This document shows positions 1 through 64,000 of a stretch of DNA of 64,000 nt, one piece after another. Position 1 is the stretch's first letter. The number at the start of each line of letters is the position of its first letter. Source of the DNA: Armatimonadota bacterium (GTDB lineage Bacteria > Armatimonadota > UBA5829 > DSUL01). The notes under the pieces were generated by a model, which was not told the DNA's origin, did no database searches, and saw nothing but the letters and a program-made list of their open reading frames with translations. The position numbers were made by a program, and so were the translations under genes. Where the stretch lies: assembly GCA_020846715.1 (NCBI GenBank), contig JADLDK010000023.1:1-64000 (forward strand), read 5' to 3'.

Positions 1-2
1 CC

Positions 3-1613
3 ACGCCGCTGCAGGTGGCTCTGGTTGCGATTCTCGCGGCAACGGGCTCGGGCGGTCTGTGTGGGCAAGGGGCTGAGGTTACGCAAATGACTCACAGTGC
101 CGGAGCCGAAGCGCGCATCCTCTGGTGTGACTCTGCGGCCAACTTTGCGCGCCTGTCCACCCGGGATGGAGTCAGGAGCGTGATGGCCAAATGCAGTGAA
201 GCCAACCTCAACATGGTTGTCGTCGATGTCAAGGACATCAACGGCAGAGTCCTCTACAACAGCTCCATCGCACCTCACGACGACGAGAAGGACGGAATCA
301 GGCGGGATGCAGGTTATGACTTGCTGCAGGTCGCAACTGAAGAGGCCAGACGGGTTAATATCGCGCCTTACGCCAGCATCAATGTCTTTTCAGAAGGCCG
401 GCAGGGACACGGCGGCCCAGCGACTGAGCGTCCCGAACTGCAGAGCACTATCTATACCCCGGAACCCTGGGTGACAATCGAAGATGACGGCTATCCCGCT
501 TCGTCTGTCAACAAGCGGGCGCTGCCCGGACGTCTCGCAGTATTTGAAAACGCTGCAGAGGCTGGCGCGCAGCAGCCCGGTGAGACATTTGTATTTCTCG
601 ACAGAGGCGCCGGAAGGATTGTACCGGCAGGCGAAGAGGTTGCCCTCAGCAGTTGCGTCCTGTTAGTCGCGAGCGGTGAAGCTGGCAACTGGTTGGGCCA
701 ACTAAGACCCGGGCAGCAGGCAGAGCTGATAGCAAAGCCTCGCTTCATTCCCGCGGGGCTGGCAGCAGAAGAGCACAACGCTATATTCGTCAACCCATCA
801 AACCCGGTGGCGAGAGACTACGAGCTGAGTGTTATTAAAGAAATTGTGCAGAACTATGACATTGATGGACTAGTTCTGGACAGGATGCGCTACCCGGGGC
901 TGAATTCGGATTTCAGCGACCTTTCACGGCAGCAATTTGAAACCTGGCTTGGACGCAAGGTGAATCACTGGCCTGAAGAGATCATCGCCTTCGGACCCCT
1001 GCCGTCTGACAAACCGGTCTGGGGCCCACTGTTTCCTCAGTGGATCGAGTGGCGGGCGAGTGTGATCACATCATTTCTGAGCGAAGCGCACACAGTTATC
1101 AAGGAAGCGGGCAAGGAGACATCTGTCTATGTAGGCTCGTGGTACTGGGACTACTACCCACTGGGTGTAAACTGGGCTTCTGACAAATTCCACATTCAGA
1201 CCGCCTGGCCCTCTGAGCAGTACGCGTCAACTGGCTATGCCGCGCTCAACGACTGGATGACGACCGGATGTTACTATCCGACTCCCACCCGTGAGGAGGC
1301 TTCAGTCGCAGGGAAGCCGCCCGGAGGCACAGTGGAAGCTGCTGCCGAGACTTCGGTTAAAGCAATTGGGGCCGCCTCTTTTACATACGGAGGACTCTAC
1401 CTGCTCGACTACAAGGGCGATCCAGACAGGTTTTGTCGTGCAGTAGATGTGTGCCGGCAGGTAACACAGGGAGTCATGCTCTTTGATCTTGTCTATCTTG
1501 AAGATTATGGGTGGTGGGACGTAGTAAAAAAGGCCTTTCCACAACCCGCTCGCATCCCTCATAAAATAGACTCCTTGCGAAGTCAAATGCATGAGCTGTA
1601 TGAGAGTCAGTAG
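3..1613 (+). CDS. Secreted glycosidase-like TIM-barrel protein (5' truncated)
   Basis: Probably a secreted glycan-acting hydrolase of the GHL10/DUF187-like (YngK-type) TIM-barrel group. The frame is open to the left edge of the window. A GTG at 15 could start it, but the hydrophobic signal-like segment (LVAILAATGSGG) begins right there without a basic n-region, so the true start is probably outside. Visible marks are an N-terminal strand-rich part (NMVVVDVKDINGRV), a central motif IDGLVLDRMRYP that matches the DGxxxDxxRYP barrel-strand motif of such families, and a later YVGSWYWDYYPLG strand. A lipid anchor or carbohydrate-binding module is not seen. Its stop overlaps the start of the next gene, so the two are probably cotranscribed. 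Substrate unknown. Confidence 0.7.
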   Translation, partial: TPLQVALVAILAATGSGGLCGQGAEVTQMTHSAGAEARILWCDSAANFARLSTRDGVRSVMAKCSEANLNMVVVDVKDINGRVLYNSSIAPHDDEKDGIRRDAGYDLLQVATEEARRVNIAPYASINVFSEGRQGHGGPATERPELQSTIYTPEPWVTIEDDGYPASSVNKRALPGRLAVFENAAEAGAQQPGETFVFLDRGAGRIVPAGEEVALSSCVLLVASGEAGNWLGQLRPGQQAELIAKPRFIPAGLAAEEHNAIFVNPSNPVARDYELSVIKEIVQNYDIDGLVLDRMRYPGLNSDFSDLSRQQFETWLGRKVNHWPEEIIAFGPLPSDKPVWGPLFPQWIEWRASVITSFLSEAHTVIKEAGKETSVYVGSWYWDYYPLGVNWASDKFHIQTAWPSEQYASTGYAALNDWMTTGCYYPTPTREEASVAGKPPGGTVEAAAETSVKAIGAASFTYGGLYLLDYKGDPDRFCRAVDVCRQVTQGVMLFDLVYLEDYGWWDVVKKAFPQPARIPHKIDSLRSQMHELYESQ

Positions 1614-3030
1614 ACTCATTTTAGTCTGCATTTTGCTGTTGATTGTCGGCGCATCCGCGCGAGCGCAGTCACCAACTGCTTCAGAGCTATTCAGTATCCG
1701 CATTGAAAACGTCCCGGATGGGCGCATCCAGGTAAAAATGAGCCGCGAGCGTGTGTGGACGACAGTAGGACACGTGCTTGAACCGGCTGTGCAGACTGTC
1801 TCGACCTTCGCTGCGGCTGCCTACGTCCCGGCTGGAGCTGTTGCAGCTACGGCTGTCCACGGTATTCGCATAAGAACCCCGTCCTCCGGGTCAGCTCCGG
1901 TGGGAATCAGCATTCAGCCGAGAGAGTTCAGGATGATGCCGGAGCGATACGGCGGTCATATTCCGGGCAAATCGGCAGTTGTTACGGACATAGGCGCAGG
2001 GGAAGCAATCTTTCGGGAGTTCGCGCCTCTCGTAGGAGATCCTGTACAAATTGAGACATCAAGCGGACTGCAGAGTCTGCCTCAGGACTGGCAGCCAACT
2101 CCGGGCGACGTGCTGGTGATCACATCCAGTGAGCCCGCCAGGCAAATTGTCGCTGTGGAGTTCGAAAATCGTGCGGGTGGAGCTGTCACCACCGTCGATA
2201 GCAGCGGAGAGCGCCGCAAGATAGGCGTTGTCAGGCAGGCGGTTCGCGGAATAGGTCGCTTCGATGGCACCAGCTACACGGGTGTCGGCGCGGTTAACAC
2301 CAACCACGGCGGGGTTATCACTATCTCGACAGCCCCGGCGACTCGACCCGTCGACGAGGGACAGCAGCCGGAATCGCGTGGCGGTTTCGAGATTCAGCCG
2401 TATCAGCACTCAAAGTCACAACCTCCGATGCCGCAGGCAATGATTGTTGCGCCGCTGGACAACGCCAACACATTTGAAGGTGAAGGTCCACTTTTCTACG
2501 GCATGCTGACTCTGGGTAACGGCGCTGATGTCGTGGATATGCGTGTGGGCAACGGGCCGTGGCGCGCGCTTCCAGCTCTGGTAGGCAAGATAGACGACGC
2601 GCTGACAGGCACAGGACTGAGCCGCCTGCTGCCGCCCATAGGAAGCGGCGAAGGGGTAAGCGCACTGCGCATTCGCCGTGAAGCGCGCTCTTACAAGGAG
2701 CTTTCCGAGCGTCTGAAGACTCTGGCGAAGATCGACACAGCGCCATCCACCGCAGAATCTTCGATCGAATGGACGCTCAAGATGCCCTACCCGCCATCGG
2801 CTGCCTACGCCGTCTTTACCGGCGACGGGAAGATAATCTCCGTCACAAACATTACACCCTTCAGAGTGACAATCCACCCAAAAGACGTTCCGCGCATACT
2901 GAGTGCGGAGATCATCGGCTCCGACGGGCAGACGCTTGAGACGCGCACTGGGAAGATCACACTTTCGGGCGGCAAACTCACTGTAGTCGAGTCATCGAAC
3001 CGCCACGCAAACCTTTCCACCAGTTCCTGA
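1591..3030 (+). CDS. Secreted protein of unknown function
   Basis: No family recognised. It has a clear signal peptide (MRVSRLILVCILLLIVGASARAQ); start is the ATG at 1591 or the ATG at 1600, both overlapping the end of the upstream glycosidase-like gene, which implies translational coupling. The 479-residue product is rich in beta-forming and Gly/Ala/Thr segments. The middle (about 280-340) mentions a 'volume/amount' type pattern (FEGEGPLFYGMLTLGNGADVV is split here only for description: FEGEGPLFYG, MLTLGNGADVV). The C-terminal third reads like an extracellular beta-sandwich (EWTLKMPYPPSAAYAVFTGD, then ITLSGGKLTVVE). A periplasmic or cell-surface partner of the preceding glycosidase is an inference from coupling only. 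Confidence 0.65.
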   Translation: MSCMRVSRLILVCILLLIVGASARAQSPTASELFSIRIENVPDGRIQVKMSRERVWTTVGHVLEPAVQTVSTFAAAAYVPAGAVAATAVHGIRIRTPSSGSAPVGISIQPREFRMMPERYGGHIPGKSAVVTDIGAGEAIFREFAPLVGDPVQIETSSGLQSLPQDWQPTPGDVLVITSSEPARQIVAVEFENRAGGAVTTVDSSGERRKIGVVRQAVRGIGRFDGTSYTGVGAVNTNHGGVITISTAPATRPVDEGQQPESRGGFEIQPYQHSKSQPPMPQAMIVAPLDNANTFEGEGPLFYGMLTLGNGADVVDMRVGNGPWRALPALVGKIDDALTGTGLSRLLPPIGSGEGVSALRIRREARSYKELSERLKTLAKIDTAPSTAESSIEWTLKMPYPPSAAYAVFTGDGKIISVTNITPFRVTIHPKDVPRILSAEIIGSDGQTLETRTGKITLSGGKLTVVESSNRHANLSTSS

Positions 3031-3177
3031 CCACCGCTTTGCGCTGTATAAATCCACCGTAGAGCGATACGTCTTTTTGGGGATGATATACACCGCACAG
3101 ACACGGGCTCAAGGCGGCCGGATGAATCGGCGGCAGGACATCTCGGCGTCGGGACAACGCCACTCCACAAACAAAAA

Positions 3178-3236
3178 AGCCCGCCAGCTACTGGCGGGCA
3201 ATTCAGATAAACATCTGACAAAAGGAGAAAAGATTG
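3178..3236 (-). ncRNA. Candidate small RNA module A with terminator hairpin
   Basis: Read on the minus strand: a pyrimidine-rich start TCTTTTCTCCTTTTGTCA, then a small inverted repeat (TCAGAT/ATCTGA, loop AAAC on plus), then a strong hairpin GCCCGCCAG-TAG-CTGGCGGGC followed by six T. A second, similar module lies 130 bp away (3309-3375). The CTCCTT segment is complementary to a Shine-Dalgarno sequence. A weak promoter (TTGCCG, 18 bp, GACAAT on minus) sits just before the pyrimidine tract. It could instead be a plain terminator of the minus-strand gene ending at 3568, but the conserved upstream part argues for a transcribed unit. No expression evidence. Confidence 0.4.
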
Positions 3237-3308
3237 TCGGTTTCCAGCCGTATATTCGGCAAAAGCGCACCGCGTCTTCACAAGGCCTTGTGCATCGCGA
3301 CAAAAAAA

Positions 3309-3375
3309 ACCGCCTGCGCAAAATGCGCAAGGCGGATAGTCAAACTCTATGACAGAAGGAGAAAAAGATATTTGG
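3309..3375 (-). ncRNA. Candidate small RNA module B with terminator hairpin
   Basis: Minus-strand paralogue of module A: TATCTTTTTCTCCTTCTGTCA, a short imperfect inverted repeat (ATAG/CTAT), then hairpin CCGCCTTGCGCA-TTT-TGCGCAGGCGG followed by eight T. The order pyrimidine tract, small stem, GC-rich terminator and U-tail is the same as in module A, while the stem sequences differ with pairing kept. A possible minus-strand promoter is TTGCAC (plus 3392-3397) with AAATAT about 17-18 bp on. Same caveat: tandem terminators of the gene ending at 3568 are the simpler alternative. Confidence 0.4.
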
Positions 3376-3567
3376 TTCTCACCACTAATAAGTGCAAGAT
3401 TTGTGCCATTCTGCAGTCTGGGGCGAAATTCGGCGAAAAAAGCGCCGTACAGTCCTGACTACGGAAGTCTGAGTGGCAGTGCAAATCGAGAAGACTCTCA
3501 AGTGGCGCGGACAGCGGACGAACCCGAACTCTCGGCCCGGTCGCACAGTTGACTTCTTATGCGCAGA

Positions 3568-4509
3568 TTATGGCTTTGGAATCTCGATCAATCTCAGAGA
3601 CCGGGCGACAGACTGTAGAGTCGCTGGTTGGACTCCTCCGCTGAGAACTGCCAGGCACTGCCCAAGATTGACAGTCAGGACGGGTCCCGTCGAACCGGAA
3701 GCCAGAACGGCAGCTCTGCCGTCAATCTGCAGGCGGTGTCCTGCAATAGCAGACATCTGGAACGCTCCGGCAGGCTGCAGCAGGAGATGGATTTCTTTGG
3801 CGCCGGCGGCGTAGGTGATTAGAAGTTGCTCCGGTGTTGACAGCTTTCCATCGGAAGCCAGCCCTTTCGGCGTATAGGAAACGGTCTTCAAATAGAAGTA
3901 CTCCGGTAGCTTTGCGGGTTCGTAGACCGGGAAGCTGGCCTGTTGGGCAGCATCGCGCAGTCCAGCCGGGACCGGCTTCTGTGAATCGTCAACTCGGGAA
4001 GCGCCAGTGCCTGGCTTCACCTTCTGTAAGGATTCCGCAACCGTTCGAAGAGTCAGAAGCGCGTCATTTGTCGTCATGCCTGCCTTGCCGCGCAGTCCAA
4101 TCATGACAGCGACTCCTTCGCGAGTGACGGTAAGGTCCACCAGTGTGGCGCCATCTTCGCTCTTGCTGACCTCGTAAGGCGCAGGAGATCCGGCGATGTC
4201 AATGGTTGGGCAGTCCGGACAATCCAGCCCTTCCGGGGAGGATTCCATAAGAGTGATCTCCCTTCCGTCATTGCTGAAATAGGTAACTATAAGCATGTCC
4301 TCCGGGGCGGTGACAAGCTGGAGGTCACTGAAGGCAAATCCCTCTGGTATTGTGGCAGGGCGATAGAGGGGCAATCCGATACGGGAGGCAGCCGAGATAA
4401 ATGGATCAGGGGCCACCGCCGCGGATTCGGATCCAGCCGCTCCGGCGGCCGGGACAAACAACTGGGCAAGTGCCAACCACATTAGTGCTAACGTGAAGGA
4501 GATCCTCAT
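3568..4509 (-). CDS. Secreted protein with two DUF4367-like repeats
   Basis: 313-residue exported protein of unknown role. Signal peptide MRISFTLALMWLALAQLFVPAAG precedes two homologous units. Unit 1 (about 40-160) begins GLPLYRPATIPEGFAFSDLQ and has LIVTYFSNDGREITLMES; unit 2 (about 190-310) begins FPVYEPAKLPEYFYLKTVSY and has LLITYAAGAKEIHLLLQPAG. The pattern of Pro-rich opening, 'LxITY' strand and a following Ile/Leu-rich strand resembles DUF4367, a domain often found in anti-sigma-linked or lipoprotein-like secreted proteins. Two adjacent Cys (LDCPDC) occur only in unit 1. No sigma factor neighbours it. Transcription leaves leftward into the region with the two candidate RNA modules. Confidence 0.7.
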   Translation of the reverse strand: MRISFTLALMWLALAQLFVPAAGAAGSESAAVAPDPFISAASRIGLPLYRPATIPEGFAFSDLQLVTAPEDMLIVTYFSNDGREITLMESSPEGLDCPDCPTIDIAGSPAPYEVSKSEDGATLVDLTVTREGVAVMIGLRGKAGMTTNDALLTLRTVAESLQKVKPGTGASRVDDSQKPVPAGLRDAAQQASFPVYEPAKLPEYFYLKTVSYTPKGLASDGKLSTPEQLLITYAAGAKEIHLLLQPAGAFQMSAIAGHRLQIDGRAAVLASGSTGPVLTVNLGQCLAVLSGGVQPATLQSVARSLRLIEIPKP

Positions 4510-4577
4510 TACAGTCCTCTCAGGCGTAGTGGCAAATCAAAGACTAAGACGCACAAACTGCTGTCGGGTTCTCTGTA

Positions 4578-4853
4578 TCACCAACCGGCCACAGACCCGA
4601 CCTCCGTACGGCTGCTAATTCCCGCTATGAGTTTACCAGGCATCACCTCAATCATCGAAGGCTGTCCATGGCTGTAGGCGTCCTCTACGTCCACTTCGTG
4701 ACCACGCGCCTGAAGCCCTTTCAGTACGTCCAGTGGGAGGCGTGATTCACAAGCGACGAGTTTTGCAAAACTGGACCGGGGATAGAACGAGCTCGGAAAA
4801 GAGCGTACGGTGACCGTTGGAGCGTCTAGAGCCTCCATCAGCGGCATTTCTTT
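4578..4853 (-). pseudogene. C-terminal remnant of gamma-glutamyltransferase behind an in-frame TAG
   Basis: This stretch continues the gamma-glutamyltransferase reading frame without any shift: the codons run ...AAC ATC GTA TAG AAA GAA ATG CCG. The remnant encodes EALDAPT...SFPSSFYPRSS...LQARGHEVDV...GISSRTEVGSVAGW, which corresponds to the normal last 90 residues of the small subunit (family pattern EAIDAPR...RGHxVxV...GAxDPRxxGxAxGW). An ATG at 4847 could in theory start a separate peptide, but no ribosome-binding site is obvious. Reading: premature stop, readthrough, or a base-call error. Confidence 0.7.
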
Positions 4854-6314
4854 CTATACGATGTTAAGGAATGCCTGTAGAGTCCACTGAGCCTGTCCGT
4901 CTCCGCCGGGAGTGCCAAATACGAGCCATGGCCGCCCATCTCTGAAAGCCATGGACGGTGATAAAGTGGCTCTCGGGCGCTTGTGAGGAGCGTAACAGTT
5001 GGATCGAGAGGAATCCAGATAGAACATCTGGCCTCGCGTACCGAGGGCAAAACCCAGTCCGGGGATGACGGGCGAACTCATAAGCCAGCCTCCGGAGGGC
5101 GTAGCAGAGACGCAGTTGCCGTGCCTGTCCACAACATCGAGGTGAGTCGTGTCGCCTGTGTGGCCGGCAGGCCCGCTGGGGCGCCCGTCACCGGCGGTGA
5201 TATCTATATCTGGGACAAAGCCGCGTCCATCCGGATTTCCAGGGTGCACGGTGGGTGCTGCCACTTCTCCGATGAGAGCCCGCCGGTCTGCGTTGTACGA
5301 ATCGGACAGCAACTCGCTTATTGGCGCCTTATCGTGGTCAGGGTCTCCGTAGAAGGCTTCACGGTCCGCAAAAGCCAACCGAGCGCACTCAACTACTGTA
5401 TGCCAGTAGTCCGGCTCAGGCATAGCCCGCAGATCAAAGCCCTGCAACAGCGCAAGCTGCTGCAGAAAGACCGGACCTTGCGTCCACGGCCCGCACTTGG
5501 CCACCCTAACGCCGCGATACTCGAAGCTGACCGGGGCAGACAGAGCTGGCTTCCAGCGCGCCATATCGTGCTGACTGAGAAAGCCGCCGTGCTCCCGTCC
5601 CGTTGAGTCCAGGACACGCCAACGCCTGCAAAACTCTTCGACGATGCGAGCGCACGGCCCACTGTAGAACCAGTCGTACGCAGCCTGCAATCCGCTCACA
5701 CGGTCGAGCCTGGCAGCAGCCTGATTGCGCAACGCGCGCAGTGTATCAGCCAACTCCGGGAACTTGACACGCTGGCCCACTTTGGGGGCGCGGCCATCCG
5801 TAAGATACACGGACGCAGAAAAGGGCCACTGCTCCCGAAACCGCTGTTCGCACCCTTCAATGGCTTCGGCGAGTCTGCCATACACCGCGAAGCCGTGCTC
5901 GGCCAGATCAATCGCTGGCTCCAGAATGCGGCCAAGCGGCATCGTGCCGAACTGCCGGAGAAGAAACAGCCAAGTCCCGGGGAGAGATGGGACCGTCGCA
6001 GGAAGCAATCCATCTCCGGGAATAAGCGCGATGCCCTGCTCCTGAAACCATTCGAGCGTCAACCCTCGCGGCGAGAAGCCCTGGCCCGAAGTTTGATACG
6101 TCTGCCCGTTGATGTGGACAAGGACCGGACACTCACCGCCAAGGCCATTCTGATGTGGCTCCAGAACTGTCAGGCAAAAGCTGGCCGCGGCGGCGGCGTC
6201 TACAGCATTACCGCCCTCGTCCAGAATATCGTGCGCCGCTATTGTCGCCAGGTAGTGACCAGTAACAACAGCATGCGATCGGGCGTGGAACTCAAGACGA
6301 GACATAGCGGCCAT
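4854..6314 (-). CDS. Gamma-glutamyltransferase family protein, C-terminus cut by TAG
   Basis: Ntn-hydrolase of the gamma-glutamyltranspeptidase family, which cleaves or transfers gamma-glutamyl groups (for example from glutathione) after self-processing at a Thr. Seen: the N-terminal signature HYLATIAAHDILDEGGNAVD, the oxyanion-region motif NGLGGECPVL, the candidate nucleophile in GHTGDTTHLDVVD (second or first Thr of DTTH), and the glycine-rich TPSGGW and FGTPGGDGQAQW motifs. There is no signal peptide, so it may be cytoplasmic, as in many soluble family members. The frame stops at TAG at 4854-4856, but homology goes on in the same frame to 4578. The missing 90 residues belong to the small-subunit core, so activity of the truncated form is doubtful. 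ATG at 6314 or 6305 are both possible starts. Confidence 0.85.
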   Translation of the reverse strand: MAAMSRLEFHARSHAVVTGHYLATIAAHDILDEGGNAVDAAAAASFCLTVLEPHQNGLGGECPVLVHINGQTYQTSGQGFSPRGLTLEWFQEQGIALIPGDGLLPATVPSLPGTWLFLLRQFGTMPLGRILEPAIDLAEHGFAVYGRLAEAIEGCEQRFREQWPFSASVYLTDGRAPKVGQRVKFPELADTLRALRNQAAARLDRVSGLQAAYDWFYSGPCARIVEEFCRRWRVLDSTGREHGGFLSQHDMARWKPALSAPVSFEYRGVRVAKCGPWTQGPVFLQQLALLQGFDLRAMPEPDYWHTVVECARLAFADREAFYGDPDHDKAPISELLSDSYNADRRALIGEVAAPTVHPGNPDGRGFVPDIDITAGDGRPSGPAGHTGDTTHLDVVDRHGNCVSATPSGGWLMSSPVIPGLGFALGTRGQMFYLDSSRSNCYAPHKRPRATLSPSMAFRDGRPWLVFGTPGGDGQAQWTLQAFLNIV

Positions 6315-6381
6315 TTCGCCACTAGTTTAGCACACGGATGCGGGAGTGCGAACGCCTCGCCGCGCGGTTCGGGCGCAGAAC

Positions 6382-7089
6382 TCAGCTGCTGCCAAAGACT
6401 GGAATGACTGCGCCACTGGTGGCCTTCGAGCGGTCCTCGCAAAGGAAGAGAATGAGCTCCGCAATCTGACGAGGGCTGACCCAGCGGGAAAAATCCGAAT
6501 TTGGCATTGCGGCCCGATTGGCGGGAGTGTCAATTGTGCCGGGGAGAATGCAGTTTGCGCGGACACCATCGCTTTTCATTTCCTCCGCCAGCGTACGGGT
6601 AAGCGCTACAACCGCAGCCTTCGAAACAGCATAGGGAACCAGATGGGGCGAAGGTTCAACGGCAGCGCGCGCTCCCACTGTAACGATACTTCCCCGCGAG
6701 GCTTTCAAAAGAGGCGCCAGGGCCCTGCAGGCAAGAAAAACCGTCTTGGCATTCAACTCCAGCATCCGGTCCCAATCCTGTTCAGGTGTGTCCTCAATGG
6801 CGTGACCGCCAGTGAATCCACCGGCAAGGTTGACCAGCGCGCTGACAGACCCAAAGCTGCGCCTGGCCATGCTGGCGACTTTGGACAGTCCGTCTGCGCT
6901 CGTAAGGTCCACGCGCACGCCCTGCAGACCTGTAGACAGATCTCCGACGCCGTCTTTGAGCGCTGCCATCCCCTTTTCGTCCAGAAAAGTGACAAGCGCC
7001 TGCCAGCCAGAGGCCAGAAACGCACGGGTTACTACGGACCCTAGTCCACCAGTCCCTCCGGTGATCACAACGGCTTTGGTGAGAGGCAT
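6382..7089 (-). CDS. SDR-family NAD(P)-dependent oxidoreductase
   Basis: Classical short-chain dehydrogenase/reductase, 235 residues, typical length. Cofactor motif TGGTGGLG at about 11-18, the NAG-type motif as LVNLAGG near 87, a Ser-region strand SIVTVGARAAV near 138, and the catalytic YAVSK near 156-160. The usual catalytic Ser position after IVTV is occupied by GAR/AAV, so the exact Ser is unclear. The C-terminal SGAVIPVFGSS fits the common 'TGxxxxVDGG' end with the last Gly pair changed. Substrate cannot be read. It lies 12 bp downstream of the zinc-ribbon gene on the same strand, so probably in one transcript. Confidence 0.85.
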   Translation of the reverse strand: MPLTKAVVITGGTGGLGSVVTRAFLASGWQALVTFLDEKGMAALKDGVGDLSTGLQGVRVDLTSADGLSKVASMARRSFGSVSALVNLAGGFTGGHAIEDTPEQDWDRMLELNAKTVFLACRALAPLLKASRGSIVTVGARAAVEPSPHLVPYAVSKAAVVALTRTLAEEMKSDGVRANCILPGTIDTPANRAAMPNSDFSRWVSPRQIAELILFLCEDRSKATSGAVIPVFGSS

Positions 7090-7101
7090 CAGAATAACCG
7101 C

Positions 7102-7506
7102 CTACTCTTCGTCATCGCCAAATCCCGGGCCCTGATCGTCATCTACCTCCACGAGCTCCAGACACTCCTGGACAAGATCGTCATACTCGTTGTAGTCGCT
7201 TTCGGTAATATAGACGCTGGCTTCAGTGGGGGGAATCAGGCTGTTTTCAGATTCCGACTGAACGACGCCGTTTATGCCACGGTCTTTCAACGCATTGACC
7301 ACTATATTGGCGGCGTAGGGAGGCCCACTGTAGATCTCAATCAGATCTCCGGTGTCCTCAGTTTCCTCTTCATCTTCATCTTCCACGGCGTCTTCGTCAT
7401 CAGGAAGAAGCTCATCCGCCTCTTCCTCCATCAGTTCCACACCGCAGTCACTACATTCAGCGGTACCCTTGCGAAACTCGGCTCCACATTCCGGACAATA
7501 TGGCAT
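7102..7506 (-). CDS. Zinc-ribbon protein with acidic linker and DUF2007-like domain
   Basis: 134-residue protein. N-terminal zinc ribbon with two knuckles, CPECG (4-8) and CSDCG (18-22), then a very acidic stretch of Glu/Asp (about 25-52), then a DUF2007-like (putative signal-transducing) domain: IEIYSGPPYAANIVVNALKD, a RGINGVVQSE segment and SVYITESDYNEYDDLVQE. The tail is again acidic (DDDQGPGFGDDEE). DUF2007 domains occur next to or fused with zinc ribbons in many bacteria; the role is unknown. It is the first gene of a two-gene run with the SDR. A ribosome-binding site AAGGGG lies before the ATG. Confidence 0.75.
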   Translation of the reverse strand: MPYCPECGAEFRKGTAECSDCGVELMEEEADELLPDDEDAVEDEDEEETEDTGDLIEIYSGPPYAANIVVNALKDRGINGVVQSESENSLIPPTEASVYITESDYNEYDDLVQECLELVEVDDDQGPGFGDDEE

Positions 7507-7702
7507 GATGCATCTAACCCCCTTTGTGGGTCCGACTGGCCCACTGTCATTGCGGAAACTGGAATAAAATACCCAATCCTTACCATCACCGCAACTCGGG
7601 ATTAGTAAACCAGGCGCCCACAGTTTTTGCCATAGAAAACCTGAAGTTGACTATCCGGCCCTGGATGGACGCGACAGAGCCGCTCATGTCCGCAGAAATG
7701 CG

Positions 7703-9934
7703 CTACAACTCGTGTATGTTACTCGCAGACACAGGTTTGACCGATGGCACGTAGCCGCCTCCATCCAGCACCGTGCCGAGTGGACCATCGACGGCGACGA
7801 ATAAGCCTGCGCCCGGTGTGTACCCGGCCGGTGTTGTCACTGCCAGCCCATCGCCGGGCACACTTCCATCGCTGATGAAGAAATGGTCGCTCTCAATGCG
7901 CGTCACCTTGCCTGAGACACCAACCAGAAGCCCGGCAGCGCCGAGACCATCCAGTCCGTTAACAGCTTCGCGATTTGTCATCAGCAGCGGAACAAGCGGA
8001 TCGCCAGTTGGCCCGTGGCTGCTCCACTGCGCAACAAGGACTCTCTCCTCGTTGACAGTCTGGAGCACACCCTGCAGGCTCATCCGCTCCCCGATAGCAA
8101 CCTGAATTGGAGAGTTCACACGCAGACCGGCAGCGCGGTCTGGTTGTTCAACGTAGTAGTGATCTGGAAAGGAAGCCGTGACAACAGCACTGCCGATTGT
8201 GAGCGAGGAAGCATCTGGCAGTGCTCTAGCCTGACCTGTGGAGATCGAGTTTGTGACGGTGATGCGCGAGGTTTTGTCCTTTTTGCCAACGGCATCCGTG
8301 GCCTGCACAACAAAGCTACCCAGACCCCTGGCAGTAACAAGACCGGCGGCATCTATTGTCGCGACAGTCCCGGCTGGCGCCGCAGCATTGCCGGGGTCAC
8401 GCTCATCAAGAATCTCCCAGGCAGCGGCAGTTCCGTTCTTGAGCACAAAAGGCCGGTAGCCGTGTAGCGGGACGCTGCCAGCGTCTGGTTCGACACGCGG
8501 GAAGTCAAAGCGCGTGTTCCCAACATAGACATCATCAACGAAAAATGATCCGACGCCGTAATCCTGAAAACGGATAAACCCGAGCGGGCCATTCGCGGCA
8601 GAGGCATCCTGCGGAAGAACGCCAATGGCGTACTGCCTGCCGTCCACATAGACATTGTAGCGCTTTACGTTGTAGTCAATACGGATGGAGATGCGGTACC
8701 ACTGACCCAGACTGTAGCTGGTCATGTAGGAGTATGCGCCACCGCCGACTCCGTTGGAATTCCAGTAGTTGATTCCTCCGCCGTTCAAAAAGGCGACCGT
8801 GCCAAGCAGCGATGACGCACTGTTACCGAAGTAGCACAGTCCGCCGCCCTGCCCCGTTTGACGCTTGGCCCAGAAGTCTATCCACTGGACTTTGTCATTG
8901 GTGCTCGTGTACGTCTTGTCCGCGTAGGCCTGATCCAGCTCCAGCGCCTGTGTGCCCGAGTGGACGTGCGCGGCCTGCACGGCTGTAACAGTTCCGGCAC
9001 GGCTCCATCCCTGTTGGCCGGAAATATCACCAACCTGATAGTCCGGTCCCTCAAAGCCCGTACCCAGCGCAACGGTCGGATTCGGCCCGGGGTCGAAGGT
9101 GTCCCACACCGCAATCGCATCGGCCACTTTGCGCTCCGCGCCATCGGAGGGTGTATTGACGACTGAGCCTCCCAGATAGAACGTAGAGGAACCGCCGGAG
9201 TCAAAACCCATTCCGTCCCACGCACCCAGCTCAATTAGAAAAGCGCCCAGCTCCGGCCCGGTCATGCCCACGCTGAAGCCGGGAAGACGCCCGTCCACAA
9301 CAGCCAGAATCAGCTTGGTCTTATCCTGAGATATTCCAAGAGCGGTGCGCGGATTGCGAGCGTAAGCGTCCGGAAGTCCAGAAGTGTTCTCAATGGCCAC
9401 CATTCCATTTCTGACAAGGCGCGGCCCACCACTGGCAACATTGAACATCCACGATGGCACTGAATAGGGAAAAGTGCTGGCATAGACGCCCATGAAGCTC
9501 TCGAGAGTCGTTCCGTTCATCGCCCACGAGAGACGCCCGTTGACAAACCCGCCCACCTGCAAGCCATCCATCAGTGCCAGGCCCTGCGGCTGGTGATCCT
9601 GCGCAGTTCCAAACTGGAAGTAGTCCGCGTTAATGGCGGCAAGCGCTCCATGCCTGGATGCCATTCCGCGAACGGTCTCCCCACCGTCTGGCCCGGAGGT
9701 CTCATTCTTGACCAGGGTTCCAACGCGGACATGAGGATTTGTCACGTCTACAACAAGAGCGTGGATGCTCCAGGGTGTAGATGTGGTTCGATGGAGGTAC
9801 TGGACGCCCGGAACGACTTGTGTCCAGGTGTCAGTGGCGCCGGCAAAACCCGTTGGAATGAGCGCCAGAAGAGCTGCGATAAACAAGATGCGACAGACTC
9901 GCATGTCTGCAGCCACGTAGCCGGTTTGAGACAT
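7703..9934 (-). CDS. Secreted phosphodiester glycosidase (NAGPA-like) multi-domain protein
   Basis: 743-residue exported protein. The start at 9934 has AAGGGG upstream; an ATG at 9904 gives the shorter signal MRVCRILFIAALLALIPTGFAGA. Residues about 55-275 match the phosphodiester glycosidase (NAGPA/exopolysaccharide-type) domain: HALVVDVTNPHVRVGTL, MASRHGALAAINADYF, NPRTALGIS, LAVVDGR and GAWDGMGFDSGGSSTF. Family members cleave sugar-1-phosphodiesters or act on exopolysaccharides. About 285-480 looks like a concanavalin/jelly-roll fold (GTQALELDQAYADKTYTS, WYRISIRIDYNVKRYNVYVD). About 490-562 resembles a Big2/BACON-type Ig domain (TVATIDAAGLVTARGLGSFV). The last 180 residues hold a beta-rich repeat shared with other proteins here. 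Confidence 0.8.
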   Translation of the reverse strand: MSQTGYVAADMRVCRILFIAALLALIPTGFAGATDTWTQVVPGVQYLHRTTSTPWSIHALVVDVTNPHVRVGTLVKNETSGPDGGETVRGMASRHGALAAINADYFQFGTAQDHQPQGLALMDGLQVGGFVNGRLSWAMNGTTLESFMGVYASTFPYSVPSWMFNVASGGPRLVRNGMVAIENTSGLPDAYARNPRTALGISQDKTKLILAVVDGRLPGFSVGMTGPELGAFLIELGAWDGMGFDSGGSSTFYLGGSVVNTPSDGAERKVADAIAVWDTFDPGPNPTVALGTGFEGPDYQVGDISGQQGWSRAGTVTAVQAAHVHSGTQALELDQAYADKTYTSTNDKVQWIDFWAKRQTGQGGGLCYFGNSASSLLGTVAFLNGGGINYWNSNGVGGGAYSYMTSYSLGQWYRISIRIDYNVKRYNVYVDGRQYAIGVLPQDASAANGPLGFIRFQDYGVGSFFVDDVYVGNTRFDFPRVEPDAGSVPLHGYRPFVLKNGTAAAWEILDERDPGNAAAPAGTVATIDAAGLVTARGLGSFVVQATDAVGKKDKTSRITVTNSISTGQARALPDASSLTIGSAVVTASFPDHYYVEQPDRAAGLRVNSPIQVAIGERMSLQGVLQTVNEERVLVAQWSSHGPTGDPLVPLLMTNREAVNGLDGLGAAGLLVGVSGKVTRIESDHFFISDGSVPGDGLAVTTPAGYTPGAGLFVAVDGPLGTVLDGGGYVPSVKPVSASNIHEL

Positions 9935-10151
9935 AGACTAACCCCTTGCAGTCTTCGAAAACTGGTGTCACAGACAGCGGGCAGTGCGCTCGCCCGCTCC
10001 ATATTCCTATTGTAACATGAGCGTTTCCATACACCGGCACATCTTTGTCAAAATAGTTTTATATTTCCAAGGTCCGGTCTCCACGCTCCATTGAGCACGG
10101 GAATACGGTCAGCAAATTTACCTGTTTTGCCTAAAATCGTGTGAAGACTTC

Positions 10152-10181
10152 TGGACAAAACTCGGTCGGAGGGTTTATACT
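10152..10181 (+). promoter_or_regulatory. Sigma70-type promoter of PEP-CTERM gene 1
   Basis: TGGACA (10152-10157), 18-bp spacer, TATACT (10176-10181). The same element (TGGACAAAACTCGGTC plus TATACT) with identical spacing stands before paralogue 3, and TGGCTC-N18-TATAAT before paralogue 2. Conservation across three otherwise diverged upstream regions is the main evidence. Confidence 0.75.
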
Positions 10182-10352
10182 TCGGATAGTCAGCAAGTTG
10201 CAGGATAGCCTGTGGCTGCTGTGAAGCCAGCCGAGAAGTGGCAGGGCTGCCGATATGTGCAAGCCGTGGTCGCCGTAACGCTCCGCAGAGAGCGATCTGG
10301 TTTCCACACCTCCACGGTCTCGATGGAGAGATATCAGTAGAAGGAGAGAGAA
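10182..10352 (+). promoter_or_regulatory. Structured 5' leader of PEP-CTERM gene 1
   Basis: About 170-nt leader between promoter and ATG. Two hairpins are shared with the other two paralogues: P1 CGCTC-CGCAGA-GAGCG (10279-10294) and P2 CTCCA-N9-TGGAG (10310-10328), then GATATC (10330-10335) and a ribosome-binding site AAGGAG (10341-10346) before ATG at 10353. Stem bases vary while pairing and the CGCAGA loop are kept, which suggests a cis-acting RNA element. Confidence 0.5.
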
Positions 10353-11057
10353 ATGAAACTGTCTCGTTTTGGTATGTTAGTTGCAGCCGCGGCTGCAGTT
10401 ATGTCAATTTCCAGCGCAGCCCATGCGTGGAACTATGGTGATTCCTGGGTCATTCCTCTTGACCCCAATAAGACCTGGAACGGCGAAGCCGGGCTTCAGG
10501 GCAATGGGTGGAACCTTGAGACCAGTGGTGGGGCAGCCGAGAACGGCGGTCAGTACTGGTGGAGCTCTAACTATGAGTCCACCCGAATCGCCCGTTATTT
10601 CTTTGACGCTTCTATCACAGGCGGCGACGCGCCGACATCTGCCGAGAAGTTCATAATTCAGACGTGGGTTCCAGCAGCGCATGCGAATGCGTACAACGTC
10701 ATTCAGGTGAGCTTTGACGGCATGAGCAGCGAAGAAGGGATTATGAACCCGAATATCCCGTGGGGGGGCCAATTCGGCACCAACCATCAGTGGATGGATC
10801 GCCATCAGGGCAATCAGGGCAAATGGGTTCTGGCTGGGCCAAATCCTCAGAGCCCTGGCACCGTTGACGGCAAGGGCTTCGTTTATGCCAAGCAGGGCAG
10901 CTATTTCTACGTGTCAACCTACGGCTTCTATGGCCCGACTGATCAGTACGCTGTAAGCGCGATCAAGGTGACAGTCGTTCCTGAGCCGGGAAGTATTCTG
11001 GCGCTGGGTGGCAGTCTGCTTTCGATGGCCGGACTGGTCATTCGCCGCCGCAAGTAA
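10353..11057 (+). CDS. PEP-CTERM secreted protein, paralogue 1
   Basis: 234 residues. Signal peptide MKLSRFGMLVAAAAAVMSIS...AHA, then a WNYGDSWVIPLDPNK core, and a C-terminal sorting tail VPEPGSILALGGSLLSMAGL followed by VIRRRK, the PEP motif, membrane segment and basic end of the PEP-CTERM/exosortase system. Conserved among the three paralogues: DASxTGGDAPT, TNHQW, DRHxxxQG, and GPxPQSPG. The core fold is not recognised. PEP-CTERM proteins are cut and attached at the cell surface, often in exopolysaccharide. No exosortase lies in the window. Own promoter, leader and terminator make it a single-gene unit. Confidence 0.85.
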   Translation: MKLSRFGMLVAAAAAVMSISSAAHAWNYGDSWVIPLDPNKTWNGEAGLQGNGWNLETSGGAAENGGQYWWSSNYESTRIARYFFDASITGGDAPTSAEKFIIQTWVPAAHANAYNVIQVSFDGMSSEEGIMNPNIPWGGQFGTNHQWMDRHQGNQGKWVLAGPNPQSPGTVDGKGFVYAKQGSYFYVSTYGFYGPTDQYAVSAIKVTVVPEPGSILALGGSLLSMAGLVIRRRK

Positions 11058-11120
11058 ACAACTTGTTCGAACCAGAGCTGTCGGCTCGGAGCTGAATCTG
11101 AGCCGGCAGAAACTCCTTCC

Positions 11121-11147
11121 AGGCCACCCTTCGGGGTGGCCTTTTTT
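11121..11147 (+). terminator. Rho-independent terminator after PEP-CTERM gene 1
   Basis: AGGCCACCC-TTCG-GGGTGGCCT hairpin (11121-11142) with a stable UUCG tetraloop, followed by seven T. The sequence is nearly the same behind paralogue 2. Confidence 0.9.
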
Positions 11148-11323
11148 TCCTGAGCCTGGCCTGACAGCCTCTGGCCAACTATCTTTTGCTGTCGGTCCAC
11201 TCAGATCGTGACAACCGGCCGCCTCAAAGAGAACGGTTTTGTTCATTGCCTTCCATGAAGCGATCTGTGACGATTTACAGGTACGCAAGTGTACGGGTTT
11301 TGTCTCGATATCGTGACATCTTC

Positions 11324-11353
11324 TGGCTCAAACCTGGCCGAGCGGCGTATAAT
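11324..11353 (+). promoter_or_regulatory. Sigma70-type promoter of PEP-CTERM gene 2
   Basis: TGGCTC (11324-11329), 18-bp spacer, consensus TATAAT (11348-11353). The aligned spacer keeps AAACCTGG where the other two copies have AAACTCGG. Confidence 0.75.
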
Positions 11354-11519
11354 TGGGTTATGTGTTGGGTTCGGACGTGGCCAAACAGCGGACCGTAGTT
11401 TGCGGCGCCTGCCCAGAGTCCAGTTATTGGCTTGACAAGGTTAACAGCGCTGCGCAGATGGCGCGCCGGCCTCCGAGTCTTTCGTTTTCAGACGCAGTTA
11501 TCAGAAGAAGGAGAATGAT
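11354..11519 (+). promoter_or_regulatory. Structured 5' leader of PEP-CTERM gene 2
   Basis: P1 hairpin GCGC-TGCGCAGATG-GCGC (11447-11464), keeping CGCAGA in the loop, then a second stem GTCT/AGAC (11477-11493), TTATCAG and ribosome-binding site AGAAGGAG (11506-11513). It also contains a tiny frame ATG ATG TGA (11515-11523) that overlaps the GTG start. Confidence 0.45.
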
Positions 11520-12221
11520 GTGAGACTATCTCGTTTTGGTATGTTGAGCGCAGCGATTGCTGTGGTTGTATCGCTTTCCAGCGCTGCGCATGCGTGGAAC
11601 TATGGGGATTCGTGGGTCATTCCGCTGGATCCGCAGAAGAGCCAGGCGGGAAATTCAGGACTGGGAGGCAACGGCTGGAACTACGTGGCCACAGGCGGCT
11701 ACGGAGGTGGCGGCTATTACTGGGCTGCGGGTCAGGACGGCACCCGTCGCGCCCGCTGGTTCTTTGACGCCAGTGTGACGGGTGGCGATGCTCCGACGTC
11801 TGCGGAGAAGTTCCTGGTCGAGACCTGGGTTCCACCCGCGAATGCTAACGTATATCAGCCCATCGAGGTGAGCTTCAGTGGTCAGGACGACGAGGGCGCA
11901 AGCATGAACCCATACATTCCCTGGGGTGGCCAGTACGGGACAAATCATCAGTGGCTGGACCGCCACGAGGCCAGCCAAGGCGGATGGGTGCAGGCGGGAC
12001 CTGGCCCACAGAGTCCTGGTGTCTGGAACGGCATAGGCTACGTCTACGCTCAACAGGGAAGCTACTTCTACGTCTCGGCTGATTTCGGATTCATCGGGCC
12101 CACTGACAAGTACGGCATAAGCGCGATCCGCGTCACAGTCGTTCCTGAGCCGGGAAGTATTCTGGCGCTGGGTGGCAGTCTGCTTTCGATGGCCGGACTG
12201 GTCATTCGCCGCCGCAAGTAA
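11520..12221 (+). CDS. PEP-CTERM secreted protein, paralogue 2
   Basis: 233 residues starting at GTG, 6 nt after AGAAGGAG. It has the same plan as its neighbours: signal peptide ending SSAAHA, WNYGDSWVIPLDPQK, a Gly/Tyr-rich YGGGGYYWAAG, then DASVTGGDAPTSAEKFLVET, YGTNHQWLDRHEASQGGW and the VPEPGSILALGG sorting tail with RRRK. The 3' end of the gene (12135-12221) is identical at DNA level to paralogue 1, whereas the middle matches paralogue 3 better, so gene conversion or recombination is likely. Function of the core unknown. Confidence 0.85.
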   Translation: MRLSRFGMLSAAIAVVVSLSSAAHAWNYGDSWVIPLDPQKSQAGNSGLGGNGWNYVATGGYGGGGYYWAAGQDGTRRARWFFDASVTGGDAPTSAEKFLVETWVPPANANVYQPIEVSFSGQDDEGASMNPYIPWGGQYGTNHQWLDRHEASQGGWVQAGPGPQSPGVWNGIGYVYAQQGSYFYVSADFGFIGPTDKYGISAIRVTVVPEPGSILALGGSLLSMAGLVIRRRK

Positions 12222-12284
12222 ACAACTTATTCGAACCGGAGCTGTCGGCTCGGAGTTAGATCTGAGCCGGCAGAGACTCCTTCC

Positions 12285-12312
12285 AGGCCACCCTTCGAGG
12301 TGGCCTTTTTTT
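12285..12312 (+). terminator. Rho-independent terminator after PEP-CTERM gene 2
   Basis: AGGCCACC-CTTCGA-GGTGGCCT (12285-12306) followed by a T run; differs by one base in the loop-closing position from the terminator of paralogue 1. Confidence 0.9.
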
Positions 12313-12401
12313 CTCGAACTAACACTGGTACCCTCATCCACCATGTCTCTTTTCGGACAGAGCCGGGCCGGAGACCGTCCACTAGTATCTCTAGAGGTTG
12401 T

Positions 12402-12458
12402 GGCGAGACTGTTGCCTTACGGCGAGGCTGCGGCCTTACGGCGAGGCTGCGGCCCCTC
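12402..12458 (+). repeat. Three tandem 19-bp repeats
   Basis: Units GGCGAGACTGTTGCCTTAC (12402-12420), GGCGAGGCTGCGGCCTTAC (12421-12439) and GGCGAGGCTGCGGCCCCTC (12440-12458). The array sits about 100 bp upstream of the promoter of paralogue 3, between it and the terminator of paralogue 2. A regulator array or simple slippage are both possible. Confidence 0.7.
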
Positions 12459-12557
12459 AACGCACTCATGTTTGGCGTATTGTCGCGTCGGGAATAGATG
12501 TGACAGGTCCGCAACCAGGTAAATATACTGGTTTGTTTGTGATAACGTGAAATGTTA

Positions 12558-12587
12558 TGGACAAAACTCGGTCTAAAGGCCTATACT
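12558..12587 (+). promoter_or_regulatory. Sigma70-type promoter of PEP-CTERM gene 3
   Basis: TGGACA (12558-12563), 18-bp spacer, TATACT (12582-12587); first 16 bases identical to the promoter of paralogue 1. Confidence 0.75.
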
Positions 12588-12767
12588 TGACCCCGATGTC
12601 GGGGCAGACTGTGGTATGCCGTACGTTCCCAACCAACCACAGATCCGACAAGTGATAGTCATTCCTTTTAGTGCTTTCGGTAGCGCCGCGCAGAAGGGGC
12701 GCCGATTGTCGACTCTATCGTCTCCAGGTGGAGATATCTTAGAGGGAGAAAGAGAAAGGAGTGAGCA
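12588..12767 (+). promoter_or_regulatory. Structured 5' leader of PEP-CTERM gene 3
   Basis: P1 GCGCC-GCGCAGAAGG-GGCGC (12683-12702), P2 CTCCA-GG-TGGAG (12722-12733), directly followed by GATATC (12733-12738) and AAAGGAG before ATG at 12768. An extra stem CCCCGATGTCGGGG stands at the 5' end. Confidence 0.5.
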
Positions 12768-13475
12768 ATGAGAGTATTTCGTCTGAGTATCATCGGTACC
12801 GCTGCTGCGGCAGCGGCCCTTCTTTCCCTATCCACATCTGCGGGCGCCTGGAATTATGGCGACTCGTGGGTTATTCCACTCGACCCGCAAAAGAGCCAGA
12901 ATGGCCTGTCCGGACTTCCTGGACCAGGCTGGAACTTTGAAGCTACCGGCGGCTACGGCGGAGGCGGCTATTACTGGGCGGACGGCTTCGACAGTATCCG
13001 ACAGGCTCGCTGGTTCTTTGACGCGAGCGTAACGGGAGGTGATGCACCGACTACTGCGGAGAAGTTTCTCGTTGAGACGTGGGTTCCGGCCGAGCACGCC
13101 AATGTGTACAGCGTTATCGAAGTCAGCTTCGACGGTCTCGGAGATGAGGGCGGAACGAACAACCCCAACATTCCGTGGGCTGGTCAGTATGGGACAAACC
13201 ACCAGTGGCTGGACCGTCACCAGGCCAACCAGGGCGGCTTTGTACAGGCAGGGCCTGGCCCGCAAAGCCCTGGAGTTTGGAATGGAATCGGCTATGTCTA
13301 TGCGAAACAGGGCAGCTACTTCTGGATGAGCGGCGGCATGGGCTTCTATAAGCCTGGCGATCAGTATGCTGTGAGCGCAATTCGCCTAACGGTTGTTCCT
13401 GAGCCAGCAAGCGCGCTGGCGCTGGGCGGTGGTCTGCTTTCGATGACCGGACTGGTTATTCGCCGCCGCAAGTGA
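12768..13475 (+). CDS. PEP-CTERM secreted protein, paralogue 3
   Basis: 235 residues. Signal peptide MRVFRLSIIGTAAAAAALLS...GA, then WNYGDSWVIPLDPQKSQNG, YGGGGYYWADG, DASVTGGDAPTTAEKFLVET, YGTNHQWLDRHQANQGGF and GPGPQSPGVWNGIGYVYA, ending in VPEPASALALGGGLLSMTGL and basic RRRK. It is the most diverged of the three in the tail, so it was not part of the recent exchange between paralogues 1 and 2. Start ATG has AAAGGAG upstream. Expected to be exported and anchored by an exosortase encoded elsewhere. Confidence 0.85.
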   Translation: MRVFRLSIIGTAAAAAALLSLSTSAGAWNYGDSWVIPLDPQKSQNGLSGLPGPGWNFEATGGYGGGGYYWADGFDSIRQARWFFDASVTGGDAPTTAEKFLVETWVPAEHANVYSVIEVSFDGLGDEGGTNNPNIPWAGQYGTNHQWLDRHQANQGGFVQAGPGPQSPGVWNGIGYVYAKQGSYFWMSGGMGFYKPGDQYAVSAIRLTVVPEPASALALGGGLLSMTGLVIRRRK

Positions 13476-13537
13476 GTTGACAACGCTTCAAGCAACTGTC
13501 CAGACGTTTTGAACAGGACAGTTGAGAAACGCTTCGG

Positions 13538-13564
13538 GGGCCGCTTTTTCCAGCGGCCCTTTTT
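13538..13564 (+). terminator. Rho-independent terminator after PEP-CTERM gene 3
   Basis: GGGCCGC-TTTTTCCA-GCGGCCC (13538-13559) followed by five T; it abuts the convergent phosphoribosyltransferase gene that ends at 13565. Confidence 0.85.
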
Positions 13565-14431
13565 CTATCTTTTCTTCTGGAAAATACTCTGCAGACGTCC
13601 AACGAAGGTCTGCGGTTTTGCACACTCCGTGCACCAGCGATTTGGGTCGCCTGCCAGTCCGGCCCACCAGGGTCGCGAGCTGCTGGAGAGACTTGCGCAG
13701 GCAGGCTGTTTGTGGAAACGGTGAGCGCTGTCCATCCAGCACCGCTCAAAGAATCCCTCCCCTTGTCCAGAGACGGAATCCAATGAGACTTCAAGGATAT
13801 CGCACCCTGATCCAAGTCCTTCCATCTGCCCCAGATTGACCCCGAGCACTGCACTGACACCTGCGAATTCCTCGAGCATCCAGGCGAACAAGGCTTCGGT
13901 CGCACCGATACAACGCACATCATCGAGAAAGAGAACTCTGGCGCCGGACAACTCTTCCATTGGCCCAAAGACAAGATCCTGCGACGCAAAGCGAATGCGT
14001 CGGCGCAGGGCCACGGATCCGGACAAATACTCTTGCAGACTCATAGTCGGCCGGGGAGCCGTCCGACGGACGCAGCCAAGCGCTGACGCCTTAAGCAATG
14101 TGGCGACATCGCAAGCAAGCGCCTCCAGAGGCGCTAACTCCTCGGGCCGCATCTCCCACGACCCTAGTGCGCGGCAAACGTGGGTAGGAGCGAAGGCTTC
14201 TGCTGCACGCGCAACCAGTTCAGCAAGCGAACGGCACACCTGAGTCCGAAAGGGATGATGGGGAGTGCGCCGCAGGTCTTTGAAAAACCGGATAAATGCC
14301 GTTGGTAGATGCGAGGACTCAGCGCCTGCGGCAAACGTCCAAAGCGCGCGGGATTCAAAGCTCTGGCTTCTGGCAGCCACCGCATCCACATCCAGAACTC
14401 TGTTAATGAGCACCTGTCCGAGCTTAGCCAC
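13565..14431 (-). CDS. ComF-like phosphoribosyltransferase-domain protein
   Basis: 288 residues. The central part carries a PRPP-binding loop of the type I phosphoribosyltransferase fold, VLFLDDVRCIGATEALFAWML (shown here as VLFLDDVRCIGAT), comparable to VLLVDDVxTTGAT of ComF/amidophosphoribosyl families. Before it, LQEYLSGSVALRRRIRFAS resembles the segment that precedes the loop in those proteins. The Thr-Thr of the loop is changed (RCIGAT). The C-terminus has a CTEC pair near residue 265, which may bind metal. It does not begin with the zinc ribbon usual for ComF. The role could be nucleotide salvage, DNA uptake or none of these. The gene is divergent from the PNPOx-like gene. Confidence 0.55.
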   Translation of the reverse strand: MAKLGQVLINRVLDVDAVAARSQSFESRALWTFAAGAESSHLPTAFIRFFKDLRRTPHHPFRTQVCRSLAELVARAAEAFAPTHVCRALGSWEMRPEELAPLEALACDVATLLKASALGCVRRTAPRPTMSLQEYLSGSVALRRRIRFASQDLVFGPMEELSGARVLFLDDVRCIGATEALFAWMLEEFAGVSAVLGVNLGQMEGLGSGCDILEVSLDSVSGQGEGFFERCWMDSAHRFHKQPACASLSSSSRPWWAGLAGDPNRWCTECAKPQTFVGRLQSIFQKKR

Positions 14432-14464
14432 ACCGCCTCCTTCCCAAGTATACTTCTAGACACC

Positions 14465-14959
14465 ATGCCTGCAGAATCCTTCGAACTTCCCGCACACATT
14501 GACGATTACCTTCACAAACACAACGTCCTCAACGTCAGCACTTGCGATGAGGAAGGTCCCTGGGGCGCGGCTGTGTTTTACGCGCACGAAGGTCTAAAAA
14601 TCTATTTCATGACAGCTCCGCATACCCGTCACGGGTCCGCGCTGGTAGCAGCAGGAACGATGGCTGGCTCCATACACGAAGACTATGCTGGCTGGACGGA
14701 GATCAGAGGACTCCAGATGCGGGGCAGAGTCTGGATGCTGGAGGATGAAGGAGAAGTCAGAGCAGGGCAGCGCGCTTTTTTCCGCAAGTACGATTTTGCA
14801 GAGGCATTCTCTCATGGCAATGTGCCTGAGGAGATACAGCGCAGCATCAAATCTGTGCGTCTGTTTTGCTTTGAACCTCAGCTTGTCCTCTGGCTTGACA
14901 ACTCCGCAGGGTTTGGCAAGCGCATGCAGGTGTATCCTCCGCTGGACGCGGCAGGCTGA
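14465..14959 (+). CDS. Pyridoxamine 5'-phosphate oxidase-like flavin-binding protein
   Basis: 164 residues from the ATG at 14465 (a longer upstream frame runs into the divergent gene and is unlikely). The split-barrel FMN-binding fold of the PNPOx-like superfamily is suggested by HNVLNVSTCDEEGPWGAAVFYA, IYFMTAPHTRHGSALVAAG and IRGLQMRGRVWML, the usual three strands around the flavin, and by the C-terminal RLFCFEPQLVLWLDNSAGFG. Such small proteins bind FMN, F420 or heme; which one cannot be told. No biosynthetic neighbour. The preceding ribosome-binding site is weak. Confidence 0.75.
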   Translation: MPAESFELPAHIDDYLHKHNVLNVSTCDEEGPWGAAVFYAHEGLKIYFMTAPHTRHGSALVAAGTMAGSIHEDYAGWTEIRGLQMRGRVWMLEDEGEVRAGQRAFFRKYDFAEAFSHGNVPEEIQRSIKSVRLFCFEPQLVLWLDNSAGFGKRMQVYPPLDAAG

Positions 14960-15166
14960 ACGGGCTCACAAATGCGGGCGCCTGTAAGTGGGGCCTGCCT
15001 TGTCAGAACGACTCCGCACACTCGCAAAGCAAAAAGCATCCTCGCACACACATCCAAAAGTGGCATATTTCCAATAGCGCGTCGTCGGCCCACCCGTTCG
15101 CGCTAACGCACGCTGCAGCAGTGCAGCGCGCAGCCCACTAGATTCTTCGGGAGATGTCTGCTTCTT

Positions 15167-16075
15167 ATGTTCTCCGTGATCGGCGTGATCATCGTATTCG
15201 CGAGCATCGTCATGGGCTTCACCATGCATGGTGGCAAGCTGGCGGTGCTTATGCAGGTCTCCGAGTTCGTGATTATCGGCGGCGCGGGACTCGGCAGCGT
15301 TATCGTCGGCTACGGGCCCAAGGGGGCGGTGTCAGTTCTGAAGGCCGGTATATCGCTGCTCAAAGGCAATCCGTATAAGAAGCAAACGTTTCTTGACCTG
15401 CTGCACGCGATGTACGACGTTTTCAGCACGGCGCGCAAGGAAGGCATTCTGGAGCTTGAGAAGCACGCCGAGGACCCGCACCAGTCGGAGATATTCCAGA
15501 AATACCCCACCCTGCTGAACAATCATCACGCGCTGCAGATGCTGGCAGATACGCTCAAGCTGGTGGCAATGGGCGGCGTGACGATCTATGCGCTTCAGGA
15601 CCTGTTGGACATCGATCTGGAGTCGCACCACGAGGAAGCGGCTCATACGCCAGGAATTCTCTCCACGTTGGCCGACGCCATGCCAGGCTTCGGAATTGTC
15701 GCGGCAGTCCTGGGAGTCGTCATCACAATGGGAGCGGTAGGCGGACCACCTGCAATCATCGGCGAGAAGGTCGCGGCGGCGCTTGTCGGCACGTTTCTGG
15801 GCATTCTGCTTGCATATGGTGTTTTTGCCCCGCTGGCGCGCGCAACTGAGGCCATCGCCAAAAGTGAGGCACAATATCTGGCCTGTATCCGCAACGCTGT
15901 CATTGCTTTTGCGCGAGGTGACGTGCCTCTAGTGTGTGTGGAGTTTGGACGCCGCAACATCGAGCCGGATCTGAGGCCGACGTTCTCAGAGCTGGAGCAC
16001 ACGTGTAAGGGGCTGACTGTCGTGGACGGGGGCGGTTCGGGCAAAGCGTCCTCGACAGAGGCAAAGGCCGCTTGA
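15167..16075 (+). CDS. motA: Flagellar motor stator protein MotA
   Basis: 302 residues, the length of enterobacterial MotA (295). Inner-membrane half of the proton-driven stator. Four membrane segments: MFSVIGVIIVFASIVMG, FVIIGGAGLGSVIVGY, then after a cytoplasmic loop (about 60-165) FGIVAAVLGVVITMG and VGTFLGILLAYGVF. The loop holds FSTARKEGILELEKH, matching the rotor-contacting Arg/Glu region, and the conserved Pro in DAMPGFGIVAA. The end VEFGRRNIEPDLRPTFSELE matches the enterobacterial-type C-terminus closely. motB follows after 15 bp. GGGAGA lies upstream of the ATG. Confidence 0.93.
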   Translation: MFSVIGVIIVFASIVMGFTMHGGKLAVLMQVSEFVIIGGAGLGSVIVGYGPKGAVSVLKAGISLLKGNPYKKQTFLDLLHAMYDVFSTARKEGILELEKHAEDPHQSEIFQKYPTLLNNHHALQMLADTLKLVAMGGVTIYALQDLLDIDLESHHEEAAHTPGILSTLADAMPGFGIVAAVLGVVITMGAVGGPPAIIGEKVAAALVGTFLGILLAYGVFAPLARATEAIAKSEAQYLACIRNAVIAFARGDVPLVCVEFGRRNIEPDLRPTFSELEHTCKGLTVVDGGGSGKASSTEAKAA

Positions 16076-16090
16076 GAGGGATAGACACAG

Positions 16091-16936
16091 GTGGCTGATC
16101 AACCCGGCGCCGAAATTCGCGTTATCAAGAAGAAGGTTACTCACGGAGGTCATCACGGGGGCGCGTGGAAGGTTGCCTACGCCGACTTCGTCACCGCCAT
16201 GATGGCCTTTTTTCTGGTCATGTGGATCATCTCTCTCAGCAATGACGTAAAGAAATCCATTGCCGGATATTTTGACGACCCTATCGGTTTCATGAAGGCT
16301 GTGCGAGCCGGAAATGCTCCTTTCAGTGTATCGGAACTTGGCGCTAAAGGCTCTCCCGATGACAAGGGAATCGGCTTTGATTCCGTTGAGCGCAAGAAGC
16401 TCGGCAACGCAAAGAAAGTCATCGAGCGCATTGTCCTGAAAGCCCCCGCCTTTAAGGACCTCAAAGACAGCATCAACATCGAGATGACCGAAGAAGGTCT
16501 GCGTATCGACCTTGTGGAATCCCGGCAGTCCCTGTTCTTCGATTCGGGAAGCGCGCGTGTGAGGCCCGAATCAGGTCACCTGCTGGCAACGCTCGCCAGA
16601 GAATTCGCCAAGCTCCCAAACAAGATCATGTTTGAAGGGCACACGGACAACCGGCCTCTTGCCCGCAAGGATGGATATGGTAACTGGGAGCTGTCCGTTG
16701 ACCGCGCCAACAGCGCACGGCGCGTCATGATAGAGGCTGGCCTGCAACCCGCCCAGGTAGCCGAGGTGCGCGGATTCGCAGACCGGAGACCGCGCAGCGC
16801 AAATCCGAGCGCCGCATCTAACCGAAGGGTGAGTATTGTTGTGCTGTTCACCAAACCTCCTCCCACCAACGGAACAGCAGACTCACAGCCTTCGCAAAAC
16901 CCCGCCTTTCCTGACGGTCTCCGGGCGCTGCAATAA
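16091..16936 (+). CDS. motB: Flagellar motor stator protein MotB
   Basis: 281 residues from GTG. N-terminal cytoplasmic tail with HGGHHGGAWKVAYADFVTAM leading into one membrane segment; the Asp in YADF is the proton-carrying residue of MotB. A periplasmic linker/plug follows, then an OmpA-like peptidoglycan-binding domain (about 130-255) with FDSGSARVRPES, EGHTDNRPL and LSVDRANSARRVM...NRRVSIVV. It forms the stator with MotA and anchors it to the wall. Cotranscribed with motA. No other flagellar genes are in the window. Confidence 0.93.
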   Translation: MADQPGAEIRVIKKKVTHGGHHGGAWKVAYADFVTAMMAFFLVMWIISLSNDVKKSIAGYFDDPIGFMKAVRAGNAPFSVSELGAKGSPDDKGIGFDSVERKKLGNAKKVIERIVLKAPAFKDLKDSINIEMTEEGLRIDLVESRQSLFFDSGSARVRPESGHLLATLAREFAKLPNKIMFEGHTDNRPLARKDGYGNWELSVDRANSARRVMIEAGLQPAQVAEVRGFADRRPRSANPSAASNRRVSIVVLFTKPPPTNGTADSQPSQNPAFPDGLRALQ

Positions 16937-17034
16937 CGCCCTATTTCCTCTACGGCCCGCCGTTTGCAGGGAACTGACTCGACTCCGGGTAATCCTTTCT
17001 CTGGCTCTGTTGTGAGGAGAAGAGGTGGCAAGGA

Positions 17035-17613
17035 ATGAGGTTTGCTCTGGGAATGTGGGTGATGGCGGCGCTTGCGCTCAGCGGTTGCGCTCGCCAGGCT
17101 TCAGTCAGGTCCGCTGCGCCGCCCGCTCACCAGAGCCGGTCAAATCCTGAGACTCACCTGTCCGCCGACTACGTTCATCCCCCAAGCGGACTGAGACTGA
17201 AAGCTCCGCAAGGCTGGGGATTCGTGGACAAACCTGAAGTTGACTATGTCCAGGCACAATGCCAGCCGACTAAGGCAACCGGTGACCTGCCGGTTATGCT
17301 TCTCCAGGCTTCTAAAATCTCCACAGATTTGTCCATGGAAGCGCTGGTGGCGGGCTATTCGAAACAGATGGCGCGCGGTGTGGATAGCCCTGACATCGAA
17401 AAAGACGAACAGATCAAAGGCGGCACAGGCGGAGCCGAAGGCTACGAAATAGTCTTCACAGGAAAGCTCAAGCACAAAGCGGTGAAGGGGAGACAGGTAA
17501 TTCTGCGCAGAGACGGATGGTTTTACGTGATTACTCAGATGGCGCCCCAGGCTGACTATCCCAGGTATTCCGCAGCCTTCGAGACCCTTACAAACAGCGT
17601 GGCATTCAAATAG
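17035..17613 (+). CDS. Putative lipoprotein, PsbP-like/unknown
   Basis: 192 residues with a lipoprotein signal (MRFALGMWVMAALALSGC, Cys 18 as the lipidation site), so outer- or inner-membrane anchored. The rest, YVHPPSGLRLKAPQGWGFVD...QVILRRDGWFYVITQMAP...YSAAFETLTNSVAFK, has the pattern of small beta-alpha proteins called PsbP-like or 'DUF1795-like' (a 'P..G......P..W' opening, a strand with a conversion of user-like R/D, and a closing FxxxxxSxxF). Function unknown. It sits 98 bp after motB and 42 bp before the NamZ-like gene, same strand. Confidence 0.6.
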   Translation: MRFALGMWVMAALALSGCARQASVRSAAPPAHQSRSNPETHLSADYVHPPSGLRLKAPQGWGFVDKPEVDYVQAQCQPTKATGDLPVMLLQASKISTDLSMEALVAGYSKQMARGVDSPDIEKDEQIKGGTGGAEGYEIVFTGKLKHKAVKGRQVILRRDGWFYVITQMAPQADYPRYSAAFETLTNSVAFK

Positions 17614-17655
17614 GAGCGTACTGTCACGGACCGAGGAGACAGAGAGCTTAGAATC

Positions 17656-18861
17656 ATGTTGCTTGGACTTGACAGCCTTCTGAGACACAGGGCATTGCGG
17701 GATGAGCTGCGAGGGCAACGTCTGGCGCTGCTCGGGCACCCGGCCTCCGTGACCGAAGAGTGTGTGCACACGCTGGACGCGCTGATGGCAACAGAAGGTT
17801 TGCAGGTCACTGCAGCTTTTGGCCCTCAGCACGGAATGCAGGGCGACAAGCAGGACAACATGATCGAGTCCGAGGACTACACGGACCCGCGCTACGGCAT
17901 CCCGGTTTTCAGTCTTTACGGCCAGCACAGACGCCCCACCCCGGAGATGATGGCCTCGTTTGACACCCTGCTGGTGGATTTGCAGGACATCGGAACCCGC
18001 ATCTACACCTTTGTCACCACAACCTTCTATATGATCGAGGCGTGCGCGGACGCGGGAAAACGCGTCTGGATTCTGGATCGCCCAAATCCAGCGGGGAGGC
18101 CAGTCGAAGGCTCATTACTCGAACCGGGATGGGAGAGTATGGTTGGCGCGGCGCCGTTTATGATGCGCCACGGGCTGACTCTAGGAGAGCTTTCGCGCTG
18201 GTACGTGGACTACCGGAAGCTGGACTTAGATCTGCGCGTGGTTAAGATGGAGGGCTACCGCCCAGAAGAGCCGCCCGGCTATGGCTGGCCGCTGATGCAG
18301 CTTCCCTGGGTGAACCCAAGTCCAAACGCCTCCAGCCTTAATATGGCCCGCTGCTTTCCTGGGACTGTGCTCTTTGAGGCGACAACGCTGAGCGAAGGCC
18401 GCGGAACTACAACTCCGCTGGAAGTCGTAGGAGCGCCGGACATCAGCATGGAGCGCGTTCTTGCCCGGATGCACGCCCTGGCGGAGGACTGGCTGGAAGG
18501 TTGCATCATTCGTCCATGCTTCTTCGAACCGACATTCCACAAGCATGTTCACGCAATGTGTTCCGGACTCCAAATCCACACGGACTCTCATCTTTATGAT
18601 CACGACCGCTTCAAACCCTACCGCATCGCTGCGCTGATTCTGAAGAGTATCAGGCTGGAGCGCCCGGACTACGAGCTGTGGCGCATCTTCCCCTATGAGT
18701 ACGAAACGGAGCGCCTGGCGGTGGACCTGCTCTCGGGAGGGACATTTCTGCGAGAGTGGGTGGACAACCCAGACTCTACGCCGGCTGACCTGAACGCCCG
18801 CCTTCAGCCAGACGAAGAGCGGTGGTTGGAAGAGCGCAGGCCATATCTGCGCTATCACTGA
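17656..18861 (+). CDS. DUF1343 protein, NamZ-like exo-beta-N-acetylmuramidase
   Basis: 401 residues, full length for DUF1343 (COG3876), whose studied member NamZ removes terminal MurNAc from peptidoglycan fragments. Family marks: LGLDSLL, ALLGHPASVT, FGPQHGMQGDKQDNM, the YGIPVFSLYG strand, LLVDLQDIGTRIYTFVTT (a family hallmark), ILDRPNPAGRP, HGLTLGELSRWY, and FEATTLSEGRGTTTPLEVVG. No signal peptide is seen, so it would act in the cytoplasm on recycled muropeptides, unless exported otherwise. It follows the lipoprotein by 42 bp. Inference: a wall-recycling role; the link to the motor genes is only positional. Confidence 0.88.
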   Translation: MLLGLDSLLRHRALRDELRGQRLALLGHPASVTEECVHTLDALMATEGLQVTAAFGPQHGMQGDKQDNMIESEDYTDPRYGIPVFSLYGQHRRPTPEMMASFDTLLVDLQDIGTRIYTFVTTTFYMIEACADAGKRVWILDRPNPAGRPVEGSLLEPGWESMVGAAPFMMRHGLTLGELSRWYVDYRKLDLDLRVVKMEGYRPEEPPGYGWPLMQLPWVNPSPNASSLNMARCFPGTVLFEATTLSEGRGTTTPLEVVGAPDISMERVLARMHALAEDWLEGCIIRPCFFEPTFHKHVHAMCSGLQIHTDSHLYDHDRFKPYRIAALILKSIRLERPDYELWRIFPYEYETERLAVDLLSGGTFLREWVDNPDSTPADLNARLQPDEERWLEERRPYLRYH

Positions 18862-19106
18862 GGCGCGCGCCTGACTGCTGAGAAGCCTTTTCAGCGCATC
18901 GAATCCTGGAAGAGCGCTCTCTCTCCCTCCGTTCAAAGCATCCTCTGACGAGACAGCGTATCTGTCGACAGGCTACGCAGCTCCGCGGAGGCTCTCGGCG
19001 CCATCCGGAAACTAGAACCGTCGCAGATACGTCATGAAAGATAGAGGCTGTCAAGACAGGCGTCCACGGACGACGACTATTCCTGACCAAAAGCCCAGAT
19101 ACTTCG

Positions 19107-19139
19107 CTCCAGCGCTGTGAAGCCACTGGAGGCTTCCCC
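19107..19139 (+). promoter_or_regulatory. Hairpin covering the ribosome-binding site of the pseudopilin gene
   Basis: CTCCAG (19107-19112) pairs with CTGGAG (19126-19131) over a 13-nt loop. The right arm contains the GGAGG ribosome-binding site (19128-19132) that lies 7 nt before the GTG start at 19140, so folding would hide it. Confidence 0.4.
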
Positions 19140-19925
19140 GTGAAAACACTGCTCTCGAGACCGAGTCCACAGGTCAAACACGCTGTGGATGGAGCGGTCA
19201 CGATACCTGAGCCGCTAGCCCACCCTGCCTTGGCTGGATACCGAAATCGAGCGTCAAAAGGCGGACGCGGCTTCACGCTTATCGAACTGCTGGTTGTGAT
19301 CGCGATCATCGCGATTCTGGCAGGGATTCTGTTCCCTGTATTCTCTCAGGCAAAAGCGCGTGCCCAAGCCGTCGCCTGCCTGAACAATCTCACCCAGCTC
19401 AGCCGCGCGATCCAGATGTACGAAGACGATAACCACGACCGGATCCCGCACGCGTACGGCATGAGCGGCGGGGCAGCGTCGTGGAGTGGATTTGCGGACC
19501 CTGGAGGCGTTCAGAGTGTCAGGAATGGAGCTATCTACTCCTACGTCAAGAACGAAGAGGTCTTCACGTGTCCGTCCGACCCGTACAATTACCTGGGGTT
19601 GAGCTACGGGCTCAGCAGTCCGATTGCCGGACTTCCCGCCGGACAGGTGGAGGAACCCTCATCCACCGTGCTCTTGATAGACTCTGTTGATCCGCCGGTC
19701 AGTGGTCAGACTTCTTCTCAGGACGGCGTCTTCAACGTACCCGCTAACGTTCCTGACGCGACCGTAATTCCGGCCTACCGGCCTGGCATGACTCCGGGAG
19801 CGACCGACGGATTTCAGCCAATCCATGCGCAGGGCGCCAACGCGGCCTTCGTGGACGGGCATGTCAAGCGCATTCGTCCGGGCGAGCTGACGGCACGGAA
19901 CTTCCGGCCCTACGCCACTCAATAG
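19140..19925 (+). CDS. Type IV pseudopilin-like protein (prepilin N-terminal methylation domain)
   Basis: 261 residues from GTG. A long leader (about 43 residues) precedes the prepilin peptidase site G|FTLIELLVVIAIIAILAGIL, with the conserved Glu at +5, then an alpha-helix and the FSQAKARAQAVACLNNLTQL motif seen in pseudopilins of Planctomycetes and Armatimonadota. The C-terminal part ends with AFVDGHVKRIRPGEL, the 'H-X9-DG' like ending common in those families (PHAQGANAAFVDGH). It is probably one of many surface minor pilins. The site hints at cell-surface function. Alternative starts cannot be excluded, but GTG has GGAGG at proper distance. Confidence 0.82.
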   Translation: MKTLLSRPSPQVKHAVDGAVTIPEPLAHPALAGYRNRASKGGRGFTLIELLVVIAIIAILAGILFPVFSQAKARAQAVACLNNLTQLSRAIQMYEDDNHDRIPHAYGMSGGAASWSGFADPGGVQSVRNGAIYSYVKNEEVFTCPSDPYNYLGLSYGLSSPIAGLPAGQVEEPSSTVLLIDSVDPPVSGQTSSQDGVFNVPANVPDATVIPAYRPGMTPGATDGFQPIHAQGANAAFVDGHVKRIRPGELTARNFRPYATQ

Positions 19926-19931
19926 CCCGGT

Positions 19932-19967
19932 CAAAAAAACCGGGAGGCCGCTTGCGCCGCCTCCCGG
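19932..19967 (-). terminator. Rho-independent terminator after the repeat protein
   Basis: Minus strand: CCGGGAGGC-N10-GCCTCCCGG hairpin (19940-19967) followed by seven T. It terminates the long minus-strand gene that ends at 19999; on the plus strand the stem has only a poor T tract, so it may act weakly for the pseudopilin. Confidence 0.8.
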
Positions 19968-19998
19968 TCCAGATTTCAGTCGTACTGGTCAGAGGGTG

Positions 19999-22900
19999 TC
20001 AAGGGAGTGCGGGACCCGCCTCGATCTTGACATCCGTGCGGCCTCTGGGAATCAGCTTCCGGATGCATACACCCATGTTCGTGTCTGTGCTCATGATGCC
20101 GGTGACATGAAGATAAGCGCCCACAGGAATCTGAGCCGCCGCAATGCCCGACATGCTCAGATCCACCTTGACGCCTCGGTTCAGCTCACCGCTGGCGGAG
20201 TGTGTGCCGTCCTTCAGATTGGACCCGTCATCAATCCACACAGCATTCGCCACCGGGTCTATGCCTGTCACAGTTCCCCACGTCCGAACCAGCGACCCGA
20301 CATTATTCAGCCCAACGGCGTAGAACACGTCGAAGAAGCTGTCTATGACCGCGGACTGATTGCCTTCAGTCTCACCACCGGTTGTCTTGTTATTCATACC
20401 GAGCGGCAGGACTGAGGCTTCCCCGTCATAGGCGATGGAAGTGGGGACAACAACGACTTCGCATCCCACGACGTCCACTACGCCCTCGACATCAACTTCC
20501 ATTCCGCCCATCGGGCCAGCCTGCACCGGTCCAAGAACCGCGATTCCGGCGCTTCGATCCGGAGGAACCCCTGGGGTATCCGGATCCACATCGCTTCCAC
20601 CCCGATACAGCTCGGAGATATAGAAGCGATCCGGGAACGCTGCCGTAATGACCTTATTCGGCAGGCAGACCACGGTTCCGACCGGCAGGAACTTCACATG
20701 CCCGATGTTCAGACAGCGCTTCTTGGTGTTGCTCTGAAGCGGCAGCCCGGTCTTACACACGTCAGCGCCGGTAGCCATATTGACCGCGCTCACCTGTGTC
20801 AGAGTCATGCAGTAGGTACCGTTGATGGTCCCTGGGAGCTTCATGATGTATTCCACCAGGAAGCACATACAGGACGGATTGGCCGCTGTCCCGGGCGGCA
20901 GAATGAAGCTGCTGCTCGGGCAGATAACAGCCGTGCCGTTATCGGACGGATAGGTTCCGGTTCCGAACACAGGCTCTCCAAAGTCGGCAACACCATTGCA
21001 GTTGGTGTCAGCGATGACGCGGATGAGCGCGATGTCCTTCTTGTCGTTACCCGACCCGCACGCCTGAAGCTGGATGCAGCCCAGGCGAACATCCTGCGGA
21101 CACGGATTGCAGATCTGGAACTGGAACATGCGGTTACGCTTCGGCAGGCCCGGCCACCACTTGTGGTTTGGTGGGTTGTTCGGCCCGGGTCTGATATCGA
21201 GACAGCACGGCTCCGGTGACACGATCTTTATTGCGCTTGTCAAGGGAAGCGTGTTGGCGCAGATGGGTTCGCAGTTGGGTCCAAGGATGTCCGTCAGGAC
21301 AAAACCATAGGTCCCGCCCGGATTCGGGCACTTCATCATGTAGTAGAAGTTGAAGCACACGCATTCGCCCGGCTTCAGCGCAATAACTCCATTCGGACTG
21401 CACAGGCGCGCAATCCCGTTGTCTGAGCTATATGCGCCCGTCAGTGTTATTGGAGGCGTCTCCGGCTGACCGTCGCAGTTCCGGTCAATCTGAAGGACGA
21501 CCGCCGAGATACCAGACTGATCGTTACCCGTGCCGAACGCCTTCAGCATGACTCCGCTGATGAACTTGACATCCGGGCAAGGATTGCAGATGCGCACCTT
21601 CTGCATCAGGTTGAGCGCGGGATCACCACCAGGCGGACACACGAAATCATGGTCCGGCACCTGACCGTTCAGCCCAACCTCCAGGCAGCACGGTGTGGTC
21701 TCAATAGTCTTGACGGCGCTGCGAATGGGGAGAGTCTCCACACACAGCGGAACGTCACATCCCGGGCCTCCGAGAGATATCAGGTCAAAGTAGTACGTCC
21801 CCGGCACAACCGGACACGTCATGATGTAGTCCACCCGGATGCAGACGCACTGCCCCGGCTGCAGACAGAACAGCGGCCCGCCGGTCGGGCTGCAGATCAC
21901 CAGCAGTCCGTTATCGGCCCCGTACTGGCCTGAGGCGATATTCACCGCATCGGGCTTGCCGTCGCAGTTGTAGTCCAGGCTGATCAGCACCTTCTGAATG
22001 CCGGTAGCGTCGTTCCCGGTGCCGCCTGCGTGTAATCTCAGCCCATAGACACACTGCGTGGTTGGACACGGATTGCAGACCCGGACTTCCTGCATGAAGT
22101 TCGGCGCATTCAGCCCGTCAGCGCTGCACTGGAACGTGTGGTCCGGCGGGTTGTGATCGCCTTTCACAGCAGTCAGACAGCACGTGGTCACGGTCTTGAT
22201 GGAGCTGCGGATGGGCAGTGGACCCGCACACACAGGTTTGCAGTTGGAACCAAGAATTCCCGTCACCGCAAAGCCGTAGGTCCCTGGCGGGACATTCGGG
22301 CACTTCATCCTGTAGTAGACGTTCAGACAGATGCACTCACCTGGCTGCAGAACGTACAGCGGCGCTGTCGGCAGACAGATGCTGGCTGTGCCATTGTCCG
22401 CGGAATAGATTCCGCTGGCGCTCGGACCGTCAATGACTCCGTCGCAGTTTCGATCAACGGCAACGATGACCGAAGAGATGCCGGCAAGGTCATTTCCGCT
22501 GCCAAACGCCTGGAGACTCAGCCCGTAGACCGGCTGCGGCGTCGGGCACGGGTTGCAGATGCGAACCTGGCCCATGAAGTTCAGCGGGTTGTTAGGCGTG
22601 CAGATGAAGTTGTGATCCGGCGGCGACTTCGGCCCCTTGCTCACCTCCAGACAACACGGCCTGACAACGGTCTTGGTGGCGCTTGGAATTGGCAGGGTGT
22701 TTGCGCACAGCGGCTCACAATTCGGGCCCCCAAGCAGCGCTTGAAGTGTGAAGCTGTAGGTCCCCGGCGGGGCGTTGCAGTTCATCTGGTATTCGATGCG
22801 AATACAGACGCACTGGCCTGGCTCCAGACATGCAAGAGGACCGGTCGCCGGATCACCGCACCAGCTCAAAGTGCCGTTGTCGGAGCTGTATGTTCCGATT

Positions 22901-24237
22901 GGCCGCGGCGCGGTATCGGCCTTTCCATCGCAGTCGTAGTCTATACTGACCAGCACCTGCGCGATACCCGTCAGGTCATTGCCGGTGCCATTAGCCACAA
23001 GCTTCAGGCCGTCAATGCACTTGTAGGTGTCGCATGGGTTGCAGATACGGACTTCCTGCATGAAGTTGCGCTCCGGATTCTGACCGGGAGTGCAGGTAAA
23101 AGTGTGGTTTCCAGGATTGTGCGGCCCAGGCTGCACTTGCAGACAGCAGTCTTCCACGTTCTTGCACGCGCTCTTCAGCGGCAGGACGTTGGCGCAGATG
23201 GGCTGGCAGTTCGGACCAAGAATAGCGTCCAGCTCGAAGCAGTACTGCCCCGGCGGGGTCGGGCAGCGCATCTGATAGTAGATATTGATGCAGACGCACT
23301 GTCCTGGCGCAAGGGTATAGATGGGTCCGAGTGATGAGCAGAACGTCAGCGTCCCATCGTCGGCCGTGTACGCTCCCGCACTGATGAGGGCGGTGTCCGG
23401 ATTACCATCGCAATCTTTATCAATGGCCACCAGAACCTGCTGAATCCCCGCGACGTCATTTCCCGATCCGAAGGCCTTCAGAATGAGACCGCTGATAGGT
23501 TGCGGCGTCGGGCACGGATTGCAGACCTGCGCCTGCATCATGAAGTTGGGAGCGTTCACCGTGCCGGGCACACACTGGAAGTCGTGGTCGGCAGGATGCT
23601 TCGGACCGTAAGATACTTCCAGACAGCACGGCTGATCGCACTCTACGGTCTTAATGGCGCTCTTGAAAGGAGCGTTCGGATTACACAGCGGGTACGGCTG
23701 ACAGTTCGGACCCTGCAGGATAGAGGTAATCGCGAACTGGTAGGTGGCTCCGCACGGGGCATCCGGCTTCAGAACATATTCGATCAGCAGACAGATGCAC
23801 CGGTCTGTCGTGAGGTAAGTCGCTGCGAAAGGCAGCGTTGGATTACATACGGTCAGCGTGCCATTGTCAACCGGGTAGCCGCCTGGAACCGTAATAACGG
23901 GGTCTCCTGAGTCCGGCACTCCGTTGCAGTTCACATCGTAGGTGATGCGCACAGCCTGGATGTCCGTGGCATCGTTTCCGGTGCCGGACGCCGTCAACCG
24001 GAGGCCGGTAACATTGATAGGCTGATTCACTCCCGGCGGACACGACAAGCATAGCTTGGCGTGCATCATGAGGTTCGGCTGATCCGGGTTAGCCGGATCA
24101 AAATGCCACGTATGGTCCGGCGGTTGAGCCGCTCCTGGCGTGACGTTGACGCAACAGAGATTCTGCGCGACCACCGACACGCTGCCCAGAAGCGACAGCG
24201 CCAACAGCGCTGTCACAAACAACAGTCGTGCTTTCAT
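19999..24237 (-). CDS. Large secreted Cys-rich seven-repeat protein with C-terminal OB-like module
   Basis: 1412 residues with signal peptide (LLFVTALLALSLLGSVSVVA). Seven repeats of about 165 residues, each opening CCLxVxxGPxNPPDHxF, then FMQxVRICNPCP, GSGNDxxGIxxVxxxIDxNCDG (Asp-rich, EF-hand-like), DNGTLxxC, LxPGQCVCIxIxYxMKCP, PGTYxF and ANTLPIxSAxKTV. Each unit keeps many Cys, including a CVC pair and a CC pair, pointing to disulfides in the periplasm or outside the cell. The last about 234 residues are a beta-rich module with FPDRFYISE and WGTVTGIDP...VWIDDGSN, also present in two other secreted proteins here. No enzyme signature. Likely a structural surface protein. Single gene with its own terminator. 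Confidence 0.8.
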   Translation of the reverse strand: MKARLLFVTALLALSLLGSVSVVAQNLCCVNVTPGAAQPPDHTWHFDPANPDQPNLMMHAKLCLSCPPGVNQPINVTGLRLTASGTGNDATDIQAVRITYDVNCNGVPDSGDPVITVPGGYPVDNGTLTVCNPTLPFAATYLTTDRCICLLIEYVLKPDAPCGATYQFAITSILQGPNCQPYPLCNPNAPFKSAIKTVECDQPCCLEVSYGPKHPADHDFQCVPGTVNAPNFMMQAQVCNPCPTPQPISGLILKAFGSGNDVAGIQQVLVAIDKDCDGNPDTALISAGAYTADDGTLTFCSSLGPIYTLAPGQCVCINIYYQMRCPTPPGQYCFELDAILGPNCQPICANVLPLKSACKNVEDCCLQVQPGPHNPGNHTFTCTPGQNPERNFMQEVRICNPCDTYKCIDGLKLVANGTGNDLTGIAQVLVSIDYDCDGKADTAPRPIGTYSSDNGTLSWCGDPATGPLACLEPGQCVCIRIEYQMNCNAPPGTYSFTLQALLGGPNCEPLCANTLPIPSATKTVVRPCCLEVSKGPKSPPDHNFICTPNNPLNFMGQVRICNPCPTPQPVYGLSLQAFGSGNDLAGISSVIVAVDRNCDGVIDGPSASGIYSADNGTASICLPTAPLYVLQPGECICLNVYYRMKCPNVPPGTYGFAVTGILGSNCKPVCAGPLPIRSSIKTVTTCCLTAVKGDHNPPDHTFQCSADGLNAPNFMQEVRVCNPCPTTQCVYGLRLHAGGTGNDATGIQKVLISLDYNCDGKPDAVNIASGQYGADNGLLVICSPTGGPLFCLQPGQCVCIRVDYIMTCPVVPGTYYFDLISLGGPGCDVPLCVETLPIRSAVKTIETTPCCLEVGLNGQVPDHDFVCPPGGDPALNLMQKVRICNPCPDVKFISGVMLKAFGTGNDQSGISAVVLQIDRNCDGQPETPPITLTGAYSSDNGIARLCSPNGVIALKPGECVCFNFYYMMKCPNPGGTYGFVLTDILGPNCEPICANTLPLTSAIKIVSPEPCCLDIRPGPNNPPNHKWWPGLPKRNRMFQFQICNPCPQDVRLGCIQLQACGSGNDKKDIALIRVIADTNCNGVADFGEPVFGTGTYPSDNGTAVICPSSSFILPPGTAANPSCMCFLVEYIMKLPGTINGTYCMTLTQVSAVNMATGADVCKTGLPLQSNTKKRCLNIGHVKFLPVGTVVCLPNKVITAAFPDRFYISELYRGGSDVDPDTPGVPPDRSAGIAVLGPVQAGPMGGMEVDVEGVVDVVGCEVVVVPTSIAYDGEASVLPLGMNNKTTGGETEGNQSAVIDSFFDVFYAVGLNNVGSLVRTWGTVTGIDPVANAVWIDDGSNLKDGTHSASGELNRGVKVDLSMSGIAAAQIPVGAYLHVTGIMSTDTNMGVCIRKLIPRGRTDVKIEAGPALP

Positions 24238-24501
24238 TGAAGACCCTCCCTCATTCCACCATAGCGCTACTATGAGCGCCGGCGGACAATCAAATCAACT
24301 TCACTAGCAGACCGTAGAGGATGCAGTCGTCCGTTGCATCATTCATCAGGTACTTCCACACATGGCACGCAGCGTTCTAGGCCGAAAGTACTAGCTGGTA
24401 TTGATTTTCACATTCAGATGGAGCGTGAGTCAAGAGTGTCTTAGAGAATTCTTATCAATAATCTCTGCCAGACAGCGCCCAGACGGTCGCATTGAGGATG
24501 T

Positions 24502-25482
24502 TTATGACTGTTTGACGGGGTTGGCGTTGGGGGTAGCGTAGGAGACTGAAGACTCGCGGTACTCTTGTACCAGGACTGGTGACTGCGTGTCTTTGCCGGT
24601 TTTCACCAGCCAGCTAACGTTCCGGCTGGCTTTCTCAGAGTAAATCAGCATAGTGGACGGATCAATCAGACGCTCGCCCGACCCATCGATTGTAAAGCCT
24701 TTGACAGCAGGCAGGTAGCGGATTTCGGGAACAACCGGCACATCGGCCCGGATGAAGTCGCTGAGCTTCTGTCGGATTCTGTCACGGTCGTTGGTGAAAA
24801 GAAGGCGCAATCTCGCCAGTTTTTTCCCATCCTGCTCAACGAAGCTGTCCAGATAAGTGATTACGTAGTAGCGCGCGAGGGCGCCGTCGGGCATCGCGAA
24901 CGCGCTTTCGCCGATCCAGACAGAACCAGGTTTGCCCTTCTGGCCCAGCAGTTGTCCAATTCGGGTGTTCCACTGAACGCTCTCCCGCTCAACCAATGCA
25001 GCTTCGTTCATCAGCGGATAAAGCAGATTCTTCGCGTCTTTGGGGGCCACCTTCTGCGCAGCTTCCAGCACTCCCGCGTATCCATCTATGGCCTTTAGTC
25101 TGCCCTCGGCGTCGAGATGATAAGTGACGCGAGTGTCCTGAATAACATCGAGCACCGCATCGTTCACGACTTTTCCATCGCGCTTCATCTCGTGAGATAC
25201 GGGCGCTGAGCTGATAACGTAGCCGGCCCCTTCTTTTCTTAACGAAAGGCGCGTGCTGGCGGTGGACTCTTCGGATATGTCGGGCGCTCCTCCCGCAACG
25301 ATGGTTCGTCTGGTCAGCGTCGTTTCGGTATAGGTCAACGGCGTGGGTGGGCTGTAGGTGAAGATAACCTCCGGCGCAGCTTCGTCCCCAAGCCCGGGCA
25401 ATGCTGATACAGCAAAAAGCGCAACGGCAATTCCCGTCAAGCGAAAAATGAAACGAGTGTTACTTGAGGCGACCAATCGCAA
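24502..25482 (-). CDS. Secreted protein of unknown function
   Basis: 326 residues. Start at ATG 25482; signal-like segment FIFRLTGIAVALFAVSALPG. The rest is beta-rich with repeated Thr-containing strands (TYSPPTPLTYTETTLTRRTI) and a segment VTYHLDAEGRLKAIDGYAGVL that resembles beta-sheet outer-membrane or periplasmic carrier proteins. No domain was recognised, and no conserved catalytic residues stand out. It is transcribed towards the repeat protein with a gap of 264 bp. Periplasmic by inference. Confidence 0.6.
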   Translation of the reverse strand: MRLVASSNTRFIFRLTGIAVALFAVSALPGLGDEAAPEVIFTYSPPTPLTYTETTLTRRTIVAGGAPDISEESTASTRLSLRKEGAGYVISSAPVSHEMKRDGKVVNDAVLDVIQDTRVTYHLDAEGRLKAIDGYAGVLEAAQKVAPKDAKNLLYPLMNEAALVERESVQWNTRIGQLLGQKGKPGSVWIGESAFAMPDGALARYYVITYLDSFVEQDGKKLARLRLLFTNDRDRIRQKLSDFIRADVPVVPEIRYLPAVKGFTIDGSGERLIDPSTMLIYSEKASRNVSWLVKTGKDTQSPVLVQEYRESSVSYATPNANPVKQS

Positions 25483-25663
25483 ACTCCTCCACGGACATCA
25501 GAACAGCGAGTGCAGACCTGTCTATTATGACGCAAACAGCCAGAATAAAGATGCCAGGGCTTGCCACTGTAGAGGTAAGGGCGTATGATATCAGGAACCT
25601 GAGGCAGTGCAACACGTCTAGTGTGATGGTGGATCGCCAATCAGCCACAACTGAGCGAAGAGG

Positions 25664-26134
25664 ATGAAGACCCGATCAACTGAGCTATCCAGAGGACTGG
25701 CAGTGCTTGTCGCCGTAATTCTCGCGACGATGACGGCGTCCTTCGCCTCGGCATGGTTTTGTCCGAACGGCGCTCGATGTGGCAGCGCGGGATCGGCGTG
25801 CCAGACAGGACACGAAGCATCTCAAACAGACGCTGCCCAGGCGGCTGAAGCATGCCCTGCGTGCACCTCGCGCACGAGCGCCTCAACACCGGAGATTACA
25901 TCGACTCACAAGTGTGTTCTCCTCCTGAGTCACGTGGGCGACGCGGCTACAGCAGCGGCACGGGCATCCTGGGAAAGTAACTCCAGCATCTCTTCGCTGG
26001 CTATCCTTTCAGACTCCAGTGTTCTCTCGCCATCAGCATATCTGGGCACTGAACACCTCTACTGCACAGATTCCTCACCACCTCCGAGCGTGATTTGTCA
26101 CATCTCGGCCGGACTCTCTCCCCCCGACCTCTGA
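25664..26134 (+). CDS. Small Cys-rich secreted protein upstream of the efflux locus
   Basis: 156 residues. Signal peptide ends near ASFASA (about 30). The mature N-terminus carries Cys 33, 39, 46, 64, 67 and 84, with a CPAC pair at 64-67 and His at 50, 82 and 90, a metal- or redox-suggesting pattern. The remaining part is Ser-rich and of low complexity. No family recognised. It is 165 bp upstream of, and collinear with, the adaptor-pump operon; a role in metal sensing or binding would be an inference from position and Cys content. Confidence 0.55.
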   Translation: MKTRSTELSRGLAVLVAVILATMTASFASAWFCPNGARCGSAGSACQTGHEASQTDAAQAAEACPACTSRTSASTPEITSTHKCVLLLSHVGDAATAAARASWESNSSISSLAILSDSSVLSPSAYLGTEHLYCTDSSPPPSVICHISAGLSPPDL

Positions 26135-26299
26135 GCGCATTTCTGCTGGCACAATAAGAGGCGCCAGGCGCCCTTGTGCTGGTTTTCCCTACATTCGGTA
26201 GCTTACCATTGCTCCCTAGTTGTGCGCCGATTGCTGCGCACGCCCGTCCGTAACACACGGACTGGATAGAACTGTCCGGCATCAGGCTCAGAGGACTCT

Positions 26300-28705
26300 A
26301 TGAGACATATCCAGAGATGGATTCTGCCCATATTAGTGGGTTTGCAGGCTCTTTTGACAGGTATAGCGGCATGGGCTCTGCCTCAGGCGAAGGCGGGGCC
26401 GTACCGCGTCACGCTGGTCACACGCCCCGAGACGATTCCTGTAGGGCAGGCGGATATCGTTTTGTCTATTACCGATGACGCCGGCAAGCCTGTCGAAGAT
26501 GCTGCGGTCCGCGCCATAGCGCGTATGCCAGGTATGCCGATGGGTGAGCGCGAGCAGATCGCAGCGCCCGGCAAAGAAAGCGGGCAGTACGTTGCGCCGG
26601 CCGTCTTTCCCATGGCGGGCGGCTATGAAATAGCCGTGTCCATAAACGGACACCACGGCAGCGCCAACGCAACGTGGCAAGTGAAAACAGGTCAAAACAC
26701 CGCACTTTCCCAGCGCGGAATCCCCCTCAATGTGGCCGGCCTCGTCGTTCTGCTCGCCGTCGCCGGTGCGTTTGTTATCGCCCGTATGCGCGCTACAGAG
26801 CAGAGGGTCTACTGGAAGGGCATGCTGACAAAGCCAGTCGTTACGGGAATGCTGCTGCTTATCGCAGGCGTACTCGTGGCGATGTTCGCAGTTCATCACT
26901 TCAGGCGTGAAGGCGCTATGACCCCCATCGAAGCCCAGGCGATGGAGATGAATACCCCTGCCCCGCCCGGAGTTGCACCGGTGGTTTTGGCAAAGGTGGA
27001 GCGGCGGACTATTACCAGCGCTGTCCGCTACACAGGGCAGGCCGTGGGATACGTGGAGCAGGACGTGTTCCCGCGCGTCACTGGCGTCATAACCTGGATG
27101 CCCTACTATGCCGGCGACCGCGTCAAGGCAGGACAGCTTCTGGCCAGACTGGACACAACGCAGATCGATCCGGAATTGCAGGGGCGCGAGGCTGCGCTGC
27201 AGGTCACGCGGCAGGGGATTGGAGTAGCACAGAGCGAGATAGACAAGGCTCTGCGGGCGGCAGAGCGGGCAAGGGCTGAGCACGATGGAGCACGGGCTGC
27301 GGTAGCTGAGGCAGAGGCGAATCTCGCAGCGGCGCAACAACAGAGAGAATCCGCTTCTGAGGGGGTGACATCAGCTCAGGCGGCAGTCACCGATGCCCGA
27401 GCGCAGGTTGAGGCTGCGGATGCGGATCGGCAATACTGGCGCGGGCAGATCCAGCGCACGGCTGAGTTGCTGAAGGCCGGCGCCGTATCCGGCGAAGAAT
27501 ACAAGCGCGACAAAGCCCAGGCAGACACATCAGAAGCCAGGGTCAGGCAGGCTCAGGCGCAGGTGCAAAAAGCTGTCGCCGGTGTCAGAACAGCACAGAG
27601 CGCTCTCCGGGCATCAGAAGCGGGAGTGAAGGCCGCGCAGGCCAGGCTGAAGCAGGCAAATACGCAGCAACAGGTGCAGCGCGCAAATATTGGAGAAGAG
27701 GCGGCCGGTGTTGAGGTCGCGCGCAGAAAACTGGCCCAGGCTGAGGCGACCGCGGCGGAGAGCCGCGCATCGGTGCTGTCGGCGGCGACAACAAAGAGCT
27801 ATTCGCGGATACTTGCGCAGACGGATGGCGTCGTCACACAGCGGCTGATCAGCCCCGGCGTCCTGGCCAGCCCTGAGCAGGCTATTTTGAAGATCGCTCA
27901 GATCAGTCCAATACGCCTGCAGGTCAACGTTTCCGAACCCGATATCAGCCGGATCCGGCCGGGAAACAGTGTGAAAGTGCAGCCGAAAGAGGGCGGAAAG
28001 CCGCTGGACACGCGTGTGTCGTCGGTATCTCCGGCGCTTGATCCACAGTCACGCATGGGCGTCGTGGAAGCCATCGTTCCCAACGAAGATCACCGGTTTC
28101 TACCAGGCTCCTACGTAGTTATGAGCATCAACACCGGGCTCACCCACAACGCTCTCACTGTGCCGGTTGAGGCAATCCAGTACGACAACGAGGTGCGTGG
28201 CGCGCAGAGCAAGGCTTCTCAGCCGTACGTGTGGCTGGCGCAGAGCGCGCCCGGCGGCAGCCTCACGGCTCATCGCGTGGACATTACCACAGGAGTCACA
28301 GATGGGCAGTACACGGAGATTCTTTCGGGTCTGACAGACGGGCAGAAGGTGATCACCGAGGGTCAGGACTATCTGAAAGAGGGTGATGCGCTTGTGGACA
28401 GCAGCGAGGCCCCCGCGCAAACGCAGGCGACACAGACAAGCGATATTCAGACGGCGCAGATAGAGGTGCTTTCAGGTGGCTACAAACCGTCCAGCGTGAC
28501 ATTGAGACCTGGCGTGCGAGCCAGGCTGACTTTTGTGAGGACGTCGGAAGTCGGGTGCGGCACGGAAGTGCTGATCCCAGCCTACGATGTTGACAAACCC
28601 CTCCCGCTGAACAAGCCCGTCATCGTCGAAATCACCCCGCGCAAGGGTGAGTTTCAGTTCAACTGCGGGATGAACATGCTCAAAGGAAAGCTGGTGGTGA
28701 AGTGA
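26300..28705 (+). CDS. Efflux adaptor (RND periplasmic fusion protein) with YtkA-like and cupredoxin-like domains
   Basis: 801 residues, a three-part fusion. 1-26 signal peptide. About 31-130 a YtkA/FixH-like domain (TLVTRPETIPVGQADIVLS, Met-rich MPGMPMGE). Two membrane segments at 141-162 and 179-198. About 215-710 an RND adaptor: barrel and lipoyl strands (YVEQDVFPRVTGVITWM), a very long Ala/Gln/Arg coiled-coil hairpin (about 300-520), and a second half with IRLQVNVSEPDISRIRPG and LTVPVEAIQYDN. About 720-801 a cupredoxin-like domain with EVLIPAYDV and FNCGMNMLKGKLVVK (Cys-Gly-Met-Asn-Met). Its stop overlaps the GTG of the pump gene. Bridges pump and outer channel; the added domains suggest metal or redox handling. 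Confidence 0.85.
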   Translation: MRHIQRWILPILVGLQALLTGIAAWALPQAKAGPYRVTLVTRPETIPVGQADIVLSITDDAGKPVEDAAVRAIARMPGMPMGEREQIAAPGKESGQYVAPAVFPMAGGYEIAVSINGHHGSANATWQVKTGQNTALSQRGIPLNVAGLVVLLAVAGAFVIARMRATEQRVYWKGMLTKPVVTGMLLLIAGVLVAMFAVHHFRREGAMTPIEAQAMEMNTPAPPGVAPVVLAKVERRTITSAVRYTGQAVGYVEQDVFPRVTGVITWMPYYAGDRVKAGQLLARLDTTQIDPELQGREAALQVTRQGIGVAQSEIDKALRAAERARAEHDGARAAVAEAEANLAAAQQQRESASEGVTSAQAAVTDARAQVEAADADRQYWRGQIQRTAELLKAGAVSGEEYKRDKAQADTSEARVRQAQAQVQKAVAGVRTAQSALRASEAGVKAAQARLKQANTQQQVQRANIGEEAAGVEVARRKLAQAEATAAESRASVLSAATTKSYSRILAQTDGVVTQRLISPGVLASPEQAILKIAQISPIRLQVNVSEPDISRIRPGNSVKVQPKEGGKPLDTRVSSVSPALDPQSRMGVVEAIVPNEDHRFLPGSYVVMSINTGLTHNALTVPVEAIQYDNEVRGAQSKASQPYVWLAQSAPGGSLTAHRVDITTGVTDGQYTEILSGLTDGQKVITEGQDYLKEGDALVDSSEAPAQTQATQTSDIQTAQIEVLSGGYKPSSVTLRPGVRARLTFVRTSEVGCGTEVLIPAYDVDKPLPLNKPVIVEITPRKGEFQFNCGMNMLKGKLVVK

Positions 28706-31700
28706 AGGAGCGTCTGAGCCGCAACTTCCCACCGCACGGCTACAACCCGCTGCACATGATCCACAGGTGGTCCATCGAGCACCCGTACGTGATCGCCTCC
28801 CTTTACGTATCGGCGCTTCTGATGGCGTGGATCAGCATGTCGCATATGCCACGCCGGTTTGCTCCGTATGTAGAAAGCCCGATGATTGGCGTGGTCACGA
28901 TGATGCCCGGACTCTCGGCCGAGGACATGGAGCTCTACATCAGCAAGCCGATAGAAGAGCAACTCATCAATGTTCAGGGGCTGAGGTTCATCCGGTCAAA
29001 CTCTCAGGATGGCTTCTCGATTGTGACACTGGAGTTCCCGTACGGGACGAACATGCAAAAGGCGATCGTGGATATCCAGTCGCTGATGAATGTCGTACAG
29101 TCCAATCTGCCACAAACGGGCGCGAACTTGAAGCCTTCCTGGGTAGTCCCCATTGACCCTCTCAATCTGCCGATTCTGTCACTCAGCCTGACCGGCGATG
29201 AGGCGGAAGGCTGGAATGAGGCAAAAATTCGAGAGTTTGCGGACAACACAGTTATCAACCGCCTGAAGGGACTGGAGCACGTGTACTCGGTTGTCCCGTT
29301 TGGAGGCTACCGGCGCCAGATTCAGGTTGTCGTCGATCGGGACAAATTGGGCGCTTATAAGTTCTCTATTCTGGACGTCAAGAACGCGATTGACCGGTTC
29401 AATGTCAGCCGCCCGGCCGGAATCTTGACAGAGGGTTCTGCAGAGGACATTGTCCGCGTTGACACACGCGCGGTCTCGGCGCAGGACGTGATGAACTATC
29501 CCATCACCCGCATCAGTAGCGACGCCGCCAGTGCATCCTCCGCACTGTCTCCAGGCCTGTCTTCTGTCTCTTCAGCTTCCCCACGGGTCGTGTATGTGCG
29601 GGACGTCGCCCGTGTCATTGACTCCCACTGGGAAAAGCGCAGCGGCTACCACTATATGAAGCACGAGCGAGGCAAGAGCGGAAGAGTCATTCCTTCGATT
29701 GAGGTCTCGGTCATTCAGAACCCTGGCGCGAGCTCGGCGCAAGTGGTCCCCGCAGTGATGGATGCGGTACGTCAGCTTGAGAACGAGAATCCGGGTCTCA
29801 AGTTCGAGGTAGCGTACGACAATGCGCACTTTGTAAACATCCTGTTCCACAACGTCTGGCACGAGCTGGGGCTTGCTATTTTGCTGACCGGTATCGCCGT
29901 GTTACTCTTCCTTGGCGAATGGCGCGGTACGCTGATAGCGATGATCACGCTGCCGACCTCTCTGGCTCTGGCTGTTCTGATGATGACTGCTCTGGGAATG
30001 ACGTTCAACAGCGGAACACTGATTGGCCTGCTGCTGTGTATCGGGCGGCTGGTTGACGACTCAATCATTGACATTCACGCCGTTGAGCGCCATTTACGCA
30101 TGGGCAAGGACGCAAAGACTGCGACCATTGACGGCATCGCCGAGGTGCGTGTCGCGGTTCTGGCTTCAACTCTGATGATTGTCCTGGCGCTGACGCCGCT
30201 GCTGTTTGCTGGGGGTATCACTCAGCTTATGTTCGTCGAACTGGTGTGGCCGATCATCTTTGGTCTCCTGGCATCCATGCTGGTTTCCTTTACGCTGACG
30301 GCGCTGTTGTGCGCAAAACTGCTGAGACACGACGAAGAAAGAGAAGCAGACCGCAACAGTCCTGCGGGACGGATTCTCTACAGGGTGCTAGACCCGGTAC
30401 AGGGGTGGCTGGACAGGCTGGAAGCCGGATACGCACGGCTGATCAGGTGGCTGCTTCACCACAGGTTCATCAACTTCGCCCGCGTCATGGTGACAGTTGT
30501 CCTCGGGTTCACGTTCTACTACTTTCTGGGCAGTGAGATGATGCCTCTCGCTGACGTAGGGCAGGCGAATGGCTTCCTGGAGATGGCGCCGGGGACTTCC
30601 TATGCGCAGACAGAGCGCGCCGTGCATCAGCTCGAGAAAATCATGCTCAAGCATCCGGAGATAGAGAAAGCGAGCATTGAGATCGGCTCCGAATCAATGT
30701 TTGAGTCTTTCACGCCCTTCTATACAGGCTACCAGATGCCACAGGTGAGCGGTGCGGCGATGATGCTGACTTTCAGCGACAAGGATTCGCGCCGCAAGAC
30801 GATCTGGCAGGTGATGGACGCAGTGCAGAAAGAGGCGCTGGAGACTATCCCTGGAATCCGTAGGCTCCAAATCAAGGAGATGGGTTCCGACGTGATGGCT
30901 ACTGCTGCTGCGCCTATCCACGTCAACATCTATGGTCCTGATCTGAAAGAGCTGGACCGCCTTGGGCGCGAGGTACTGAAGGTGGCCGAAAGGATGCCAG
31001 ACGAAGTGTACCAGCCCGCGACAACCTGGTCACTGCAGCAACCGGAGTTTCAGGTGAAAGTGAATCCGGAAAGGGCCGCTGAGGTGGGATTGTCCCCGGA
31101 GAATATCTCAGAACAGGCGTATTACGCTCTCAGAGGTGGTCTGACGAGTGAGTTCCTTCGCGTTCCCAATCTGCGCCAGAGCACGATTCTGGTGCGCTAT
31201 GAAGAAGACCAGCGGCAAAAACCTGGCGATCTCTCCCACCTCTATGTCACCTCAAGTGACGGGACACAGATTCCTCTTGAGAGCGTGGCAACCATCACGC
31301 GTAAGAAAGCGCCGACTGTTATCGAACACGACGGGCTCAAGCGGGTCATCGGAGTGACTGGCTACTACAGAATAGGCAGTCTTCCCTCAATGGACGTTGT
31401 GATGAATCTGGTGGCAAACGCGTACGGAGGCAACGAAAAGCTGGGAATTGAGCCCGTCAACTTTCCGCCGGGTTACGGCATGGAAATGCGCGGCGACATG
31501 ACGCAGATGATGGACAGCTTCCGCCGGATGTTTCATGGTCTGGGGCTGGCAATTCTGTTTATGTATCTTGTGCTGGTGATGCAGTTCCGCGGATTCCTGC
31601 AACCGCTGCAGATGATAGCCTCATTGCCACTGGAGCTTGCGGGAGTCTTTGTTGCGCTGTTCATTGCGCACCAGTCATTCTCAACAGTATCAATTCTGGG

Positions 31701-32130
31701 TATCATCGTCCTCACAGGCATGGACATTACGACGGCCATCCTGTTGATTGACATGATCATGAAGTACCGCGACAAAGGGATGGCGCGCGACGAAGCCATC
31801 GTACAGGCGTGCCCACAGCGGCTGCGTCCGATATTGATGACAGCGGGAATAGCGCTGATTGTCCTTCTGCCGGTTGCGGTGGCGCCAAAAACCGGGCTGG
31901 ACGCCTATCAGCCGCTGGCGACAGCCGTTGTCGGAGGACTGCTGGTAGGCACAATCCTCAGCCTGTTTGATATTCCGATCATGCACACCTACGTTGACGA
32001 TTTTATCGTGTGGCTCAACCGGACATTTCTCAACAGAGAGTGGCACTGGCCGGTTACGGAGTCACCGGACGACCCGTCTTTGTACGATACGAGCAAATCC
32101 ACGGGTTCTCAAGAACCCGAATCACCGTGA
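28702..32130 (+). CDS. RND-superfamily efflux pump, inner-membrane component
   Basis: 1142 residues from GTG at 28702, whose GTGA overlaps the stop of the adaptor gene. Membrane segments occur in the usual 12-helix RND plan with two big periplasmic loops (about 45-350 and 640-910). Marks: YISKPIEEQLINVQGL, YDNAHFVNILFHNVWHELGL, TM4 GRLVDDSIIDIHAVERH with the acidic proton-relay pair, and DAIVQACPQRLRPILMTAG in the second half. The length is longer than typical HAE1 members (1040). DDSxxxxxxxxERH resembles CzcA/CusA heavy-metal pumps, but it lacks the methionine ladder that can be checked only by alignment. Substrate undetermined; metal export is suggested by neighbours. Confidence 0.9.
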   Translation: MKERLSRNFPPHGYNPLHMIHRWSIEHPYVIASLYVSALLMAWISMSHMPRRFAPYVESPMIGVVTMMPGLSAEDMELYISKPIEEQLINVQGLRFIRSNSQDGFSIVTLEFPYGTNMQKAIVDIQSLMNVVQSNLPQTGANLKPSWVVPIDPLNLPILSLSLTGDEAEGWNEAKIREFADNTVINRLKGLEHVYSVVPFGGYRRQIQVVVDRDKLGAYKFSILDVKNAIDRFNVSRPAGILTEGSAEDIVRVDTRAVSAQDVMNYPITRISSDAASASSALSPGLSSVSSASPRVVYVRDVARVIDSHWEKRSGYHYMKHERGKSGRVIPSIEVSVIQNPGASSAQVVPAVMDAVRQLENENPGLKFEVAYDNAHFVNILFHNVWHELGLAILLTGIAVLLFLGEWRGTLIAMITLPTSLALAVLMMTALGMTFNSGTLIGLLLCIGRLVDDSIIDIHAVERHLRMGKDAKTATIDGIAEVRVAVLASTLMIVLALTPLLFAGGITQLMFVELVWPIIFGLLASMLVSFTLTALLCAKLLRHDEEREADRNSPAGRILYRVLDPVQGWLDRLEAGYARLIRWLLHHRFINFARVMVTVVLGFTFYYFLGSEMMPLADVGQANGFLEMAPGTSYAQTERAVHQLEKIMLKHPEIEKASIEIGSESMFESFTPFYTGYQMPQVSGAAMMLTFSDKDSRRKTIWQVMDAVQKEALETIPGIRRLQIKEMGSDVMATAAAPIHVNIYGPDLKELDRLGREVLKVAERMPDEVYQPATTWSLQQPEFQVKVNPERAAEVGLSPENISEQAYYALRGGLTSEFLRVPNLRQSTILVRYEEDQRQKPGDLSHLYVTSSDGTQIPLESVATITRKKAPTVIEHDGLKRVIGVTGYYRIGSLPSMDVVMNLVANAYGGNEKLGIEPVNFPPGYGMEMRGDMTQMMDSFRRMFHGLGLAILFMYLVLVMQFRGFLQPLQMIASLPLELAGVFVALFIAHQSFSTVSILGIIVLTGMDITTAILLIDMIMKYRDKGMARDEAIVQACPQRLRPILMTAGIALIVLLPVAVAPKTGLDAYQPLATAVVGGLLVGTILSLFDIPIMHTYVDDFIVWLNRTFLNREWHWPVTESPDDPSLYDTSKSTGSQEPESP

Positions 32131-32148
32131 ATCGAAAGGTAAAAAACA

Positions 32149-32520
32149 ATGAGAAAACATCTCACTCTGATGGCAGCCTGTGCAGCAATCATTGGCGCTG
32201 CAGCTTTTACGGCGGGCACTTTGAACGCCGAGGCAAAAGCGGCGAAAGACCCTCCCAAAGTGCAGACCGCGCAGGTGACAGTGACCGCGGATGGCTATGA
32301 ACCGTCCACGCTCAACCTCAAGAAGGACGTGCGCGCGAAGATCACTTTCACCCGAAAAGTGGACAGCGAATGCGCGTCCGAAGTGGTGTTTCCCGATTAC
32401 AAAGTCCGCAAAAAGCTCCCTCTCAACAAGCCCGTCGTTGTCGAGTTCACTCCTAAGGCCGGAACCTTCAAGTTCACCTGTGGGATGGGCATGTACAAGG
32501 GCAAGCTGGTGGTCAAATAG
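32149..32520 (+). CDS. Cupredoxin-like secreted protein, paralogue of the adaptor C-terminus
   Basis: 123 residues. Signal peptide MRKHLTLMAACAAIIGAAAF..., then a single cupredoxin-type domain (QVTVTADGYEPSTLNLKKDV, ITFTRKVDSECASEVVFPDY, PVVVEFTPKAGTFKFTCGMG, MYKGKLVVK). It is about 60 percent alike by eye to the last 80 residues of the adaptor. The ligand pattern Cys (SEC), Cys-Gly-Met-Gly-Met is typical of EfeO/CusF-adjacent cupredoxin-like domains, although a normal His ligand is absent. Probable role: periplasmic metal binding or chaperone for the pump. Starts 18 bp after the pump gene. Confidence 0.8.
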   Translation: MRKHLTLMAACAAIIGAAAFTAGTLNAEAKAAKDPPKVQTAQVTVTADGYEPSTLNLKKDVRAKITFTRKVDSECASEVVFPDYKVRKKLPLNKPVVVEFTPKAGTFKFTCGMGMYKGKLVVK

Positions 32521-32564
32521 CAAACTCACCAGGCCGAGAGTTGCCGGAGAAAGGACAATACACT

Positions 32565-34037
32565 GTGAGGCACTGCAGTCGTCTGGCGCTGGCAGCGATG
32601 CTTGCGCTATCGACAGGTTGTAGCCTGTCTGCGCAAACTGACCTGCCAGCAAAGGAGATACGTCCTCTGCTCAACGGACCTGTAACCCTAAGCGAGGCCG
32701 TGGAGACAGCGCTGCAGATGAGCCCGCTCGTGCGCGGCTCTGCGGCAGATGTAGAGGCGGCTCAGGCGCGCCTCAGAGCAGCCCGCGCGCAGACACGCCC
32801 CTGGGCTTCCATCACAGCATTGTCCTCTGGTGGAAGTATGGGCAGCATTGTCTCAACTCCCATGAGCGTGCAGCCTTCGATGGCAATGAGCGTTCCGGAC
32901 GGACGCTTTTCCGCTGGAAACCTGATGGTGATGTATCCACTCCTCACCGGTGGCAGGCTCTCAGCAGGAACAAGAAGCGCTATCGCCCAGAGCGCTGCGG
33001 CATCACAGGACCTGGAGACCCGGCAGCAGGATGTCGTCCTGACAGCACGCAACGCCTACCATGAAGTGATCGCGAGGAAATCTCTTGTTGAGGTCGCACA
33101 GGCTCGCTTGCGCGAAGACGAGGAGCGTCTGCGGCTCGACCGCGTGCGGCTTCAACAGGAGCAAATTCCATCCTACTACATTCAGAGAGGAGAGGCAGAA
33201 GTCGCCTCCACTCAGCAGGCGCTGACGAACGCCAAGCGAGACGTCGAACTGGCGCTCATTGCGCTGAAGACTGTGATCGGTCTGGATCCAGCTTCGAAAA
33301 TTGATGTCCAGGGAGCGCTCGACTTCACCCCGAGCGATGAGATTATCCGTAGAATCATTGCCCCGTCGGCTGCGGCTGGCAGCGATGAGAGGCTTCAGGC
33401 GCTGCTGGCAACCGCGCGAAGCCACCGGCCGGAAATAGAGGCCGCTGAGCAGCGAGAGGCAGCCAGCCGCGCACTGATCCAGGCCGCTCGCGGAGAGTTC
33501 AGTCCACAGGTAAACCTGTTTGGGTCCGGAGATATTATGGATAGACCCTCAATGGATTCAAGAGGAGGTGTCACCTTCGGCATTGTCGCTTCAGTCCCCC
33601 TCTACAACGGCGGAGAACGCAGCGCACAGGTGGCAGAGACCAAAGCCGAGCACAGAAAACAGCGCGAACAGCAGGCTCAGGTGGAGCTGCAGATTGCGCA
33701 GGAGGTGCAGTCGGCGCTTGTAAGCCTGCTGGCAGCAGAACAAAACGTCACAACGGCGCAAAAAGCGGTGGACGCGGCAAAGGCGGAATACGAAGCGGCT
33801 CAGAAGCGCTATGAAGTCGGACGCAGTGTTGTCGTCGAAGTTCTGGACTCGGTCACCGCCAAAGTCAGAGCCGAGACCAACGTCGTTCAGGCGCTGTACG
33901 AATACAATCTCGCGCAGGACGCCCTGAGGCGCGCTACCGGTGTTATTGAGACTTCAGAGTCTGAAGAGTCACTGGCTAGTACTGAACCGTCTCCCGCCGC
34001 AGCAAGCGCAGCGAAAAGAGAACAGCCAGCAGAGTGA
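32565..34037 (+). CDS. TolC-family outer-membrane efflux protein
   Basis: 490 residues if started at GTG 32565, which has GAGAAAGGA about 9 nt upstream; a TTG at 32541 gives 498. Lipobox-like LALSTGC near residue 19 suggests a lipid-anchored channel, as in the NodT/CusC group. The rest shows the two TolC repeats: GPVTLSEAVETALQMSPLVR and LLATARSHRPEIEAAEQREA, with long Ala/Gln-rich helices (about 190-260 and 370-460) and a strand part VPLYNGGERSAQVAETKAEH. It completes the tripartite efflux system. Its last 62 bp overlap the permease gene on the other strand. Confidence 0.88.
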   Translation: MRHCSRLALAAMLALSTGCSLSAQTDLPAKEIRPLLNGPVTLSEAVETALQMSPLVRGSAADVEAAQARLRAARAQTRPWASITALSSGGSMGSIVSTPMSVQPSMAMSVPDGRFSAGNLMVMYPLLTGGRLSAGTRSAIAQSAAASQDLETRQQDVVLTARNAYHEVIARKSLVEVAQARLREDEERLRLDRVRLQQEQIPSYYIQRGEAEVASTQQALTNAKRDVELALIALKTVIGLDPASKIDVQGALDFTPSDEIIRRIIAPSAAAGSDERLQALLATARSHRPEIEAAEQREAASRALIQAARGEFSPQVNLFGSGDIMDRPSMDSRGGVTFGIVASVPLYNGGERSAQVAETKAEHRKQREQQAQVELQIAQEVQSALVSLLAAEQNVTTAQKAVDAAKAEYEAAQKRYEVGRSVVVEVLDSVTAKVRAETNVVQALYEYNLAQDALRRATGVIETSESEESLASTEPSPAAASAAKREQPAE

Positions 34038-34857
34038 TGACGAACCCTACTGCAGCTACAGCCGCGGCATAGCCGAATTGGCTGTCAGCGAATCCCTTCT
34101 GGTACAGATAGGTCAGGAGCACGTCCGTAGAGGAGTTGCTCTGATTCTGATTCATCACGTAAACCAACCCGAAGACGTTGAGCGCGTGAATGATGAGGTA
34201 GAGCACGCCGAGCTTGAACACCTCCCAGACGAGCGGGAAGGTGATGTAGCGAAATCTAAGAATTCCGGTAGCCCCGTCTATCTCAGCAGCCTCGTTGAAA
34301 GCCTGAGGAATGTTCCGGATTCCTGCGGCGAACAGCAGAATGTAGAACCCCAGAGCAGCCCAGATGTTGACAGCGATGATCGCGAAAAGGGATGTGGACC
34401 CCGCCAGCCACGTTTGTTTCAGTGCCCCCAGCCCAATTAGCCCGAGAGCAGCATTCAGCAATCCCGCATCGCGGTCGTAGATGAAAAACCACAGGCTCGC
34501 AACCGCCACCACAGTGATAACGTTGGGGAACAGATAGACAGCCAGGAAGAAACCTGCGCCCCGAATACGGGATGACAACACGGAGGCGACGAACAGCCCG
34601 GCCGGCAGCATAACCGCCGCTCCAACTACGAGAAAAAGCAGGTTGTGCATCAGGTACCGGGTGAACTCGGGCGGCTGTTCCGTGAAAAGCTGTCTGTAGT
34701 TTTGCAGCCCAATGAACGTCTTGCGCGCTGAGAGGCCACTCCACTCGTACAGCGACAGATGGAAAGACTGCGCCATCGGGTACAGCACAAAGAGCCCGTA
34801 CAGCAGCACTGCCGGCAAAAGCATCAGGGCTATGAAGGTTGTTCTACCTTTTTGCAT
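33976..34857 (-). CDS. Carbohydrate ABC transporter permease (MalF/UgpA type)
   Basis: 293 residues if started at 34857 (MQKGRTTFIALMLLPAVLLYG). An upstream in-frame extension to 35037 codes for an odd Cys/Lys stretch and is less likely. Six hydrophobic segments and the EAA loop EAAEIDGATGILRFRYITFPLVWE (given as EAAEIDGATGILRFRYIT) are typical of sugar-uptake permeases of the binding-protein-dependent family. No partner permease, binding protein or ATPase is adjacent. The last 62 bp overlap the tolC-type gene. A perfect 7-bp-arm inverted repeat AGTGCCA-ACC-TGGCACT lies upstream (34909-34925). Confidence 0.8.
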   Translation of the reverse strand: MQKGRTTFIALMLLPAVLLYGLFVLYPMAQSFHLSLYEWSGLSARKTFIGLQNYRQLFTEQPPEFTRYLMHNLLFLVVGAAVMLPAGLFVASVLSSRIRGAGFFLAVYLFPNVITVVAVASLWFFIYDRDAGLLNAALGLIGLGALKQTWLAGSTSLFAIIAVNIWAALGFYILLFAAGIRNIPQAFNEAAEIDGATGILRFRYITFPLVWEVFKLGVLYLIIHALNVFGLVYVMNQNQSNSSTDVLLTYLYQKGFADSQFGYAAAVAAVGFVITLLAVLFSLRLLRRETVQY

Positions 34858-34908
34858 CCACTTGGGATATTGGACGCCAGGCGCCCAGCTCCCTGCGCCA
34901 TAGGCCAC

Positions 34909-34925
34909 AGTGCCAACCTGGCACT
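34909..34925. promoter_or_regulatory. Inverted repeat upstream of the ABC permease
   Basis: AGTGCCA-ACC-TGGCACT, a 17-bp perfect palindrome with 7-bp arms, 50-70 bp before the likely start at 34857. Could bind a LacI-type or other dimeric regulator; it could also be chance. Confidence 0.3.
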
Positions 34926-35260
34926 TCTTACAGTTTTTGCAGCGGCAGGTTTCACCCCAGTTGCGCGCCGGGTATTTTTTGTGTGAGGCTGCGTGCGACA
35001 GACGCGTAGCCAAACATAGCTGAGGCGTCCAGGCCAATTTGTCTCTAAGACGAAAGCACGCCCACTATGTCCGCCCATAATGTTCCATCTGTGCGACTGA
35101 GTATAGCTACGCCCACATATATAGCGTCAGCGCACGCGTCCAACCGAGTATTTCTGCCTATAGTGTGGACATGCTAGCTTGATGATTCAACGCGAGGACA
35201 GAACCGATCTGGGAACTAATTGGACACTTTCGAGCCGAAACGAACCACTTCTTCACACAC
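34926..35260. other. Intergenic region between ABC permease and PAS sensor
   Basis: Divergent promoter region with no gene recognised. It holds the N-terminal extension of the permease frame (Cys-Lys-rich, probably not translated), T-rich tracts near 34975-34982 and no clear consensus promoter. No RNA fold stood out. Confidence 0.4.
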
Positions 35261-37219
35261 ATGAACACTCCTCACTCATCGCATGAGACTGATGATCCGT
35301 TCGAAAATGCGGACGAGACACTTGCGCTCTCCATTGTAGACGCGCTGCCGGAAGCGGCTTTTGTTACAGACCCTCTCGGACAGATCGAGTTTTGCAACGA
35401 GCGCGCCAGGACACATTTCGGCGCACCTCCGGCGGACATCCTTTCCATCTTGAAGCAACGCACGCATCCGGACGACCTGGCAGAACTGCTGGAGGGCTGG
35501 CAACGAGCGATTGACACCGATTCGCCTCTTGACACTGAGTTTCGCCTCCTGCAGCCGGCAGGCGAAATCTATCGCATCCAGCATCTGCAGTTCAATCCTA
35601 TCAAGGACAGAAAAGGACAGGTGACCAGATGGCTCGGAATGGTCACGGACATTCACGATAGACAGCGCCTGGAAGCGGTGCGACGATTTCTGACTCAGCT
35701 TGCCTCGCTGCCACAGAGCTTTGGGCGGGGGTCGCAGACACTGACCGAAGCAGCGCGTCTGGCTGTCGCAACTATTGCGGATTGGTGCATTATTTATCTG
35801 ACGGACGCAAACGGGGCCGTACGCCATATTGAGGCGGCGCACAGTGAGTTCGTAAAGTACGACTGGACAGGTGAGTCAGGCAGCCCGTCCTCCGTGGAGC
35901 ACGACCTGCCCGCGGGAATCTTCAGCGTATGGCATTCAGGATCACCTGAGATACGTTCAGACGTCCACGATGAGGATCTGAGAGCTCTGGCTCACAACGA
36001 AGAAGAGTTGCGGACTCTGCGTGAAGCGGGTGTGACGTCGCTGATGGTTTGGCCTCTGAAAGCACAGGGCAATGTGGTGGGCGCGGTTCTTCTTGCATCA
36101 AGCCAGCGCGGGCACAAGTATGACTCCACAGATATGGAGATTGCCGGAGCGCTGGCGGAGTGGATTGCTGCCGCAATTGAAGCCGCGCGCTTACTCCATA
36201 GCAAAGACGACGAGATTGCGCGACATACTTTGGAGCAGGCGAGGCTGCTGGAGCGCGAGCAACGCTTTCAGGCGATGGCAGACGCGGCGCCTGTGTTGCT
36301 GTGGATGACTGATACAAACGGGGATTTCAGGCACTTCAACAACTCATGGCTTGAGTTTCGAGGCAGGACACTGGCGCAGGAAGAAAAGTCGGGCTGGACG
36401 CAGGGAGTCTACCCGGCCGATCTGGCGCTGTGGAAACAGTCCTTCGCCAACCATTTTAAGCGCCGTCAACCACTGCGCACGGAGTTTCGGTTGAGGCGCA
36501 GCGACGGAGAATACCGCTGGATGCTCAGCTCCGGACGAGCGCGTTACGCATCAGACGGGGCTTTCCTCGGGTACATCGGCTCCTGCGTTGATATAACCGC
36601 ACACAAAGCTGCGGAGGAAGAGAACGCGGCTCTGCTTCATCAGATACAGAACGCGGCGCAGCACGAAAGAGAGTTCCTCCGGGATGTTCTGGCCAGCATG
36701 ACGCAGGGGCGCGTGATACTGTGCGACACAGCCGCAGACCTTCCACCCCGGCTTGTCACCTGTGACGGAGAGATAGATCTGGCGCCTCCAACTCTGCGTG
36801 TGTTGCGTGAGCACACAGAAAGAGCCTCACTCACAGCCGGGCTGCCTCAAGATCGCTGGGAAGATTTTATCACCGCCGTAGGGGAAGCCGCACTCAATGC
36901 TGTTATGCATGCGGGTGGCGGTATAGCTCACATTTACGCGCGGGCTGGCACGGTGCAGGTGTGGGTTGAGGACACTGGCGGAGGGATCGCTGTTGAAAAG
37001 CTCCCGAGGGCGACACTGGAGCGCGGCTATACAACCGCAGGGAGCTTCGGTCACGGGTTTTGGCTAATGCTTGAAATGGCGGACAGAATCTGGCTCTTGA
37101 CCGGCCCTACCGGCACGACAGTTGTGCTGGAACAATACTGCGCTCCTCCGGAGCCTGGCTGGCTTCAAGCGAAAAGTAACTCCGTTGCCACTTTCGGACC
37201 AATGCAGCCGGGCGCCTGA
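35261..37219 (+). CDS. PAS-GAF-PAS sensor with HATPase (RsbW-like) domain
   Basis: 652 residues, cytoplasmic, no membrane segments. PAS 1 about 22-130 (DALPEAAFVTDPLGQIEFCN ... LGMVTDIHDRQRLEA); GAF about 135-300 (ATIADWCIIYLTDANG ... AALAEWIAAAIEAA is GAF-like ending); PAS 2 about 325-455 (MADAAPVLLWMTDTNGDFRH ... YIGSCVDITAHKAAEEEN). An ATPase domain lies near 545-640 with ITAVGEAALNAVMHAGG (N box) and VEDTGGGI (G1 box), of the HATPase_c_2 type used by anti-sigma kinases. There is no phospho-acceptor His domain (DHp) and no receiver, so it is more likely an anti-sigma factor or stress-response regulator than a classic histidine kinase. Confidence 0.85.
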   Translation: MNTPHSSHETDDPFENADETLALSIVDALPEAAFVTDPLGQIEFCNERARTHFGAPPADILSILKQRTHPDDLAELLEGWQRAIDTDSPLDTEFRLLQPAGEIYRIQHLQFNPIKDRKGQVTRWLGMVTDIHDRQRLEAVRRFLTQLASLPQSFGRGSQTLTEAARLAVATIADWCIIYLTDANGAVRHIEAAHSEFVKYDWTGESGSPSSVEHDLPAGIFSVWHSGSPEIRSDVHDEDLRALAHNEEELRTLREAGVTSLMVWPLKAQGNVVGAVLLASSQRGHKYDSTDMEIAGALAEWIAAAIEAARLLHSKDDEIARHTLEQARLLEREQRFQAMADAAPVLLWMTDTNGDFRHFNNSWLEFRGRTLAQEEKSGWTQGVYPADLALWKQSFANHFKRRQPLRTEFRLRRSDGEYRWMLSSGRARYASDGAFLGYIGSCVDITAHKAAEEENAALLHQIQNAAQHEREFLRDVLASMTQGRVILCDTAADLPPRLVTCDGEIDLAPPTLRVLREHTERASLTAGLPQDRWEDFITAVGEAALNAVMHAGGGIAHIYARAGTVQVWVEDTGGGIAVEKLPRATLERGYTTAGSFGHGFWLMLEMADRIWLLTGPTGTTVVLEQYCAPPEPGWLQAKSNSVATFGPMQPGA

Positions 37220-37355
37220 CGTCGCGCGAGTAATGCGCCGGAACTGATACCTTCACCGCTCACTGTGGAAAAACCAGAAGGCTTCAGAACGCACGGAGGC
37301 ACACAGAGACCGAGGGCGAAACTCCTTGCCCGCGCACAGCGTATAGCCAATAGCT

Positions 37356-37985
37356 ATGTTGCAACAAAGCATTCAATGGATTTGCTGGAATATCTACCTC
37401 GCAGTCATCCCGGTTATTCTGGGTTACGTGCTGGCGCGTCTGATTTCGCAGAGGCGACAGCGAGTTGTCCCGATGGGAATAGTCGCACTGGTGGGGGTGG
37501 CATGGCTGGCTTTTCTGCCCAACAGCTGCTACCTTCTCACGGAATGGCGGCACTTTCTGGATACTCTTTACTTTGGCGGACTCTACCACGAAGCCCGGCT
37601 CAGTCCGGACGGCGCTATGCGTTTTCTCGCCTACACCGCATTTTACGCGCTCTACAGCGGGTGCGGTATGGTCTGTTTCGCACTGTCGATTCGGCCACTT
37701 GCGCGCGTACTTCGCACGCGCGGCGTGAACGTGGTGCTGCCGGGCATCGCGCTGTTCTTACTGGTGGCGCTCGGGGTTTATCTCGGGCTCATCTTGAGAT
37801 ACAATAGCTGGGATATTGTCGCGCGCCCCGGTGTCATTGCCGCCTCAATCGCCAACGTACTCAGCCGTCCGCGCCTGGGCATGGTGATTGTGGGATTCGC
37901 TGCTTTTCTGTGGATAGCCTACAGCGCCATAGATATCTGGATTGATGGCTTTTCTCAGCGAATTAGCTCTCGCACCGTCACGTGA
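37356..37985 (+). CDS. DUF1361 family membrane protein
   Basis: 209 residues, six predicted membrane segments (ICWNIYLAVIPVILGYVLA, GIVALVGVAWLAFLPNSCYL, LAYTAFYALYSGCGMVCFAL, VLPGIALFLLVALGVYLGLI and others). FLPNSCYLLTEW is close to the LPNAPYLLTD motif that defines DUF1361. Role unknown; members occur in many Gram-positive and Gram-negative bacteria. Its gene is followed closely by the GNAT acetyltransferase. Confidence 0.75.
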   Translation: MLQQSIQWICWNIYLAVIPVILGYVLARLISQRRQRVVPMGIVALVGVAWLAFLPNSCYLLTEWRHFLDTLYFGGLYHEARLSPDGAMRFLAYTAFYALYSGCGMVCFALSIRPLARVLRTRGVNVVLPGIALFLLVALGVYLGLILRYNSWDIVARPGVIAASIANVLSRPRLGMVIVGFAAFLWIAYSAIDIWIDGFSQRISSRTVT

Positions 37986-38019
37986 GTCTGATACCACAAC
38001 CGTCTCTCAGGAGGAGAGT

Positions 38020-38580
38020 ATGCACGAGCGCCAGCTACGAATGGTGCGTCCAAACTTCGATACCCTGCCCGGCATTGCTTTACCCGATGATATTACGATA
38101 CGAACTTACAGGGAAGGTGATGAAGCGCTGTGGGCAAGCATTGTCAATACCGGGCTCGGCGGCAGCCACACAGAGCACTCTGCGCATCAAGAGCTGACTG
38201 ATCGCCTGCAGTTCGACCCGGCAGGGCTGTTTTTTGCTGTTCTAGACGGGGAGGCGGTGGGAACGGCGTGTGCGTGGCGCGAACGGCCCGAAGAGTGCGA
38301 GGTCGGCTACGTCCACATGGTCTGTGTTCGGCCAGAAGCGCAGGGGCGTGGCCTGGGTTATCTCTTGACCCTGCACGTTCTGCACTACTTCCGCGACCGC
38401 GGATTCAGCAGCGCGATTCTGGATACGGATGATTTCCGTATTCCGGCCATCAAGAGCTACTTGCGACTGGGTTTCCGGCCGCGCTATTTTGATCTGAGCC
38501 ATGCCGAGCGCTGGGAGCGTTTGGCGCAGGACGCTGGGCTTGCGCTACCAGAAGAGGTGGCTGAAGCCGTTCTGATCTAG
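38020..38580 (+). CDS. GNAT-family N-acetyltransferase
   Basis: 186 residues from ATG 38020 with AGGAGG 8 nt before; an upstream in-frame extension into DUF1361 is unlikely. GNAT fold marks: TIRTYREGDEALWASIVN, VGYVHMVCVRPEAQGRGLGY (acetyl-CoA pyrophosphate-binding R/QxxGxG/A), LLTLHVLHYFRDRGFSSA, and IPAIKSYLRLGFRPRY. Substrate unknown. Its stop TAG lies inside the palindrome CTAG that also provides the stop of the convergent typA gene. Confidence 0.85.
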   Translation: MHERQLRMVRPNFDTLPGIALPDDITIRTYREGDEALWASIVNTGLGGSHTEHSAHQELTDRLQFDPAGLFFAVLDGEAVGTACAWRERPEECEVGYVHMVCVRPEAQGRGLGYLLTLHVLHYFRDRGFSSAILDTDDFRIPAIKSYLRLGFRPRYFDLSHAERWERLAQDAGLALPEEVAEAVLI

Positions 38581-40424
38581 GCTTTGCGCCGAGCGAGGTT
38601 GCGATCCATCTCCCGCAGGATCCGCTTGCGGAAGCGAAGGGCGTCCGGAGTAACCTCCAGTAACTCATCGTCACCGATGAATGACAGCGCCTGCTCAAGC
38701 ATAAATTGTCGCGCTGGTGTAATAAGCACGGTAGCGTCTTCAGTGGAAGAGCGCATGTTGGTGGCGTGCTTGGCTTTGGTGATGTTCACCACCATGTCTT
38801 CTGAGCGCGAGTTCTCCCCGACTACCTGACCCTCATAGACCTCATCACCGGGAGAGATAAAGAACGTGGCGCGCTCTTGAAGTGGCGCTATGGCGTACGC
38901 TGTTGTGCGTCCAGTTTCCTTGGAGACAAGACTTCCGCGCGTGCGGGTAACAATGTCCCCACGGTATGGCCCGTACTCCTTGAACAACCGGCTCATCAAA
39001 CCCAGACCACGCGTCCACGTGAGAAAATCTGTTCTAAAGCCAATCAGGCCCCGGGTAGGCACTTCGAAAATCAACCGGTTGTTGCCACCTTCGTCTTTCG
39101 CCATGGAGACCATTTCTCCGCGCCGGCGCGAAACCTCTTCGATGATAGTTCCAATAGCGTCATCGCTGACGTCAAGAGTGAGCTCTTCGATTGGCTCGCA
39201 CAAGACGCCATCCACAGTCCGTGTGATAGCGCGAGGCTTGCTGACGGTAACTTCATAGCCTTCCCGTCGCATCGTCTCCAGAAGAATTGCGAGCTGAAGT
39301 TCACCGCGCCCGGAGACGTTCAGGGCATCGGGGCTACCCGTCGGCTCCACGCGAAGGCTTACGTTCGTCTTGATCTCACGGTCCAGACGCGCTGACAGAT
39401 TTCGCATAGTCACGTACTTGCCAGACCTGCCTGCCCACGGACCGTTGTTGACAACAAAATCCATGCTGACGGTAGGCTCATCAATCTGAATGAGAGGCAG
39501 CGATTCCGGCTGAGTGGCGTCGGCGATCGTCTCGCCAATCTGAACTTCCGGATAGCCCGCCAGCAGGACAATGTCTCCCGCGCTGACCTCATCGGCCTCA
39601 CTCCGGTGCAGACCATCGTAAGTCATCACCCGCGTCAGCCCGAATCGATCCAGCGTGCCATCCCGCTTGATGATCGCCACCTGCTGCCCCCTGGTCAGGT
39701 GTCCTCGCAGCACTTTGCCACCGAACAGTCTCCCAAGGTGGTCGTCGTAGTCAAGCATCGTTACCTGAAGCTGAAGCGGCAAATCCATAGCAACTCTGGG
39801 CGCAGGAATGTGCTGCAGGATAGTCTTGAACAGCGGCTCTATACCGTGCGGCTCATCATCTGGATCGTTGATGGCGTAACCGGCTATTCCGGAAGCGAAG
39901 ATGTAGGGGAAGTCAAGCTGCTCATCACGGCACCCCATCTCGATGAAGAGTTCCAGCACCTCATCCACAACCTCCCACGGACGCGCCCCGGGGCGATCGA
40001 TCTTGTTGATGACCACGATCGGTTGAAGGTTCTGCTCCAGCGCCTTTTTCAGCACAAAACGAGTCTGAGGCATTGGGCCTTCACAGGCGTCCACAAGCAA
40101 CAGAACTCCATCAACACTTTTTAGTATCCGTTCAACTTCCCCGCCAAAGTCTGAGTGTCCGGGCGTGTCAAAGATGTTGATCTTGGCGCCGTTGTAGTGA
40201 ACTGCCGTAACCTTGGACAGAATAGTGATGCCTTTTTCACGCTCCAGATCATTGGAGTCCATCACTCGCTCTGCGACCACCTGGTTTGACCGGAAGGTGC
40301 CGCTCTCACGAAGGATGACGTCCACGAGTGTGGTTTTGCCGTGATCAACGTGTGCGATGATGGCGAGGTTGCGGATGTCCTCACGGACATTGATGGCCGG
40401 TGGCGTTAGCTCTGCAATGCTCAT
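38577..40424 (-). CDS. typA: GTP-binding protein TypA/BipA
   Basis: 615 residues, normal length. Translational GTPase of the EF-G group that binds the 70S ribosome and helps late assembly of the 50S subunit and stress responses. G1 [11 protein letters not shown]3 [11 protein letters not shown]4 [10 protein letters not shown], and the TypA-typical C-terminal half [20 protein letters not shown]. Start ATG at 40424. The gene is convergent with the GNAT gene, sharing CTAG at the two stops. Confidence 0.97.
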
Positions 40425-40599
40425 ATATTGGATGGATAAACACTAGAAAGGCCGGAGTTCCCGCTTGGGCTTCCGGCCGTTAAGTCGAAATCAGCGCTTC
40501 TTTCTACTATTCCATTTTACCACCAGGCGCCACTGCGGGGCAAATAGTTGTGACGAAGGTAGCTTTAAGATTTTGAACACGCACGCTGATAATAAGATT

Positions 40600-41709
40600 A
40601 TGTTCAATTTCCGCAAGAAGAGATACATCAGTCCAAAGTGGCACGATCGCTCGGCGCAGGAGCTTTCTGAGGTTGCCCTTCCGTTGGTGTCCTTTGTCCT
40701 CAGCGCCCTCAACACCCCTATGGATCTTGTCGTGAGCCCCGGTGCGCAACAGAGCCGGTCGTTCCTCGATTCCACACTGCGCCTGCGCCAGCGCATCGGC
40801 GAGGAATGCGCGCGTCCTACAGATATCGACAGCGTGCGTGAAGAGCTTGAGAACCTGAGCGCCGATTTTGGAAGATGGCAGCGAGAGCAGATCGACCAGC
40901 TCGTGAGTGAGTTTGCGACGTCAGTTCAGACGCTGGCTTCCACAGCCAACGCGGCGGTTGACGATTCGTCTTCCACTCTTTACGGAATGACGGATATTCA
41001 GAAGTCACTCGAGCGGGTACACAAAAGCGATGACATAGTGGAGATCAGAAAGGTGGTCGCCACACAAATCGACGCGGCGAGGGCACTCATCCAACGGCAA
41101 CGAGTTTCAGAGCAACTCCATCGGCAAACTATAGGCGAGCGCTTGAAGAAGACAGAGGCGCAGTTGGCCTCCGCGCGCGCCGCCAGCTACACAGACCATC
41201 TCACGTCCATCGCAAATCGCGCTGCCTTTGACTACTATTCCTCCACAACAATGCAGAAGACACGCGAAGGACAAGGGCCGTTTTGTGTGGCTCTGCTGGA
41301 CGTTGACAGCCTCAAACAGATCAATGACAACTTTGGTCATGCGGCGGGGGATCAGGCTCTGAAAGCCATGGCACTGCAGCTCAATCAGTCCATCGGTAAG
41401 GCAGGACTTGTGGCGCGTCTGAGTGGGGACGAGTTTGGAGTTCTTTATCAGGGCCGCTCATCGTCGCTGCACAAAGCACTGAACAGCGCTCTTGCCGCTC
41501 TGCAGCGCACACCTGTTACAGTCAACAGCGCAAACGGACGCAACCAGATCCGGGTTTCCTTCAGCGCGGGTATCGCTGGCTTTCGCGCCAACAGCCTCCT
41601 TTCGACCGTTCTTCGCAGCGCTGACGAAGCCCTGTACGCAGCCAAGGGGAGCGGCAAGAATCAGATTGTAGTAGCTGAGGAATGCGTGGAAGACCGCCAG
41701 GCCGCCTGA
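40600..41709 (+). CDS. Diguanylate cyclase (GGDEF domain)
   Basis: 369 residues from ATG 40600 (MFNFRKKRYISPKWHDRSAQ); the upstream extension lacks support. The N-terminal 210 residues form a helical region (about 70-200) without recognised domain. GGDEF domain from about 215: DHLTSIANRAAFDYY, FCVALLDVDSLKQINDNFGH, ARLSGDEFGVLYQG, and the end ALYAAKGSGKNQIV. The signature is SGDEF, a known active variation of GGDEF. The RxxD inhibitory site is not seen. Makes c-di-GMP from two GTP. No EAL partner in the window. Confidence 0.9.
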   Translation: MFNFRKKRYISPKWHDRSAQELSEVALPLVSFVLSALNTPMDLVVSPGAQQSRSFLDSTLRLRQRIGEECARPTDIDSVREELENLSADFGRWQREQIDQLVSEFATSVQTLASTANAAVDDSSSTLYGMTDIQKSLERVHKSDDIVEIRKVVATQIDAARALIQRQRVSEQLHRQTIGERLKKTEAQLASARAASYTDHLTSIANRAAFDYYSSTTMQKTREGQGPFCVALLDVDSLKQINDNFGHAAGDQALKAMALQLNQSIGKAGLVARLSGDEFGVLYQGRSSSLHKALNSALAALQRTPVTVNSANGRNQIRVSFSAGIAGFRANSLLSTVLRSADEALYAAKGSGKNQIVVAEECVEDRQAA

Positions 41710-41794
41710 GACACAACAGGACTGAGACCCAAAGCAGGCTTCAGCGACGACTTTCTGGAACAGCTTATCAGTCTTGCAAACTCAGGAGGTCGTT

Positions 41795-42874
41795 GTGAAA
41801 GAACTGAAAGTGGGCCTGATCGGGGCTGGAGGAATGGGGCAACACCTGGCGGTGCAATGTGATTCACTCGAAGAGGCGCAACTGGTTGCCGCTGCTGACC
41901 CGAGTGAAGAAGCGCTCCAGCGCCTGGCTTCCAAAGTGGGAGAGTCTCGCATAGTCCAAACAGCCGGGGCTGACCAGACACAGGTGGGAGCGGGCACAGA
42001 AGTTTCCAGTGAAGACACAGCCGCAGCCGGCTCTGACGTCAGACGCTACGCTGACTACAACGATCTGCTCGCTTCAGACGTTGACGGCGTCATTATCGCC
42101 GCACCGAATAATCTCCATGCGGATATTGCGGTAGCTGCGGCCAACAAAGGCAAGCATATCTTTTGCGAAAAGCCTATGGCACTGGGCATAGCTGAGTGCG
42201 ACCGCATGCTTGAAGCGGCTGAAAAAGCGGGCGTGACGCTCATGGTCGGGCAGGTTCTTCGGCTGATTCCCGTTTTCTGGCAGAGTCACAAAATCGCGAC
42301 TGGTGGCGACATAGGAAAGCCATTTGCCATAAACATTACACGTCTTTCGAGCTGGTGGTTTGGTCCCGGCTGGCGATCTCAGAAAGCGAAATCGGGCGGC
42401 GTAGTCTATGAAGTCCACGTTCACGAGCTGGACTTTATGCGCCACGTCCTGGGGGAAGCGGAATCCGTCTATGCCAGCATGGGGCACTTCACAGCGGCAG
42501 GCGTTGACTACGAAGACACTGCTTTCATTCAGATCCGCTTCCGGAACGGCGGCATCGGTTCACTGCATTGCGGAATCTCTTCAAGCGTGAACCAGTACGG
42601 CATGACCATCCAGTGCACCGAAGGCACACTTGTCAATGAGGGCTTTGGCAAGAGGCTACAGTACGCGCGATTTGGAGAATCTCACCAGGTTATCGAGCCG
42701 GAAATGATTACGCTTGAGGAGCCCTACCGCGCTGAGTTAGGCTCGTGGGCGCAGCACATTCTGCATGCGGAGCCTATGGTTTTTGATGCGTCCGACGGCA
42801 GAGCGGCCATCGAGCTGGCCGAGGCAGCCTATCGCTCAGCGCAATCCGGCAGCGCAGTGCCCCTGCCACTTTAG
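41795..42874 (+). CDS. Gfo/Idh/MocA-family oxidoreductase A
   Basis: 359 residues starting GTG at 41795, with AGGAGG 6 nt before. NAD(P)-dependent sugar or inositol dehydrogenase family. Rossmann motif GLIGAGGMGQHL, then an insert with VGAGTEVSSEDTAAAGSDVR that is longer than usual, DGVIIAAPNNLHADIA, the catalytic EKPMALGIAECDR, and C-terminal half HVHELDFMRHVLGE with the usual His-Asp pair. One of three such proteins in the window. Substrate unknown. Confidence 0.85.
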   Translation: MKELKVGLIGAGGMGQHLAVQCDSLEEAQLVAAADPSEEALQRLASKVGESRIVQTAGADQTQVGAGTEVSSEDTAAAGSDVRRYADYNDLLASDVDGVIIAAPNNLHADIAVAAANKGKHIFCEKPMALGIAECDRMLEAAEKAGVTLMVGQVLRLIPVFWQSHKIATGGDIGKPFAINITRLSSWWFGPGWRSQKAKSGGVVYEVHVHELDFMRHVLGEAESVYASMGHFTAAGVDYEDTAFIQIRFRNGGIGSLHCGISSSVNQYGMTIQCTEGTLVNEGFGKRLQYARFGESHQVIEPEMITLEEPYRAELGSWAQHILHAEPMVFDASDGRAAIELAEAAYRSAQSGSAVPLPL

Positions 42875-42955
42875 AGCGTAGTGGCCGCGCGAGGAAAGCC
42901 ATCCAGCCGAACGGACTCTTACCGGAGTGAGATAATCGCTTATCCAGGCGTACGG

Positions 42956-43579
42956 TCAGTGATGCTGGGCGATCTGCCGATCCAGAAACGCCGGCCGGCG
43001 CGCTTCGAAGGCTGTGATATCTGACTCGTAACGCAGCGAGATACCGATGTCGTCAAGACCCTTCAGAAGGCGCTCGCGCCGCGATTCATCCACTTCAAAG
43101 CTCATCTCCCAGCCGTGCTGATCGTAAACTTTCTTGACTTCGAGATCGACGGTCAAAGAGTAACCGGGAGACTCTTCCGCGCGCCGAATGAGCTCCTCAA
43201 CTGTTTTTTCCGGCAAAACGACCGGTAACATTCCATTCTTGAAACAGTTGTTGTAGAAAATGTCGGCAAAGGACGGCGCTATGATCGATCGAAAGCCGTA
43301 CTGCGACAGCGCCCACGGAGCGTGTTCGCGTGAAGAGCCACAACCAAAGTTGCGTTCCGTGATGAGGATTTTGGCGCTGTGGTATCCCGGATGGTTGAGC
43401 TCAAACTCAGGATTTGGCGTCTTGCCGTCGTCCAGATAGCGCCAGTCAAAAAACAAGAACTCACCAAAGCCGGTGCGCTCAATGCGCTTCAGGAACTGCT
43501 TGGGAATGATCTGATCGGTGTCAACATTGGCGCGGGGTAGTGGCGCAACAATTCCCTGTACCTTCACAAACGGTTCCAT
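42956..43579 (-). CDS. leuD: 3-isopropylmalate dehydratase small subunit LeuD
   Basis: 207 residues from ATG 43579 (an earlier in-frame Met lacks support). Isomerises 2- to 3-isopropylmalate with LeuC in leucine synthesis. Swivelling domain marks: [55 protein letters not shown]. Its ATG overlaps the stop of leuC in TGATG, so translation is coupled; AAGGGAG stands 6 nt before the start. Confidence 0.96.
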
Positions 43580-44994
43580 CAGATACTCCCTTTCACATCC
43601 CACGTGCGCACATCAACCAGATGTCCTTCAATCGCCGCCGCAGCCGCCATTTCCGGCGAAACAAGGTGAGTGCGACCACCCTTGCCCTGACGGCCCTCAA
43701 AGTTGCGGTTGCTCGTGGACGCGCAACGCTGGCCCGGCTGCAAAACGTCCGGATTCATCGCCAGGCACATTGAGCACCCTGATTCCCGCCACTCAAAGCC
43801 TGCGTCTGTGAATACCCGATCCAGTCCTTCTCGCTCCGCTTGTTCCTTGACAGCCGTTGACCCCGGGACTACCAGAGCCTGCACACCGGACTTGACCCTG
43901 TAGCCCTGGGCAATGCGAGCCGCAGATCGCAAATCTTCAATTCGCCCATTAGTGCAGGAGCCGATAAATACAACATCCAGCGGCAAATCCTGCATCGGTG
44001 TATTGGGTTCGAGACCCATATAACTCAGCGCCTGCTCGACTGCCCTTCTCTCGATCTCGTCGTCGAAGCTATCAGGATCAGGCACCGATCCGGTGACAGG
44101 CACAACATGCCCAGGGTTGGTGCCCCAGGTCACATGCGGCGCCAGCGTCTCACCCTCGATTGTGACGGTTCTGTCAAAGACGGCTCCGTCGTCCGTGCGC
44201 AGGGAGTGCCAGTACTCCAGCGCCTTCTCCCAGTCCTGTCCCTGCGGCGCAAATGGACGGCCCTTGATGTAGTCGAATGTCTTGTCGTCCGGCGATACCA
44301 GACCAGCGCGCGCACCGGCTTCGATGGACATGTTGCAGACCGTCATCCTGCCTTCCATCGTAAGCGATTCAATAACAGAGCCGCGGTATTCCACAACGTA
44401 GCCTGTTGCGCCAGCCGTTCCGATCTTGCCAATGATCGCCAGGACAACGTCTTTGGCAGTCACTCCCGGAGGCAGTGAGCCTGTGACTTCAATAGCCATA
44501 TTCCTGGAACGCTTCTGAGGGAGCGTTTGGGTAGCCAAAACGTGCTCCACTTCGCTGGTTCCAATGCCAAACGCCAGAGCGCCGAACGCGCCGTGTGTGC
44601 TGGTGTGGCTGTCACCGCATACAATGGTTCGCCCAGGCTGGGTCAACCCGAGCTCGGGACCTATGACATGCACGATTCCCTGACGTGGGCTGTGAAGGTC
44701 GTAAAGGGTGATGCCAAATTCCCGGCAATTCGCTGTAAGAGTATCCATCTGCTGTCTGGAAATAGGATCAGCGATTGGAAGCGATCGGCTGGTTGTGGGC
44801 ACGTTGTGATCCATCGTCGCAAACGTGAGGTCCGGGCGGCGCACTTTTCTGCCTGCCAGACGTAAACCCTCAAAGGCCTGGGGTGAGGTGACTTCGTGAA
44901 TGAGGTGCAGGTCGATGTAGATCAGAGCAGGCTCTCCGGGCTCTTCGTGAACGACGTGCGCGTCCCACACTTTCTGAAAGATGGTCTTTGGCAT
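43579..44994 (-). CDS. leuC: 3-isopropylmalate dehydratase large subunit LeuC
   Basis: 471 residues. Aconitase-family hydrolyase with a [4Fe-4S] cluster; Cys ligands in [20 protein letters not shown] and [12 protein letters not shown] and the following [13 protein letters not shown]-terminal [15 protein letters not shown] is standard. It is the first gene of the leuCD unit. On the minus strand a TATAAT (45048-45043) lies about 50 nt upstream of the ATG, with AAGGAT as ribosome-binding site. Confidence 0.96.
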
Positions 44995-45042
44995 ACGATA
45001 TATCCTTACAGACTCCCCGTGTCTTTACAGGCGTCCTAAGGG

Positions 45043-45048
45043 ATTATA
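45043..45048 (-). promoter_or_regulatory. leuC: Minus-10 element of the leuCD promoter
   Basis: Consensus TATAAT on the minus strand; the corresponding -35 is weak (about CTTCAA at 17 bp). It leaves a leader of about 40 nt before leuC with a short GACACGGGGAGTC stem but no obvious leader peptide. Confidence 0.5.
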
Positions 45049-45260
45049 CAATCCTGTGCAAGAGATTGAAGAACATCATCTGGAGAGCACACCGTGGAAA
45101 ACACGTGACGCTGCTGGAAGAAGACCTGGGTTCAGTCAGAATCGAGTTTCCGTAGCCGCGTTCTTGATCTCTCTACGAACAGCCATGACAAATATCGATG
45201 CTTTTGTTTTCGGACAACATATGACGATGCCTTATGCGCAGAGGGCAGAGGTGGCCTACG

Positions 45261-46328
45261 GTGAATAACCCGAGCGCGAGTGATCTACTGCTCGTGTTGC
45301 ACGAAGCCGATCTCGAGATGGGGCGGATCACACCTGGCGACAGCTACGCTCTGTTCGACTATCTGCGCGCGACGTGCAAACGCATAGCTCCTTTGACGGA
45401 CGCCTTCTACGTAGCCTTGTACGACCCGCAGAACGAGATGCTGAGATTCCCGTACCATTTTGACAGCGAATCGTACGACTCTCCTCTGACAGTGCGCCTT
45501 GGTCAAGGTCCAACATCGTGGGTTGTGCGCCACAATGAGCCTCTCGTGTTCAATGATGACGATCCGATTCAGCACAAAGGGTTTCTTTTTGGAAATCTCC
45601 AAAGACAGTCTCTGTCGGCGGTGCATCTGCCAATCCGAGCTATGTATTCTGCGGGAGAAGTAAGGCTGATTGGTGTCTTATCCGCGCAGTCCTACAGACG
45701 ACAGGCATTCAACGAGGATGCTGTTATGGCTATGTCGTTGCTGGCGCGGCGGACAGGGGCAATTCTGATGAGGTCGCAACTCGAGATGGATGCCCGCGCC
45801 CGCGAGGAGGCGGCAGACAGAGCCACAGAACAACAGCGCGAGGAACACACCCAGCAGATGCGCGCAGTAGTCAGGCTCTTTGTGGACACTCTTCAGGGCC
45901 TCACGATGCAGGCGGAGAAAATCCGAAATCAGGCTGCAGCGTATGGACGCGATATTGAAGCCTCCGCAGCCCGGATGTGCACCCTCTGTTACCGGAGTCA
46001 AACAGAAACTGCGAACTTACCGCTTCCCGCGGCTCCGCCGCCATCAGCCCACAACCGGAGCGTGTCAGACCTCAGCAACCCGATATTTGCGAGCCTGTCA
46101 GACAAACAGAGGGAAATACTGCCGCGCCTGGCCGCAGGAGAGACGAACGCGATGATCGCCGAGCACCTGTGCGTTTCTGTTGACACGGTGAAATTCCACT
46201 GCAAAGGCCTGTTCAAGAAGCTTGGCGTAGCAAACCGCGTACAGGCGGCGCAGATCTACCACGACCGCCAGAAACGATACACTGATTTGCCGCCACACGG
46301 GCCAGGCGTGACTGACAAAAAAGAGTGA
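45261..46328 (+). CDS. GAF-domain LuxR-type transcriptional regulator
   Basis: 355 residues if started at GTG 45261 (AGAGGTGG just before); ATG 45234 gives 364. GAF domain about 20-180 (FYVALYDPQNEMLRFPYHFD ... RLIGVLSAQSYRRQAF), then a coiled coil rich in Ala/Arg/Glu (about 185-235), a Cys pair CTLC, and a LuxR-type HTH at the C-terminus: LSDKQREILPRLAAGETNAM, IAEHLCVSVDTVKFHCKGLF, KKLGVANRVQAAQIY. Regulator with a small-molecule or redox sensing GAF; targets unknown. Not next to a kinase gene. Confidence 0.85.
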   Translation: MNNPSASDLLLVLHEADLEMGRITPGDSYALFDYLRATCKRIAPLTDAFYVALYDPQNEMLRFPYHFDSESYDSPLTVRLGQGPTSWVVRHNEPLVFNDDDPIQHKGFLFGNLQRQSLSAVHLPIRAMYSAGEVRLIGVLSAQSYRRQAFNEDAVMAMSLLARRTGAILMRSQLEMDARAREEAADRATEQQREEHTQQMRAVVRLFVDTLQGLTMQAEKIRNQAAAYGRDIEASAARMCTLCYRSQTETANLPLPAAPPPSAHNRSVSDLSNPIFASLSDKQREILPRLAAGETNAMIAEHLCVSVDTVKFHCKGLFKKLGVANRVQAAQIYHDRQKRYTDLPPHGPGVTDKKE

Positions 46329-46430
46329 ACGCTAACCGGAAACTCCAGCGGCGCACCGCAGTGAGCGCGACCCGCAGACGCAGAAAAATCATCTCATCAT
46401 CGCCCGCGATCTATAACGAAGCATGCAAGA

Positions 46431-47459
46431 TCAGGCGCTCAGGATATCTTCAATGATCACCCGGCATCCGCGCCGAGAGGATTCGATACAACCAAAAACC
46501 ATAGCCAGGCTCTTGATGTTGTCGTGACACTCTCCCATCGGCATCTCGCCAGTATTCAGCGCGGCGAGAAAATCCCGCAAGGAAGCGGCGATTCCTTCGT
46601 GCTCAAAGTCCGGACGTTCTGGACAGATACGTATCATATCTGAGTGGAACCCGCCCGCTCTTTCAAGAACGTCCCCGGCAATTTCATCGCTGCCATCCCA
46701 CGTAGCGGACCCTTTGGAGCCGACAGCCCGCCACTGCGCATCCCAGGAAGTGTGCAGCCCTTCCGAACACCAGCTTCCGCGGTAGGTGTAGCGCAGCCCA
46801 TCCGACATTTCAAACATCGCAACCGCACAGGCATCCCCCGAGTACCAGCTCCACTGAGGGTTGAACTCCTCACAATAGACGCTGACCGGATCTGCGTCAA
46901 TGATGAAACGCGCCTGATCGAAGGTGTGGATGGCCATATCCAGAATGAGAGGACTGGGCATCTCGTCCCGGAAACCCCCGAAATGGGCGCCGATATAAAA
47001 GTCTGAATCCAGAATGCCAAGGTTGCCGAGGCTCCCCTGCACGAGATTCCGATACGCCGTAATCCTCGGGGTATAGCGGCGATTCTGGCTGACCATGTAG
47101 AGCTTACCGGTCTCTTCAGACACGCGCACCATCTCGCGCGCCTGTTGCATGGTGCTCGCCATTGGCTTTTCGCCAAGTACTGGCACGCCTGCTTTCAGCG
47201 ATTGCAAAGTGACCGCGTGATGGGCCTGTGGGACAGTGACATCCACGACAAAGTCAGGCCGCAGAGCCGTGAGCGCCTGCTCGAGATCGTGGCCAGTGTG
47301 AACACCACTGAGTCCCAGCGCCTCCGCAGCGGATTCGGCCGCGCCGGGGCGAATATCTATCCAGCCGACGATCTCCGTTAGCTCGCAGGACGCAAGATTT
47401 CTGCCCCACTCCTTGCCCATGTTCCCAGCTCCAACCAGTAACGCCCGCCGTGTTGTCAA
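46431..47459 (-). CDS. Gfo/Idh/MocA-family oxidoreductase B
   Basis: 342 residues. Rossmann motif RRALLVGAGNMGKEWGRNLA, a middle HVxVTVPQAHHAVTLQSLKA type segment (FVVDVTVPQAHHAVTL), catalytic GEKPMASTMQQAREM, NRRYTPRITAYRNLV, and HxxxxFDQARFIIDADPVSVY. Sugar- or aldose-type dehydrogenase of unknown substrate. It is the first gene on the minus strand facing the DUF6785 transporter-like gene, divergent with a 393-bp gap. Confidence 0.85.
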   Translation of the reverse strand: MTTRRALLVGAGNMGKEWGRNLASCELTEIVGWIDIRPGAAESAAEALGLSGVHTGHDLEQALTALRPDFVVDVTVPQAHHAVTLQSLKAGVPVLGEKPMASTMQQAREMVRVSEETGKLYMVSQNRRYTPRITAYRNLVQGSLGNLGILDSDFYIGAHFGGFRDEMPSPLILDMAIHTFDQARFIIDADPVSVYCEEFNPQWSWYSGDACAVAMFEMSDGLRYTYRGSWCSEGLHTSWDAQWRAVGSKGSATWDGSDEIAGDVLERAGGFHSDMIRICPERPDFEHEGIAASLRDFLAALNTGEMPMGECHDNIKSLAMVFGCIESSRRGCRVIIEDILSA

Positions 47460-47851
47460 CTCTGTCCTCCAAAGCCCGGATGCCGGCCGCTATCTCCGGC
47501 CGCAAACCATATCTGTGACTTCAGTATAGATGATTCCCCGGGACATGCGCGCCACACCACCCAGCTGAGAAGGTCATTTTGTGGGGTACAGATAATCAGA
47601 CCACTGACGCCGCTTTCTTCTGGCGACCAACCGCTTTGGAAGTATTCCACAGCCTGGCCAAGCGCCGTCGCACAACGAGACTGAAACTTGCGACAGCGCG
47701 AGACAGAGTCGAGAGCGTGTGTACAGTAGATGAGCGCACCTTTGAAAGGACGATTCCCTGGCCGACTAATGATGACCACACGACGAACGCGCACTGAAAA
47801 CCGCTTTTTCCCGCTGGGCCGCCGGGACACTGAAGCAGGAACAGACATTGG
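47460..47851. other. Intergenic region between Gfo/Idh B and DUF6785 gene
   Basis: No gene supported. Contains a TATACT (minus strand, 47528-47523) that could be the -10 of the Gfo/Idh B gene, and a stem-loop CCGGCCG/CGGCCGG near 47485-47503. Small open frames on either strand have no recognisable product. Confidence 0.4.
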
Positions 47852-49840
47852 GTGTCAGGTCTGGGAGATTTGTCTTTGGCGGTAAACCCTACTCTCGATA
47901 ACTCGCCCAAAACGTTTGAGCTTGCCGACGGGCCTGCTGAGGCCCGCCACGGAGTCTCAGCGCGCGCAGTTCTCATCGGCTTTGTGGCAATTATCCCAGG
48001 GGTGTTCTGGGGCGTATATGGAGACGTCGTCTCCCAGACCGATCTGACGTCCACATCGCTGATGATGCCCCCTGTCCTCATCCTCACTGTCCTGCTGCTG
48101 TTGAACTGGCTTCTAAAACGCCTGCGGCCTCGCCTGGCCCTTGCACAACACGAGCTGATCACGATCTACACGATGATGACAGTGGCGGTCATCCTGTCCG
48201 GGATGGGCATGATTCAGTTCCTGTGCACGACGCTTGGCGCAGTTCCTTACTTCAAGACTCCTGAAAACGAGTGGGCACGATACCTGAATGATGTTCCGAT
48301 GTATATCATGCCCAAGCTCTCGGCTATCGCCGGTTTTTATGAGGGCAATCAACCGGTGCCGTGGTCGGCCTGGTGGAAACCGCTGATGTTCTGGAGTGGA
48401 TTCATCTTTGCGATGCTGCTCACGATGACCTCCATAAACTCAATCCTGCGCAAACAGTGGATGGATCGAGAGCGCCTGACGTTTCCGATCGTGCAACTGC
48501 CGCTGGAGATGACAGAAGAGAACTCGCGGTTTTTCAGGAACAGGATGATGTGGGCGGGTTTCATTCTGGCAATGGCGCTTGAGACACTCAACAGCATAAA
48601 CTTTCTGTATCCACAGGTTCCCAAAGTCCAGATACGCGCCTATGACCTTCAGCCGTTCTTTACGGTCGCCCCGTGGAACGCGATCGGCTACTTTCCCACT
48701 ACCTTCTACCCTCTGGCTATTGGACTGGGATTTGTGCTCTCCGCTGACGTGAGCTTCTCCTGCTGGTTCTTCTATATCGTCACCAAGCTGGAAAATGTCT
48801 TCGTCGCGGCCGCTGGCTGGAAGGCTGCCGCGGGAAGTACTCCACCGTTTATCGGACAGCAAGGCACAGGCGCTTTCATCGGCATTGCACTTTCTGTGCT
48901 GTGGTTGGCGCGAAAGCACTTGTGGGATGTGTTTCGGAAAGTCTTCCTCAATGCCAAAGACGTTGACGACTCTGACGAGCCGATAAGCTACCGGGGCGCC
49001 GTTCTGACGGCTATCGGTGGTTTTGCCGCCATGTGCGGCTTCTGTGTGGCTGTTGGTATGTCCGTGATGGTGGCTGTAGCCTACCTGGGTGTTTACCTGC
49101 TGTTTGCATTGACCATCACACGGCTCCGCGCGGTCGCCGGGCCACCCTGGACTATGGGCCCGGACATGAACGCGATGGCTACTATTGTTCAGCCGATTGG
49201 GCCCGGGCTGTTCACCCAGCGTAACCTTGTGGCGCTGGCGTATTTCAACTGGTTCAGCGTTGAGATGCGATGCTGCCCGATGCCGACTACGATGGAAGGC
49301 ATGAAAATGGCGCAGGCGACGCGCATCAGGCAGCACACAATGACTATAGCCATGCTGATCGCCATTGTCGCCGGGATCGCGGTCGGATTTGCCGCGTGTC
49401 TGTTCGTCTGGTACCACTACGGCGCCGGAACAGCGAAGGTGGAGCCGTGGCGAACTGGCATGGGACGCGCTCCGTTCAACGCAATCACCGGGTATATCGA
49501 CAACCCCGAAAGCACTGGAACTGGAGGTGTCGTGGCGATGGTATTTGCGGGCGTCTTTACTCTTGTGCTCGGTTATGTGCGCACCAGGGCGGTCTGGTTT
49601 CCCTTGCATCCGGCGGGCTACGTGCTGGCCAACACAGGCACGATGTACTGGCTCTGGTGCCCTTTTCTTATCGCTTGGGCCGCCAAGGTACTGATCACAA
49701 AATACGGTGGTATCAAGGGCTATCGGACGGCTTTGCCTTTCTTCCTGGGACTGGTGCTGGGGGATTTTGTCACCTCGAGCCTGTGGGCGCTCACCGGGTC
49801 CATACTCGGCATCCGAATGTACCGCTGCTTCCCTGTCTAG
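47852..49840 (+). CDS. DUF6785/DUF6784 family transmembrane protein
   Basis: 662 residues from GTG at 47852. About 12-14 hydrophobic segments are visible (VLIGFVAIIPGVFWGVYGDV, MMPPVLILTVLLLLNWLL, ITIYTMMTVAVILSGMGMIQ, ... ALPFFLGLVLGDFVTSSLWA). The family is common in Planctomycetes, Verrucomicrobia and Armatimonadota, next to glycoside genes, and is presumed a transporter or polysaccharide-related membrane protein. Conserved Arg/Glu motifs inside membranes cannot be assigned. GTG has no strong ribosome-binding site, so the exact start is uncertain. Confidence 0.75.
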   Translation: MSGLGDLSLAVNPTLDNSPKTFELADGPAEARHGVSARAVLIGFVAIIPGVFWGVYGDVVSQTDLTSTSLMMPPVLILTVLLLLNWLLKRLRPRLALAQHELITIYTMMTVAVILSGMGMIQFLCTTLGAVPYFKTPENEWARYLNDVPMYIMPKLSAIAGFYEGNQPVPWSAWWKPLMFWSGFIFAMLLTMTSINSILRKQWMDRERLTFPIVQLPLEMTEENSRFFRNRMMWAGFILAMALETLNSINFLYPQVPKVQIRAYDLQPFFTVAPWNAIGYFPTTFYPLAIGLGFVLSADVSFSCWFFYIVTKLENVFVAAAGWKAAAGSTPPFIGQQGTGAFIGIALSVLWLARKHLWDVFRKVFLNAKDVDDSDEPISYRGAVLTAIGGFAAMCGFCVAVGMSVMVAVAYLGVYLLFALTITRLRAVAGPPWTMGPDMNAMATIVQPIGPGLFTQRNLVALAYFNWFSVEMRCCPMPTTMEGMKMAQATRIRQHTMTIAMLIAIVAGIAVGFAACLFVWYHYGAGTAKVEPWRTGMGRAPFNAITGYIDNPESTGTGGVVAMVFAGVFTLVLGYVRTRAVWFPLHPAGYVLANTGTMYWLWCPFLIAWAAKVLITKYGGIKGYRTALPFFLGLVLGDFVTSSLWALTGSILGIRMYRCFPV

Positions 49841-50057
49841 CGCTCCGTTTGCGCAGCGTGTGAAGGGCTGCGCTGCGCGAGGAGTCTAACAGAGAAGAGC
49901 TGCTCAGAGAGATTTCCGCTCCGCCGGCCTGAAGTGTGCTATGCTGGGTGTACTGGCACGAGATTCAAGGATAACTGGCCGAGATAGTACGGTCCAGGCC
50001 TGCTGCAAATCCCTCAGGCGCCTTTCGCCCGGCGGCCAATGCGGGTCAGGAGAGACA

Positions 50058-51203
50058 ATGAGAAAGTTTACTGCCATCCGACGTTTCACGTTTGCTGCGT
50101 GCGCAGTTGCCACTCTCAGTTTTTTTGCGCGTGGTGAGGCATCTACGTTCGTCTCCATTCGTGACCTCAATCGTATTCGCGCCAATCCTGCCCAGCCCGT
50201 GCCACCTAGCCCTATCAAAGTGGCGGGGCGGGTTGTCGAAGTGCTGGAAAATCCGCCGCGGGTGGCGCTCAGCGATGGCAGTGGCACTATTACAGTACTG
50301 AGCGCTGACGGAAATCTCGGAGAGTTCCTGGTGCTGGAAGGGGACTGGGATGGCTCCTCTCTTACCCCTACGAAGAATGAGATGGTGAACGAGGACGTGG
50401 TCTTTCCGCCAACGCTATTCATGATGGGCAACAGCGGGAAAGGCAAGGATGCCGACTACGGCTACCAGCATGAGCTTCCTCAGCATCCGGTATCACTGGC
50501 GTCTTTTCGGCTGTCACGCACGGAGGTCACGCGGGCTGACTATCAGCGGTTCATTGACGCTGGCGGCTATGACGACTTCAAATCCTGGTCTTATGAAGGC
50601 TGGCTGTGGAAGACATCACACAACATTACCAAGCCTGCTTACTGGGACAGTGTTCAGATATGGGGGCTCTTTGGAGACGCTTTTGAGCAGACAGACAATT
50701 TTCCGGTAGTTGGGGTCAGCTACTGGGAAGCCGACGCCTACTGCAGATGGGCCGGCGGACGCCTGCCAACAGAGGCTGAATGGGAAATGGCGGCCCGCTG
50801 GAGCGGACAGCCGCGCAGCTATCCGTGGGGAGACAACTGGGACTACGAGAACTGCAACAACTGGTGCGATACTGCGGCTCCGGGTGGTGGCGGACCGGGC
50901 GCCTATCAGACAGCCCGAGTGGGAGCCTACCTCCTGGATAAGAGCTATTCTGGATGCATGGACATGGCCGGCAATGTGAGCGAGTGGGTCTCCGACTGGT
51001 ACAGCGCCACGTACTACTCAATGGGGCCCTCTGGCGGCGCCGCCTGGAACAACCCGCTCGGCCCCGCTGGTGGGACGGCAAAAGTGGTGCGCGGCGGCAA
51101 CTGGTCTGACAATCTGTGCGCTGACACGACGCGTTCGGCAGCGAGAAAATCGTTGAGTCCGGACAGCCGCGCCTATAACGTCGGTTTTCGGATCGCACAC
51201 TAA
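50058..51203 (+). CDS. Secreted formylglycine-generating-enzyme-like protein (FGE/SUMF1 family)
   Basis: 381 residues from ATG 50058 (AGGAGA 5 nt before); an upstream in-frame extension is unlikely. Signal peptide FTFAACAVATLSFFARGEA, then about 40-110 a short beta-rich module (VAGRVVEVLENPPRVALSDG), then an FGE-sulfatase domain: MMGNSGKGKDAD, LSRTEVTRADYQRF, GVSYWEADAYCRWAGG, LPTEAEWEMAARWSG, DMAGNVSEWVSDWY, VVRGGNWSDNLC and NVGFRIAH. The true enzyme needs two active-site Cys near the end; here only one Cys (DNLC) is seen, so catalytic oxidation is doubtful. Likely a non-catalytic family member. Confidence 0.85.
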   Translation: MRKFTAIRRFTFAACAVATLSFFARGEASTFVSIRDLNRIRANPAQPVPPSPIKVAGRVVEVLENPPRVALSDGSGTITVLSADGNLGEFLVLEGDWDGSSLTPTKNEMVNEDVVFPPTLFMMGNSGKGKDADYGYQHELPQHPVSLASFRLSRTEVTRADYQRFIDAGGYDDFKSWSYEGWLWKTSHNITKPAYWDSVQIWGLFGDAFEQTDNFPVVGVSYWEADAYCRWAGGRLPTEAEWEMAARWSGQPRSYPWGDNWDYENCNNWCDTAAPGGGGPGAYQTARVGAYLLDKSYSGCMDMAGNVSEWVSDWYSATYYSMGPSGGAAWNNPLGPAGGTAKVVRGGNWSDNLCADTTRSAARKSLSPDSRAYNVGFRIAH

Positions 51204-51234
51204 GCGCGCGATCGCTGCCTGAGTGAACCTTGCC

Positions 51235-52455
51235 TCAGGCCTCGACTATCTGGCGTTGCTGTGGTAGATATCGCATCCTCTTGCCCCGTCGCAGGGCAGT
51301 GTAAGCCAATACGCACGCCACAGTATGCTGATGTCCCGCCTGAATAGGCGCGCTTGGTGTCTGACGGCTGCGCACGCAGCGCAGGAAGTTGTGCTGATGC
51401 GGCTCTCCTTCGAGCGGCGTAACAGTCAGCGCTTCTTTCAAGGCCCGGCCAGCCACCCCACCCTGACCGGTAAAAGTGAAAGGAGCTTCATCAAACACAC
51501 CTGACTCGCCGTAGAATCGGCAGACAGGCTTCGCTCCATCTCCGTTGCCAAGAGCTGTGGTATACGAAACCAGAAACCCCTTCGGATACTCGAGTAGAGC
51601 GGTCACAGTGTCCTCGTGCTCTCTGTCCGTCCACACATACTTCCCGCCTGCAGCCACCGCCGCCGAAGGATAGGGATCGTCCATGAACCACGCAGCTACG
51701 TCCAGATAGTGCGCCCCCAGCAGAGCGATGGGACCGTTGCAGAAGTCCCGGTACAGGTGCCACTCCACGTACTGGTGCGCATCAAAAGCGCGCATCTTCT
51801 TGCCCATCAGATAGCGACGCCAGTGGACGTCTGGCTCCGATAGCGCGATCTCACCCCGCAGCCACCGGGGGCGATTGTCGTTCCAAGCGAGCTCGATCCT
51901 GCTCACCTTGCCAAGCACGCCGTCCTGAATCATTTTGGCCGCGCCGCGCCAGCGCCCGTCACTGCGGCGCTGCGTGCCCACCTGTACGACTCTTCTGTTC
52001 TTCTGGGCGAGGTCCAGCGCTGCGTTGGCCTCTTGCACCGTGTTGGCCATCGGCTTCTCGACAAAGACATCCTTCCCAGCCTTGAGCGCATCAATCATAA
52101 TCGGGCCGTGGGCGAAGTCCGGCGTTGCGACTCCCACGACATCCACATCATCCAGCGCCAGCAACGCTTCATAGTCAGCAAACTCCCGGCACTCGGCGTC
52201 GTACAGCGCATTCACCATCTGCGCAGCTGTCTCTCGCCTCTGATTCCACGTATCGCACACAGCAGTGATTTCGGCATTGTGAACCCGGCCAGCATCGTAC
52301 ATATCCTGAAGCATTCCTGATCCGCGCCCGCCGATCCCGATCAACCCAATGGAAAGCCGATCGTTTGCCCCGAACGCACGCTGAGGGATGATCGAAAAGG
52401 CCTTGGTCAGTGCAACAGTCGCTGCGCTCGATTTGACAAAGTCTCTGCGGTTCAT
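51235..52455 (-). CDS. Tat-exported Gfo/Idh/MocA-family oxidoreductase C
   Basis: 406 residues. Tat-type signal MNRRDFVKSSAATVALTKAFS with the twin Arg, then Rossmann GLIGIGGRGSGML, a middle VDVVGVATPDFAHGPIMIDALKAG split into strands, catalytic EKPMANTVQEANAALDLAQ, and HYLDVAAWFMDDPYP. It follows the DUF6807 protein by 28 bp on the same strand; these two families are often neighbours in sugar-degradation clusters, so a concerted role is likely. Acts outside the cytoplasm, like other Tat-exported glucose-fructose oxidoreductases. Confidence 0.88.
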   Translation of the reverse strand: MNRRDFVKSSAATVALTKAFSIIPQRAFGANDRLSIGLIGIGGRGSGMLQDMYDAGRVHNAEITAVCDTWNQRRETAAQMVNALYDAECREFADYEALLALDDVDVVGVATPDFAHGPIMIDALKAGKDVFVEKPMANTVQEANAALDLAQKNRRVVQVGTQRRSDGRWRGAAKMIQDGVLGKVSRIELAWNDNRPRWLRGEIALSEPDVHWRRYLMGKKMRAFDAHQYVEWHLYRDFCNGPIALLGAHYLDVAAWFMDDPYPSAAVAAGGKYVWTDREHEDTVTALLEYPKGFLVSYTTALGNGDGAKPVCRFYGESGVFDEAPFTFTGQGGVAGRALKEALTVTPLEGEPHQHNFLRCVRSRQTPSAPIQAGHQHTVACVLAYTALRRGKRMRYLPQQRQIVEA

Positions 52456-52483
52456 GTGCGTTGTCCACCCTCCGGGTCCCGCT

Positions 52484-53446
52484 TCAATGATTGTACTGCT
52501 CCAACAGTGTTCGTGTTAGGCGGCTGTCCGGCCTGCCAGTATGAACGTACAGACGATATCTCAATGTCAACGGCTCGTCAGGAAGAATAGTGTAGCCAGC
52601 AGTTTTGTTGGTGAAACTGGGACTTAGATATCCGTAATAACGCAGACACCAGCCGTCTGGGAAATACGGATTTCTGCGACTCTGCAGGATGGATACGCCG
52701 TCAAGTGTGTCTTTACCGGCAAACCGTCCGCTCAGATCTGCCCATGTGTGTGAGATTTTGTTTTCGTCTTTCACAACAGCGCCATCAGCGCTGAAAAGAG
52801 CGGTGTCTGTGCGATCGGCAAAACGAACTCCCAAACCGCTGTATCCTGTCTGGGATGTGGCGATAGTGACGGGGCCGTCAACCGCCGAAAGCGTGAGCTC
52901 AAAGTCTATGGCCCGGCGCGCCTGCATGGCTCTGTAAACAGTGAACTTCACATCTTCGTCGACAATCTTTTTTCCGCTCGCATCGTCAAACCAGCCATTG
53001 TGCACGCTTAGCGTGGCGACTCTGTCGGTAACCTGGGCGCTGTAGCGCCCAGAGAATTTCTGGTGCATCCCCTTCAGAGTCCAGAGATCTTTGGTGACTG
53101 GCGGTGAACTGGGCGATTCTGCGAAGCTGACCTGTTGCCACATCCAGCTCAGTCCGCGGTGATGAGGGTGGTCCACTGGAAAGTCGGCGGTCAACTCTGT
53201 CACACCGTCCAAGGCGTAAAGCGGGTGAACATAACTGCTGCGGCGTCTGTCTTCCGGCATCCCGGGCGCCAGAATCTCTCCCAGGACATAGCGAAAAACA
53301 GGCGTACGGCCTTCCGATACCAGGAGATAGTCTTTCCCTGTGCGTTCAATCGAAAACGCCCCAGCCGCGCGGGCAGGCACACTTGCCAGAGCGCCAAGCG
53401 CTATGACAGCGAGCGCAACACCCGTGCTGTGCCAAATAGACCGCAT
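52484..53446 (-). CDS. DUF6807 (PmoA-like) secreted protein
   Basis: About 320 residues from ATG 53446 (MRSIWHSTGVALAVIALG), a signal peptide; longer frames to 53479 or 53497 are possible. DUF6807 family, formerly annotated as methane oxygenase PmoA though unrelated in function. Marks: RTGKDYLLVSEGRTPVFRY, MPEDRRRSSYVHPLYALDG, DFPVDHPHHRGLSWMWQQV (the strongly conserved HPHHRG), and the closing LRYRLYVHTG. Enzymatic role not established for the family. First gene of the pair with the Tat-exported oxidoreductase. Confidence 0.8.
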   Translation of the reverse strand: MRSIWHSTGVALAVIALGALASVPARAAGAFSIERTGKDYLLVSEGRTPVFRYVLGEILAPGMPEDRRRSSYVHPLYALDGVTELTADFPVDHPHHRGLSWMWQQVSFAESPSSPPVTKDLWTLKGMHQKFSGRYSAQVTDRVATLSVHNGWFDDASGKKIVDEDVKFTVYRAMQARRAIDFELTLSAVDGPVTIATSQTGYSGLGVRFADRTDTALFSADGAVVKDENKISHTWADLSGRFAGKDTLDGVSILQSRRNPYFPDGWCLRYYGYLSPSFTNKTAGYTILPDEPLTLRYRLYVHTGRPDSRLTRTLLEQYNH

Positions 53447-53539
53447 AACCGAAGAAAACCAGACCGCAGAACACACCATACTCAGAGGAGTGTTCAACGC
53501 CCAGCCCGGTGAACTCCTGCGCCCAACTCAACGAATGTG

Positions 53540-54373
53540 TCAGTGCCGGTCAATACGCGCAGCGATTACCGTGACATTGTCCGAGTCGGCTTGCGCTTCC
53601 GCGATGTCCAGCAGGGAACGGCACGCCATGTCCATCCGCTTGCGGTTCTTGTGAAGTTGCGCTTCTATCTGGCGATCTGTCGCGGCGTCGGTCAGCCCGT
53701 CTGTACACAATAGGACGATGTCTTCGACGCCTATCTCATGATCGGTGATTACCGGGTCTGGATCGGAATTCCAGCCGATAGCGCGGTTGACCAGCGTCAC
53801 CTGACGTCCGGCAACGGAAGGAGGATCACCAAGCCCAGGCTCGGCGGGGGCTCGCGTCCAGTCATCTTCCGTCAGAGGGACCAGACGCCGCCCGCGGTGC
53901 AGATAAAGACGGCTGTCCCCCAAACTGGCGACAAACAGCCTGCGCTGCGCAACTAGCGCGATCACCAGGGTTGTACCCATCTGCGCAAGCTCGGGATTCT
54001 CCAGGGACTCTGCGTAAACAGATCTGTCCGCCGCGCAAAACGCCTCCAGTAGCAGCTTGCACACCGCCGAAGGAGTGTAAAAGCGATCCGTTGCCAGAAT
54101 TGTATCCCGCGCTGCGCGAACCGCGAGAGAGCTGGCAATATGGCCGCTTCCGCGCCCTCCTATGCCGTCTGCCACAATCATCAGCGCTCCCAGCCACGAC
54201 GGAACAGGTGGGTTGAGCTGACAGAGGTAGGAGTCCTCATTGACAGGGCGGCCACCCGTGGAGCTGATACCATACGCATCCACCGTCAACTGACCGGCGA
54301 CCTGACGCACCGGTGGCAATGGAAGCTCGGCTTCCGGCTCCTTTCTGCCAGAATTGAATGAAAATCCTATCAA
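53540..54373 (-). CDS. PPM-family (PP2C) serine/threonine protein phosphatase
   Basis: 277 residues. Motifs of the Stp/PP2C type: GISSTGGRPVNEDSYLCQ, IVADGIGGRGSGHIASSLAV, VALVAQRRLFVASLGDSRLY, LCTDGLTDAATDRQIE and the final SDNVTVIAARI. These supply the Asp residues for two metal ions. Dephosphorylates Ser/Thr phosphoproteins; a partner kinase gene is not in the window. The ATG overlaps the stop of the upstream glycosidase gene by 4 bp. Confidence 0.92.
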   Translation of the reverse strand: MIGFSFNSGRKEPEAELPLPPVRQVAGQLTVDAYGISSTGGRPVNEDSYLCQLNPPVPSWLGALMIVADGIGGRGSGHIASSLAVRAARDTILATDRFYTPSAVCKLLLEAFCAADRSVYAESLENPELAQMGTTLVIALVAQRRLFVASLGDSRLYLHRGRRLVPLTEDDWTRAPAEPGLGDPPSVAGRQVTLVNRAIGWNSDPDPVITDHEIGVEDIVLLCTDGLTDAATDRQIEAQLHKNRKRMDMACRSLLDIAEAQADSDNVTVIAARIDRH

Positions 54374-56556
54374 TCAGTTCTCCCAATCCACTTCAATTCC
54401 AACTCGACAGAATCCATTAGTTCGTGCTGGACAACAGCCATAGACGGCCCCGCAAGATCAACCACCTGGTATTGTTCCGCAGACAGGGCGCGGTCATCCA
54501 ACGCCACATGACTCAACACGCAACCCTGAGGGACCACCGGGCTAAGAGTAAGTGCTATCCCCGGAGTGTCAGACCCAACTGACAGCCTGACTCCCTGCGC
54601 CGTCTGGCGAGCCTCGATCTCTATACGCGCATTGCCAATGCTAAGGTTGCGCAGCGCCGCGTGCTTTAGTTCCGCAGGAAGTTGCACACTGACGGTTAGA
54701 GCGCGGGAAGGCCAGTACGGCCGCACGCCAAAGATTCCTTCCACAACTGGAAGCACAACCATAGCTTCAGACCAGGCCTGATGAGGACAACCTGCCGGCT
54801 CCCTTTTGTCTCCGAGTAGAACCTCCGTGATGTAGCCGAGACAGAAGTCTTCCGTCAGCGAAGCTACGGCTTTGAGATGATGCCAGCCCGCATCAGCAAA
54901 GCCATTGGCAAAGGCGGCCAGCGCCCCCCACCCGGTGGTGAGAGGCCACACTGTTCCTTCGTGGTATCCGGTTGGCGAATAGATGGAATCGAGATTTGAG
55001 TTTGTGCGCAACCCCCAGGCAACGCTGAGATCTTCCTGCATCATCCGGCTAACGGCGCGCCTCGCCTGCGCCGGGTTGACCAATCCCCACAACAGTGGAA
55101 TTGTCGGGTTAGCGGTCGTGATGTCCAGCATAGAGTTGTCTGGCAGCTTGCGGTCGAACAGATATGAGTTCTTTTCGTTCCAGAAATCCTGATTGATGAT
55201 CTCCCGTACCCGCTCTGCGTCCAGACGCCATTTTTCGGCCCGTGGATCGGACAAAACATCTGCCAGTTCAGAGGCGGCAAACAGCGCCTTGCACCAGATT
55301 GCCACCATGTCGATCATGTTCTTTTCGCCGTGGTCGTACCACTGATGGCCCGCGGGAGGATTGTCCACCAGCAAGTCACCATCCACGTCCATCCGGTAGC
55401 ACCAGTCCATTGCCTTAAGAACACACGGCCACATTTCGCGCACAAAATCGCTATCGGCCGTCCAGTTGTAGTAGTTGGCAATGTCTATGACAAAGAACGG
55501 CGTGGCGTCCGCAGCCGGGTATGCGTACTCCATGCCCGCTTCGCGCTCGTGCGCTGCTGAAAGCTCGTGGAAGATCTTTCCGGTGTCTCCTCCTTCTGTA
55601 ATCTGATACCTTGCCAGCAGCCGGATGTTGTCCGCGACTTTACTGAAGTCGCCGTAGTCGTTGACAGCGAAGCCTGTCCACGAAGAGTCTCGTCCGAAGT
55701 ACCACCCAAAACCGGGACGCCCACCTTCATCTGAACGGTTGAACCCAGCGACAAAACCACTGCCGACGCCCGGAGTGCGCATGTAGCACTTGTCCATGCC
55801 GACGATAGCCCATTGAAACGCTTTGTCCATATCGGGATCCGAAGACTCAAGGCGCGCGCTGTCCGAAAGAAGTTGAGTGTAGTAATCGACAGTCTGAGCG
55901 TAAAGCTCTCTCCAGTTTTGGCCGCAGTCCCGCCACAGCTTCAGCGCCTCATCCGATCCCGCGTCCGAACCTGCCACGACATAGACGAGAACTTGTCCCT
56001 CCTCACATCCACCTGGTACCTCCGAGACACCATGCCACCCGAAAGCCGCCGCATCGGCACACCCCGGAGCTGTGACAACCGTCGCCTGTGTCTGAGGATC
56101 TACAGACTCAACGGCGCTCCTCGGAACAGAGTCCGCCGGCCACATCAGCTTCAGATCTGACTGAGCTTGCGCACTCACGGAAACGCCGCTCTGGCTTTTT
56201 ACATTGAGGACAAATACGGCCGCCGCAACTCCGACCGGCGCAAAGACAATGTGATCAATTTCGACCCCATCCAGTCCAAGCGTGGCGATTGAAGCTTCAG
56301 GACGCACGCGAAATGATCGAAGCATGTCTTTGGATGAGTGCTGTTTTCCATCAACGTTTATGAGAAACTCCAGCGACTTCACAGCCTTGAACGGATAGGT
56401 CCAGACTTCAACAGCGCCGCCTTCCTCTCCGATAACAACAGCGCGATGTCCCGCCGTGTCAAAGTACTGCGGAGTTGCAGACTCTCGAAGCAGTTCCAGT
56501 CCAGATGAGGGCAGCCCGGAAATGAAGTCGGCGTTCGAGGTACGTGGATTAGTCAA
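54370..56556 (-). CDS. Six-hairpin glycosidase-like protein, amylo-alpha-1,6-glucosidase group
   Basis: 728 residues, no signal peptide, so cytoplasmic. N-terminal beta-sandwich (about 1-220), then an (alpha/alpha)6 barrel (about 240-620): WAIVGMDKCYMRTPGVGSGF, YFGRDSSWTGFAVNDYGDFS, DATPFFVIDIANYYNWTADS, WYDHGEKNMIDMVAIWC and YHEGTVWPLTTGWGALAAFA, typical of glycogen-debranching and related enzymes (family GH15/133/63 clan). Asp and Glu catalytic candidates are in GRDSSW and HEGTVW. Exact family is not certain from sight. Acts on storage or oligosaccharides; last gene of a pair with the phosphatase. Confidence 0.85.
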   Translation of the reverse strand: MTNPRTSNADFISGLPSSGLELLRESATPQYFDTAGHRAVVIGEEGGAVEVWTYPFKAVKSLEFLINVDGKQHSSKDMLRSFRVRPEASIATLGLDGVEIDHIVFAPVGVAAAVFVLNVKSQSGVSVSAQAQSDLKLMWPADSVPRSAVESVDPQTQATVVTAPGCADAAAFGWHGVSEVPGGCEEGQVLVYVVAGSDAGSDEALKLWRDCGQNWRELYAQTVDYYTQLLSDSARLESSDPDMDKAFQWAIVGMDKCYMRTPGVGSGFVAGFNRSDEGGRPGFGWYFGRDSSWTGFAVNDYGDFSKVADNIRLLARYQITEGGDTGKIFHELSAAHEREAGMEYAYPAADATPFFVIDIANYYNWTADSDFVREMWPCVLKAMDWCYRMDVDGDLLVDNPPAGHQWYDHGEKNMIDMVAIWCKALFAASELADVLSDPRAEKWRLDAERVREIINQDFWNEKNSYLFDRKLPDNSMLDITTANPTIPLLWGLVNPAQARRAVSRMMQEDLSVAWGLRTNSNLDSIYSPTGYHEGTVWPLTTGWGALAAFANGFADAGWHHLKAVASLTEDFCLGYITEVLLGDKREPAGCPHQAWSEAMVVLPVVEGIFGVRPYWPSRALTVSVQLPAELKHAALRNLSIGNARIEIEARQTAQGVRLSVGSDTPGIALTLSPVVPQGCVLSHVALDDRALSAEQYQVVDLAGPSMAVVQHELMDSVELELKWIGRTD

Positions 56557-56681
56557 TGAAAACTCCTTGGAATCAAGATAAATGTGTAAATCTGGCAGGC
56601 TGGAAGTCTGTTATCAGCGTCGCTACAGGAGCCTGCAACCACCTGGCGCTGGCGACTGTGCCTTGCTGAAGGACGAGGTGG

Positions 56682-57392
56682 CTAGATGTCCGGTTCCGTG
56701 TAGCTGGATGAAGGTGATTTGGGCGCTTTCCCCGCTCTTACTGGTGCGTCTATGACGGCGTACAACCACGCTGCCGCCGCACCGCCCCACAGCAGCACAG
56801 CGAATGGGCCCGGCTGAGTGGCGGCAGCCGCATGTGTGCGCACCGGGACCATCAGTGTAACGAAAACCGAGATAAGAGCCTGAAGCTGCCCGGTCACCAT
56901 CAGAAGAAGCAGGATAGCCCCGTAGGCGGAGGCGAGAATCACGGCTTTTGTGTTCTCTCCGTTATACCACTGACCAAGCCCCGGCCAGAACATGGACGCG
57001 AGAAATCCGACAACTGGACTGCGCTGGGCGCTCTTCGTGGGCGGAGTCTCCATCGCGGCCTGCAAATCCGATTCGTGCCGGGCCGCCTCACTCAAAGAGA
57101 GTACGATTTTTGCGTATTTCGTCTCAGGCCGCGCGGGATCGGCAGCCTTTTTCATTGCCGCGTGATAAGCCTCAGCCGCTTCCTGCGCTTCTCCCCGTTT
57201 CACCAGCACGTCACCGAGAAGCTCGTACGCCTCAGCATTATCCCGAGCCATGTCTATAGCCGCCCGGCAGTTCGTCTCGGCGGAGTCGAGGTCTTCGCGC
57301 CTGAGATAGATGTTCGCGTTTCGAAGCAGCTTCTGGAGCTCTTCGTCCTCAGGCTCACCCATCATCGGGTTCTGACTCGTCATCGCCGTCAT
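56682..57392 (-). CDS. TPR-repeat membrane protein
   Basis: 236 residues. TPR motif near residues 22-90 (NANIYLRREDLDSAETNCRA, NAEAYELLGDVLVKRGEAQE, AAEAYHAAMKK), then about three hydrophobic segments (VVGFLASMFWPGLGQWY, AVILASAYGAILLLLMV, FAVLLWGGAAAAWLYAVI). Starts at ATG 57392, 57383 or 57365, all inside rsfS; the overlap indicates coupled translation. Function unknown; the GLGQWYNGE part resembles DUF5683-type membrane domains. End of the core run. Confidence 0.75.
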   Translation of the reverse strand: MTAMTSQNPMMGEPEDEELQKLLRNANIYLRREDLDSAETNCRAAIDMARDNAEAYELLGDVLVKRGEAQEAAEAYHAAMKKAADPARPETKYAKIVLSLSEAARHESDLQAAMETPPTKSAQRSPVVGFLASMFWPGLGQWYNGENTKAVILASAYGAILLLLMVTGQLQALISVFVTLMVPVRTHAAAATQPGPFAVLLWGGAAAAWLYAVIDAPVRAGKAPKSPSSSYTEPDI

Positions 57393-57792
57393 CCGTCCCG
57401 TTCAGATCTACTTCATCCAGGTCTTCTTCGGCGTCCGAAGACCTCAGCGCCTCAGTAGATTTCCACAGACTCTCTAGATCGTAAACCGCGCGGGCTTCCT
57501 GACTGAAAATATGCACGACGACATCACCGTAGTCCAAGAGAATCCAGTTGGCGTCGGCCGTTCCCTCGCGCCGCGCCCGTTGATCCGCCTTAGCTTCCAT
57601 CGCCTCCATAACCCCATCAGCCAGAGCCCGCTGGTGCACACTGGACGTGGCGTGCGTAAGGATGAAGTAGTCTGCTACAAGCGTACGCCCTTCCACAGAA
57701 ATGACATCCACATCCAGAGCGCGCCTGTCATCCAGCGCCTCAACGATGATATCGACTTTTTCTTTTGACTCCAGCTTCGAAGATGATGGCAT
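57355..57792 (-). CDS. rsfS: Ribosomal silencing factor RsfS (Iojap)
   Basis: 145 residues; core of family plus a long acidic C-terminal tail (EEDLDEVDLNGTDDGDDESE). Binds uL14 and blocks subunit joining when cells starve. Marks: VDIIVEALDDRRALDVDVIS, ADYFILTHATSSVHQRALAD, NWILLDYGDVVVHIFSQEAR, VYDLESLW. AGGAG lies 7 nt before ATG. Located after the LCP gene and before the TPR gene, as in many genomes that follow nadD. Confidence 0.95.
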   Translation of the reverse strand: MPSSSKLESKEKVDIIVEALDDRRALDVDVISVEGRTLVADYFILTHATSSVHQRALADGVMEAMEAKADQRARREGTADANWILLDYGDVVVHIFSQEARAVYDLESLWKSTEALRSSDAEEDLDEVDLNGTDDGDDESEPDDG

Positions 57793-57804
57793 GTAGACTC
57801 CTGA

Positions 57805-58989
57805 TCAGAGGCTGGCGTAGTCCCGCCCGATAATCACAACGACCGAAGCATTTTCTTTGTTTGGCTCCTGCGGAAGCGCCTGCGCCCGGCAGTTAAGCAG
57901 ATCCGCGATCTTTTGTATCTGCGCGCTTTCAGGGTCTTGAGCCATGACAACAGAGACGTCATAGTCAGTCCGGGGAGCGTTTCCTGTACGCATAACGCGG
58001 TATCCGTCGTCGCGCAGAAACGCAGCCAGACGCTCCGCCGCACCCGTCACACCGCTTCCGTTCAACACTGCGACTGTTGGCTTGGGTTCTTGAAAGCGCA
58101 GGACTTCGTTCACAAGCGGCGGAATGGCAGGCAGATCCGGCACATAGTAGCTGATACCGTGAATTGTTTCAGGAACTCCCGGTAGAGTCGCCATCTGCAC
58201 CTCATCCGCAGGAACGTCTTTCGACAGACGCGCCAGGCTCAGAAGGTCCTTGCTGGTCATGTTGGTCTCGACATTGTTCATCATTTCGTCGATGAGGTTG
58301 GGCAGCTTTGTCCAGTTGGAAGGAGAGGTTACCTGGCGCGCCAGCGCACGCAGGAACTTCTGCTGACGCTGAATCCTCCATAGGTCGCCCATCCTGTCGT
58401 GACGAAATCGCACGTATCCAAGCGCCCGCTCCCCATCCAGATGCCGATAACCTTTTTTCAGATTTATGTAGAGGCCACCCCGGCGATCCACGTAGTACAT
58501 ATTCTTCTCGACGTCAATTCCCACGCCGCCAACCGCGTCCACAACTTTCTTCAGCCCTGCTATGTTGGTTTTCGCATAGTAGTCAATGGGGACGCCCAGC
58601 AGGTCAGCGACACATTGCGCGGTGAGTTGCGCTCCACCCTTAGCATACGACGCGTTGATCTTCTGAAAGCCGGACATTCCCGGAATCTGAATGCGGGTAT
58701 CCCGTGGGATGGACAGACCCTGGACCCGCTTGTGTTTGAGGTCCACCGCCGCAACAAGGATTGTATCGGAGCGTCCTTTGTCCTCAGTGTTCTTTGAGAA
58801 GGTTTCATCTTCGCCCAGCACAAGCACAGTGAAGGTCTCCCGGCCACCAAAGGGCTTCTGAAAGACGACATCCCTGACGCTCATGTGTGTTTTCTGGCTG
58901 ACCAGGTGAAATGCCGCTCCGACAGCCACAGCCAGAGCTATGACAACAACGAAGAGAGCGATGGCGCTTTTTCGAGGTCTCAACCGCAT
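57805..58989 (-). CDS. LytR-CpsA-Psr (LCP) family protein
   Basis: 394 residues from ATG 58989 (MRLRPRKSAIALFVVVIALA); a longer GTG-started frame to 59034 runs inside nadD. N-terminal membrane anchor, then an LCP domain (about 50-235): TVLVLGEDETFSKNTEDKGR, SDTILVAAVDLKHKRVQGLS, IPRDTRIQIPGMSGFQKINA, GVGIDVEKNMYYVDRRGGLY, RFRHDRMGDLWRIQRQQKFL. C-terminal LytR_C domain (about 295-390): PTVAVLNGSGVTGAAERLAA. Phosphotransferase that links polymers to peptidoglycan or other lipid-carried glycans. The nadD stop overlaps it by two bases' distance, so cotranslated. Confidence 0.93.
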   Translation of the reverse strand: MRLRPRKSAIALFVVVIALAVAVGAAFHLVSQKTHMSVRDVVFQKPFGGRETFTVLVLGEDETFSKNTEDKGRSDTILVAAVDLKHKRVQGLSIPRDTRIQIPGMSGFQKINASYAKGGAQLTAQCVADLLGVPIDYYAKTNIAGLKKVVDAVGGVGIDVEKNMYYVDRRGGLYINLKKGYRHLDGERALGYVRFRHDRMGDLWRIQRQQKFLRALARQVTSPSNWTKLPNLIDEMMNNVETNMTSKDLLSLARLSKDVPADEVQMATLPGVPETIHGISYYVPDLPAIPPLVNEVLRFQEPKPTVAVLNGSGVTGAAERLAAFLRDDGYRVMRTGNAPRTDYDVSVVMAQDPESAQIQKIADLLNCRAQALPQEPNKENASVVVIIGRDYASL

Positions 58990-58990
58990 A

Positions 58991-59584
58991 TCAGTCTTTG
59001 TAGAGTCCCTCCTTGAGGATGAACTGCCGGACACGCTCAGGTGTCAGGTAGCGAATACTGTGCCCGTTGCAAACGCGGTTTCGAATGGCCGTTGAGGATG
59101 TTTCCATCAGCGGCATTTTGAGAAACTGCGTCCGCTCAAGAAACTCTGGGGACAACGCTTCTTTGGCCTTTCTGATTCCATAACCCCGGCGGGCTGCCGC
59201 CACAAAGTGTGTCAGTTGTGGAAGCTCATCTGACCGGCGCCAGGTGAGAATTTGCAAAATGGCATCCATCCCCGTGATGAAATACGGCGTCTGCCCGGGG
59301 CGCTCAGCAACCATTTGATGAATCGTATCAAACGAGTACGAGGGGCCCGGCCGGTCAATCTCTATTCTGGAGGCTTCGAAACCCGGATTCCCCTGTATAG
59401 CAAGTGTTGTCATTGCCCAGCGTTTGTCCGGATCCGTAACCCGGTAAGGCTTCTGCCAGGGATAGCCGGCGGGAACAAACACCACGGTCTGCAGCCCGTA
59501 GGCTTCTCTGGCTCTTTCTGCCAGGAGAAGATGCCCAAAGTGAATCGGGTCAAAGGTGCCACCCATAATTCCAAAGCTGGTCAA
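58991..59584 (-). CDS. nadD: Nicotinate-nucleotide adenylyltransferase NadD
   Basis: 197 residues from TTG at 59584. Adenylates nicotinate mononucleotide in NAD synthesis. GIMGGTFDPIHFGHLLLAER (nucleotide-binding GxFDPxHxGH), and the C-terminal METSSTAIRNRVCNG motif (ISSTxIR). It lies 8 bp after proA and is followed directly by the LCP gene. No strong ribosome-binding site is seen, consistent with coupling. Confidence 0.95.
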   Translation of the reverse strand: MTSFGIMGGTFDPIHFGHLLLAERAREAYGLQTVVFVPAGYPWQKPYRVTDPDKRWAMTTLAIQGNPGFEASRIEIDRPGPSYSFDTIHQMVAERPGQTPYFITGMDAILQILTWRRSDELPQLTHFVAAARRGYGIRKAKEALSPEFLERTQFLKMPLMETSSTAIRNRVCNGHSIRYLTPERVRQFILKEGLYKD

Positions 59585-59592
59585 GAGGCAGG

Positions 59593-60855
59593 CTAGCTCC
59601 GGATCTGCCCATTTCCGTAGCAGACGTACTTGACCGTCGTCAGCTCTTCCAGCCCCATCGGCCCGCGCGCGTGCAGCTTCTGCGTGCTGATTCCTATCTC
59701 CGCTCCCAGCCCGTACTGGAATCCATCAGTGAAGCGAGTGGATGCGTTTACATAGACAGCCGCTGCGTCAATCTCGTGTTCAAAGCGCTGAGCCGCGTTG
59801 TAGTCCCGCGTCACAATGCAATCCGAGTGTTTGCTTCCGTAAGTATTGATGTGCTCAATCGCCTGATCCAGACTATCCACCACACGGATCGCGAGAATTA
59901 GCCCAAGATACTCTGTGGCCCAGTCCTCTTCAGTCGCGGCCACCGCATCAGGGCAGATCCGGCGCACAGTCTCGTCCCCCCGAATCTCCACACCGGCCTC
60001 CCGCAGGCGGTGACACATTCCCGGCAGAAACTGCTCGGCTATGTCTGAGTGCACAAGAAGAGTCTCCATCGCGTTGCAGACTCCACAGCGTTGGACTTTT
60101 GCATTGAAAGCAATGTCCTCAGCCATCTGAAGATCTGCGCTGGAATCCACGAACGTATGGCAATTCCCGACGCCCGTTTCGATGACCGGTACTTTCGCGT
60201 TTTGTACGACGCTCTGAATCAAGCCCGATCCGCCCCGCGGAATAAGACAGTCAATGAGGCCGATGGCTTCCATCATGGCCGTCGCCGCCGCGCGGTCAGT
60301 CGTGGGGACAAGCTGGATGCAGTCCTGAGGCATCCCGGAGCGTACAGCGGCCTGCGCAATCACATCCGCCAGGACAAGATTGGAGTGGATCGCTTCCTTT
60401 CCTCCCCGCAGAATCACAGCGTTGCCCGACTTCAGACACAAACCTGCGGCATCCACAGTCACGTTTGGACGAGACTCAAAAATGATCCCTATCACACCGA
60501 GCGGCACGGACACTTTCTTGATGTCCAGGCCATTGGGAAGACGCCAGCCACGATTGACGCGCCCGATCGGATCCGGAAGCGCAGCAAGCTGATTCAACCC
60601 CTCGGCCATATCAGCGATTCTCTTTCCGGTGAGCGTGAGGCGATCAATCAGAGCTTCTGAGAGCCCACTCTCGCGCCCGGCTTCCAGGTCTTTGCGGTTG
60701 GAATCAATAATCCGGTCCTGGTGCTCTACCAGCGCATCGGCCATCGCGATCAGCGCTGCATCCTTCTCTTTGGATGAAGTCACTGCCAGGCGCGCCGCGG
60801 CTTTCTGAGCGCTGCGCGCCATCTGTTCTATTGAAGAATCAAGCTGTGTTGCCAT
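59593..60855 (-). CDS. proA: Glutamate-5-semialdehyde dehydrogenase ProA
   Basis: 420 residues, normal length. Converts gamma-glutamyl phosphate to glutamate semialdehyde for proline. Aldehyde dehydrogenase fold with the catalytic Cys in NAKVQRCGVCNAMETLLVHS (first or second Cys; the RCGVCNA motif is family-typical), PRGGSGLIQSVV, GNCHTFVDSSADLQMAEDI, and the ends FTDGFQYGLGAEIGISTQKL. ATG 60855. Downstream of proB with 160 bp gap. Confidence 0.97.
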   Translation of the reverse strand: MATQLDSSIEQMARSAQKAAARLAVTSSKEKDAALIAMADALVEHQDRIIDSNRKDLEAGRESGLSEALIDRLTLTGKRIADMAEGLNQLAALPDPIGRVNRGWRLPNGLDIKKVSVPLGVIGIIFESRPNVTVDAAGLCLKSGNAVILRGGKEAIHSNLVLADVIAQAAVRSGMPQDCIQLVPTTDRAAATAMMEAIGLIDCLIPRGGSGLIQSVVQNAKVPVIETGVGNCHTFVDSSADLQMAEDIAFNAKVQRCGVCNAMETLLVHSDIAEQFLPGMCHRLREAGVEIRGDETVRRICPDAVAATEEDWATEYLGLILAIRVVDSLDQAIEHINTYGSKHSDCIVTRDYNAAQRFEHEIDAAAVYVNASTRFTDGFQYGLGAEIGISTQKLHARGPMGLEELTTVKYVCYGNGQIRS

Positions 60856-61015
60856 GGAATACCCTGCTTGTCAATCACATGCGCCTTTCGAGACTCAAAC
60901 TGTGCCGGCCACACGCCAGCGGCAACAGCCAGACGAATCCCTGTCTTCGGCGCATACCAGAGCGTGCGTCACCCGCAAACTCTTCACGTCTTAGACGACA
61001 CTGCCCGGGCACACG

Positions 61016-62119
61016 TCACACACCAACGACCAGATTGTCCCGGTGGATAACCTCATCGAACTCTTTGTGCCCAAGCGTGCGCTCAATCTCCGAAGAGCGC
61101 TTGCCCATAATCCGGCGCACCTCTTCCGAGTTGTAGTTTACAAACCCGCGCGCCACCCCGTCACCAGACTCATCAACAACTAAAACAAGATCTCCGGGCG
61201 CGAAGTCACCCGACACGTCAATCACCCCGACAGGCAGCAGCGACTTGTTCTGGGATAGTAGCACATCGGCCGCATTTCTGTTAACCCGAATGCTCCCTCG
61301 GGCAGGCACAGCGAAAGCCATCCAGCGCTTGCGGCTGTTGAGGCGGCTGTTTTGCGGATGGAAGCGGGTGCCGACAGCCTCGCCGCGCGCCGCTCGAATG
61401 ACGATGCCGTCTTCGCGCCCCTGAGCAATGATCATTGGAATGCCGGCGGCAATGGCCACCCTGGCGGCAGCGATCTTGCTGGCCATTCCGCCAGTCCCCC
61501 CGCGAGCAGAATCCCCGCCGCGGGCCATCTTCTCAATCTCCGGCGTTATCTCCTGAACTTCAGGTACGACATCTGGCGCTTCTCCTGCGCGCGGCCTGTG
61601 CCTGCACAGCCCTGGCACGTCCGTCAAGAGAATGACCAGGTCCGCGTCCAGATGAGAAGCAACCAGCGCTGCAAGCATATCGTTGTCGCCAAATCTGATT
61701 TCCTCCACGGAGACGGTATCGTTTTCATTGACGACCGGGACTGCCCCTAAACGCAGGAGCGTAAGCAGGGTGTTGCGCGCATTCAGGTAGCGGATTCGGT
61801 CCGCAAAATCATCGCGTGTAAGCAGCACCTGCGCTGAGGCGATGCCAAGAGCATCCAGCGCCTGCGTATAAACCTGATGAAGCAGCCCCTGACCGACTGC
61901 TGCCGCCGCCTGTTTTTCCGGAATAAGCTGCGGACGGCGCTTCAGGGCCAGACGGTCAACTCCAGCGCGGATCGCTCCTGAGCTTACTACCACAACCTGC
62001 CACCCAAGCTGGCGAACCTGCAGAACCTGATGGCACAGCTTCTCGATGTAGGCTCTGTCCAGCCGGCCATCCGCATCTGTCAGTGTGGATGTGCCTACCT
62101 TGACAATGAGTCTTTTCAC
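61016..62119 (-). CDS. proB: Glutamate 5-kinase ProB
   Basis: 367 residues from GTG. Phosphorylates glutamate. N-terminal amino-acid kinase domain (RLIVKVGTSTLTDADGRLDR, VVVVSSGAIRAGVDRLAL, NENDTVSVEEIRFGDNDMLA, LLTDVPGLC) and a C-terminal PUA domain (about 275-360, GSIRVNRNAADVLL...KSLLPVGVIDVSGDFAPGDL). It lies 6 bp after obgE. The PUA domain is present as in the long type of enzyme. Confidence 0.97.
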   Translation of the reverse strand: MKRLIVKVGTSTLTDADGRLDRAYIEKLCHQVLQVRQLGWQVVVVSSGAIRAGVDRLALKRRPQLIPEKQAAAAVGQGLLHQVYTQALDALGIASAQVLLTRDDFADRIRYLNARNTLLTLLRLGAVPVVNENDTVSVEEIRFGDNDMLAALVASHLDADLVILLTDVPGLCRHRPRAGEAPDVVPEVQEITPEIEKMARGGDSARGGTGGMASKIAAARVAIAAGIPMIIAQGREDGIVIRAARGEAVGTRFHPQNSRLNSRKRWMAFAVPARGSIRVNRNAADVLLSQNKSLLPVGVIDVSGDFAPGDLVLVVDESGDGVARGFVNYNSEEVRRIMGKRSSEIERTLGHKEFDEVIHRDNLVVGV

Positions 62120-62125
62120 GTGGTC

Positions 62126-63466
62126 TTATTCACTCTGGGACGCAGGAGCCACCTGCTCGCCAGCGGCATTCTCATCGAGCCAATCAAACTCAAAATCTCC
62201 GATGCGGACAGTGTCATCGTTACGTATTCCGAGACGGCGCAACTGCTTGAACACGCCAAGCCGATCCAGACGCTGCTGCAGCCTGCGAAGCGCCTGTTCG
62301 TTGTCAAGATCAGTCATCGCGACAATGCGCAGAGCTTCTCTGCCTTTCACAACAAACTCACCCGTCGCCTCGCGGTCAATCGTGAACGGCGCCTGCGGAC
62401 CCTCTATTCGCACGACTTCGTCAGACTGAGCGCCGGCAACCTTCGGGGTCTGACGCACCAGTTCGGCGGCATCCCAGACAAGCTGCTGAACCCCTTCCCC
62501 CGTCACCGTAGAAACCAGACGTATCAACTCCCCGCGTTCGGCAATTTCAGGATAGCGCAAAGGAAGCTCTTTGCTGCATTCCTGCGCGCGCTGTCGAGCT
62601 TCTGGAATGTCAATCTTGTTGAGAGCGATGATCTCCGGACGCTCACCCAGATCGGAGCTGTAGCGCAACAATTCACGGCGAATGACGCCATAGTCCTCAA
62701 GCGGATCGCGACCTGTCAGTGGAGAGCAGTCTATAAGGTGGATGAGCACACGTGTGCGTTCAATGTGACGCAAAAAGCGGTGCCCCAGCCCTGCTCCCTC
62801 GTGCGCGCCTTCAATGAGACCAGGAACATCCGCCATTACAAAAGATTCCTCAGCGCTTACACGCACGACGCCAAGATTGGGGACAAGTGTGGTGAACGGG
62901 TAGTCAGCAATCTTGGGCCGCGCGTTGGAAACTGCGGCGATGAGCGTGGATTTTCCAGAACTTGGAAAGCCGACAACTCCGACATCCGCCAGCAGACGGA
63001 GTTCCAACCGCAGGCTGCGCTCCTCCCCAGGCTCACCCTTCTCCGCGTATTTTGGCGCCTGGTTCGTGGAGGATGCGAAGCTGGCGTTTCCGCGACCGCC
63101 ACGCCCACCCCGGGCAACTACCTCCGTCTGGCCGTCAAAGACCAGATCGGCAATTACGCGCTGCTCATCGAGATCGAATGCGCTGACACCAACAGGCACC
63201 CGGATTATCAGGGGTGACTGGCTGACACCAGACTTGTTATTGGTGGCCCCCCGTCCGCCGTCCGCGGCTTTGTAGCGCGACGAGTAGCGCAACTCGACAA
63301 GGGTGTTCAGACTCTGGTCAGCGAGGAGAGTGACATCGCCCCCAGCACCACCGTCGCCTCCATTTGGGCCACCGTGCGGGACGTGCTTTTCACGACGAAA
63401 GGTCACGGCTCCGTCGCCCCCTTTACCGGAAGCAACGTGAATCGTGACCTCGTCTATAAAATCCAT
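62126..63466 (-). CDS. obgE: GTPase ObgE/CgtA
   Basis: 446 residues with three domains: Obg glycine-rich fold (FIDEVTIHVASGKGGDGAVT, PNGGDGGAGGDVTLLAD), the GTPase (VGFPSSGKSTLIAAVS, VADVPGLIEGAHEGAGLGHR, NKIDIPEARQ is the G4 motif), and a C-terminal OCT domain (FVVKGREALRIVAMTDLDNE). Assists 50S assembly and stringent responses. Follows rpmA, as in almost all bacteria. Confidence 0.97.
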   Translation of the reverse strand: MDFIDEVTIHVASGKGGDGAVTFRREKHVPHGGPNGGDGGAGGDVTLLADQSLNTLVELRYSSRYKAADGGRGATNNKSGVSQSPLIIRVPVGVSAFDLDEQRVIADLVFDGQTEVVARGGRGGRGNASFASSTNQAPKYAEKGEPGEERSLRLELRLLADVGVVGFPSSGKSTLIAAVSNARPKIADYPFTTLVPNLGVVRVSAEESFVMADVPGLIEGAHEGAGLGHRFLRHIERTRVLIHLIDCSPLTGRDPLEDYGVIRRELLRYSSDLGERPEIIALNKIDIPEARQRAQECSKELPLRYPEIAERGELIRLVSTVTGEGVQQLVWDAAELVRQTPKVAGAQSDEVVRIEGPQAPFTIDREATGEFVVKGREALRIVAMTDLDNEQALRRLQQRLDRLGVFKQLRRLGIRNDDTVRIGDFEFDWLDENAAGEQVAPASQSE

Positions 63467-63517
63467 ATTCTGGCTGGTGAGCCCGGCCGCACAGCGGACG
63501 AGCGCTGGAGAAGCGCC

Positions 63518-63778
63518 CTAGACGCGCTCTGGAAGCACGCTGATGAGGCGACGGCTCTTCTCACTTCCCTCAAATTTTACGTAGCCGTCAATGAGCGCAA
63601 AAAGCGTGTGATCCCTGCCAAGTCCGACATTGCGCCCCGGGTGATGCGCCGTACCTCGCTGGCGCTTCAGAATGCTGCCGGCAGTCACAAACTCACCGCC
63701 AAAGGCCTTGACGCCCAGCATCTTCGGCTTGCTGTCCCGTCCATTTCTGGACGATCCCATTCCTTTTTTATGTGCCAA
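63518..63778 (-). CDS. rpmA: 50S ribosomal protein L27 (bL27)
   Basis: 86 residues, starts at TTG (63778) and reads [20 protein letters not shown], without any N-terminal extension. Family marks: [52 protein letters not shown] start is rare for this gene; GGAG stands 9 nt before. The start lies in a tight gap of about 40 bp after rplU. Confidence 0.96.
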
Positions 63779-63819
63779 TTCTTACTACTCCAGAAATCCG
63801 ACTTTACCGCGTCAATAAT

Positions 63820-64000
63820 TCAGGCAATAGAGCCGACCGACAGCAGCGTCACCGCCTGACGATGACCGTAGTGCCGGTACTGATTCTTCTTTGCCTTGAA
63901 CTGAAAACCGTGTATCTTGCGGCCGCGTCCCTGACGCACGATATTGCAGGTTACGCGAGCCCCCTCCACAAGTGGAGTTCCGACCCTGGTACCTGAATCG
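63820..64000 (-). CDS. rplU: 50S ribosomal protein L21 (bL21), partial at 5' end
   Basis: The stop codon TGA (63820-63822) closes a frame running off the right edge. Codons on the minus strand read GTRVGTPLVEGARVTCNIVR, QGRGRKIHGFQFKAKKNQYR, HYGHRQAVTLLSVGSIA, matching the end of L21 (VGxPxVEGAxVxxxVxxxGRGxKIxxFxxKxKKxYRxxxGHRQ). Upstream part and start are outside the window. Typical partner of rpmA and obgE. Confidence 0.95.
   Translation of the reverse strand, partial: DSGTRVGTPLVEGARVTCNIVRQGRGRKIHGFQFKAKKNQYRHYGHRQAVTLLSVGSIA

Follow-up and report, generated by a model that had tools for sequence, protein, structure and literature searches.

A predicted Cu(I)/Ag(I) efflux operon of an Armatimonadota bacterium that combines CupA-type cupredoxins with an RND pump outside the CusA/CzcA family

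What does an RND efflux complex transport when its adaptor ends in a cupredoxin domain and a similar domain is encoded alone between the pump and the outer membrane channel? This question is raised by contig JADLDK010000023.1 of an Armatimonadota bacterium (assembly GCA_020846715.1), of which a stretch of 64,000 nucleotides (the window) was analysed. The features of the locus are as follows.

25664-26134, + strand: small secreted Cys-rich protein, 156 aa, with a signal-like N-terminus, 8 Cys and a C-terminal SPP
26300-28705, + strand: adaptor with N-terminal YtkA and C-terminal CupA-type cupredoxin, 801 aa (Pfam, TIGR01730 RND_mfp, AF2)
26387-26638, + strand: YtkA (FixH-like) domain of the adaptor, with the Met motif MPGMPMGE (PF13115)
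26918-26950, + strand: Met motif M-T-P-I-E-A-Q-A-M-E-M, adaptor residues 207-217, just past the second TM helix
28424-28699, + strand: C-terminal cupredoxin domain of the adaptor, Cys...Cys-Gly-Met-Asn-Met (PF13473; CupA match)
28702-32130, + strand: RND permease, 1142 aa (ACR_tran E 2.6e-191; tree; Met analysis; AF2)
32149-32520, + strand: stand-alone CupA-type cupredoxin, 123 aa, with a signal peptide or anchor (PF13473 E 7e-20)
32541-34037, + strand: TolC-like outer membrane channel (OEP) with a lipobox-like LSTGC (PF02321 E 7e-56)

The adaptor, pump, stand-alone cupredoxin and channel are encoded by four close-set genes on the + strand (26300-34037), a group that reaches further than earlier described, continuing to 34037 with the TolC-like channel. 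The start of the pump gene overlaps the adaptor stop (GTGA), the cupredoxin gene begins 18 bases after the pump gene, and the four appear to be packed as one operon. The Cys-rich ORF, which has no Pfam match, is a probable accessory gene upstream of it. No metal regulator or P1B ATPase adjoining the operon was recognised among the flanking genes in the window; the source genome has two P1B ATPases, both on other contigs. One P1B-type copper ATPase match in this genome (C11:57612-59816, 53% identity) carries one in-frame TAG. Also upstream of the operon, on the opposite strand (19999-24237), a gene encodes an exported Cys-rich protein of 1412 aa with many repeats of one domain.

The first-pass annotation had described an adaptor with a YtkA domain and two membrane helices at its N-terminus and a cupredoxin at its C-terminus, and Pfam matches above cut-off together with helices in an AF2 model bore this out. 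In full, the order is a signal/TM helix, YtkA, two TM helices, an HlyD/CusB-type core and a Cupredoxin_1 tail. YtkA (PF13115) matches residues 30-113 (E 1.1e-13 to 2.9e-13; 52 bits against a gathering cut-off of 25.9) and is the sole match to this family in the source genome. HlyD_D23 (PF16576) spans residues 422-606, Cupredoxin_1 (PF13473) lies above cut-off at residues 709-800 (E 1e-13), and the whole protein passes TIGR01730 RND_mfp (192.9 bits; cut-off 94.9). The AF2 model (pLDDT 82) places the two TM helices, which come on top of the N-terminal signal/TM helix, at 143-166 and 178-201, and the implied topology would put YtkA, core and tail all in the periplasm. M207, M215 and M217 look like the M...MDM of CusB, whose N-terminal Met triad takes up Cu(I) from CusF, and constitute a candidate site. 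Fold comparison of the adaptor matched known adaptors, not the added domains. In the same model, the two hairpin helices (291-392 and 398-499, about 101 residues each) are much longer than usual and perhaps fit a wide periplasm.

A stand-alone paralogue of the cupredoxin tail does lie between the pump and the channel, as first noted, and the proposed Cys-Gly-Met-x-Met motif reads C-G-M-N-M in the adaptor tail and C-G-M-G-M in its free counterpart. The pair is not a chance find: a scan of the 3.2 Mb source genome gave three Cupredoxin_1 matches at E<=0.001, and these two score highest. When solved structures were searched by sequence, the stand-alone cupredoxin matched only CupA (2mry/4f2e; E 1e-18) and the N-terminal domain of CopA (E 1.1e-11) of S. 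pneumoniae, and the top match of the adaptor was CupA again, via its tail (E 2.3e-15). CupA binds Cu(I) at C74/C111 and at C74/M113/M115 (PMC5646241; PMC7558416). All four of these ligands are kept in both window domains, which hold the two Cys of site 1 (C74, C111) as well as the M113 and M115 of site 2 (C-x-M-x-M), and likewise in 18 of 18 aligned domains from related loci. By sequence, therefore, both cupredoxins are CupA-type with a predicted Cu(I) site. The suggestion of Cu(I) or Ag(I) rather than blue-copper chemistry, made earlier from a lost His alone, gains strength because the full known ligand set of CupA is present. Plasmids encode CupA-type domains either as small proteins next to CopY and a copper P-type ATPase (Listeria) or as parts of P-type ATPases. 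A plasmid search with the adaptor's cupredoxin gave 102 matches; the 60 listed include CupA-like proteins and P-type ATPase domains, with no annotated adaptor among them.

A CusA-type pump had been expected beside such domains, and this expectation did not hold. Against TIGR00914 (CusA/CzcA, HME) the pump scores 311 bits, below the cut-off of 701. Its nearest named NCBIfam models are multidrug models, all far under cut-off: NF033617 (531 bits; cut-off 1250) and TIGR00915 (354 bits; cut-off 940). Named genomes yielded 199 relatives when scanned, the best 80 of which are mostly titled Armatimonadota or Melainabacteria/Cyanobacteria, and further relatives with about 46% identity sit on cyanobacterial plasmids. 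A tree was built that took in CusA, a CzcA-family pump, Synechocystis CopA, AcrB, MdtB, MdtC and four paralogues encoded in the source genome. In it, 53 relatives from Armatimonadota, Melainabacteria and cyanobacterial plasmids form one clade (SH-aLRT 100), whose placement relative to the HME and HAE groups the tree does not resolve. The pump groups neither with CusA/CzcA nor with AcrB/MdtB/MdtC. It thus forms its own clade and does not fall in a drug-efflux clade, the outcome that the first-pass annotation had named as speaking against its reading. On this sequence evidence the pump belongs neither to the CusA type nor among the known drug pumps, and appears to be a lineage of its own. Synechocystis CopBAC was considered as a characterised relative and rejected, as its pump CopA falls with CusA/CzcA in the tree.

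It could be argued that this is a multidrug (HAE-type) pump for an organic substrate that acquired a cupredoxin for sensing or assembly. Such a pump would explain why multidrug models give the best NCBIfam scores (531 against 311 bits), but every one of these scores is far under its cut-off, and the clade excludes AcrB, MdtB and MdtC with full support. The TM4 motif VDD is closer to AcrB/Mdt than to E. coli CusA, but cyanobacterial CusA-family pumps also have VDD. Foldseek, used with an AF2 model of the pump (pLDDT 84.8), puts AcrD/AcrB slightly above CusBA; the TM-scores to AcrB (~0.82) and CusA (~0.81) are nevertheless equal, and the fold fails to tell the two apart. Methionine enrichment and metal-binding modules are moreover found clade-wide. 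We consider this alternative very unlikely, if by a slight margin the most probable of those weighed here.

CusA holds Cu(I) at M573/M623/M672, of which M672 moves with a horizontal helix on Cu(I) binding (PMC8092243). In the alignment these columns are F625, G684 and D730 of the window pump, so the triad is not conserved. Across 53 clade members there are 11 invariant Met besides the start, and 8 of them lie in the porter region (the equivalents of AcrB 560-680 and 815-875), which makes up 18% of the protein (P 8e-5). Met accounts for 9.1% of this region in the clade and 3.2% in 13 other RNDs, and the clade is thus about three times richer. Clade-specific Met stand near the CusA triad columns, a few residues away and not on them: M727 and M732 flank the M672 column, and M688, which is not kept in the cyanobacterial members, is four residues off the M623 column. 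From the alignment, the conserved Met would line the pump cleft, and this looks like the same solution as in CusA with shifted residues.

The adaptors of the clade provide the next line of evidence. When 66 of them were scanned singly for domains, a heavy-metal-binding domain (HMBD) was found in 42, YtkA in 30 and Cupredoxin_1 in 15, so that the adaptor-cupredoxin fusion for which a domain search had been proposed does recur. Cupredoxin and HMBD never overlap (15 and 43 adaptors by motif; naive P 2e-9, a value that is too small because the exclusivity partly follows the tree and the test ignores kinship), and in the pump tree the adaptor cupredoxin is mostly confined to one subclade. The HMBD sits inside the C-terminal half of the adaptor core in most relatives; in three loci close to the window type (L069, L072 and L079), it stands at the tail, where their sisters have the cupredoxin. 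YtkA is N-terminal in Armatimonadota, C-terminal in Melainabacteria and a separate, unfused FixH/YtkA protein encoded between adaptor and pump in Stanieria. A QxMxM just past the membrane helix is present in all 66 clade adaptors (the full motif in 60) and absent from the adaptors (MFPs) of other pumps in the same loci; cyanobacterial members have a Met-rich stretch at this place. That modules are exchanged while the core stays constant argues more strongly than anything else for a metal-loading role of the cupredoxin. Several loci are MAG contigs and possibly misbinned. Two contigs titled archaeon and Actinomycetota (L070 and L084) carry Armatimonadota-type copies, probably through misbinning, and the adaptors of L070 and L073 are nearly identical.

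Because its relatives swap the cupredoxin for other metal-binding pieces, the metal that the pump expels is most likely Cu(I) or Ag(I). We give a probability of roughly 78% to the reading that the system is a tripartite efflux complex for periplasmic Cu(I)/Ag(I), with a CupA-type metallochaperone in place of CusF or HMBD. Counted against it are the CusA triad missing from the aligned columns, multidrug models as the nearest ones, and the lack of a recognised metal gene beside the operon.

The gene neighbourhoods of related loci bear on which metal is handled and for what purpose. In 19 of 81 loci the flanking sequence retrieved includes P1B ATPases, and the cyanobacterial plasmid relatives sit amid genes for P-type ATPases, CopZ-like proteins, multicopper oxidases and MerR-type regulators, surroundings of copper and mercury resistance. 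An ad hoc filter, not a curated family, picked out Cys-rich ORFs like that of the window, with a hydrophobic N-terminus and an [RS]xPP tail, in 46 of 81 loci; almost all of them precede the adaptor gene on its strand. A protein of about 183 aa without a Pfam match is kept in 30 of 81 clade loci (for example L128:6418-6969, directly after the pump), and no copy was found in the window. A small secreted-looking protein, also without a Pfam match, is encoded upstream of the adaptor in L115 (6436-6864) and 13 other loci.

A role in copper supply rather than detoxification would assign YtkA/FixH and the cupredoxins to cuproprotein assembly, where they help to load periplasmic oxidases while the RND complex clears the excess. 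It draws on B. subtilis, in which YtkA (CtaK) takes part in cytochrome oxidase assembly and YcnJ combines a copper importer with a YtkA domain (PMC12362106). The window, however, encodes a complete tripartite exporter, and the metal-related genes recognised at related loci are those of efflux and detoxification (oxidase genes were outside the systematic search), which makes this explanation very improbable. Equally improbable is a specificity for other soft metals (Hg, Au, Cd/Zn or a broad range): thiolate/thioether sites bind several of them and one cyanobacterial relative has merF and MerR-type genes nearby, but CupA-type ligands and Met-rich sites favour monovalent Cu and Ag.

For Cu(I)/Ag(I) efflux, we infer the identity of the metal, the direction and order of its transfer and the role of each module as follows. 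The stand-alone cupredoxin and the adaptor tail would bind Cu(I) or Ag(I) at a CupA-type Cys2 or Cys-Met2 site, and this metal would come both from an inner-membrane P1B ATPase and from outside the cell. From the carriers it would go to the QAMEM motif at the base of the adaptor, straight to the predicted Met-lined cleft in the porter domain, or to both, and the proton-driven pump would move it out along the adaptor hairpin and through the TolC-like channel. The free and fused carriers and the adaptor Met motif would thereby load the pump as CusF and CusB do for CusA. YtkA may serve as a second periplasmic, Met-rich copper-handling module, which is plausible given the connection of such domains with copper in B. 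subtilis (PMC12362106).

Parts of this arrangement are known from other systems. E. coli CusCFBA likewise has an adaptor, a pump, a channel and a small periplasmic metal carrier in one operon, and M-x-M near the adaptor N-terminus; its Met-based path resembles the one predicted here. Here, however, a CupA-type domain takes the place of CusF, and the pump is 22% identical to CusA and belongs to another clade. The nearest precedent is SilB of Cupriavidus metallidurans, which, as described in PMC4446572 (after Bersch 2011), is an adaptor with a C-terminal CusF-like metallochaperone, of a kind that also exists stand-alone. Compared with SilB as described there, the window adaptor has a tail of the cupredoxin/CupA fold (Cupredoxin_1), not the CusF fold, adds the N-terminal YtkA and two TM helices, and serves a pump outside the CusA/CzcA family. 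CupA and the CopA N-terminal domain of S. pneumoniae (2mry/4f2e, 4f2f) are alike in being cupredoxins by sequence with the four Cu(I) ligands, and in pairing a free carrier with one that is built into the exporter. In the pneumococcus the two serve a P-type ATPase, which removes copper from the cytoplasm, whereas the window pair is predicted to be periplasmic and to feed an RND complex. Synechocystis CopBAC is a copper RND system, as is predicted here, and lies on a cyanobacterial plasmid; unlike the window pump, its CopA falls with CusA/CzcA. In B. subtilis YcnJ and YtkA (CtaK), a YtkA domain is similarly fused to or acts with copper-handling membrane proteins, although in copper import or oxidase loading and with no RND pump.

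The locus would thus join two copper-handling solutions known apart, a CupA-type Cu(I) carrier and an RND efflux complex, and adaptors with a conserved core but a varying choice of cupredoxin, HMBD and YtkA form a natural set for testing how metallochaperones load an RND pump. More tentatively, and at somewhat less than an even chance, a separate RND lineage may have arrived at Cu(I)/Ag(I) export by a route independent of CusA/CzcA. It would have a Met cluster of its own in the porter cleft, and its adaptors would swap modules for metal loading (HMBD, YtkA at either end, CupA-type cupredoxin). If so, the cleft positions required for Cu(I)/Ag(I) could be read from it, and the AcrB/AcrD/AcrF-type names under which such genes are currently annotated would need correcting. 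The open-access literature searched gave neither a description of this metal-pump lineage nor one of an adaptor-cupredoxin or YtkA-RND fusion, nor any data on induction, binding or a metal phenotype in the clade, an absence that is weak evidence.

Two further observations concern RND pumps related to that of the window. A paralogous pump in the source genome (C50:10449-13538) has 14 Met in the same porter region, the most among the outgroup pumps, and is possibly another metal pump. In two Armatimonadota MAGs (L139:8995-13539 and L143:9001-13533), the pump and the TolC-like channel share one frame of about 1510 aa; this is odd, as the halves belong in different membranes, and may be a matter of stop-codon loss or of assembly.
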